A stretch of 28,394 nucleotides of DNA from a virus, in the IMG/VR virus record IMGVR_UViG_3300033153_004338, positions 1 through 28,394 of that record; one strand, written 5' to 3'. Both the position numbers and the translations under genes were made by a program. Positions 1-28,394 of the stretch are shown in pieces. Under the pieces are notes generated by a model, which was not told the DNA's origin, searched no databases, and saw only the letters and a list, made by a program, of their open reading frames with translations. Positions within the stretch are counted from its first letter, which is position 1; each line of letters starts with the position of its first letter.

Positions 1-2
1 AA

Positions 3-230
3 CCATTAAGTCCTTTGAAAATTTTACTCATAGGGACGGTAATAACGGGAGTTTTGTCTTTTAATACCTATATGCTATTGGAGATACAGAAACTTAGACT
101 TGATGTGGATACTCACAAAACAGAGCATATCGCAGATGTCCAAAAACTAGAGGAAGCTGTAAAAAAAAACACCGAACAAGATAAGTATATAATCGGCAGG
201 CTCAATCCTAACAGAGTAATAGAGCAATGA
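3..230 (+). CDS. Membrane-anchored coiled-coil protein, lysis region (5' end possibly outside window)
   Basis: The protein has one hydrophobic segment near its N-terminus (KILLIGTVITGVLSFNTYML) followed by a charged, heptad-like stretch of about 45 residues. This is the shape of a small inner-membrane protein with a cytoplasmic or periplasmic coiled coil, as in spanin or holin-accessory proteins. The first possible start is TTG at 15, which has no visible Shine-Dalgarno, and the frame stays open to the window edge, so the true start may lie upstream. Its stop overlaps the DUF5675 gene start (ATGA at 227-230), so the two are probably co-translated. A lysis role is inferred from shape and neighbour only. 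Confidence 0.55.
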   Translation, partial: PLSPLKILLIGTVITGVLSFNTYMLLEIQKLRLDVDTHKTEHIADVQKLEEAVKKNTEQDKYIIGRLNPNRVIEQ

Positions 231-661
231 TCCTAAAACTAAAAACATTCAAAACCTCAGCAAAGTCCACCATCGGAACACTTACAATTGATGAAGTTGC
301 GGAATGTTTCACTTTAGAAGATACTTTCAGAGAAGAGAAAATCGCAGGAGAGACTCGAATACCTAGAGGCTTATATAAAATCAAGTTAAGAACACACGGC
401 AGTATGCACAAAGATTATAAAAAGAAGTTTGGAGACTTTCACAAAGGTATGCTCTGGCTTCAAGATGTGCCTAACTTTGAATGGATTTATATTCACTATG
501 GGAATTATGACTATAATACAGATGGCTGTATCTTGGTTGGATCAAGTGCTGATTTAGAAAGAGACATGGTGGGGAATTCAGTAAACACTTACAAGAAGTT
601 ATACGAGAAAGTCGCAAACGCTCTTGTAAGCGGTGAAGAAGTTTTTATCAAGGTTGAGTAG
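227..661 (+). CDS. DUF5675 family protein, probable lysis-associated
   Basis: The 144-aa protein carries the features I associate with the phage DUF5675 family: an early Glu/Thr-rich strand pair (CFTLEDTFRE), the segment ETRIPRGLYKIKLR, a central LWLQDVPNFEWIYIHYGN block, and the DGCILVG motif at about residues 103-109. The HxGN...GCILVG arrangement with an invariant Cys recalls L,D-transpeptidase-like folds, and family members often sit in lysis or tail-tip regions. ATG overlaps the stop of the upstream membrane protein. Its 3' end overlaps the last minus-strand gene (stop at 648-650), so the two operons converge with no room for a terminator between them. Confidence 0.8.
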   Translation: MILKLKTFKTSAKSTIGTLTIDEVAECFTLEDTFREEKIAGETRIPRGLYKIKLRTHGSMHKDYKKKFGDFHKGMLWLQDVPNFEWIYIHYGNYDYNTDGCILVGSSADLERDMVGNSVNTYKKLYEKVANALVSGEEVFIKVE

Positions 662-806
662 CTTTCTTCAAAGCATAAGCCTTAGCCGCTCTCTCTCTGT
701 TTCTAACACCCCAACAAGCCTTGCAGACTTTTAATCTGTTTATTCCCTTGTTAACAGTGCTGAATGCTTCCGGTGGTCTATCTCTTTTGCATTCTTTGCA
801 AATCAT
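648..806 (-). CDS. 52-aa zinc-ribbon micro-protein
   Basis: This short minus-strand gene begins at ATG 806 behind a good Shine-Dalgarno (AAAAAGGAG) and overlaps the preceding stop as ATGA. The protein has two CxxC knuckles (MICKECKRDR and KVCKACWG) about 25 residues apart and then a basic, Ala/Arg-rich helix. That pattern fits a small treble-clef or zinc-ribbon nucleic-acid binding protein, and resembles the N-terminal finger found on HNH endonucleases, without any nuclease domain. It is the last gene of the five-gene minus operon and runs into the end of the DUF5675 gene. Function unknown. Confidence 0.75.
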   Translation of the reverse strand: MICKECKRDRPPEAFSTVNKGINRLKVCKACWGVRNRERAAKAYALKKATQP

Positions 807-1015
807 CTAATCTCCTTTTTAATCAACGAATACTCCGCAAAAGTCTTTCCACCTCTTGTAATATTCTTAGTCTTTATATCATGCCCTAAAGCTCTGAGTT
901 GAAAAATTCTCGCAGATAATCTCATAGAGCTAAACATATTCATTGCTTGAAGCGGCGTGATTGTCTTTCCAGACTCTAAGTGTTTTAGAATCTGATTGTT
1001 TTGTGATTTACTCAT
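803..1015 (-). CDS. Small helix-turn-helix protein (HTH_39-like)
   Basis: The 70-aa protein starts MSKSQNNQILKHLESGKTIT and continues with a likely recognition region (PLQAMNMFSSMRLSARIFQL, then RALGHDI). This matches the small phage winged-helix family I know as HTH_39. A longer start (1027) exists, but ATG 1015 overlaps the upstream stop as ATGA and has GGGAGA at proper spacing, so I chose it. It is the fourth gene of the minus-strand operon. It probably binds DNA and may regulate the operon or the divergent early genes; that is inference. Confidence 0.75.
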   Translation of the reverse strand: MSKSQNNQILKHLESGKTITPLQAMNMFSSMRLSARIFQLRALGHDIKTKNITRGGKTFAEYSLIKKEIR

Positions 1016-1239
1016 CTTATCTCCCAATTGTCACAACTATCATCTTTATCTATTTTTAACCAATCAGCAATCAAAGGATTTGTACAGCTTTTAGTGCCAA
1101 CTATAAACCACCTGCAAGTTTCACAAACATTCTTCTCTTTCTCTTTTTCAAAATCATCATAAATTTTGTCTATTAAGTCATCAATTTCACACATTGTCAT
1201 TTCGTTAGTTGTCAGCATCATAGCTTCATTTCTATTCAT
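1012..1239 (-). CDS. Small cysteine-rich protein, putative zinc-binding
   Basis: The 75-aa protein has an acidic/charged N-terminal helix (CEIDDLIDKIYDDFEKEKEK) followed by a CxxC-W-F...C...C arrangement (VCETCRWFIVGTKSC, then SCDNW). Four cysteines in this spacing are common in small phage proteins and suggest one zinc site. A 114-aa reading frame exists, but ATG 1239 has a GGGAAC Shine-Dalgarno and an 8-base overlap with the upstream gene, like its neighbours. It overlaps the downstream HTH gene as ATGA. No function recognised. Confidence 0.7.
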   Translation of the reverse strand: MNRNEAMMLTTNEMTMCEIDDLIDKIYDDFEKEKEKNVCETCRWFIVGTKSCTNPLIADWLKIDKDDSCDNWEIR

Positions 1240-1453
1240 CTTGTTCCCTTTCAAGCTCTCTTTGTGCATCGTAACGGTCCGCCATCGCCGTTTCATAGCT
1301 CTCAGTAATCGTTTCGCTATGCTCACCACACTCGCTACAAATATCAGTTTCCTCAATCATTGGTGCATTGCAACAGTTGCTATAATTCCCGTCAGCTTCA
1401 TCTAAATACTTTCGTAACTCGAGGTCACGCAGTTGGTCTTCATTCTCAATCAT
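1232..1453 (-). CDS. Small acidic zinc-ribbon-like protein
   Basis: This 73-aa protein contains SNCCNAPMIEETDICSECGE, a CC...CxxC knuckle resembling a rubredoxin-like or zinc-ribbon hairpin, between two very acidic helices. An excellent Shine-Dalgarno (AAGGAGAAAG) precedes ATG 1453. It overlaps the preceding gene by 8 bases and the following gene by 8 bases, which indicates translational coupling in the minus operon. Small phage proteins of this kind often bind host proteins or nucleic acid, but nothing in the sequence identifies a target. Confidence 0.7.
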   Translation of the reverse strand: MIENEDQLRDLELRKYLDEADGNYSNCCNAPMIEETDICSECGEHSETITESYETAMADRYDAQRELEREQDE

Positions 1454-1760
1454 TTTCTTTCTCCTTTATGACTTCGATTTTAATATCATTAGGAACAGCA
1501 ACGGTTTTAACAATATTATTTACAAAATTAACCATGATTCTTGTTTCCATTGAATCCGCATCATGCCCTTTACCTAAATGTACCGACCATTCTTTAACTG
1601 CTTGTGTCGCTAAATCTTCAATCATTGCATTTACTTTATGCTGTACCATATCGTAAATATAATTAGTTACTTCTACTTCAATTTGCCTCTTTAACATCTT
1701 TTCTAATATTGCGATTTCTTTATCTTCCATAAACTTATCCCCGTTTGTTAAATCTCTCAT
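1446..1760 (-). CDS. Hypothetical 104-aa protein, first gene of minus operon
   Basis: The start ATG 1760 follows a strong Shine-Dalgarno (AAGGAGATAG). The product is charged and predicted helical with an amphipathic segment (AILEKMLKRQIEVEVTNYIY), and has no Cys pairs or recognisable motif. As the promoter-proximal gene of the 648-1760 operon it is probably the most strongly expressed of the five. A second internal Met start (MEDKEIAIL) is possible. I do not recognise a family. Confidence 0.65.
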   Translation of the reverse strand: MRDLTNGDKFMEDKEIAILEKMLKRQIEVEVTNYIYDMVQHKVNAMIEDLATQAVKEWSVHLGKGHDADSMETRIMVNFVNNIVKTVAVPNDIKIEVIKEKEND

Positions 1761-1897
1761 TTTCTATCTCCTTAAATATTTCGTATTCAAAATTGTACAA
1801 CAACAAAACTTACATTAACTTTAAAGACTCTATTAATATTCCTTTAAAGATAATAATGTTAAACTTCCTTATCTCAAAAAATAAAGGAGTCTTAAAA
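1761..1897. promoter_or_regulatory. Divergent control region with two CTTTAAAG palindromes
   Basis: This gap separates the minus operon from the plus-strand RHH gene. On the minus strand a -10-like TACAAT lies at 1797-1792. On the plus strand GATAAT (1849-1854) is a weak -10 candidate. The perfect 8-bp palindrome CTTTAAAG occurs twice, at 1819-1826 and 1842-1849, 23 bp apart (about two helical turns). The first lies near the -35 position of the minus promoter and the second abuts the plus -10. This is the layout of operators for a small repressor, and the adjacent RHH protein is the obvious candidate. The repeats are seen directly; the assignment is inference. Confidence 0.5.
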
Positions 1898-2053
1898 ATG
1901 GCAGAACTTAGAAACATAACTACTGCTTTTGCTACACGGAAAAGTGAAAAAGATAGAATCGTAAAAGTAGCGGAAAAGTTAGACATCGGCATGAGTGAAT
2001 ATATGCGAAATGTAGTAATGAAAGATGTTGAAAAACAGGAGAAAAAGAAATGA
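1898..2053 (+). CDS. Ribbon-helix-helix (Arc/CopG-like) DNA-binding protein
   Basis: The 51-aa product reads as a short beta strand (RNITTAFAT), then helix A (EKDRIVKVAEKLD) and helix B (GMSEYMRNVVMKDVEKQ), the standard ribbon-helix-helix order. Such proteins dimerise and insert the paired N-terminal strands in the major groove. Start ATG 1898 is placed after a clear AAAGGAG; an open frame reaches back to 1745 but has no ribosome site. It faces the minus operon across the CTTTAAAG palindromes, so it may be an autoregulating repressor of both directions, a possible early switch. It could also be a relaxosome-type RHH protein. Confidence 0.75.
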   Translation: MAELRNITTAFATRKSEKDRIVKVAEKLDIGMSEYMRNVVMKDVEKQEKKK

Positions 2054-2109
2054 ACTTACTAAACAAACTAGAAGCCTTTTGCGAAAAAATGGCTAAGATA
2101 TTATTTTAA
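2050..2109 (+). CDS. Possible 19-aa micro-protein
   Basis: ATG 2050 overlaps the RHH stop as ATGA and the frame encodes a short amphipathic helix (MNLLNKLEAFCEKMAKILF). Continuous ATGA coupling with the flanking genes is the only support. It could simply be a coupling leader for the next gene. Confidence 0.3.
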   Translation: MNLLNKLEAFCEKMAKILF

Positions 2110-2121
2110 CAGGAGAGAGAG

Positions 2122-2262
2122 ATGAAAGAATCAATAGCTAAAGAAAGTTTCGAGGCATGGTGGAGCGTTAACTATTCCGGGCTAGGAAGAGACAAATGGT
2201 TAGCATGGATAGCTTTTAAAAAAGGTGTTAAGGTTGCAGAAGCCTACAATAAGGAGAAATGA
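2122..2262 (+). CDS. Small phage protein rich in Trp (46 aa)
   Basis: A strong Shine-Dalgarno (AGGAGAGAGAG) precedes ATG 2122. The protein has the pattern SFEAWW...DKWLAWIAFKKG with four Trp residues, a style of small early phage protein seen in many phages, usually of unknown function. Its stop overlaps the next gene (ATGATGA). Predicted to be one or two helices, soluble. No function assigned. Confidence 0.65.
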   Translation: MKESIAKESFEAWWSVNYSGLGRDKWLAWIAFKKGVKVAEAYNKEK

Positions 2263-2465
2263 TGAAAACAGATGAATTTGACGAAGCAATGAAAACAGAG
2301 GGCAAAAAAGTCCATCAGAATATACCAACTGCTTTTGAGAACTGTAACAATTGTCAATGGAACATAACCACAGAAACGCATGATAAAAAAAGAGATATGA
2401 TGTGTAGAGATTGCAGTTTAGCATATACAAGTAATTGGACGAAAAAGGAATATCATGGCAACTAA
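2259..2465 (+). CDS. Small zinc-finger-like protein
   Basis: The 68-aa product has two CxxC knuckles (NCNNCQW and CRDCSLAY) 20 residues apart, consistent with one zinc site, in a Lys/Glu-rich chain. Two adjacent ATG codons (2259 and 2262) are usable behind AAGGAG. It overlaps the ERF gene start by 11 bases, so it probably belongs to the recombination operon and may act with it. No family recognised. Confidence 0.65.
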   Translation: MMKTDEFDEAMKTEGKKVHQNIPTAFENCNNCQWNITTETHDKKRDMMCRDCSLAYTSNWTKKEYHGN

Positions 2466-3027
2466 AAAAACAATAACACAAGTGCTAAGTGATATTCAAA
2501 GCAAACTTATTGCACCAAAAGGGCAGACCAATAAGTTTGGCGGCTACAAATACAGAAGTTGTGAAGATATTTTAGAGGGCTTAAAAACTCTCATAAGTGA
2601 CTATGGCGTATCGGTTACACTAGAAGATGATATTGTCATGGTTGGAAATAGAATCTATGTAAAGGCAACAGCAACACTCTCGTATGATAATGAAACAAAA
2701 TCTGCGACAGCGTTTGCAAGAGAGCCAGAGAGTCAAAAAGGAATGAGTGAGCCACAACTCACAGGAAGTGCATCGTCTTATGCTCGTAAGTATGCTTTAA
2801 ACGGTTTATTTGCAATAGACGATACAAAAGACCATGATACTATGGATAACTCTTCTGGCGGCAACAGTGGCTTGATTACAGATAAGCAACACCAAGAGTT
2901 AAGAGTTCTTTTACAAAGTAAGGAACTAGATTATCAAACAGTTTGTGCAAATTGGAATATGAAAAGCTTATCAGAACTTATGCAGGGAACAATACCAAAA
3001 TTTAAAGATTGGGCTGTGAGTCAGTAA
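2455..3027 (+). CDS. erf: ERF-type single-strand annealing protein
   Basis: The 190-aa protein shows the ERF signature: an N-terminal helix (TITQVLSDIQSKLIAPKGQT), then NKFGGYKYRSCEDILEGLK, the FAREPESQKGMSEPQLTGSA block (about residues 87-106), and SSYARKYALNGLFAIDDTKD. ERF proteins anneal complementary single strands in phage recombination and genome circularisation. The C-terminal 50 residues look like a flexible linker plus a small helical tail. It sits next to a NinB-like gene and SSB, a typical recombination cassette, and overlaps both flanking genes. Confidence 0.93.
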   Translation: MATKKTITQVLSDIQSKLIAPKGQTNKFGGYKYRSCEDILEGLKTLISDYGVSVTLEDDIVMVGNRIYVKATATLSYDNETKSATAFAREPESQKGMSEPQLTGSASSYARKYALNGLFAIDDTKDHDTMDNSSGGNSGLITDKQHQELRVLLQSKELDYQTVCANWNMKSLSELMQGTIPKFKDWAVSQ

Positions 3028-3431
3028 TGAAAATTGTATTTAAAATAGAGATGGGACAACTGCTCCCATACTCTATTGACGATAAAAACTCATTATCAAA
3101 ACTAAAAGATGGAGTCTATGAAGTTGATATAAAAAACATGGACATGAGAACCATCAAACAAAACTCAGCGATGCATAAATATTTCACGATGCTATCTGAC
3201 AAATTAAACGAGGGAGGATTATCAATAGCTAAGACACTAAAGGTTGATATTGATTGGACACCAACAGCAGTTAAAGATTTGCTATGGAGGCCGATACAAG
3301 AAAGTGTGTTAAATAAAAAAAGCACTACAAAATTAAATAAAGACGAAATAACAAAAGTATATGATGTGCTAAATATGGCACTAGGACAAAAGTTTGGGAT
3401 AAGTTTAGAGTTTCCAACAAGGGATTTATAA
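3027..3431 (+). CDS. NinB-like recombination-associated protein
   Basis: The start ATG 3027 overlaps the ERF stop (TAATG). The 135-aa product has an N-terminal beta region, then MRTIKQNSAMHKYFTMLSDK, resembling the R-S/T-x-x-QN motif of NinB/Orf proteins, and a conserved-looking LLWRPIQESVLNKKSTTKLN segment ending near FGISLEFP. NinB-type proteins bind single-stranded DNA and help load annealing proteins or SSB. Placement between ERF and SSB supports that role. The family match is by motif and context, so I hold it loosely. Confidence 0.6.
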   Translation: MKIVFKIEMGQLLPYSIDDKNSLSKLKDGVYEVDIKNMDMRTIKQNSAMHKYFTMLSDKLNEGGLSIAKTLKVDIDWTPTAVKDLLWRPIQESVLNKKSTTKLNKDEITKVYDVLNMALGQKFGISLEFPTRDL

Positions 3432-3521
3432 ATGAAAGACACTAAACAGAAAAAGCCTTTCAAAAACAAAAACAGAAATCGCAAAGGCTCTAAAAAAACA
3501 ACACAAAGTGAGGAAAAATAA
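3432..3521 (+). CDS. Possible 29-aa highly basic peptide
   Basis: ATG 3432 begins next to the previous stop. The peptide (MKDTKQKKPFKNKNRNRKGS...) is nearly all Lys, Arg, Asn and Thr, which would bind nucleic acid or be disordered. It ends just before the SSB start, whose Shine-Dalgarno (GTGAGGAAAAA) lies inside it. It may be real or a coupling stretch. Confidence 0.4.
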   Translation: MKDTKQKKPFKNKNRNRKGSKKTTQSEEK

Positions 3522-3522
3522 A

Positions 3523-3975
3523 ATGTTACCAACTATAACAGTAATCGGAAATTTAAAAAGAATTGAGACAAAGTTTACTCAAAGCGGAAAGCAAGTAACT
3601 AAGTTTCAAATAGAGTGTGCTGAAAAAAACAGCAAAGGCGATTGGACTAACTTATATCTAAGTGGTGAGTGTTGGGAGAAGTCAGCGGAATTTGTAAACA
3701 ACTTTTTTAGAGATGGAAGTCCTGCAATTGTTACGGGAAAACTTTACACGAATATCTATGAGAAGCAAGACGGCACAAAAGTATATGAAAATAAACTACT
3801 TTTTCCTAATGTTTCTTTCGCACCTAAAGACAGAAGTGATAGTCAAGCTCAACAGAGTCAGCCACAACAAAACCAAGCACCACAGCAGCAGAACTACCAG
3901 CAACAACAGAGACCAAGCCCACAGGTGGTACACGAACAAATACAAAACATTGACGAAGAAAGTCTGCCTTTCTAG
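3523..3975 (+). CDS. ssb: Single-stranded DNA-binding protein
   Basis: This 150-aa protein has an OB-fold domain in its first 105 residues (TVIGNLKRIETKFTQSGKQV, TKFQIECAEK, LYLSGECWEKSAEFV, AIVTGKLYTNIYEKQDGTKV), then a Gln-rich linker and the acidic tip DEESLPF, the SSB tail that recruits partner proteins. ATG 3523 is chosen over the upstream start because GAGGAAAAA precedes it. It completes the ERF/NinB-like/SSB recombination set and should also coat replication intermediates. The intact phenylalanine-ended tail suggests it can still contact host replication proteins. Confidence 0.92.
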   Translation: MLPTITVIGNLKRIETKFTQSGKQVTKFQIECAEKNSKGDWTNLYLSGECWEKSAEFVNNFFRDGSPAIVTGKLYTNIYEKQDGTKVYENKLLFPNVSFAPKDRSDSQAQQSQPQQNQAPQQQNYQQQQRPSPQVVHEQIQNIDEESLPF

Positions 3976-4094
3976 TGCGTATCAAAAAGAGGTGCTACAA
4001 ATGCAAAAGGGACTTTATAGAAACACTCATAAAGTGTCCTCAATGCAAAGGTAAGCTAAAAACAATCCATGTGATTAGATTTTACAAAGGATAA
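3975..4094 (+). CDS. 39-aa zinc-ribbon micro-protein (Com-like)
   Basis: A GTG codon overlaps the SSB stop by one base (TAGTG). The product contains KKRCYKCKRDF and KCPQCKGKL, two CxxC knuckles 11 residues apart, closely resembling the zinc-ribbon of phage Mu Com-type translational regulators and other small phage zinc ribbons. The short basic C-terminus follows. The frame ends 3 bases before the next gene. The GTG start is the only reasonable one. Function is unknown; RNA or DNA binding is the likeliest activity. Confidence 0.65.
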   Translation: MRIKKRCYKCKRDFIETLIKCPQCKGKLKTIHVIRFYKG

Positions 4095-4097
4095 GAA

Positions 4098-4226
4098 ATG
4101 ACTTTTGAAATAGAAACATTAGACTTAGCAATAACTGTGTTTGCTTCAATAATCGCAGCTATTGTAATCTACGAACTTTTCTTAAAACGAGGTTGGGGCG
4201 AAAACCACAAAGGAACGAAGCCATAA
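4098..4226 (+). CDS. 42-aa single-pass membrane protein
   Basis: ATG 4098 follows GGATAAGAA. Residues 9-28 (DLAITVFASIIAAIVIYELF) form one clear transmembrane helix, with acidic residues before and basic residues after it, predicting the C-terminus in the cytoplasm. It is the last gene of the recombination operon before a non-coding region. No specific family. Confidence 0.6.
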   Translation: MTFEIETLDLAITVFASIIAAIVIYELFLKRGWGENHKGTKP

Positions 4227-4234
4227 AAGTAGGG

Positions 4235-4240
4235 TATAAT
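4235..4240 (+). promoter_or_regulatory. Promoter -10 box (TATAAT)
   Basis: A perfect TATAAT sits just after the membrane micro-gene and ahead of the non-coding region. It lacks the TGn extension found at most other promoters here. If active, transcription would start near 4247. Confidence 0.45.
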
Positions 4241-4273
4241 AGTTCATTCGTAAAATCAAGGGGGTGATTCAGC

Positions 4274-4297
4274 ATGATGAAAACTCTAGGATGGTAA
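4274..4297 (+). other. Possible 7-codon leader peptide
   Basis: A very short frame (MMKTLGW then stop) lies 9 bases after a G-rich AAGGGGG and about 27 bases after the putative transcription start of the 4235 promoter. Such minimal frames can set ribosome position in a leader. The evidence is only the start, stop and purine-rich stretch, and it could be chance. Confidence 0.2.
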
Positions 4298-4346
4298 TGG
4301 ATTAAAGTATTGCTAGGCGGATTAAGTTTCGTTTAGCGCCATTTAT

Positions 4347-4354
4347 GATATAAT
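4347..4354 (+). promoter_or_regulatory. Extended -10 promoter
   Basis: TATAAT at 4349-4354 is preceded by ATGA, giving a TGA-TATAAT extended -10 as at the late promoters. Transcription would start near 4361, just before the structured leader of the replication gene at 4513. Confidence 0.55.
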
Positions 4355-4368
4355 AACGATAAGATTAG

Positions 4369-4465
4369 TTATAGCTTATTTCAGCACTACTGACTGTTAG
4401 GGAGCCTCTCGGCTCTCTTCCTGATATAGAATTGAAATAAGAGATAACGGGGCAGTTAGTAGTGC
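4369..4465 (+). ncRNA. Structured leader / candidate regulatory RNA with alternative stems
   Basis: Two long complementary pairs interleave. Arm A (4375-4383, CTTATTTCA) pairs perfectly with A' (4433-4441, TGAAATAAG), extended by TTAT/ATAA (4369-4372 with 4444-4447) across a 2x2 loop. Arm B (4384-4396, GCACTACTGACTG) pairs with B' (4453-4465, CAGTTAGTAGTGC) over 13 bp with one G-U. Between them is a stable hairpin (4400-4417, GGGAGCC/GGCTCTC, TCTC loop). Arms A and B are adjacent, so both stems cannot easily form at once, suggesting a two-state RNA. It lies downstream of the extended -10 at 4349 and upstream of the replication gene. Not a recognised Rfam family to me. Confidence 0.5.
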
Positions 4466-4512
4466 ATCTACCCACTCTTAAATTCAAATGTTAATCACTA
4501 AAGGCTATAAAA

Positions 4513-4899
4513 ATGTCCTTTACTGTTACTTATAACGATGATGATTTTGAAATTGACAACTTTACAAAAGTATTATTGTTTCAGCAAATAGTAGATTTGG
4601 AAATAGATAAGAATATTAAAAGTTTATTGCTTTATATTCATAGAAAAACTTTATGCTTTGATAAACTACAAGATAGACTTGCGATGTATCATTTACAAAA
4701 GAAACTACAATTAAGTGATGTGACGCTTAGAAAAGTAGTAAAAGAAGCAGAACAAAAAGACCTAATTAAGATTAAAAGGTCTGTTGGCGGAGACATGAAG
4801 AGTAGTAAAAGATTTAATCTGTTTATGATTTCACCATCATTACTATCAGAGCTAATAGAAAATATATTATATATTAGGGAGGAAAATGATTTTAAATAG
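4513..4899 (+). CDS. Replication initiation protein, O-like winged helix domain
   Basis: This 128-aa protein resembles the N-terminal DNA-binding domain of lambda O-type initiators. The block IKSLLLYIHRKTLCFDKLQD is the usual 'llyiyRKTyGf.Kk' segment (about residues 35-54), followed by a winged helix (LQKKLQLSDVTLRKVVKEAE then DLIKIKRSVGG). The start follows AAAGGCTATAAAA. It lacks the C-terminal helicase-loader-binding part, which may be supplied by the gene at 5284. Tandem 15-bp repeats overlap and follow its 3' end, which could be its binding site, as lambda O binds iterons near its own gene. Role inferred from domain and location. Confidence 0.65.
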   Translation: MSFTVTYNDDDFEIDNFTKVLLFQQIVDLEIDKNIKSLLLYIHRKTLCFDKLQDRLAMYHLQKKLQLSDVTLRKVVKEAEQKDLIKIKRSVGGDMKSSKRFNLFMISPSLLSELIENILYIREENDFK

Positions 4900-4999
4900 T
4901 TTTCGACCTACTAATTTCGAGGGTGTCGCTTTCGAGGGTTCGATTTCGATAGGGTCGCTTTTAGTAGGCAACAAAGATATAACTACTACAAAGTTATAA
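4886..4999 (+). CDS. Possible 37-aa small protein spanning the repeat region
   Basis: ATG 4886 has a strong AGGGAGG Shine-Dalgarno (4876-4882) and overlaps the end of the upstream replication gene. The frame encodes MILNSFRPTNFEGVAFEGSI and continues to a TAA at 4997, passing through all three 15-bp repeats as FEGVA/FEGSI/SIGSL. The strong ribosome site favours a real gene; the repetitive DNA could instead be a DNA-level element. Confidence 0.4.
   Translation: MILNSFRPTNFEGVAFEGSISIGSLLVGNKDITTTKL
4907..4968. repeat. Three tandem 15-bp iteron-like repeats inside an 8-bp inverted repeat
   Basis: Three consecutive units read TTTCGAGGGTGTCGC (4915-4929), TTTCGAGGGTTCGA (4930-4943) and TTTCGATAGGGTCGC (4944-4958). 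They are bracketed by CCTACTAA (4907-4914) and its exact complement TTAGTAGG (4961-4968). The block is GC-richer than its surroundings and sits at the 3' end of the putative initiator gene, followed by an AT-rich stretch (4970-5030). This is a reasonable candidate replication origin or regulatory site. Confidence 0.5.
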
Positions 5000-5027
5000 G
5001 TTATACAAGTTTATAAATAAAACAAGT

Positions 5028-5048
5028 GTTACTTTTTAGCAAAGTAAC
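5028..5048. other. Perfect 8-bp hairpin
   Basis: GTTACTTT (5028-5035) and AAAGTAAC (5041-5048) are exact complements around a TTAGC loop. No T-run follows on either strand, so it is unlikely to be an intrinsic terminator; it may be a protein-binding site or an RNA processing hairpin ahead of the gene at 5073. Confidence 0.45.
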
Positions 5049-5072
5049 GAGATGTAAAAAAAAGGATTTAAG

Positions 5073-5291
5073 GTGAGTTACATAATGAGAGCATATACAG
5101 AAGATGGAAAGACAACAGCAGACATTGAGATACATGAAGACAACACAGCTAGAATAATTATTGATTGTGTAGATGATGAATACCCTACTTACTTTGAAAT
5201 AGAAAATGCTAAGAAGTTTGTGAGCGATCTAAAAGCACTTAGTGATTTAATGGAAGAAGGAAGTAGTAAAAAAGGATTGACTTATGACTAG
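5073..5291 (+). CDS. Hypothetical acidic protein (72 aa)
   Basis: The start GTG 5073 follows AAAAGGATTTAAG; the internal ATG at 5085 lacks a ribosome site. The product alternates beta-like strands (IMRAYTEDGKTTADIEIHED, TARIIIDCVDD) with a C-terminal helix (NAKKFVSDLKALSDLMEE). It overlaps the next replication gene by 8 bases, which ties it to the replication operon. No family recognised. Confidence 0.65.
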   Translation: MSYIMRAYTEDGKTTADIEIHEDNTARIIIDCVDDEYPTYFEIENAKKFVSDLKALSDLMEEGSSKKGLTYD

Positions 5292-5715
5292 ATATGAAGT
5301 TGAAAGTTCATTGCATGCAGATGGACACATAGAGTATAGAGAAGAGCGTGCTTTTTATAGTTCTTATGCAGAGGGCTACATGGATTGTTTTGATTTATTT
5401 CAAGCTTCAAAAAAAGTTAAAAAACAAGCAATAGTTATAGTACCAAACGAATACACAAACATTAACCAAGAAGCTTTTAATGAATGGATGACTTATAAGA
5501 AGTATAAAAACAAAGGCGCGATAACAAAAACGCTTAATATGCTAAATAAGTACGACTTCCAAACTCAACAAGAGATGGTAGATAAAAGCATAATGAACGA
5601 GTATAAAGGTCTATTCGAGCCTAAACAAAAAAGAAGCCGAACAGACAATAATGTAGATGTAGCTATGAGTTGGATAGACGACAATGTAGGAGAAACACAA
5701 TGCTTGATAAAGTAA
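5284..5715 (+). CDS. Phage replication protein, C-terminal-domain type
   Basis: The 143-aa product contains FNEWMTYKKYKNKGAITKTL followed by NMLNKYDFQTQQEMVDKSIM and EYKGLFEPK. This 'W..Y...K....T..L..L....I..SI...W.GLF.P' pattern is typical of the C-terminal part of phage replication initiators, where the helicase or loader is contacted. The N-terminal half is unfamiliar. With the separate winged-helix protein at 4513 it may form a split initiator. It overlaps the loader gene by 16 bases. Role inferred. Confidence 0.65.
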   Translation: MTRYEVESSLHADGHIEYREERAFYSSYAEGYMDCFDLFQASKKVKKQAIVIVPNEYTNINQEAFNEWMTYKKYKNKGAITKTLNMLNKYDFQTQQEMVDKSIMNEYKGLFEPKQKRSRTDNNVDVAMSWIDDNVGETQCLIK

Positions 5716-6254
5716 CATTCTCTCAAAACATGGCAGGGCTATGCGAAGTATATGATAGAAGCTTAACTAAAACACTTCAAAATATCTACTACGCAGTTCT
5801 AAAAGATATGCAAGATGATGATTTCAAACAAGCGATAAAAAGACTTTTACAAGAGAGAGTGTTTGCAACATTTCCAAAACCTGCTGAGATTTTAGAGTTA
5901 TCAAAAATAAAAAAAGTTGCAGTTGTTGAGGTTGATGTTAACCGAGAAAAAGCCAAAGAGTACATAAAGCTAGTCCACTCAATGAACGAAGCAGTATATC
6001 AACACCACATCAAAACAGGACACAGATTTGATGATTGTTTAAGAGCCGCGAAGTTTGAGAATGTGAGTGATGAGGTTAAAGCTATTCTGAATCAAGTAAA
6101 ACCGTATTATAATCACAAAGACTTAGTAGCCAACATAAGCAAGTACCAAACAACAAAAGAGGCTGAAAACGCTTTTATTCAAGCGATAGAACAGTCAGAT
6201 AGAAACGAACCGCTTGCTATTAATGGCGATGTTCGGAAAATGATAAAGGGGTAA
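5700..6254 (+). CDS. Putative replicative helicase loader
   Basis: ATG 5700 has GTAGGAG at good spacing inside the end of the previous gene; a longer frame starting at 5670 lacks this. The N-terminal 75 residues (AGLCEVYDRSLTKTLQNIYY, AVLKDMQDDDFKQAIKRLLQ, FATFPKPAEILEL) match the small helical domain of loader proteins such as lambda P and SPP1 G39P, which deliver host DnaB-type helicase to the origin. The rest is charged and helical. It follows two initiator-like genes, the expected order. No helicase or polymerase gene is visible, so the phage likely uses host replication machinery. Confidence 0.6.
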   Translation: MLDKVTFSQNMAGLCEVYDRSLTKTLQNIYYAVLKDMQDDDFKQAIKRLLQERVFATFPKPAEILELSKIKKVAVVEVDVNREKAKEYIKLVHSMNEAVYQHHIKTGHRFDDCLRAAKFENVSDEVKAILNQVKPYYNHKDLVANISKYQTTKEAENAFIQAIEQSDRNEPLAINGDVRKMIKG

Positions 6255-6257
6255 GAG

Positions 6258-6485
6258 ATGGCGAATATTATAGACAACAAATATCTTTCAATAATGAGTG
6301 GTGTTTACACCGGTCAAGCGGGAAATTGTTTTATAAGAATACAATTTTTTAACTATGCCATTTTTTTAGGAAATAATCCTAATGGATATGGAATGAGATT
6401 GTTTTTCTTTGCACCAAACAGAGATGATGATTGGAAGTGTAATAAGTTTGCGCTTGAAAACACATATAAAGGAGGCAAGTCATGA
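6258..6485 (+). CDS. Hypothetical protein (75 aa)
   Basis: ATG 6258 follows AAGGGGTAAGAG. The product is rich in aromatic residues with strands such as NCFIRIQFFNYAIFLG and MRLFFFAPNRDDDW, suggesting a small beta-sheet protein. It overlaps the next gene as ATGA and marks the start of an accessory micro-gene cluster. No family recognised. Confidence 0.6.
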   Translation: MANIIDNKYLSIMSGVYTGQAGNCFIRIQFFNYAIFLGNNPNGYGMRLFFFAPNRDDDWKCNKFALENTYKGGKS

Positions 6486-6733
6486 AACTAACAAAAAACC
6501 AACATGCAGACATATACAACCACTTAGAAAACATCTCAAAAATGAAACTAAACGATTTAAGAGCATTTGATGAGAAGTGGAATTTTAACAAGCCAGACTT
6601 AGACAGTAAGGTGTTTGACTTTGTGAATCGTGGAGTTGTGAGTCAGTTGGCATATCTTATGGAGATGTCGGAAATATCGCCGATGGCGGTTGCGAGTGAG
6701 ATGATTTTAGATGATGGGAGTATAGAAAGATGA
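6482..6733 (+). CDS. Hypothetical helical protein (83 aa)
   Basis: AGGAGGCAAGTC precedes ATG 6482. The chain is predicted almost entirely helical (DIYNHLENISKMKLNDLRAF, SQLAYLMEMSEISPMAVASE). It overlaps both neighbours as ATGA. No motif recognised. Confidence 0.6.
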   Translation: MKLTKNQHADIYNHLENISKMKLNDLRAFDEKWNFNKPDLDSKVFDFVNRGVVSQLAYLMEMSEISPMAVASEMILDDGSIER

Positions 6734-6885
6734 TAATATACACAAAAAGCAAAGATTACAAGATATGGGTAAAGACTGAAACTAAAAAGTTTCACATTCA
6801 GATGAACGGGAAGCCGACAAATAGAGATGAATACGACACGGCGGCTCTGGCTATTGTGGAGGCAGAAAATGCACTCAGAAACTAA
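6730..6885 (+). CDS. Small hypothetical protein (51 aa)
   Basis: ATG 6730 overlaps the previous stop (ATGA). The sequence MIIYTKSKDYKIWVKTETKK then FHIQMNGKPT, with a C-terminal helix, suggests a small beta-alpha fold similar to many short phage proteins. The gene overlaps the next start by 17 bases. Function unknown. Confidence 0.55.
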   Translation: MIIYTKSKDYKIWVKTETKKFHIQMNGKPTNRDEYDTAALAIVEAENALRN

Positions 6886-6991
6886 ATGCGACACACCATT
6901 CACAATGATAATAAAACTATGCGACTCTTGCACACTCAAAACTGAGAAGCGGGAAGATGTGGAGATAATGAAAAAAAAGGATAAACTTTGA
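6869..6991 (+). CDS. 40-aa cysteine-motif micro-protein, copy 1 of a tandem pair
   Basis: A strong GGAGG (6859-6863) precedes ATG 6869. The product begins MHSETKCDTPFTMIIKLCDS and continues CTLKTEK, giving Cys-x10-CxxC. The same pattern occurs in the next gene (KCNTPNTMIVDICKSCKRVT), so the two are paralogs from a tandem duplication, though the DNA has diverged strongly. The downstream half is shorter here. A metal-binding knuckle is likely. Confidence 0.55.
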   Translation: MHSETKCDTPFTMIIKLCDSCTLKTEKREDVEIMKKKDKL

Positions 6992-7152
6992 ATAAATGCA
7001 ACACCCCTAACACAATGATTGTAGATATTTGTAAGTCTTGCAAGAGAGTTACAAAAGAAAAAAGTAAAAATATTGCTACATATGCTCCCAATAAAAATAG
7101 AAAACTTGGGTGGGTGTGCAGTAAGCATTTATCTGTGAAGAGAGAGGTGTAA
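6988..7152 (+). CDS. 54-aa cysteine-motif micro-protein, copy 2 of a tandem pair
   Basis: Reading from TTG 6988, overlapping the previous stop (TTGA) and preceded by AAGGATAAACT, the protein reads MNKCNTPNTMIVDICKSCKR then VTKEKS. It shares CxTPxTMIxxxCxSC with copy 1 and adds a C-terminal W-V-C-S-K-H knuckle, which would complete a CxxC...CxxH zinc site that copy 1 lacks. Function unknown. Confidence 0.5.
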   Translation: MNKCNTPNTMIVDICKSCKRVTKEKSKNIATYAPNKNRKLGWVCSKHLSVKREV

Positions 7153-7155
7153 GAA

Positions 7156-7215
7156 ATGAGAAGCGATTATAAGTGTGATGGGTATGAGAATGTTAAACAG
7201 GGGAGATTGTTATGA
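7156..7215 (+). CDS. Possible 19-aa micro-protein
   Basis: This frame (MRSDYKCDGYENVKQGRLL) is linked by close spacing to the upstream gene and overlaps the next as ATGA. It carries the next gene's Shine-Dalgarno (GGGGAGA). It may only be a coupling leader. Confidence 0.3.
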   Translation: MRSDYKCDGYENVKQGRLL

Positions 7216-7712
7216 TTAGTTCAGGAAGCAAAAAAGAAATGCTGGTCATTGGGCTTGTAAATGCTCTTATAATAGTCTCAAAAGGTCAAGAAGCAAAACA
7301 AGACAAAGACCTAACCAAGCTAAACAACAAATCGCACAAGCAAAACAAAAAGATACGCTTGAAAATGGATGAACTTCAAAAGAAGTTGAGCGAGACACAG
7401 ACTAAGATGTATCACGAAAGTGGCGACCCTCGAAAGCTTGGAATGTGGGTGCGGTCAAAACTTGACTCAAAGATAACTAAAGTTTTAGGCGGGTTGAGAA
7501 AAGATACTTCTTTGGAGAGTTTGGCAATTCAGATTCTTTTTGCTAACTTTTGCGACAATAGGACTAAGCCGTTGCATGGTTCATATAAGTGGCTTGAAGA
7601 CGAAAAACAGCTAAATGATATATTTACACTACTTGAAGAAACAAATGCGGATACGGTTACTGAAAGCGTGTTTTACGATGCACTATCAGCAATAGCAATA
7701 ATAAAAGGTTGA
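7212..7712 (+). CDS. Hypothetical coiled-coil protein (166 aa)
   Basis: GGGGAGATTGTT precedes ATG 7212. Residues 1-25 form a hydrophobic helix, and 30-70 form a Lys/Gln-rich coiled coil (KIRLKMDELQKKLSETQTKM). A more globular C-terminal region follows, with SLESLAIQILFANFC and TESVFYDALSAIAIIKG. It ends 3 bases before the methyltransferase gene. I do not recognise a family. Confidence 0.6.
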   Translation: MISSGSKKEMLVIGLVNALIIVSKGQEAKQDKDLTKLNNKSHKQNKKIRLKMDELQKKLSETQTKMYHESGDPRKLGMWVRSKLDSKITKVLGGLRKDTSLESLAIQILFANFCDNRTKPLHGSYKWLEDEKQLNDIFTLLEETNADTVTESVFYDALSAIAIIKG

Positions 7713-7715
7713 GAG

Positions 7716-8768
7716 ATGTTTACATACAAATGGAATTTAAAAGATTTAGATAAAGTTGAGCCAAATGGATTTAAGGTGTTTAGTTGCTTTGCTGGTGGAG
7801 GCGGAAGCAGTCAAGGCTATAAAATGGCTGGTTATGATGTGATAGGGTGCAATGAGATAGACCCTCGACAAATGGAAATATACAAACATAACCTAAAGCC
7901 AAAGTATAGCTACCTAGAAGACATTAGAACTTTTAGACTTAGAGAAGATTTGCCGGGAGAACTTTTTGAACTTGATATCTTGGATGCTTCATTTCCTTGT
8001 AGTCTGTTTAGTAGTGCTAACCTAAAAGCAGATGATAAAAAAGGGAAAGAGGTTAAGTTTAGAGAGGGTCAAGCAACACAGACACTTGATGATTTAGCTT
8101 TTGAGACTATACACCTGGTAGATAAAATAAGGCCTAAAGTTTGTGTATTTGAAAATGTTAAAGGACTTTTAGACGAAAAAAATAAATGGTATGTAGAGCA
8201 AATATATAGTCAATTTGCTAATATTGGCTATAAAATTAATCATCATCTGATTAATTGTGCAGACCTGGGAGTGCCTCAAAAAAGACAAAGAGTTTTCTTT
8301 TTTGCTGTTCGTGAAGATGTTGAAGTGCCGACAGGTGACTTATTTGGAACAGAACCGACTATTGATTTAAACATTAAAGAGAGACATATACCGATTGGAA
8401 AAATAGACCAGGACAATAAAGGTAAAGGCCAAAGTGATGCAGTCAATGAGATAATGAAACACTACTTGCCTGGTGATAATGATTTAGGCGATATTTTTAT
8501 GAGAGTAGAGGGAGTGTGTAAAAACTTTAGTCATAAAATACTTACAAATAAAAGTATATGCAATACTTTAACGGCCGGTAGGGGCGATTTTATCAAGGTG
8601 GACCAGGACAATATTAAAATTTCAGACTATGAACTTTTACAAATAGGCTCATGGAGTCAAGACTATGACTTCAAAAAGCAAAAAGTTATCTATGTTTTAG
8701 GAATGAGTGTACCACCTTTAGCAATGTATAGAATATCAAAAGAGATAGAGAAGCAATGGCTAAGTTAA
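7716..8768 (+). CDS. C5-cytosine DNA methyltransferase
   Basis: The 350-aa enzyme has the canonical order of motifs. Motif I is FSCFAGGGGSSQGYKMAGYD (residues 22-41) for S-adenosylmethionine, motif IV is PCS at 94-96 with the catalytic Cys (Ser replaces the usual Gln), motif VI is ENV at 146-148, and motif VIII is QKRQRVFF at 188-195. A target-recognition region follows and the final helix supplies motif X. It methylates the C5 of cytosine within a short site, unknown here. There is no restriction enzyme next to it, so it is an orphan enzyme, likely protecting phage DNA from host restriction. It overlaps the NinG gene by 13 bases. Confidence 0.93.
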   Translation: MFTYKWNLKDLDKVEPNGFKVFSCFAGGGGSSQGYKMAGYDVIGCNEIDPRQMEIYKHNLKPKYSYLEDIRTFRLREDLPGELFELDILDASFPCSLFSSANLKADDKKGKEVKFREGQATQTLDDLAFETIHLVDKIRPKVCVFENVKGLLDEKNKWYVEQIYSQFANIGYKINHHLINCADLGVPQKRQRVFFFAVREDVEVPTGDLFGTEPTIDLNIKERHIPIGKIDQDNKGKGQSDAVNEIMKHYLPGDNDLGDIFMRVEGVCKNFSHKILTNKSICNTLTAGRGDFIKVDQDNIKISDYELLQIGSWSQDYDFKKQKVIYVLGMSVPPLAMYRISKEIEKQWLS

Positions 8769-9304
8769 AATCTTGCAAAATCTGCAAAGATAAATTCACA
8801 CCAATAAGACAACTCCAGCCCACATGCGAGGCTATGAGTTGCATGATAGAATATGCCAACAAGCACCTAAATAAAAAAGCCAAAGCCAAGAAGACACAAG
8901 CAAGACGGGAACTGAAAGCTTTTAATGAGAGTGATATTAAGATACTGAAAAAACTAGCACAAAAGCTTTTTAATCAGTTTATCAGACTAAGAGATAAAGA
9001 CTTGCCATGTGTGAGTTGTGGGAAGATAATAGGCATAAATGAGACTTCTCACGCATCGCATTATCGCCCTGCTACCAATTCAAGACTAAGATATGATGAG
9101 AGAAATGTTTTTAGAAGCTGTGTGAAGTGTAATGTGTTTTTGAGTTCAAACGCTATCAAGTATAGAGAGGCTTTAGTGATTAAGTTAGGCAGTGAAGTTG
9201 TTGAGGAACTTGATAATACTAATGAGCCTTATCGATATACGGCTGATGAATTGCAAGAGATTATTACGGAATATCGAGGAAAGTTAAAAGAATTTCAAGG
9301 TTAA
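8756..9304 (+). CDS. ninG: NinG (Rap) recombination endonuclease
   Basis: The protein starts with a CxxC...C finger (CKICKDKFTPIRQLQPTCEA) and a basic helix, then LAQKLFNQFIRLRDKDLPCV and SCGK, the ASHYRP motif (around residues 100-105) and RNVFRSCVKCNVFLSSNAIK. This is the arrangement of lambda NinG/Rap, a structure-specific nuclease that acts on branched recombination intermediates. The HxSHYRP and NxxxSCxxCN pieces form an HNH-like zinc nuclease centre. It complements ERF, the NinB-like protein and SSB. The start overlaps the methyltransferase gene. Confidence 0.9.
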   Translation: MAKLKSCKICKDKFTPIRQLQPTCEAMSCMIEYANKHLNKKAKAKKTQARRELKAFNESDIKILKKLAQKLFNQFIRLRDKDLPCVSCGKIIGINETSHASHYRPATNSRLRYDERNVFRSCVKCNVFLSSNAIKYREALVIKLGSEVVEELDNTNEPYRYTADELQEIITEYRGKLKEFQG

Positions 9305-9354
9305 GATAGGTTTAATGTCTTAAATGTTAAACTTGTTTTAACAAAGGAAATGAG

Positions 9355-9480
9355 ATGAAAAAATTTAAAATGCTTCAAGTCGAAGACGACACCCACAAAC
9401 AAATCAAAAAACAAGCTTTAGATAAAAACATGAGTATTAGAGAGTATATTAAATACTTGGCAAATAAGGATAAAAAATGA
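9355..9480 (+). CDS. Second small ribbon-helix-helix protein
   Basis: The 41-aa protein has a strand (KKFKMLQVEDD), then helix A (HKQIKKQALDKN) and helix B (SIREYIKYLANKDK), the RHH order as at 1898, although the sequences share little else. AAAGGAAATGAG precedes ATG 9355 and a 50-bp AT-rich gap lies upstream, containing TTAAAT/TTAAAC stretches that could be operator half-sites. Likely a DNA-binding regulator of the local micro-gene operon. Confidence 0.65.
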   Translation: MKKFKMLQVEDDTHKQIKKQALDKNMSIREYIKYLANKDKK

Positions 9481-9563
9481 CTCTAAAACAAGAAATCGCC
9501 AAAGCAATAAAAGACTGTAAGAGAATGAAGCTTGATTTAAAGATGATTAAACTTATGAGATAA
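9477..9563 (+). CDS. Possible 28-aa basic helical peptide
   Basis: ATG 9477 overlaps the RHH stop (ATGA). The peptide MTLKQEIAKAIKDCKRMKLD... is a basic amphipathic helix. It is tightly coupled to the gene before it and followed by GGAAG for the next. Little else can be said. Confidence 0.35.
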   Translation: MTLKQEIAKAIKDCKRMKLDLKMIKLMR

Positions 9564-9573
9564 GGAAGAAAGC

Positions 9574-9699
9574 ATGAGAATCTACCAAGACATCATTATG
9601 ATAGTGATAGGGTTTTTTATTGGCGCTTATACTATGATTGCTATCGCAGAGATTAAAGAGCATGATAGCGATGAAGAAATGATTAGATTAACGAGATAA
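9574..9699 (+). CDS. 41-aa single-pass membrane protein
   Basis: GGAAGAAAGC precedes ATG 9574. Residues 5-24 (QDIIMIVIGFFIGAYTMIAI) form one transmembrane helix, followed by an acidic tail. Small inner-membrane phage proteins of this type often alter host envelope or superinfection, but no function is shown here. Confidence 0.6.
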   Translation: MRIYQDIIMIVIGFFIGAYTMIAIAEIKEHDSDEEMIRLTR

Positions 9700-9710
9700 G
9701 GGAAGAGAAG

Positions 9711-10175
9711 ATGAATCCTATTAACTGCACCCATTTAGCAAAACACACAGACCCCCACAATGCAAAAAAGATTCTAGGCATTGTAAGAAACAGAGGCATT
9801 AAAATTCTTTTGAAATACGGATATTCAAAAGTCACAAAGTTTGATGGGCATATTTACTATTCCAAAGTAAAAACATCTTTTGTAGACATTAAAGAAGCAA
9901 TCTCTTTAGTAGAGGAAATTCAAAAAAATCCATATTGGAGAGTGAAAGAATATGATTATCAAGAGAGTATTGATGTTCTTGAACTTGTTTTAGCAGATAG
10001 AATCAAGTATGGGGACAAAGTGCCTGACACTACTGATACATACAGAGAGCATTATCACGCAGTACCTCAACATGAAAGCAAGATTAACAACAGAGTCAAA
10101 AGAGTTGCTTGTAAAAGAGTCAGAAAGAAAGTGTTTTTGAGTAAGTTTTCAGAAGCTACGATTGTTTGGAGATAG
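9711..10175 (+). CDS. Hypothetical protein (154 aa)
   Basis: GGGAAGAGAAG precedes ATG 9711. The product has a His/Cys-containing N-terminus (CTHLAKHTDPHN), a central mixed region (DGHIYYSKVKTSF) and a very basic C-terminus (NNRVKRVACKRVRKKVF). The basic tail suggests nucleic-acid contact. It is followed closely by the DUF3310 gene. No family recognised. Confidence 0.6.
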   Translation: MNPINCTHLAKHTDPHNAKKILGIVRNRGIKILLKYGYSKVTKFDGHIYYSKVKTSFVDIKEAISLVEEIQKNPYWRVKEYDYQESIDVLELVLADRIKYGDKVPDTTDTYREHYHAVPQHESKINNRVKRVACKRVRKKVFLSKFSEATIVWR

Positions 10176-10177
10176 TA

Positions 10178-10474
10178 ATGAATCAAGATGAACAAAGTAA
10201 ACAAAAAAGAGAATTTGAGACTGATAGTGAGTTGACTTATGAAGAAGCTAAAAAGCCTATTCATGGAGTTAAAGACAATGTAAATCCAAGCCATTACACA
10301 GAGATGGCGATAAGCCCACATGAGTATAATAAAGCAAACGGCATATCTTGGAATGAAGCTCAGGTTATCAAGTATGTTTCGAGATGGAAAGCTAAGAATG
10401 GTAAAGAAGATCTCTTGAAAGCGTTGTGGTATCTGAATGACTTGATTGATGGCTTGGAAGATGGAAGCGTATAA
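10178..10474 (+). CDS. DUF3310 (SaV-like) protein
   Basis: The motif VNPSHYTEMAISPHEYNKAN, then ISWNEAQVIKYVSRWKAKNG and KEDLLKALWYLNDLI (residues 35-90), is diagnostic of DUF3310. These small phage proteins are often labelled nucleotide kinase-like and are associated with nucleotide metabolism or replication, without proven chemistry. ATG 10178 is chosen because GGAGATAGTA precedes it. The acidic N-terminal 30 residues are probably disordered. Confidence 0.85.
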   Translation: MNQDEQSKQKREFETDSELTYEEAKKPIHGVKDNVNPSHYTEMAISPHEYNKANGISWNEAQVIKYVSRWKAKNGKEDLLKALWYLNDLIDGLEDGSV

Positions 10475-10556
10475 GTTTTTCGTAATTGCCAACACTGTCA
10501 CGCAGATAGTGTGGTTTTCGATTTGGTATATTGATAGAAAAAAGGAGATAAGATGA
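10461..10556 (+). CDS. 31-aa membrane micro-protein
   Basis: ATG 10461 lies inside the end of the DUF3310 gene behind a GGAAG. The product is a single amphipathic to hydrophobic helix with three Trp/Tyr-rich turns (TVTQIVWFSIWYID) and a basic end. It overlaps the next start (ATGA). Placement in a pair with the next membrane peptide suggests a two-component membrane element, which is inference. Confidence 0.45.
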   Translation: MEAYKFFVIANTVTQIVWFSIWYIDRKKEIR

Positions 10557-10651
10557 ATTTTGTTATGATAGTATTACATATAGTGGCGGTGGTTTTCTTT
10601 CTGCCTGCTTTATTTGTAACAATACCATTGCACTTTATATTAAATAAGTAG
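10553..10651 (+). CDS. 32-aa membrane micro-protein
   Basis: AAAAAAGGAGATAAG precedes ATG 10553, an excellent ribosome site. Almost the whole chain is one transmembrane helix (MIVLHIVAVVFFLPALFVTI). It is coupled to the membrane peptide before it. Function unknown. Confidence 0.55.
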   Translation: MNFVMIVLHIVAVVFFLPALFVTIPLHFILNK

Positions 10652-10666
10652 CAAGAGAAGAAATTG

Positions 10667-10927
10667 ATGTTAAGTTTAATTGACATATATTACCAACTAT
10701 CTGAAATCATGGAAGATGATACAGAGATTTTAATATGTGCGATTAAAGAATTAACAAACACTAAAAAGAAAAACGCAGAGTTGAGGAACAGGCTTGAAAA
10801 GCTTAATTTAGATACAATAGCAGAAGAACTTAACGAGCTTTACGATATTGAGATTAAAGTTTTGAAGAGATTTTGCTTTAATAAGAAGAAAGTCGGATGT
10901 CAAACAGAGATTTGGGATTTTTTGTAA
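10667..10927 (+). CDS. Hypothetical helical protein (86 aa)
   Basis: ATG 10667 follows GAGAAGAAATTG; an adjacent TTG at 10664 is also possible. The chain is helical with a short coiled coil (ELTNTKKKNAELRNRLEKLN) and a Cys-containing C-terminus (RFCFNKKKVGC). It precedes the methyltransferase gene by 10 bases. No family recognised. Confidence 0.6.
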   Translation: MLSLIDIYYQLSEIMEDDTEILICAIKELTNTKKKNAELRNRLEKLNLDTIAEELNELYDIEIKVLKRFCFNKKKVGCQTEIWDFL

Positions 10928-10937
10928 TGGAGAAGAA

Positions 10938-12158
10938 ATGAAAATAATAATCAAGCAAACAAGTGAGTTAATACCCTATGCTAACAATACTAGGACTCAC
11001 TCAGATGAGCAAGTGCAACAGATAGCAAGTAGCATAAAAGAGTTTGGATTTACAAATCCTGTCTTGCTTGATGAAAACAACGGTGTTATTGCAGGTCATG
11101 GTCGCATAATGGCGGCGAAACTACTCTTACTTGATGAAATACCCACGATTACATTAAAAGGGCTTACAGAGGCTCAAATCAAAGCGTATATAATTGCAGA
11201 TAACAAACTTGCTTTAAATGCGGGTTGGGATGAAGAACTTTTAAAGCTCGAAATCGAGGGTTTAATGGAGATGAGTTTTGATATAGACTTGCTCGGTTTC
11301 AGCCTTGACGAACTAAACGACCTTGACATTGATTTAGACGGCACTGACTTAGAGTTAGATGAAGACAAAGCAGACGAAGTTCCAGAACTTGAAGAGAAAC
11401 CTTGTATAAAAAGAGGGGACTTGATTGAACTTGGAATGAATTTTCAACACAGAGTGCTTTGCGGAGATAGTACGAGTGAAGAGGATGTTGCTAGGCTTAT
11501 GGATGGCAAAAAGGCTGATATGGTTTTTACTGATCCTCCTTATGGTGTTAGTTATTCAAACAATATGAATGATAATCATGAAGTAATAAAAAACGATGAT
11601 GTGTTTCTTGATGAATGGATACCACTTGTTCAGAAATATAGCAAAGGTTTTATATTTATGTGGACATCATACCAAGTTTTAGGAAAATGGCTTGAAATAA
11701 CTAGACCATTTGGAAAATTATCAAATATGGTAATATGGGCTAAAGGTGGTGGCGGACTCGGAGATTTAAAAGGAGCTTTTGCAACAGACTACGAAATAGC
11801 TCTTGTTTGGAATAGAAAAGCACAATTATCAGATAAGAGAATAGGTAGCGTATGGAGTGTTAGTAAAGATGGGGGAGCAAGTTATGTTCATCCAACACAG
11901 AAGCCCGTTGAGCTAATGGAAAAAGGTATTTTTAACTGCTCTAAAACTAAAAATATTATAATGGATTTATTTCTCGGAAGTGGAACAACACTCATAGCAA
12001 GTGAAAACCTAACTCGCAAATGTTACGGAATGGAACTAGACGAAAAATACGCACAAGTAGTAATCCAACGATACTGCGACTATACATCAATAGACACAAT
12101 AAAGATAAACGGCAAAGAAGTATCATGGAGTGAATACAAAGAGGAAAACACTAAGTAA
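10938..12158 (+). CDS. ParB-like domain fused to beta-class adenine/N4-cytosine DNA methyltransferase
   Basis: Residues 1-110 match the ParB/Srx N-terminal domain, with GHGRIMAAKLL at 53-63 as the nucleotide-binding motif. The methyltransferase domain follows: DPPY at 199-202, HPTQKP at 318-323, and motif I DLFLGSGTT at 343-351. DPPY before the S-adenosylmethionine motif marks the beta class (N6-adenine or N4-cytosine). An acidic linker (residues 110-152) joins the domains. Such fusions are common next to phage terminase genes and may mark phage DNA for protection or packaging. Its stop overlaps the small terminase start, linking the two in translation. No restriction partner is present. Confidence 0.93.
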   Translation: MKIIIKQTSELIPYANNTRTHSDEQVQQIASSIKEFGFTNPVLLDENNGVIAGHGRIMAAKLLLLDEIPTITLKGLTEAQIKAYIIADNKLALNAGWDEELLKLEIEGLMEMSFDIDLLGFSLDELNDLDIDLDGTDLELDEDKADEVPELEEKPCIKRGDLIELGMNFQHRVLCGDSTSEEDVARLMDGKKADMVFTDPPYGVSYSNNMNDNHEVIKNDDVFLDEWIPLVQKYSKGFIFMWTSYQVLGKWLEITRPFGKLSNMVIWAKGGGGLGDLKGAFATDYEIALVWNRKAQLSDKRIGSVWSVSKDGGASYVHPTQKPVELMEKGIFNCSKTKNIIMDLFLGSGTTLIASENLTRKCYGMELDEKYAQVVIQRYCDYTSIDTIKINGKEVSWSEYKEENTK

Positions 12159-12637
12159 TGGCAAGACCAAGCAAATATAATTGGGAAGCAATAGAGGTAG
12201 CTTATGAGGGCGGACTTGATAGCGATTCTATTGTAAAAAAGTTTGGCATAACTAAAAAGCAATTAACTAATAAAGTAGCACTAAAAGGGTGGAAAATAAA
12301 AGGTTATATAAAATCCGACATTGAGGGGATAAGTGCCAGTTTAGGGTCACTTAGTAAAGTTAGCACAAAACACCCTGAGCTAGAGAGTCTTATTGTATTA
12401 AAAATAGACACTACCATTGAGGATAATGCGCTAATAGAAAACAATAGGAAGTTAGCAAAATTAGCGCAGGGGATTATTATTAAAAATAAAGATAATTTTA
12501 ATCATTCAAACATAAGAAATCTAACAGGAGCGATTAAAGACATAGAGAGTGTAGCGAATCCTCAAACAGCCAAAATGGATATAACTCAAAACCAAGCTAC
12601 AGCAGTAACCATAGAAGCAAAAGAGCCTGACTTCTAA
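12158..12637 (+). CDS. terS: Terminase small subunit
   Basis: The 159-aa protein starts MARPSKYNWEAIEVAYEGGL with an HTH (SIVKKFGITKKQLTNKVALK), typical of small terminase DNA-recognition domains. A central helical oligomerisation region and an Ala/Thr-rich C-terminal tail follow. It overlaps the large subunit start by one base, the standard terS-terL pairing. It recognises the packaging start and recruits the large subunit; which site is used (cos or pac) cannot be read here. Confidence 0.85.
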   Translation: MARPSKYNWEAIEVAYEGGLDSDSIVKKFGITKKQLTNKVALKGWKIKGYIKSDIEGISASLGSLSKVSTKHPELESLIVLKIDTTIEDNALIENNRKLAKLAQGIIIKNKDNFNHSNIRNLTGAIKDIESVANPQTAKMDITQNQATAVTIEAKEPDF

Positions 12638-13929
12638 TGAGTACCATTCCCACATATGAACCAGATGTAGACTTATCAAATGTTCTAAACAAGACAGTTA
12701 ATGATATATTCAAGCCAACCTTTAGAAATCAAGATAGATATTTAGTCCTCTTTGGAGGCGCGGGAAGCGGCAAAAGTAGGTATGTAGCACAAAAGATACT
12801 ATACAGACTTATCTATGAAGAAAACCACCGCTTTTTAATTGTTCGTAAAGTAGAAAAAACTCTTAAACTTTCGGTATTCCAACTCTTTAAAGATTACATT
12901 CATAAATGGGACATAGCTTCTAAGTTCAAGATAACTGTTTCACCAATGAAAATAACACACATAGCAAGCGGAAACACTATTGATTTCATGGGAGTTGATA
13001 ACCCAGAGAAGTTAAAGTCAATAGAGGGCATCACTTCTTTATGGATAGAGGAAGCAAGTGAATTAGAAGAGGACGACTTCAACGAACTTGACAGACGGAT
13101 AAGAGGAAATACAAAACACTACAAGCAGATCATAATAACTTTTAACCCTATTAGTCATTTACATTGGCTAAAGTCTCGCTTTATTGATAATCCGCCTCTA
13201 AACTGCACCACTTTAAAAACTACATATCTTGACAATAGATTCATTGATGATGTTTACATCGGTGTTCTTTTAGAGATGGAAAAGTATGACTTGCAGCAGT
13301 ATAGGATATACGCTCTTGGCGAATGGGGTATTCTAAATCAAAATATTATACACCATAGGTACGATTTTAAAAGACATATTTCAGATAAGACAGTTAAAGA
13401 CTTTTATACACTTCACATAGGAATAGATTTTAATATAGGTGGTTGTGTTGGTGTTGCATTAGGTGAAGATAATCAAGGCATCTCTCATGTAGTAGATGAG
13501 TTTTGTGTGTATGATACTGAAATGATAATACAAGAGTTAATAGCAAGATACCCGAACAAAAGCATAACCCTATACCCTGACGCAAGTGGTAGCAATAGAA
13601 GCACAAGCAGTAGACAAACTGATGTTGATATGTTAAAAGGGGCAGGATTTTACTGTGTAGTACCAGACGCAAACGGCGCAACAGCTACAAGATATAACGC
13701 TTGTAATAGAAAGTTTATGGATAATGAAATACTTATCAATCCAAGAACAACATCAAAAACAAACGAGAGTCTACAAGTTCATGCATATGATGAAAAAGGT
13801 ATGCCAGAGAAGTTTAAAGACCATAAAGGTGGCGCGGTTGACGACTATACAGATGCATTTGGTTATATAATAGTGAGGCTTTACCCGATAGTCGTACCAT
13901 TAACCAGAGTGAAGATGGGCGGTACATAG
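12637..13929 (+). CDS. terL: Terminase large subunit
   Basis: The 430-aa packaging motor has a Walker A motif GGAGSGKS (residues 40-47), a Walker B SLWIEEA (134-140), and the coupling motif ITFNP (around 167-171). The C-terminal RNase-H-like nuclease has acidic residues in HIGIDFNIGG (264), YPDASG (315) and VDDYTDAFGY (402-406). This is the Terminase_3/PBSX-type architecture, which hydrolyses ATP to fill the procapsid and cuts concatemeric DNA. It is complete and follows terS directly, with an extended -10 promoter for the portal gene after its stop. Confidence 0.95.
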   Translation: MSTIPTYEPDVDLSNVLNKTVNDIFKPTFRNQDRYLVLFGGAGSGKSRYVAQKILYRLIYEENHRFLIVRKVEKTLKLSVFQLFKDYIHKWDIASKFKITVSPMKITHIASGNTIDFMGVDNPEKLKSIEGITSLWIEEASELEEDDFNELDRRIRGNTKHYKQIIITFNPISHLHWLKSRFIDNPPLNCTTLKTTYLDNRFIDDVYIGVLLEMEKYDLQQYRIYALGEWGILNQNIIHHRYDFKRHISDKTVKDFYTLHIGIDFNIGGCVGVALGEDNQGISHVVDEFCVYDTEMIIQELIARYPNKSITLYPDASGSNRSTSSRQTDVDMLKGAGFYCVVPDANGATATRYNACNRKFMDNEILINPRTTSKTNESLQVHAYDEKGMPEKFKDHKGGAVDDYTDAFGYIIVRLYPIVVPLTRVKMGGT

Positions 13930-13940
13930 AATCGAATATA

Positions 13941-13949
13941 TGATATAAT
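13941..13949 (+). promoter_or_regulatory. Late promoter, extended -10 (TGATATAAT)
   Basis: TGATATAATTAGAACA lies 23 bp before the portal start. Similar TGATATAATTA boxes precede the genes at 16961, 26405 and 27940, so this is a repeated phage promoter type for host sigma-70. No convincing -35 is visible. Confidence 0.65.
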
Positions 13950-13971
13950 TAGAACAAAAAAGTGAGTTGCC

Positions 13972-15429
13972 ATGTCCACAGTAGATACAAAGCACGAACA
14001 ATACACAGATAATGTAACCACTTGGAAGTTTTTAAGGGATTCTGTAGAGGGAAGCAAAGCGATAAAAGCAGGCGGCACTACTTATGTTCCAAGTCTTGAC
14101 GGGCAAACCGACACAGAATACAAAGCTATGGCCAACCGTCCATCATACGAAAACTTCACTCAAAGAACTCTTGACGGCTTAACGGGCTTAATCTTCTCAA
14201 AAGAGCCTATATTCACAGCTCCAAAAGCACTTATGGATTTAAAAGAAAACATTGACGCTCAAGGTAAAACGCTCACAGACTTGGCACAAGAAACAGTTGA
14301 GGAAGTTGAAACAGTTGGTCGTGTTGGTTTACTTGTTGACGCTCCAAGTGTTGATGTAGCAGGCATGACAGAAGCAGATGCGGAAGCTCTTAATCTAAGA
14401 CCGTTTATAAGAATGTACGCTACAGAAAGTATAATCAATTGGAAGCATGAAATAATAAACAATCAGCAAGTCTTATCAATGGTAGTTTTAATGGAAGAAA
14501 AGGACGAGTGGGTAGATATGTTCACTAATAAGCCGAAGACCTTTTATAGAGTGCTTCATTTAGTAGAGGGTGTATATACCCAAACAATCTTTGAGGAAGT
14601 AGCAGAAGGAACGGCAAAGACTTTTATACAAGGCGATATAGTACAACCTAGAATCAAAGGAAAAGCTTTATCTTCAATTCCTTTCATTCCAATTACTCCA
14701 ACATCATTAGAAATCACACCCGCTAAATCTCCTCTATATGATCTAGCAGATGTAAACTTAACCCACTTCAAAACAAATGTTGACTACTATCACGGCATGC
14801 ACTTTACAGCACTGCCAACAGGATGGGGTGCAGGTGTTCAGATGAAAGATGGAGACAGCATAGCACTTGGTGGCTCAAAGTTTCACCTATTCGACAATCC
14901 ACAAGCTAAACTAGAATTCTTAGAGTTTAAAGGTGATGGACTTGGTACTCTGGAGAGAGAGAAAAAAGAACTTAAAAGCACAATGACAATACTTGGCGCA
15001 AACTTATTAACTTCTGATAAGAATGTTGCAGAAGCAGAAAACACAGTTGCTATGCGAAGCGCAGGGGAAAGAGCAACTTTAGTGTCTATTGCTAACACTT
15101 GCTCAAGAGGAATAAAGAGCGCACTTGACATAATGGCGGAATGGTTAGGCACAAGTGGCGAAGTATCGTATAAGTTAAATACTGACTATCAACTAACTGA
15201 AATGAATCCTCAGATGATAAAAGCCCTGGTAGAAACTTGGCAAATGGGCGGACTTTCTCAAGAAGATATATTTTTACAATTCCAAAAAGGGGAAATAGTC
15301 AGCGAAACTGAAAACTATGAGGAATGGCAGGCAAAACTAGAAGTGGAAGCACCTCTACTATCAGCACCCCCTGAAACTGAGAAAAATAATTCAACACTTG
15401 ACGCAATCAGAAACAAACTAGGCTTATAA
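13972..15429 (+). CDS. Portal protein (DUF4055 family)
   Basis: The 485-aa protein shows the DUF4055 portal pattern: an N-terminal KFLRDSVEGSKAIKAGGTTY-VP region, NRPSYENFTQRTLDGLTGLI (residues about 55-75), and FHLFDNPQAKLEFLEFKGDG followed by the long tunnel-type helix region (EKKELKSTMTILGANLL). Portals form the dodecameric channel at one capsid vertex where the terminase docks. It follows terL, as expected, and has its own promoter. The start has only a weak AGTGAG ribosome site. The C-terminal 40 residues are a flexible acidic tail. Confidence 0.85.
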   Translation: MSTVDTKHEQYTDNVTTWKFLRDSVEGSKAIKAGGTTYVPSLDGQTDTEYKAMANRPSYENFTQRTLDGLTGLIFSKEPIFTAPKALMDLKENIDAQGKTLTDLAQETVEEVETVGRVGLLVDAPSVDVAGMTEADAEALNLRPFIRMYATESIINWKHEIINNQQVLSMVVLMEEKDEWVDMFTNKPKTFYRVLHLVEGVYTQTIFEEVAEGTAKTFIQGDIVQPRIKGKALSSIPFIPITPTSLEITPAKSPLYDLADVNLTHFKTNVDYYHGMHFTALPTGWGAGVQMKDGDSIALGGSKFHLFDNPQAKLEFLEFKGDGLGTLEREKKELKSTMTILGANLLTSDKNVAEAENTVAMRSAGERATLVSIANTCSRGIKSALDIMAEWLGTSGEVSYKLNTDYQLTEMNPQMIKALVETWQMGGLSQEDIFLQFQKGEIVSETENYEEWQAKLEVEAPLLSAPPETEKNNSTLDAIRNKLGL

Positions 15430-15430
15430 A

Positions 15431-16216
15431 ATGGATGAAGTCTTGTTGCCAACTCTCTTTGAAGCATTAGCAAACTTAAAAGCAAAAACAGATGATTTAG
15501 TAGAAGAGTTAAACAGTTTTGAGGGCGAATACTCAAAAGACCGAGACTTAATCAATAAGCAGATAGAAGACTTAACTGTTCAAATGGATAGACTTATCAA
15601 AGAGGCGGTTAATGCTCTGCCAAAAGCTAAAGACGGCGAAGATGCTGAGATAGACTATAAGCAGATAGAAGACTTTATAAAAGCAGAAGTGGATTTAATA
15701 CCAAAAGCTAAAGACGGTGATGATGCCACAGTAGATTACGAAATCATTTATAATAAAGTCAAAGAGTTAGTAAGTGAAATCCCAAAGCCTAAAAACGGTG
15801 ATGACGCAGTTGTAAACTATGAAAGATTAGAAAATGAAATAAAAAGACTTGTTGATGAAATCCCTATACCAGAAGATGGGAAAGATGCAAGCAACGAGCA
15901 AGTACAAACTAAAGTAAATCAGTGGCTAAACACCCACGAAGAAGAACTTAAAGGCGAAGACGGTCTAAGCATAGATGAGATATACGAAAAGAACGGCTAC
16001 ATAGTAATTACTCTAAGTGATGGCACAATAAAAGAACTAAAACTACCTAAGATTGAAAAGCACATGACAACAGTAAGAGGTGGTGCGGACAATTTTAGCT
16101 ATGATTTAGTAGATAAAGTCGTAACCATACCTTACAATCAGCAATTAATCGTACACGGAGAAATAGACATTCAATCAACTCTTATAATAGATGGCAGGCT
16201 AATTCTTGAACTGTGA
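15431..16216 (+). CDS. Coiled-coil structural protein with PKxKDGDDA repeats
   Basis: The first 70 residues are an amphipathic coiled coil (KAKTDDLVEELNSFEGEYSK). Four imperfect repeats of about 32 residues follow, each carrying (L/I)PK(A/P)K(D/N)G(E/D)DA, (L/I)P(I/K)PEDGKDA or a close variant (around residues 64, 91, 119 and 146). A beta-rich C-terminus (VVTIPYNQQLIVHGEIDIQS) ends the protein. These Asp-Gly-rich repeats resemble short collagen-like or calcium-binding linkers in phage fibres. The gene begins one base after the portal stop, so it may be a head-vertex or fibre-attachment protein. Function inferred. Confidence 0.65.
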   Translation: MDEVLLPTLFEALANLKAKTDDLVEELNSFEGEYSKDRDLINKQIEDLTVQMDRLIKEAVNALPKAKDGEDAEIDYKQIEDFIKAEVDLIPKAKDGDDATVDYEIIYNKVKELVSEIPKPKNGDDAVVNYERLENEIKRLVDEIPIPEDGKDASNEQVQTKVNQWLNTHEEELKGEDGLSIDEIYEKNGYIVITLSDGTIKELKLPKIEKHMTTVRGGADNFSYDLVDKVVTIPYNQQLIVHGEIDIQSTLIIDGRLILEL

Positions 16217-16228
16217 AGCAAAATAAGG

Positions 16229-16306
16229 TATAATATAAATCTAGTTTGAGCCATTTAGCGGTGGCTCGTTTCATTAAAACTAGAAAACATAAACTAGGAA
16301 CTTCAA
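16229..16306 (+). ncRNA. HNH-associated structured leader, copy 1
   Basis: The leader contains a promoter TATAAT (16229-16234), outer arm CTAGTTT (16241-16247) pairing with AAACTAG (16277-16283), and inner hairpin GAGCCA/TGGCTC (16248-16253 with 16262-16267) with loop TTTAGCGG (16254-16261). A second AAACTAG (16291-16297) overlaps the AGGA ribosome site 7 bases before the endonuclease ATG. The 5' arm can pair equally well with either 3' arm. Copies 2 and 3 keep the same plan with compensating changes in the arms. Confidence 0.75.
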
Positions 16307-16921
16307 ATGAAAACTACACAAACAAAAATATGCAACAATTGTAAAATTGAAAAAATAAACACATCTTTTAATAAACATAAAAGAGGGAAGTTTGGCTTAA
16401 GAGCAAACTGTAAAAGTTGTGACAAGCATGAAAATAAACAGCACTCGAGAACAAAAAATGGGCTTATTTCAATAATGTACAGTAGCCAAAAGCACACCTC
16501 AAAGAAAAGAGGACATTCTCTTCCGTCATATACAAAACAACAATTACACAATTGGCTTTTAGATGATTGGCTATTTAATCTATTGTTTAGTAATTGGAGA
16601 AATTGTGGCTTTATTACAGAAATGAAGCCCTCGATAGATAGGTTAAATAACAATATAGGCTATTCTTTTAATAATATTCAAATTACAACATGGAGAGAAA
16701 ATCAATTTAACGCCTATCATGATATGAGAAAAGGAAAATTGACTGTTTCTAGAAGACCGCAAAAAAAAGTAGTTCAATGCTCTATGGATGACATCTATAT
16801 TAAAGAGTTTGTCTCTATGTCGGAAGCTGATAGAATGACAGGGATTGACCAAGCGTCAATATCAAAATGTTGCAACATGAAGCAAAAAACAGCAGGAGGC
16901 TTCACATGGTCTTACGCTTAG
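16307..16921 (+). CDS. HNH homing endonuclease 1 (NUMOD1-type)
   Basis: The 204-aa protein has an N-terminal CxxC...CxxC finger (Cys 9, 12, 35, 38), a basic region, an HNH-like core KPSIDRLNNNIGYSFNNIQI (107-126) with TTWREN, and a C-terminal NUMOD1-type DNA-binding segment (VVQCSMDDIYIKEFVSMSEA, then ISKCCNMKQKTAGGFTWSYA). Free-standing phage homing endonucleases cut a related genome lacking the gene and copy themselves in. It sits between the repeat protein and the fibre gene and carries its own promoter and leader. It is complete, so probably active or recently acquired. Confidence 0.85.
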   Translation: MKTTQTKICNNCKIEKINTSFNKHKRGKFGLRANCKSCDKHENKQHSRTKNGLISIMYSSQKHTSKKRGHSLPSYTKQQLHNWLLDDWLFNLLFSNWRNCGFITEMKPSIDRLNNNIGYSFNNIQITTWRENQFNAYHDMRKGKLTVSRRPQKKVVQCSMDDIYIKEFVSMSEADRMTGIDQASISKCCNMKQKTAGGFTWSYA

Positions 16922-16927
16922 TATCTA

Positions 16928-16936
16928 TGATATAAT
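16928..16936 (+). promoter_or_regulatory. Late promoter, extended -10 (TGATATAAT)
   Basis: TATAAT at 16931-16936 follows TGA, immediately after the HNH gene 1 stop, and is followed by ATTACACA. It should drive the fibre gene at 16961, restoring expression downstream of the inserted endonuclease gene. Confidence 0.65.
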
Positions 16937-16960
16937 TACACAAGAAGTAATGGAGACATA

Positions 16961-18457
16961 ATGAGTAAAATAAGATTTGAAATAACCACAACACCAAGCA
17001 CACCACCAACAGATAAAGTTTTTGTTTACATAGATGAAAGTGATAATCACATCAAGACTATTGATGATACAGGAACAGTTACAGACTTAACCGACACAAC
17101 AGCATACACAGACCAAGAATTTGCCGATAAAGTGGGAGCAGAAACAGAGTTGACTGGGGTTATGTCAATAGAAGATATTGTTTCTCTAAATACGGATATA
17201 AAAAAGATAGACATTATAGAGTTTAACTACTTTATACAAGGGACTAGATATAGTTATGCCGGCGGGACAGCAATAAGCCCAACAATCGGAGCAGGCGACA
17301 GCTCGACATGGGTGGGAGTAGATAGCTCTGGATTACTTTATAGCGAAACAAAATTCACAACAGAGCAAAATAAAACAATTCTGCCTCTTGCAAGATTGCA
17401 AGCAGTTCAAGGACAATCAGGATCAGGAAGTGATTTACAGCCTCCATTGCACTTAACATATTCTGAAAGTCAAAACGGTTTTGTAGACAGAGAATGGGTC
17501 GAGGGAGTTATTGGCGCGTTATATCAAACAGGTGGAACTTTCTCAGAGAATGCAACAAATGCACTACAAGTAGACCAAACATCAGGCTCTTTTCATAATG
17601 CTCAAAGAAAACACCTCGACATAACAGGAAGTTTAAATATCGAGGCTTCTGCTGTGTATCATGTTTCTGGAGCGCCGACAGTTCAAACAAGAGCGACATT
17701 AATAATTCCTAAATACTATGATAATGGCACAGACATAGTGGCGCTTGGCAATAATAAATATGCTTCACACACATTACTAAGAAGTCCGAAAGCTGATGAT
17801 GTTTTTTTCCTTGTGTATTCAAATGCTGAATATGCATCACAAGCAGGAGCAGAACAAGCACCAATAGACTATTCTGTTTTTGTAGACCAAGCTACCTCTA
17901 GTTTAATACCTGTTGCAAGATTTGTATTAAAAGGTGATAGCACAAATATTATAACGATAGTTGACGAAAGACCGTCCATCGGAGCAACACAATCGGCTAT
18001 CATCGGGACAGCTACCGTTCAGCAAGTGTACGATAACTCGACAAACCCTGAAATCATAACAGACTCTACGAGAGGTGCTTTAACGGTACAAGAGGGAACA
18101 GCAGACGATGCAGGACTAGTATATGAGGGCAGAAACAACGCAGGAACAGTCACTTCTAATGTAAATGGAGCAGGTGCAATTAGAGGGAGTGTAGCCTCAG
18201 AAGATAACACGATAGACTTTAGAACAGGCACACACTTTACCTTAACAGCAACCGCAGCAACAATGGGAACTCCAACGGTTACGGGATGTGTAGGTCAAAG
18301 TGGTACAATTACGATTACAACAGCGGAAAACATTACAGGATGGGACGGCTTATATTACTTTCCACAAGACACAGTTCCAACGGACTTAACAGGGATTGAA
18401 ATATTCGGCTATTTTGTAGAAAGTCTTACAGATATAAGAATAGGAAGGGTTCAATAA
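16961..18457 (+). CDS. Fibre-like structural protein
   Basis: This 498-aa protein has a low-complexity Thr/Ser/Asp/Gly-rich composition with repeated short beta strands (SASYVA-like, TLTATAATMGTPTVTGCVGQ), no transmembrane or enzymatic motif, and starts with a short anchor-like domain (IRFEITTTPSTPPTDKVFVY) common at the N-termini of phage fibre proteins. A C-terminal region mentions a ligand-like fold (DGLYYFPQDTVPTDLTGIEI). It is probably a receptor-binding or capsid fibre. ATG follows TGGAGACATA. It overlaps the next gene by one base. Which virion part it attaches to is not visible. Confidence 0.65.
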   Translation: MSKIRFEITTTPSTPPTDKVFVYIDESDNHIKTIDDTGTVTDLTDTTAYTDQEFADKVGAETELTGVMSIEDIVSLNTDIKKIDIIEFNYFIQGTRYSYAGGTAISPTIGAGDSSTWVGVDSSGLLYSETKFTTEQNKTILPLARLQAVQGQSGSGSDLQPPLHLTYSESQNGFVDREWVEGVIGALYQTGGTFSENATNALQVDQTSGSFHNAQRKHLDITGSLNIEASAVYHVSGAPTVQTRATLIIPKYYDNGTDIVALGNNKYASHTLLRSPKADDVFFLVYSNAEYASQAGAEQAPIDYSVFVDQATSSLIPVARFVLKGDSTNIITIVDERPSIGATQSAIIGTATVQQVYDNSTNPEIITDSTRGALTVQEGTADDAGLVYEGRNNAGTVTSNVNGAGAIRGSVASEDNTIDFRTGTHFTLTATAATMGTPTVTGCVGQSGTITITTAENITGWDGLYYFPQDTVPTDLTGIEIFGYFVESLTDIRIGRVQ

Positions 18458-19455
18458 TGTCAATGATGGTGTGTGCGAATGGCGGTAGCGAAAGTGAGCC
18501 GACAGGCAGTAATCTAGCTCTACTTGATTCGTATACAAGCTCTTCTTTAAACGCTGCATCAGGAATTGCAATATCTGGAGATGTCGCATATGTGGCAAGT
18601 GTAACAGCGGATTCAATCACCTCCATTGACATTTCCGACCCAACAAATTTAATAGAACTAGACTCCCACGCAAGCTCTAATCTAAATGTTGCATATGGAA
18701 TTGCAATCTCAGGAGATGTTGCATATGTGGTAAGTATTGTAGCAGACTCTATTACTTCAATAGATATTTCTGACCCGTCTAATTTAATAGAACTAGACTC
18801 TTATGCAAGTTCTACCCATTTAAACGGTGCTTATGGAGTTGCAATATCTGGAAATGTTGCATATGTGGTAAGTCTTACATCGGACTCTATCACCTCGATT
18901 GACATAACTGACCCCTCTAATTTAGTAGAGTTGGATTTTTATTCAAGTTCTAGTTTAAACGGTGCTTTCGGAATTGAAATATCTGGAAATGTTGCTTATG
19001 TAGTGGGTACAGTATCTGACGCTATTACCTCAATCGACATTACTAATCCAGAAAACCTAGTAGAGTTGGATTCTTATACGAGTGCAAACCTCAACAACCC
19101 AAAAGATATAGCAATCTCGGGAGATGTTGCGTATGTGGCTTGCTATGATTCCAATGCTATTACATCAATAGATATTTCTAATCCATCTAATTTAGCGGAG
19201 CTTGATTCTTATGCTAGTGCTACACATCTATCAGGAGCTTATGGAATTGCAATCTCAGGGGATGTTGCATATGTGTCTGGGTATACTTCACTTTCTATCA
19301 CCTCAATAGATATTACAGACCCAGAAAATTTAGCAGAGATAGATTTTTATACGGGAGCTAGTTTGAATGGAGCAAGACATATTGCAATCTCAGGGAACGC
19401 TGCTTATGTAGCGAGTTATACAGCAGATTCAATAACTTCAATTGACATAACATAA
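18457..19455 (+). CDS. Seven-bladed beta-propeller (LVIVD-type repeats), probable receptor-binding accessory
   Basis: After a short Cys/Gly start, seven near-identical repeats of about 45 residues follow. Each reads roughly L-x-x-L-D-S-Y-x-S, then xxGIAISGDVAYVxS and SITSIDIxDPxN. The AYV and SITSID strands are almost invariant, while the segment right after AYV varies between blades, as expected for a binding face. Seven repeats match a full propeller. Similar proteins in bacteria bind ligands or carbohydrates outside the cell. It overlaps the fibre gene stop (TAATG), so it may sit at the fibre tip. High DNA identity between blades makes it a recombination hotspot. Confidence 0.8.
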   Translation: MSMMVCANGGSESEPTGSNLALLDSYTSSSLNAASGIAISGDVAYVASVTADSITSIDISDPTNLIELDSHASSNLNVAYGIAISGDVAYVVSIVADSITSIDISDPSNLIELDSYASSTHLNGAYGVAISGNVAYVVSLTSDSITSIDITDPSNLVELDFYSSSSLNGAFGIEISGNVAYVVGTVSDAITSIDITNPENLVELDSYTSANLNNPKDIAISGDVAYVACYDSNAITSIDISNPSNLAELDSYASATHLSGAYGIAISGDVAYVSGYTSLSITSIDITDPENLAEIDFYTGASLNGARHIAISGNAAYVASYTADSITSIDIT

Positions 19456-19464
19456 GGGGAATAA

Positions 19465-20052
19465 ATGTATTTATACAACAACAACACAAAACAAAAAGAG
19501 AACTTCAAAACAAAACAGTATAGAGATGAAAATAGAAAGGCATATTTGCTTGAAAAGATAACAGACACACAGCTAAATGATTTAGGTCTATATAAGATAG
19601 CGATAGTAGGCTCACCTACACCAGCGAATCATCAAAAAATAGAGATACAAGTAGGCAGTATAATAAATGGTTTATGGACTGAGCCTAAAGTCTTAGTAGA
19701 TTTACCTATAGAGGATTTAAGAACAAAGCTAAAAAATCAGCTTAAAACTAAATCTAATGAAGTTGAAATAGGTGGCATTACAGTCGGTGAGATAGAAGTA
19801 GATACCACAGAAGCCGGACAATCAAAACTAAGCAATGCAGCATTTTTCTCTGATAAAAACCCAAACAAAGAACTAAGCTACCCAAGTGCTACAGGTTGGC
19901 AGAAAGTAACAAACGCTCAACTTCTGGCGATACATGATGCAGTAGGAAACCATAAGTCAAACACATACGACAACGAAATGGCTCACGACATAGCTCTAGA
20001 TAGTGCAGATTTAGCAACACTTCAAAGCTACGATATTTCAACAGGTTGGTAA
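19465..20052 (+). CDS. DUF4376 fibre-associated protein
   Basis: The C-terminal 100 residues match DUF4376: LRTKLKNQLKTKSNEVEIGG, then ITVGEIEVDTTEAGQSKLSN, and a closing TGWQKVTNAQLLAIHDAVGN. DUF4376 proteins typically accompany phage tail fibres, some acting in fibre assembly or as fibre parts. The N-terminal 80 residues are unlike it and contain an extended beta region. GGGGAATAA precedes the start, and it follows the propeller gene by 9 bases, so the three fibre-type genes form one operon. Confidence 0.75.
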   Translation: MYLYNNNTKQKENFKTKQYRDENRKAYLLEKITDTQLNDLGLYKIAIVGSPTPANHQKIEIQVGSIINGLWTEPKVLVDLPIEDLRTKLKNQLKTKSNEVEIGGITVGEIEVDTTEAGQSKLSNAAFFSDKNPNKELSYPSATGWQKVTNAQLLAIHDAVGNHKSNTYDNEMAHDIALDSADLATLQSYDISTGW

Positions 20053-21075
20053 ATGGCTAATATAACAACCTCATTAGCCGATATTTCAATTACAAGAGCT
20101 TTAATACTAGAGCGAGTTAAAAACGGTCTTAGTAATGATGTGGCTTTAGTCTATAAAGAAATTCTTGCAGAGATAGAAGCAAAGATAAGAAGCTATCCTG
20201 AAATGAATATCAAGAACATGAACAAGATCATCAAAGAGATAAAATCAAGTGTGACACCATCTCTAAACATTTATGACGATTTAGCAGACCTAGCAAGTCA
20301 AGAAGCTACATTTATGATGACCTCTATTAATTCAGTAGCCGGATATGACATTATGAGCAAAGTAGTAAATGAATCAACTATCAAAAAACTTGTAAACACT
20401 TCTTTAATGGAGGGAGCGACAATTTCTGATTGGTTCGGATCATTAGAGAAGTCAATTCAAACAGACTTAGAAAGACAAATAAAAATCGGTGTAGTATCAG
20501 GTGAAACAAATCGGGACATCGTTGAGCGTGTTAAAAATGTTATGAACACAAATATAAATCATGCCAAGTCAATAACAAGGACAGCAGTTTCAACAGTCAG
20601 TAATCAAGCGAGACAAGCTGTATATGAAGAGAATAGCGATGTGATTGACGGTTATGAGCATGTTTCAGTACTTGATTCTAGAGTTTCCCTGACTTGTAGT
20701 TCAAGAGATGGGGCAGCATGGGACCTTGAAAAAAAAGGACTCAACACACTAGGCAAGCAAAATAATTATAGAGTGCCTCCTCTTCATTTCAATTGTAGGA
20801 GCATTTTGGTCCCTATCATCAAAGCATGGGAGAACATGAAAGCCTCACTTAAAGGTAAAGTCCCTGAAAGCACAAGGGCTTCGATGGATGGAGCAGTATC
20901 AAGTAAAATTACTTTTAATAAGTGGTTTGAAGGAAAAAGTAGTACATTCCAAGAAGAATATTTAGGGAGGTCCAGATATGATTTATATAAAAAAGGGACC
21001 ATTACTTTTTCGGACCTAGTTAATCAAAGTGGAAGCGTTTTGTCTATTTCTGAATTAAAGCGAAAATATAGCTAA
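20053..21075 (+). CDS. Head morphogenesis protein (SPP1 gp7 / MuF family)
   Basis: The C-terminal half carries the family signature: RTAVSTVSNQARQAVYEEN (176-194), a DSR...C-SSRDG box (208-220), and PPLHFNCRSILVP (242-254). The first 170 residues are helical. In SPP1 and Mu, this minor head protein sits near the portal and helps DNA ejection or head assembly; in many phages it follows the portal gene directly. Here four genes and an endonuclease separate them, which is unusual. The chain extends about 80 residues past the signature without a recognisable toxin domain. Confidence 0.85.
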   Translation: MANITTSLADISITRALILERVKNGLSNDVALVYKEILAEIEAKIRSYPEMNIKNMNKIIKEIKSSVTPSLNIYDDLADLASQEATFMMTSINSVAGYDIMSKVVNESTIKKLVNTSLMEGATISDWFGSLEKSIQTDLERQIKIGVVSGETNRDIVERVKNVMNTNINHAKSITRTAVSTVSNQARQAVYEENSDVIDGYEHVSVLDSRVSLTCSSRDGAAWDLEKKGLNTLGKQNNYRVPPLHFNCRSILVPIIKAWENMKASLKGKVPESTRASMDGAVSSKITFNKWFEGKSSTFQEEYLGRSRYDLYKKGTITFSDLVNQSGSVLSISELKRKYS

Positions 21076-21082
21076 ATAATAA

Positions 21083-21164
21083 TATAATATTTTTCTAATC
21101 ATCGAGACCTTTAGCGGGGTCTCATCCATTAAATGATTAGAAAATGATTGATTAGGACCTACAA
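21083..21164 (+). ncRNA. HNH-associated structured leader, copy 2
   Basis: This copy has TATAAT (21083-21088), outer arm CTAATCAT (21095-21102) pairing with ATGATTAG (21133-21140), and hairpin GAGACC/GGTCTC (21104-21109, 21118-21123) with the identical loop TTTAGCGG (21110-21117). The second 3' arm TGATTAG (21149-21155) overlaps the ribosome site TAGGA. Its arms differ from copies 1 and 3 at several positions yet still pair, which is covariation. Confidence 0.75.
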
Positions 21165-22055
21165 ATGGAACAACATAACAAATGTACTCAATGCAACAAA
21201 ATAATAACAAAAGCAAAAAATAAATTTTGCAATAGAGAATGCTACTTACTATCTCATAAGATGAAATTCAGCACAATAGAATGTGCAAAGTGTGGAAAAG
21301 AATTTAAAAAGCAAACAACATCTATAAAATACGATAATAATTACTGCTCTAGCAAGTGCAGGACCAAAAAAGAAAGAGTTTTAACATGTATAGTCTGTGA
21401 TGTAAAGTTTTGTGCCTTCCAGTATAGAAAAGCAAACAATAAAAAAGGCTTCACAATAATAAGACCATTTAAAAAAGTATGTTCAAAGAAGTGTCATTAT
21501 GAGTTTTATAGAACGGACCAAAACAGAAAAGATAAAATATCAAAAGCATTTCTAGGAGAAAAACACCCTATGTGGGCTGGTGGAATTTCACAGCACAACA
21601 GCAGAGGTTCATCTTGGGCCACCATCAGAGAAGAAGTTTTTAAAATTAAAGGACACTGTTGCGAAAAATGCAAAATCAACAGAACGGACCATAAAAACAA
21701 ATATGGGATGGACATTCACATAGACCATATTATTCCATACCATTCTTTTGATACTGAAAAAGAAGCAAATGAAATTACTAACCTAAGACCTTTGTGTATA
21801 TCATGCCATGGGAAAGAAGGAAAAAAGACGGGCCACGGAAAGTATAAAAAGAAAAAAGATGAATTGCTCTTAGCAAAATTTAAAGCAACAGGCGTAAATG
21901 GATTTAAAGAATTGCAAGGAATAAAAAACGATTATGAAAAAGTTGGCAATCACAAATCTAACATAAGAGAAGTTATGAAAAAATATAATGTTAGCAAAGA
22001 TACGATAAGAAAGATTTCAAATGGAATTCATTGGTCCAACAAATATTTAACTTAG
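21165..22055 (+). CDS. HNH homing endonuclease 2
   Basis: The 296-aa protein starts with several zinc knuckles (Cys 7/10, 22/26, 40/43, 61/65, 75/78, 106/110), then the GEKHPMWAGGISQHNSRGSS region common in phage HNH proteins. The nuclease core has CCEKC (165-169), HIDHIIPYHSF (185-195) and NLRPLCISCHGKEG (206-219), giving the His-Asn-His metal site. A C-terminal helix-turn-helix (IREVMKKYNVSKDTIRKISN) binds DNA. Complete and intact. It shares only the leader, not the protein architecture, with HNH 1 and HNH 3. Located after the gp7-like head gene. Confidence 0.87.
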   Translation: MEQHNKCTQCNKIITKAKNKFCNRECYLLSHKMKFSTIECAKCGKEFKKQTTSIKYDNNYCSSKCRTKKERVLTCIVCDVKFCAFQYRKANNKKGFTIIRPFKKVCSKKCHYEFYRTDQNRKDKISKAFLGEKHPMWAGGISQHNSRGSSWATIREEVFKIKGHCCEKCKINRTDHKNKYGMDIHIDHIIPYHSFDTEKEANEITNLRPLCISCHGKEGKKTGHGKYKKKKDELLLAKFKATGVNGFKELQGIKNDYEKVGNHKSNIREVMKKYNVSKDTIRKISNGIHWSNKYLT

Positions 22056-22073
22056 CTAAAAGATTTAAAATAA

Positions 22074-22082
22074 TGCTATAAT
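22074..22082 (+). promoter_or_regulatory. Extended -10 promoter (TGCTATAAT)
   Basis: TATAAT at 22077-22082 with TGC in front lies just after HNH gene 2. No plus-strand gene follows before the convergent gene at 22154, so it most likely drives a short RNA. Confidence 0.55.
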
Positions 22083-22088
22083 ACATAG

Positions 22089-22156
22089 TCCAATTAAGGA
22101 CGACATTCTTCCTCCTGCACCTCTTTAAGCTGCATGTATTAAAGAGGTGTTTATTA
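22089..22156 (+). ncRNA. Candidate small RNA with CCTCCT linker and terminator-like hairpin
   Basis: Downstream of the TGCTATAAT box comes a weak GTCC/GGAC hairpin (22089-22101) and a pyrimidine-rich unpaired stretch containing TTCCTCCT. A perfect 11-bp hairpin CACCTCTTTAA/TTAAAGAGGTG (22118-22128 with 22139-22149, 10-base loop) follows, then TTTATTAT. The predicted transcript is about 65-70 bases. CCTCCT is complementary to strong AGGAGG ribosome sites, so it could repress translation of other genes. The hairpin could also just terminate transcription from HNH gene 2. Confidence 0.5.
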
Positions 22157-22528
22157 TAATCTTGTTATCTTCCTTTTGGCATCATCAAAAATAGTAACCA
22201 TTAATTTACTATCACAAAATGTGGTTAAGTCTCTTTTGTCAAACTTCACTACCATGATTGTATTATCTAATGAGAAACTTTTTATCGTGCCTCTACCAAA
22301 GCCCTCATAATCACAATAGACAAAATCGCCTACTTTTGGATTAACTAGCTTTTCTCTTTTATATAAGTGATTATACTTTTCTTGGAGCAGCACATCATAT
22401 AAAAACCATATCTGTTTAGAAGATAATATATATTTCTTATCCATCTGAACACTACTAAGACTATTGTTAACAACATCGTTCTTTAATGTATTCCATGTAG
22501 ATTTACTCAGTTCATATACTTTATGCAT
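22154..22528 (-). CDS. Minus-strand gene with Tudor/SH3-like C-terminus, moron-like
   Basis: The 124-aa product starts at ATG 22528 behind AAGGATAGTG (a GTG 3 bases upstream would be too close). An N-terminal helical region (YELSKSTWNTLKNDVVNNSL, then SSKQIWFLYDVLLQEKY) may be a DNA-binding helix-turn-helix. The C-terminal half PKVGDFVYCDYEGFGRGTIK then MVVKFDKRDLTTFC resembles the SH3/Tudor-type fold at the end of UvrD/PcrA helicases, which touches RNA polymerase. It is opposite to all other structural-region genes except HNH 3 and lies next to the TTATTCACA array, so it could regulate, or be regulated from, that array. Function not proven. Confidence 0.65.
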   Translation of the reverse strand: MHKVYELSKSTWNTLKNDVVNNSLSSVQMDKKYILSSKQIWFLYDVLLQEKYNHLYKREKLVNPKVGDFVYCDYEGFGRGTIKSFSLDNTIMVVKFDKRDLTTFCDSKLMVTIFDDAKRKITRL

Positions 22529-22595
22529 CACTATCCTTATGGTAGATTTATTTTCCGAACATAGTAAGTTTATCTAAAAAAGAAATAGTTGTAAA

Positions 22596-22758
22596 TGTGA
22601 ATAAGTGCCATATTTATAGTTATTCACATCTTATTCACATTTATAAAAATTCAATGTGAATAACTAAGCAAGTGTATGACGGATTTCTCTTAATGTTATG
22701 TGAATAAGTAGCAATAAATAGCATGTGAATAAGATGTGAATAAGTGAGATGTGAATAA
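22596..22758. repeat. Array of eight perfect TTATTCACA boxes (DnaA-box-like)
   Basis: The 9-mer TTATTCACA occurs in plus orientation at 22620-22628 and 22631-22639. It occurs as TGTGAATAA at 22596-22604, 22655-22663, 22699-22707, 22724-22732, 22735-22743 and 22750-22758. Several are 11 bp apart, one helical turn. TTATnCACA is the bacterial DnaA box and TTCAC is the reported core of Campylobacterota DnaA boxes. The flanks are AT-rich (for example 22561-22590). The array lies between the divergent minus gene and the scaffold promoter at 22782. It could be an origin, a DnaA sink, or the operator of the neighbouring regulator. Confidence 0.75.
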
Positions 22759-22781
22759 GTGCAAATTCTTTTTGCTATTTA

Positions 22782-22790
22782 TGTTATAAT
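22782..22790 (+). promoter_or_regulatory. Extended -10 promoter (TGTTATAAT) of scaffold gene with leader hairpin
   Basis: TATAAT at 22785-22790 follows TGT and lies 27 bp after the last TTATTCACA box. Just downstream, AGATGA (22800-22805) pairs with TCATCT (22811-22816). The scaffold gene starts 52 bp after the box, behind CAGAGGATAG. Confidence 0.6.
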
Positions 22791-22841
22791 TTTAGCAACA
22801 GATGATAGTGTCATCTATTAAATTATCCAGAGGATAGAAAA

Positions 22842-23429
22842 ATGGCAAAAACAGTTGAAGATATGGAAGCAGAGCTTTCAGAGCTGAAAGACAGTGTAAC
22901 AGCATTGGCGAGCAAGAACAAGGAACTTTTAGGGGAGCTTAAAACTGAGCGTAAAGCGAACAGAGAGAGCGATATTGATAGTGACAAGTATTATAAGCTT
23001 AAAGATGAGTTTGATGATTTGAAAGAGTCAAGCAAGAAAATGGAACACGAATTAAAAGGTCGTGATAAAGAGATTGTGAAACTCACAGAATCAAATACGG
23101 GTTTAAATACTAATCTTCACAATGTTATAGTGGATGGCGGTTTAACGGATAGTTTGGCAAAAGTAGGTGTTTTGCCGCATTTCATGGATGCAGCGAAAGC
23201 ACTCTTAAAAGGTCAAGTATCAATCGCAGACAATAAAGCAGTAGTAGGTGATAAGCCTCTTACTGATTTTATGACAGAATGGGCAGGCGAAGCCGGAAAG
23301 CACTATATCGGTGCTGCTGATAATTCAGGCGGTGGAGCAGGTGGGAATAAGAGTGGTGGCGGAAGTCATCAAGATACAAGCAATTTAAGTCCTAGCGAGA
23401 AGATGAAAGCTGGAAGAGGAAGTGCTTAA
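22842..23429 (+). CDS. Capsid scaffold protein
   Basis: The 195-aa protein is acidic and mostly coiled coil over its first 95 residues (DMEAELSELKDSVTALASKN, DEFDDLKESSKKMEHELKGR). A small helical domain follows (LTDSLAKVGVLPHFMDAAKA), and the end is Gly/Ser-rich (NSGGGAGGNKSGGGS). This is the typical scaffold (GP20-like) shape, and it immediately precedes the capsid gene apart from the inserted HNH gene. It shapes procapsid assembly and is removed before DNA fills the head. No protease is seen in the window. Confidence 0.85.
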   Translation: MAKTVEDMEAELSELKDSVTALASKNKELLGELKTERKANRESDIDSDKYYKLKDEFDDLKESSKKMEHELKGRDKEIVKLTESNTGLNTNLHNVIVDGGLTDSLAKVGVLPHFMDAAKALLKGQVSIADNKAVVGDKPLTDFMTEWAGEAGKHYIGAADNSGGGAGGNKSGGGSHQDTSNLSPSEKMKAGRGSA

Positions 23430-23437
23430 AAAAGGCT

Positions 23438-24124
23438 TTAAAATAAACGTCCGATTTCATTAGCAAACTGTATTGGATTTTTAGCGCCTTTTGATAAGTT
23501 ACAACCTCTACAACTCCAAACAACATTATCTAAAGTGTGAACTCCGCCTTTAGATAATGGCTGAACGTGGTCTAAATGAGTTCCATTCTTACTGCTAAAA
23601 TCTAGTTTTTCTTTGCAGTAGTAACATTTATAATTTTGTTTTATTTTTAATGCAGATAAAGACTCTCTATTAACAGTTCCATCTTCAGTAGATTTTTTAA
23701 TCGCTCTTCTTTTTAGGGTAGAAATTCTCAATCTTTCTCTATTGCTAATTAAATAATTCTCTCTGTTTTCTAAATATTTCTTTTTTCTTTTTTGTGCTAT
23801 TAATTGTTTATGATTTTTTCTATATTCAACGAGATAGGTAATCTTCTCTTCTCTATGTTCAGATTGATGAAGTTTTATTCTTTTTAAAATATGCTCTTTA
23901 TTAGCAATATAATATTCTTTCTTAGCTTTTTTTAAAGTTTCTTTATTTTCTGTTTCCCATTCCTTTCTTTTTTTGGTGAAATGTTCTTTATTTTTAGAGA
24001 TATAATCTTTTTTAATAGCATTAATGCATGGATAGCATTGTCCTCTATACCCATCTAAGGAGTCTTTTCTTTTTGGAAAATTTAATAATTCTTTTGTGTT
24101 TTTACATTTTGAGCAAGTTTTCAT
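23438..24124 (-). CDS. HNH homing endonuclease 3
   Basis: The minus-strand 228-aa protein starts MKTCSKCKNTKELLNFPKRK with CxxC...CxxC (Cys 4, 7, 30, 33), like the finger of HNH 1. A long Lys/Glu-rich linker (residues 40-140) follows. The HNH core is YKCYYCKEKLDF (166-176), THLDHVQPLSKGGVHTLDN (182-200) and SCRGCN (204-209). The ring of Cys and His residues is complete. It is inserted between scaffold and major capsid genes, opposite to their direction, so its expression opposes late transcription. The same leader as HNH 1 and 2 precedes it. Confidence 0.9.
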   Translation of the reverse strand: MKTCSKCKNTKELLNFPKRKDSLDGYRGQCYPCINAIKKDYISKNKEHFTKKRKEWETENKETLKKAKKEYYIANKEHILKRIKLHQSEHREEKITYLVEYRKNHKQLIAQKRKKKYLENRENYLISNRERLRISTLKRRAIKKSTEDGTVNRESLSALKIKQNYKCYYCKEKLDFSSKNGTHLDHVQPLSKGGVHTLDNVVWSCRGCNLSKGAKNPIQFANEIGRLF

Positions 24125-24201
24125 ATTGAAGCCCTAAGTTATATTTTCTAAGTCTATGAAACGAGACCCCGCTAAAGGTCTCAACTTAGATTTATATTAT
24201 A
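24125..24201 (-). ncRNA. HNH-associated structured leader, copy 3 (antisense)
   Basis: On the minus strand, TATAAT (24201-24196) precedes outer arm CTAAGTT (24189-24183), hairpin GAGACC/GGTCTC (24182-24177 with 24168-24163), and the identical loop TTTAGCGG (24176-24169). 3' arm 1 is GACTTAG (24154-24148, one G-U pair) and 3' arm 2 is AACTTAG (24140-24134, a perfect match), which ends in TAGGG before ATG 24124. The layout is the same as the other two copies, with different arm sequences. Plus-strand readthrough from scaffold to capsid would transcribe its complement. Confidence 0.75.
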
Positions 24202-24210
24202 CTGTAACTA

Positions 24211-24219
24211 TGCTATAAT
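24211..24219 (+). promoter_or_regulatory. Extended -10 promoter for capsid gene (TGCTATAAT)
   Basis: TATAAT at 24214-24219 follows TGC. It lies back to back with the -10 of HNH 3 (24196-24201), so the two divergent promoters share upstream DNA. It probably restores capsid expression downstream of the inserted, oppositely oriented HNH gene. Confidence 0.6.
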
Positions 24220-24296
24220 TACAATGATTTGCTAATGAAAGAAGATTAAAACATAGAACTGATACTAATGTAGCAGTAATGAAAAAGGAAATAAAA

Positions 24297-25202
24297 ATGG
24301 CTTTAACTTTACTAGAGGCAGCCAAGCTTAATAGCGGCGACGTTTACAGACAGGGGGTTTTGGAACGCTTTGCAGAAACTTCTGATATTCTAAGAGTTTT
24401 ACCTTTCACGGGTATTCAAGGGAATTCACTTAAGTATAATGTAGAAGAAACATTGCCGGGAATCGGTTTCCGTGGTGTAAACGAATCTTATACAGAATCA
24501 ACAGGGATTATCAATCCGCAAGTTGAATCATTGACAATCGCCGGTGGTGATTTAGATGTAGATAAATTTATTGTTGATACAATGGGTGAAGATCAAAGAG
24601 CAGTACAAGAGGGAATGAAGATCAAAGCACTTTCTCTTTCATGGACTAAAACTTTTATCAAAGGTGACAACTCGACAGAGCCTCGTGAGTTTGACGGTTT
24701 ACAAGTTCGTTTAACGGGAGATGCTCTTATTCTTAACCACGCTACAGGTGCGGGACTATCTCTTGCGAAACTTGATGAAGCTATTGATGCGGTTGACGGT
24801 GCTACTCATATCATTATGAGCAAATCAGTTCGTAGACGCTTAACAGTTGCAGCAAGAACGGCAGCGGTAGGTGGAAACATCACTTATTCTTTAGATGAAT
24901 TTGGTCGCCAAGTTACGGCGTACAATGATATTCCAATTCTAATTGCTGATAAAGACAATGAAAACAATGAAATCTTAGGCTATACGGAAACAAATACAAC
25001 AACTTCTGTTTATATCGTAGCAATGGGTGACGGTATGGTATCAGGTCTTGAAAACGGCGGAATGGATGTTCGTGACATTGGTGAGCTTGAAACTAAACCA
25101 GCTTTTAGAACTCGTGTTGAGTGGTATTCTGGAATGGGTGTATTCGCTCCTCGTTCAGCTGCTAGACTTAGCAAAATCACAGATGCAGCAGCAACTGCAT
25201 AA
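24297..25202 (+). CDS. Major capsid protein (HK97-like fold)
   Basis: The 301-aa protein shows a phage capsid pattern: N-arm with ALTLLEAAKLNSGDVYRQG, E-loop region (LPFTGIQGNSLKYNVEETLP), DVDKFIVDTMGEDQRAVQEG, ALSLSWTKTFIKGDNS, a P-domain helix, and a C-terminal strand set (MGDGMVSGLENGGMDVRDIG, RVEWYSGMGVFAPRSAARLS). ATG 24297 is chosen for the AAAGGAAATAAAA ribosome site; a start 18 bases upstream overlaps a weaker site. It follows scaffold in the usual order, split by HNH 3, and precedes small head proteins. GCT/GGT-rich codon use fits high expression. Confidence 0.9.
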   Translation: MALTLLEAAKLNSGDVYRQGVLERFAETSDILRVLPFTGIQGNSLKYNVEETLPGIGFRGVNESYTESTGIINPQVESLTIAGGDLDVDKFIVDTMGEDQRAVQEGMKIKALSLSWTKTFIKGDNSTEPREFDGLQVRLTGDALILNHATGAGLSLAKLDEAIDAVDGATHIIMSKSVRRRLTVAARTAAVGGNITYSLDEFGRQVTAYNDIPILIADKDNENNEILGYTETNTTTSVYIVAMGDGMVSGLENGGMDVRDIGELETKPAFRTRVEWYSGMGVFAPRSAARLSKITDAAATA

Positions 25203-25214
25203 TAAGGGGATAAC

Positions 25215-25607
25215 ATGGCAAATAAAACTTTTGACTTATTAGGTTTAATCGTAGAAGATGAGGCAGTAACAACAGATGCTTCATGTACAGGTGCTAACAT
25301 TGACGGCTTGGCTTTAGGCTCAGCATCTTATGTAGCAGTAATCAACACGACAGCATCATCAGGAACAGTCGATGCTTCAAACTACTACACTTTAGCTTTA
25401 GAGGCTTCTGATGCAGTAGGTGGTACTTATGTTCAAGTTGGGAATATCGTACAGCTTCCGGCAACAGCGGGTCAATATCAAATCGGCTTTACAGCGGAAC
25501 AGCTAGAGGGTCTTGTTTCAGGTGCAGATTATTTTAGAATAACTGCCGACCAAATAGGAACGACAGCAACAGCCGTTACTTATACCGCTTTCGTTAGCAA
25601 GATATAG
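25215..25607 (+). CDS. Putative head decoration or minor head protein
   Basis: The 130-aa protein is Ala/Thr/Gly/Ser-rich and beta-strand-rich (ASYVAVINTTASSGTVDASN, YFRITADQIGTTATAVTYTA), with no enzymatic motif. It sits directly after the capsid gene, where decoration proteins or cement proteins are usually encoded. GGGGATAAC precedes ATG. I do not recognise a named family; the role is from position. Confidence 0.6.
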   Translation: MANKTFDLLGLIVEDEAVTTDASCTGANIDGLALGSASYVAVINTTASSGTVDASNYYTLALEASDAVGGTYVQVGNIVQLPATAGQYQIGFTAEQLEGLVSGADYFRITADQIGTTATAVTYTAFVSKI

Positions 25608-25609
25608 TT

Positions 25610-25750
25610 ATGACTATCTACGACAAAAAAGGTGAGGCAATCAACATTCCTCACGCCGTAGATGCTAAAGAGTGGTTAGCAACGGGGGACTATTTTAAAG
25701 AGCCTCCAAAAGCTAAAAGAACCACAGCTAAAAAGACTACTGAAAAGTAA
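25610..25750 (+). CDS. Small head-region protein (46 aa)
   Basis: ATG 25610 lies 2 bases after the previous stop. The product (MTIYDKKGEAINIPHAVDAK, EWLATGDYFKEPPKAKRTTA, KKTTEK) has a short globular start and a basic Lys/Thr tail, like many small structural proteins next to capsid genes. No motif recognised. Confidence 0.6.
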   Translation: MTIYDKKGEAINIPHAVDAKEWLATGDYFKEPPKAKRTTAKKTTEK

Positions 25751-25755
25751 TTTTA

Positions 25756-25778
25756 CTATACTCTCTTTGAGGGTATAG
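25756..25778. terminator. 10-bp hairpin, possible weak terminator
   Basis: CTATACTCTC (25756-25765) pairs with GAGGGTATAG (25769-25778) with one G-U and a TTT loop. No T-run follows on the plus strand, so termination would be weak; it may instead reduce readthrough between capsid and connector genes. Confidence 0.35.
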
Positions 25779-25802
25779 ATAAGACTATAAAAAGGAATTA
25801 TC

Positions 25803-26243
25803 ATGGCAGTTATAGTAGTAGGAACAAACTCTTATGTTACAGAGGCGGAATTAACAACTTATGCAACAGATAGAGGCATAACTATATTAGCGAGTGATAA
25901 GACAGTCCTTTTAATCAAATCAATGGATTATATAGAAACAAGAAACTTCAAAGGCTATAAAACAGACACAGACCAAGCCTTGCAATTCCCAAGAGTAATA
26001 ACAGGATATGACAGCGATGAAGTTCCAGACGGTATAAAAACTTCTCAAATCATTGCGGCTCTTTTAGTTGATGGCGGAAACGACTTACAGCCGACAATAG
26101 AAAAAGCAGTGAAAAGCAAGAAAGTTGATGTTATAGAAATTGAGTATCAAGATTTCGCAAGTGAATCAACTACATATACGCAATTGAATGATGTTCTCAG
26201 ACCGTTTGTGCAAGGCTCAGGACTTAATGTTGTTAGAGCCTAG
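25803..26243 (+). CDS. Head-tail connector (DnaT-like ssDNA-binding fold)
   Basis: The 146-aa protein matches the phage head-tail adaptor family annotated as DnaT-like: NSYVTEAELTTYATDRGI then LLIKSMDYIETRNFKGYKTD, QALQFPRVITGYDSDEVPDG, and a C-terminal FVQGSG. These adaptors bind under the portal and connect the tail. AAAGGAATTATC precedes ATG. It leads the connector series (gp6-like, closure, gp10-like, terminator) typical of siphoviruses. Confidence 0.8.
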   Translation: MAVIVVGTNSYVTEAELTTYATDRGITILASDKTVLLIKSMDYIETRNFKGYKTDTDQALQFPRVITGYDSDEVPDGIKTSQIIAALLVDGGNDLQPTIEKAVKSKKVDVIEIEYQDFASESTTYTQLNDVLRPFVQGSGLNVVRA

Positions 26244-26319
26244 CGAATAGTTTAACATTGCTATAAAAGATAAAGCAGACAAAAAAGCAAAAGAAATTAA
26301 CTCAGGGATATTATCGTAA
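26227..26319 (+). pseudogene. Possible remnant or amber-interrupted short ORF
   Basis: ATG 26227 in a frame overlapping the connector's end reads MLLEPSE, then TAG (26248-26250), and continues open as FNIAIKDKADKKAKEINSGI to TAA at 26317-26319. The downstream part looks protein-like and hydrophilic but has no ribosome site of its own. It may be a decayed small gene, a readthrough product or chance. Confidence 0.25.
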
Positions 26320-26366
26320 CATTCAATCATTTAAAAATCCTTGGTTAAATTATACTCTCTTTTATA

Positions 26367-26375
26367 TGTGATATA
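26367..26375 (+). promoter_or_regulatory. Late promoter, extended -10 (TGATATAAT)
   Basis: TATAAT at 26370-26375 follows TGA and is followed by TAGACAAA, 30 bp before the gene at 26405. It is one of the repeated TGATATAATTA boxes. Confidence 0.65.
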
Positions 26376-26404
26376 ATTAGACAAATCAAAAAAAGGATTC
26401 AACA

Positions 26405-26752
26405 ATGGCAACAATTACAGCAAGTGATGCGAGCGGAAGCGGCGAAACAATCATAACAGAGACTACATTAACAGCCTCAGACACATTTACTTATGTAGGT
26501 GGAGGGAATCAATACCTTATGCTTAGAAACGAATCAGCAGGCGCATTGACTCCAAACATTTTAGGCGATGCTGTATCAACAGTTTCAGTTTCAGGTGCGG
26601 GGAATCTTGATATTTCTGCCGGATATACTACTGCTTCAATCGCAATTGGTGAAACAGCGGTAATCAGAACAAGCACTATAGAAAAATATCTAACTGGTGT
26701 AATTGAGATTACAGGCGGCACGGACATAGAAGCTTCGTTAGTCGAGTATTGA
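26405..26752 (+). CDS. Putative virion structural protein (115 aa)
   Basis: The product is rich in Thr, Ser, Gly and Ala, and alternates short strands (ITASDASGSGETIITETTLT, YLMLRNESAGALTPNILGDA), suggesting a beta-sandwich or decoration protein. It has its own extended -10 promoter and AAAAAGGATT ribosome site. It sits between the adaptor and head-closure genes. No family recognised with confidence. Confidence 0.55.
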   Translation: MATITASDASGSGETIITETTLTASDTFTYVGGGNQYLMLRNESAGALTPNILGDAVSTVSVSGAGNLDISAGYTTASIAIGETAVIRTSTIEKYLTGVIEITGGTDIEASLVEY

Positions 26753-26756
26753 TATT

Positions 26757-27098
26757 ATGGCTAAATTTGACTATGAGAGTGTAACAGCAACAGCGAAAAG
26801 TCTTATAGACGAATTTGGTCGAGAAATTACTTTAAAAGTAGTGACAAACAGCGGTACGGAGTGGAATCCTACTCAATCAGAAGTAGTTTCCACTATTACC
26901 GCTGTATTTACAAACTTCTCAAAGAATGAGATAGATAATGTTCTTATTCTTGCTACTGACAAAAAGCTTCTCTCTTATGAAGAAATCTCATTGACTGACT
27001 TTATCCTAGACGATGGCATTGATTATAAAGTTATGAATGTTGACACTATTCAAACAGGCGATATTAAGATAATATTCAAAGCACAGCTCAGGAGGTAA
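26757..27098 (+). CDS. Head-tail closure/adaptor-like protein
   Basis: The 113-aa protein has an N-terminal helix (YESVTATAKSLIDEFGREIT), a beta region (LKVVTNSGTEWNPTQSEVVS) and a compact SH3-like C-terminal part (DDGIDYKVMNVDTIQTGDIK, FKAQLRR). Position between the adaptor and gp10-like genes, length and fold prediction suit a head-closure protein of the SPP1 gp16/HK97 gp7-like class, which blocks the portal channel after packaging. Confidence 0.65.
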   Translation: MAKFDYESVTATAKSLIDEFGREITLKVVTNSGTEWNPTQSEVVSTITAVFTNFSKNEIDNVLILATDKKLLSYEEISLTDFILDDGIDYKVMNVDTIQTGDIKIIFKAQLRR

Positions 27099-27100
27099 AA

Positions 27101-27490
27101 ATGTCCTTCTCAAAAGATATAGCAAACTACGCAAAGAGAACAAAAGTCAGTATTGATAAAGCAGTGGTGCAAGTCAATTTACAGCTAACAACTGACATCA
27201 TTAAAAAGACTCCAGTAGATAAAGGGCGACTTATTTCTAATTGGATGCCCTCTTTTGACATTCCGTCAAGCGTAGCAACACTTAGCATTGTAGCAGAGCA
27301 AGAAAAGATAAAAGAAGTTGAGACAGACGCTTTAAAGTCAGCGGGAAAAGTGTTTTATCTTACTAACAATTTAATATATGCTCATGCGATAGAATACGGA
27401 CACTCTAAGGTTAAAAGTCCTAAAGGTATGGTCAGAGTCTCGATACAAGACGCGAGAGCAAAACTAAGAGCGTTCAGAACAACAAAATAA
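27101..27490 (+). CDS. HK97 gp10-like tail completion protein
   Basis: The family signature is visible: FSKDIANYAKRTKVSIDKAV, TDIIKKTPVDKGRLISNWMP (the conserved T-PVDxGxLxxxW), and NNLIYAHAIEYGHSKVKSPK with GMVRVS near the end. HK97 gp10-type proteins join the head-tail interface or tail assembly. CAGGAGGTAAAA precedes the start, a very strong ribosome site, indicating high translation. It is followed by the tail terminator gene, the normal order. Confidence 0.88.
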   Translation: MSFSKDIANYAKRTKVSIDKAVVQVNLQLTTDIIKKTPVDKGRLISNWMPSFDIPSSVATLSIVAEQEKIKEVETDALKSAGKVFYLTNNLIYAHAIEYGHSKVKSPKGMVRVSIQDARAKLRAFRTTK

Positions 27491-27499
27491 GGCTACAAA

Positions 27500-27895
27500 A
27501 TGACACAAACTATACTGTTAACCTCCATCTTCACATACCTTGAAGGACTAAGCGGACTACCTGATATCTTCTATCCAAACATCAGCGAGGGAACTATTCC
27601 TGATGATTACTTATCTGTTCATGTTTTACCCGCAAAACCTGACGATATAGGCTTGACCGAAGTCAAACACATTGGCGGGATAATTCAGATAGATGTAGTC
27701 ACCAAGCAAGGCATAGGCTCGATACATTCAGTGGAAATAGTTGATTTAGTTATAGCCTCGTTTCCTCGAAACACAGTTATTCCAACTTCTAATATTAGGA
27801 TAGACAAATCTTCATACGCTTCAAATGGTTTTACTACAGAAGAGGGCAAATGGAAAGTTCCGGTAACGATAACCTATAATCAAGTTTTAGCCTAG
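27500..27895 (+). CDS. Tail terminator-like protein (DUF4128)
   Basis: The 131-aa protein has the DUF4128-type pattern (YLSVHVLPAKPDDIGLTEVK, HIGGIIQIDVVTKQGIGSIH), with the ARPNxI-like start replaced by an SGLPDIFYPNISEG segment. These proteins cap the tail tube end and define tail completion. It follows the gp10-like gene and precedes the tail tube gene, with a promoter in between. Confidence 0.78.
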   Translation: MTQTILLTSIFTYLEGLSGLPDIFYPNISEGTIPDDYLSVHVLPAKPDDIGLTEVKHIGGIIQIDVVTKQGIGSIHSVEIVDLVIASFPRNTVIPTSNIRIDKSSYASNGFTTEEGKWKVPVTITYNQVLA

Positions 27896-27904
27896 TTATT
27901 TATA

Positions 27905-27913
27905 TGATATAAT
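27905..27913 (+). promoter_or_regulatory. Late promoter, extended -10 (TGATATAAT)
   Basis: TATAAT at 27908-27913 follows TGA and precedes TACATAAC, 27 bp before the tail tube start. It matches the other TGATATAATTA boxes. Confidence 0.65.
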
Positions 27914-27939
27914 TACATAACTTAAAAAAAGGAATTATC

Positions 27940-28394
27940 ATGGCAGTTACTTCAGCGGATCTAGTCACAATAGCGGGCGGAAAGCTTTACATTTCAGCAG
28001 GATTACCGGCAACAAACGATACAGCGGGCTTTGAAGCTCTTTCATTCACAGAAGTTGGAGGCTGTACGGATTTACCATCAGTCGGTGCATCAGCAAATCT
28101 AGTTTCTTACGACTTACTTTCAGAGGGTTATACTTCTAAGAGAAAAGGTCAAAAACAATACGGTGCAGGTACAAGTAACTTTGCAACAGTTCCAACAGAT
28201 GCAGGGCAGATTTTAGTAGCAGCAGCAGTATTGTCCGATAACGAATATTCATTTAAAGTTGAATACTCAAACGGTGCTATTGATTATACAGTAGGTCTTG
28301 TAATGGGCGCACCAAAAAACAACGGTACAGCAGATACAGTTCAAGCTAATGCAATGGCTGTAGAATGGACAGGCGTACTTGTTGAAGTGGCAGC
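27940..28394 (+). CDS. Major tail tube protein (3' end outside window)
   Basis: The protein starts MAVTSADLVTIAGGKLYISA and continues with GFEALSFTEVGGCTDLPSVG, SKRKGQKQYGAGTSNFATVP and EYSFKVEYSNGAIDYTVGLV. This is a typical tail tube pattern of Ala/Gly/Thr-rich strands. AAAAAAAGGAATTATC precedes ATG 27940. The frame is open at the window end, so only about 151 residues are visible. It indicates a long non-contractile or contractile tail; the absence of a sheath gene in view leaves this open, but the connector set suits a siphovirus. Confidence 0.75.
   Translation, partial: MAVTSADLVTIAGGKLYISAGLPATNDTAGFEALSFTEVGGCTDLPSVGASANLVSYDLLSEGYTSKRKGQKQYGAGTSNFATVPTDAGQILVAAAVLSDNEYSFKVEYSNGAIDYTVGLVMGAPKNNGTADTVQANAMAVEWTGVLVEVA

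Follow-up and report, generated by a model that had tools for sequence, protein, structure and literature searches.

A structured leader shared by distinct phage endonuclease genes is probably a portable on/off translation switch

Why should several endonuclease genes of one phage stand behind the same structured leader, and what might this leader do for them? The question is raised by the window, the whole stretch of 28,394 nt analysed here (IMG/VR record IMGVR_UViG_3300033153_004338), in which an earlier note had described three such leaders, each with TATAAT, an outer stem, a 6-bp hairpin, and an SD followed by ATG. These features were confirmed for all three at the positions given there (Table 1). 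As to the general plan, the outer stem and the hairpin stood up to inspection, but the note had overlooked that each window leader contains two copies of the 3' outer arm, the second of which is fused to, and overlaps, the SD. The conserved architecture of all three window leaders thus reads TATAAT, 6 nt, 5' arm X, hairpin P2, X' copy 1, X' copy 2, 8 nt, and ATG. This leader structure is well supported, and the leader is probably a portable on/off translation switch for selfish mobile genes.

Table 1. Leaders and endonuclease genes of the window and of related phage records. Blocks are given in the order arm / hairpin / spacer / copy 1 / gap / copy 2 with SD / 8 nt / ATG.
Feature	Positions	Strand	Remarks
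Leader 1	16229-16306	+	CTAGTTT / GAGCCA-TTTAGCGG-TGGCTC / GTTTCATTA / AAACTAG / AAAACAT / AAACTAGG / AACTTCAA / ATG
Leader 1, -10 box TATAAT	16229..16234	+	TTGAAC 17 nt upstream
Leader 1, 5' arm X CTAGTTT	16241..16247	+	predicted first mRNA bases
Leader 1, hairpin P2 GAGCCA-TTTAGCGG-TGGCTC	16248..16267	+	
Leader 1, copy 1 AAACTAG	16277..16283	+	partner of X in P1a
Leader 1, copy 2 AAACTAGG	16291..16298	+	includes SD; partner of X in P1b
Endonuclease gene 1	16307..16921	+	204 aa, endonuclease VII/HNH-like, NUMOD-like C-terminus
Leader 2	21083-21164	+	CTAATCA(TC) / GAGACC-TTTAGCGG-GGTCTC / ATCCATTAAA / TGATTAG / AAAATGAT / TGATTAGG / ACCTACAA / ATG
Leader 2, -10 box	21083..21088	+	
Leader 2, 5' arm X CTAATCA	21095..21101	+	
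Leader 2, hairpin P2 GAGACC-TTTAGCGG-GGTCTC	21104..21123	+	
Leader 2, copy 1 TGATTAG	21134..21140	+	
Leader 2, copy 2 TGATTAGG	21149..21156	+	includes SD
Endonuclease gene 2	21165..22055	+	296 aa, HNH PF01844, partial NUMOD3
Leader 3	24201-24125	-	CTAAGTT / GAGACC-TTTAGCGG-GGTCTC / GTTTCATA / GACTTAG / AAAATAT / AACTTAGG / GCTTCAAT / ATG
Leader 3, -10 box	24196..24201	-	TTGTAA 17 nt upstream
Leader 3, 5' arm X CTAAGTT	24183..24189	-	
Leader 3, hairpin P2 GAGACC-TTTAGCGG-GGTCTC	24163..24182	-	
Leader 3, copy 1 GACTTAG	24148..24154	-	
Leader 3, copy 2 AACTTAGG	24133..24140	-	includes SD
Endonuclease gene 3	23438..24124	-	228 aa, HNH/HNH_5; antisense to neighbouring head genes
L007 leader	688-767		86% related phage, before orthologous gene 3
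L113 leader	6296-6377		different phage
L140 leader	19402-19481		on the G002 record, 44.6 kb
L141 leader	6481-6558		on the same 44.6-kb G002 record as L140
G002 HNH gene after L141 leader	L141 5470-6483		337 aa
Broken endonuclease gene behind family leader	L113 5656-6377		frameshift
Broken endonuclease gene behind family leader	L124 551-1302		stop codon

Since copy 2 contains SD bases, X can either leave the SD free by pairing with copy 1 (P1a) or cover it by pairing with copy 2 (P1b), both helices being predicted. The earlier statement that the outer arms all pair holds overall, but GACTTAG of leader 3 does so via one U-G, whereas its second copy, AACTTAG, pairs perfectly. Leaders 1, 2, and 3 fold better than dinucleotide-shuffled sequences (z = -2.8, -3.1, and -2.3, respectively), and the triplet of arm, copy, and copy arises in 0.15–0.56% of shuffled window leaders. 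Placed at 6 nt, this triplet occurs upstream of five among 203 ORFs of at least 60 aa in the four phage records, and all five are family leaders.

The family has seven members in four kinds of phage (the window phage, L007, L113, and G002), four of them beyond the three of the window. The latter four were found with patterns on separate leader parts and with the covariance models R1 and R2; the L141 leader was missed by all patterns and was recovered by the covariance model at E 4e-12, and a contig near-identical to the window (99.5%) was matched as well. G002 and the window phage are distantly related (terminase 69%, portal 49%). The terminase of L113 is closest to that of a Thiohalocapsa phage (31%), and in a tblastn comparison the endonuclease was the sole gene common to L113 and the window. 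Two distances are constant in the family, 6 nt from the -10 box to the arm and 8 nt from the SD to ATG, while the inner spacers differ in length. The covariance-model search that the earlier note had proposed did yield further members, and the association is exclusive: all seven leaders lie directly upstream of HNH/endonuclease-VII-like genes.

Other searches gave little. A loose pattern had 23 matches in viral contigs, most of them due to chance and one a recurrent coding sequence; a search for the GAGNCN hairpin returned near relatives and chance matches, and comparison of the leader DNA with annotated phages chance matches only. The strict leader pattern had no match in genome contigs. Apart from the window's near relatives, the leader was absent upstream of viral HNH relatives among the matches listed, and it was likewise absent from 40 whole viral records, from six regions around gene-1 relatives, and from the two betaproteobacterial records that capsid relatives in genome contigs led to. 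No match to the covariance model was obtained in 399 Pseudomonadota genomes, and the host is probably outside these. Judging by its absence from the listed HNH relatives, the 40 viral records, and the 399 genomes, the leader seems rare or lineage-bound in searchable collections. Searches of the open-access literature retrieved no description of such a shared leader, which does not prove its absence. Protein 1 has its best annotated relative, by E-value, in Nitratiruptor phage NrS-4 (43%), and relatives of the terminase occur in Helicobacter pullorum prophages; on these grounds a Campylobacterota host is a reasonable guess from sequence, whereas the capsid points elsewhere.

The endonucleases encoded downstream of the leaders comprise 204–337 aa. 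To call the three window genes unrelated, as was done initially, proved too strong for proteins 1 and 3, which both match phrog_1035 (endonuclease VII), but protein 2 is indeed distinct (PF01844). The description of protein 1 as HNH found no match in Pfam, which gave sub-threshold NUMOD-type C-terminal matches only, but PHROGs grouped the protein with endonuclease VII/HNH families; its predicted structure was uninformative (pLDDT 35). In the other phages, the L113 leader precedes a relative of gene 1 (33%) with a frameshift, and the L140 leader a relative of gene 3 (38%) with an internal stop. The 337-aa gene after the L141 leader and window gene 2 are orthologous (39% identical) and share one site, each following the same minor head gene. 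The HNH domain of the L141 gene, by contrast, resembles that of window gene 3 (43%), so that the L141 gene and window gene 2 have a zinc-finger region in common and different HNH domains, as after a domain swap. The broken genes are consistent with endonuclease decay or with sequencing error. Homing endonuclease genes usually decay in this manner once they are fixed.

Further HNH genes and repeats were observed in these phages. The 86% related phage carries a fourth HNH gene, of the AP2 type (L007 3308-3885, minus strand), as an insertion absent from the window at 26752-26757. Its leader is different: a 15–16-bp hairpin carries the loop UCCUACAUCCA, 11 nt of which are complementary to the SD segment UGGAUGUAGGA. 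Such a leader could conceal the SD of an HNH gene by another design, unrelated to that of the family. A small HNH gene of 112 aa without the family leader (L031 4559-4897, plus strand) lies beside the scaffold gene of the related phage, which indicates a high turnover of HNH genes in the scaffold-gene region. In the window itself, a repeat array around GTGAATAAGTG is located between gene 2 and the scaffold gene (22570-22770), with AGATGTGAATAAGTG in tandem at 22732-22761, and a net 30-nt difference to the sister contig within 18165-25082 is possibly a change in repeat number. The gene at 18457-19455 consists of about six 135-nt repeats, by eye beta-propeller-like, and its relative in the 86% related phage is part of a 1091-aa protein.

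As MAFFT misaligned the leaders, covariation was counted on model-fitted and hand alignments. There are three arm alleles (GTTT, ATCA, and AGTT), each of them mirrored in copy 1 and in copy 2, and P2 changes by compensation too, separately from the arms. In the model-fitted alignment A3 (seven rows, with copy 2 of L113 misplaced), 97.9% of the cells of P1a and P2 are paired and 8 pairs are changed on both sides; pairing drops to about 48% when the structure is slid by one column. For P1b and P2 these values are 96.8% and 8 pairs. The covariation scores are 0.544 against 0.183 shuffled for P1a and P2, and 0.469 against 0.177 for P1b and P2, each reached in 0 of 500 shuffles, numbers that are not to be taken as probabilities in a sample of seven related sequences that represent four kinds of phage and three arm alleles, where relatedness inflates covariation. 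The hand alignment, which excludes the near-duplicate L007, has 47 of 48 positions paired in P1a, 48 of 48 in P1b, and 35 of 36 in P2, and strand permutations place them in best classes of 8/720, 8/720, and 2/720, respectively. The compensating changes reported earlier are thereby substantiated for the arm alleles and P2 alike, well above the shuffled null. An additional pairing of the spacer with copy 1 (P3) is suggestive only.

On balance, we favor the reading that the leader is a cis-regulatory cassette, which would restrain the translation of free-standing HNH/endonuclease-VII homing endonucleases via a bistable SD switch. Such a cassette would be self-contained, comprising a -10 promoter, a 5' structured RNA, the SD, and the start codon. 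Transcription probably starts at or beside the 5' arm, because the -10 box is always 6 nt away from it. In the emerging RNA, X would first pair with the decoy copy 1, and the resulting P1a would stack on hairpin P2. As soon as copy 2 has emerged, it would compete for X at almost equal energy, and since its pairing with X in P1b would hide the SD, translation of the endonuclease would be low or conditional. The G of the SD lies inside P1b in all seven members. According to nearest-neighbour predictions for the isolated RNA, P1a and P1b are only 0.2–1.3 kcal/mol apart in six of the seven members when the leader is folded alone, and G002-HNH2 favors P1b by 2.6 kcal/mol. Predicted folding of the growing chain yields P1a alone at first, and P1b makes up 0.41–0.87 of the ensemble after copy 2 is complete; inclusion of coding or upstream sequence in the fold shifts the balance, mostly to P1a. 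This balance could be set by the folding itself, by the arrival of the ribosome, by a 5' extension on read-through transcripts, or possibly by a factor that reads the P2 loop. Computation thus supports the conserved architecture, the covariation of P1a, P1b, and P2, the near-equal predicted energies, and the exclusive association with endonuclease genes, from which we infer a regulatory role of the leader, its direction, an action on translation in vivo, the state that would prevail at a given time, and any trigger.

Could P1a and P2 alone matter? They might protect the 5' terminus of the mRNA from 5'-end-dependent decay or space the ribosomes, in which case copy 2 would have arisen incidentally through local duplication or template switching. 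Indeed, the predicted 5' end of the mRNA is where P1a begins, six of the seven members have P1a as their minimum-energy fold, and replication errors can homogenise perfect repeats. We nevertheless consider this unlikely, because copy 2 tracks the arm in all three alleles and G002-HNH2 not only prefers P1b but also has a P1b-specific change, with CCTA replacing TCTA, so that a C-G pair is gained with copy 2 and a C-A mismatch arises with copy 1. Alternatively, the arm might be a DNA operator to which the endonuclease itself binds, the hairpin being incidental. One inverted and two direct arm copies are located beside the promoter and overlap the probable start site, and I-TevI autorepresses its transcription via an operator over its own promoter (PMC2988022). 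Such autorepression appears quite unlikely here: one arm allele, CTAAGTT, is common to three HNH3-type genes, but the alleles otherwise cross gene families, CTAGTTT being found with window gene 1 and G002 HNH2 and CTAATCA with window gene 2 and the L113 relative of gene 1. Moreover, the compensatory changes in P2 are separate, and copy 2 is tied to the SD at a constant distance from ATG. A third proposal is a start-codon lock, in which the spacer after P2 (TTTCAT/TCCAT) pairs with the AUG region over 5–7 bp, a pseudoknot keeps P1a, too, in an OFF state, and repression by the RNA proceeds in several steps. The spacer does pair with AUG and codon 2 in all seven members (CATT with AATG, CATA with TATG, TTTCAT with ATGAAA, and TCCAT with ATGGA), but this covariation is within the permutation range (72/720) and the pairing is singly non-significant in two members, which renders the lock improbable. 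Finally, it is highly improbable that this structured element, despite adjoining an HNH gene, serves the endonuclease as an IscB/HEARO-like guide or scaffold RNA or acts in mobility as a folded DNA element, as it has only about 66 nt and no Rfam match, is fixed to promoter and SD, and lacks a conserved variable guide segment. Two further ideas were rejected: P2 is no terminator, as no U run follows it, and an antisense target of its loop was not apparent, since CCGCTAAA occurs once on the plus strand outside the leaders (14720, portal gene), which is about chance.

The bistable SD switch would also be portable. The homology of leaders 1 and 3 begins at the -10 box and ends near codon 3 (16228-16315; 82%), and the common unit is thus a promoter-leader-start cassette. 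The modularity noted earlier was supported, as endonuclease genes of different types stand behind one leader in phages as unlike as the window phage and L113. The loop reported as identical is so within the window but not in the family; it follows the phage, with TTTAGCGG in the window phage, L007, and L113 and C/TTAATTA in G002. Unlike the P2 loop, the arm alleles track neither phage nor gene. It is conceivable, if rather doubtful, that the cassette from TATAAT to about codon 3 is a mobile modular switch with a decoy of the SD segment, swapped among distinct selfish genes and phages independently of the endonuclease, and that a host or phage factor reads the phage-type loop (TTTAGCGG or C/TTAATTA). 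If one homologous leader serves different endonucleases, selfish genes would exchange a ready-made module for expression control. The leader would then offer a small bistable RNA of natural origin, with an SD and its decoy, the logic of which a few point mutants could test. If this is true, it would also be a new family of RNAs by which homing endonucleases of uncultured phages could be recognised. RNA structure is known to control homing endonucleases chiefly in T4-like phages, and there gene by gene.

Among known systems, the leader resembles the HEARO/IscB omega RNA in being a structured RNA upstream of an HNH gene, but it is much shorter and holds the promoter and SD of the gene. The earlier view that it is not of this type agrees with Rfam, in which it has no match at the gathering threshold and nothing relevant at E<=5. 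Type I toxin leaders (hok, aapA3) offer another parallel, namely alternative pairings around the SD that exchange co-transcriptionally; an example is the aapA3 toxin mRNA of Helicobacter, in which hairpins that hide the SD can exchange during transcription (PMC6733600). In contrast to these, no antisense RNA is apparent here, there is no long-distance 5'-3' lock, the SD segment has a decoy copy, and the downstream genes encode endonucleases of 204–337 aa instead of a small toxin ORF. In phages T4 (I-TevI, I-TevII, I-TevIII, and segB) and Aeh1 (mobE), the RBS is hidden in RNA structure, and an adjacent late promoter yields transcripts that escape this structure (PMC2988022; PMC3014915). Similarly, upstream RNA is predicted here to pair with the SD of a homing-endonuclease-type gene, a promoter adjoins the structure, and the purpose would be to limit or time endonuclease translation. 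However, the promoter precedes the whole structure in our leaders. As the -10 box ends 6 nt before the arm in all seven members, the transcript from the cassette's own promoter should, given the predicted start, keep the arm and with it the structure, and the timing logic may therefore differ from that of T4 and Aeh1. In further contrast to these systems, the 5' arm has two alternative partners, a decoy and an SD copy, with a hairpin inserted, and several distinct endonucleases, in different phages, stand behind homologous copies of one leader.
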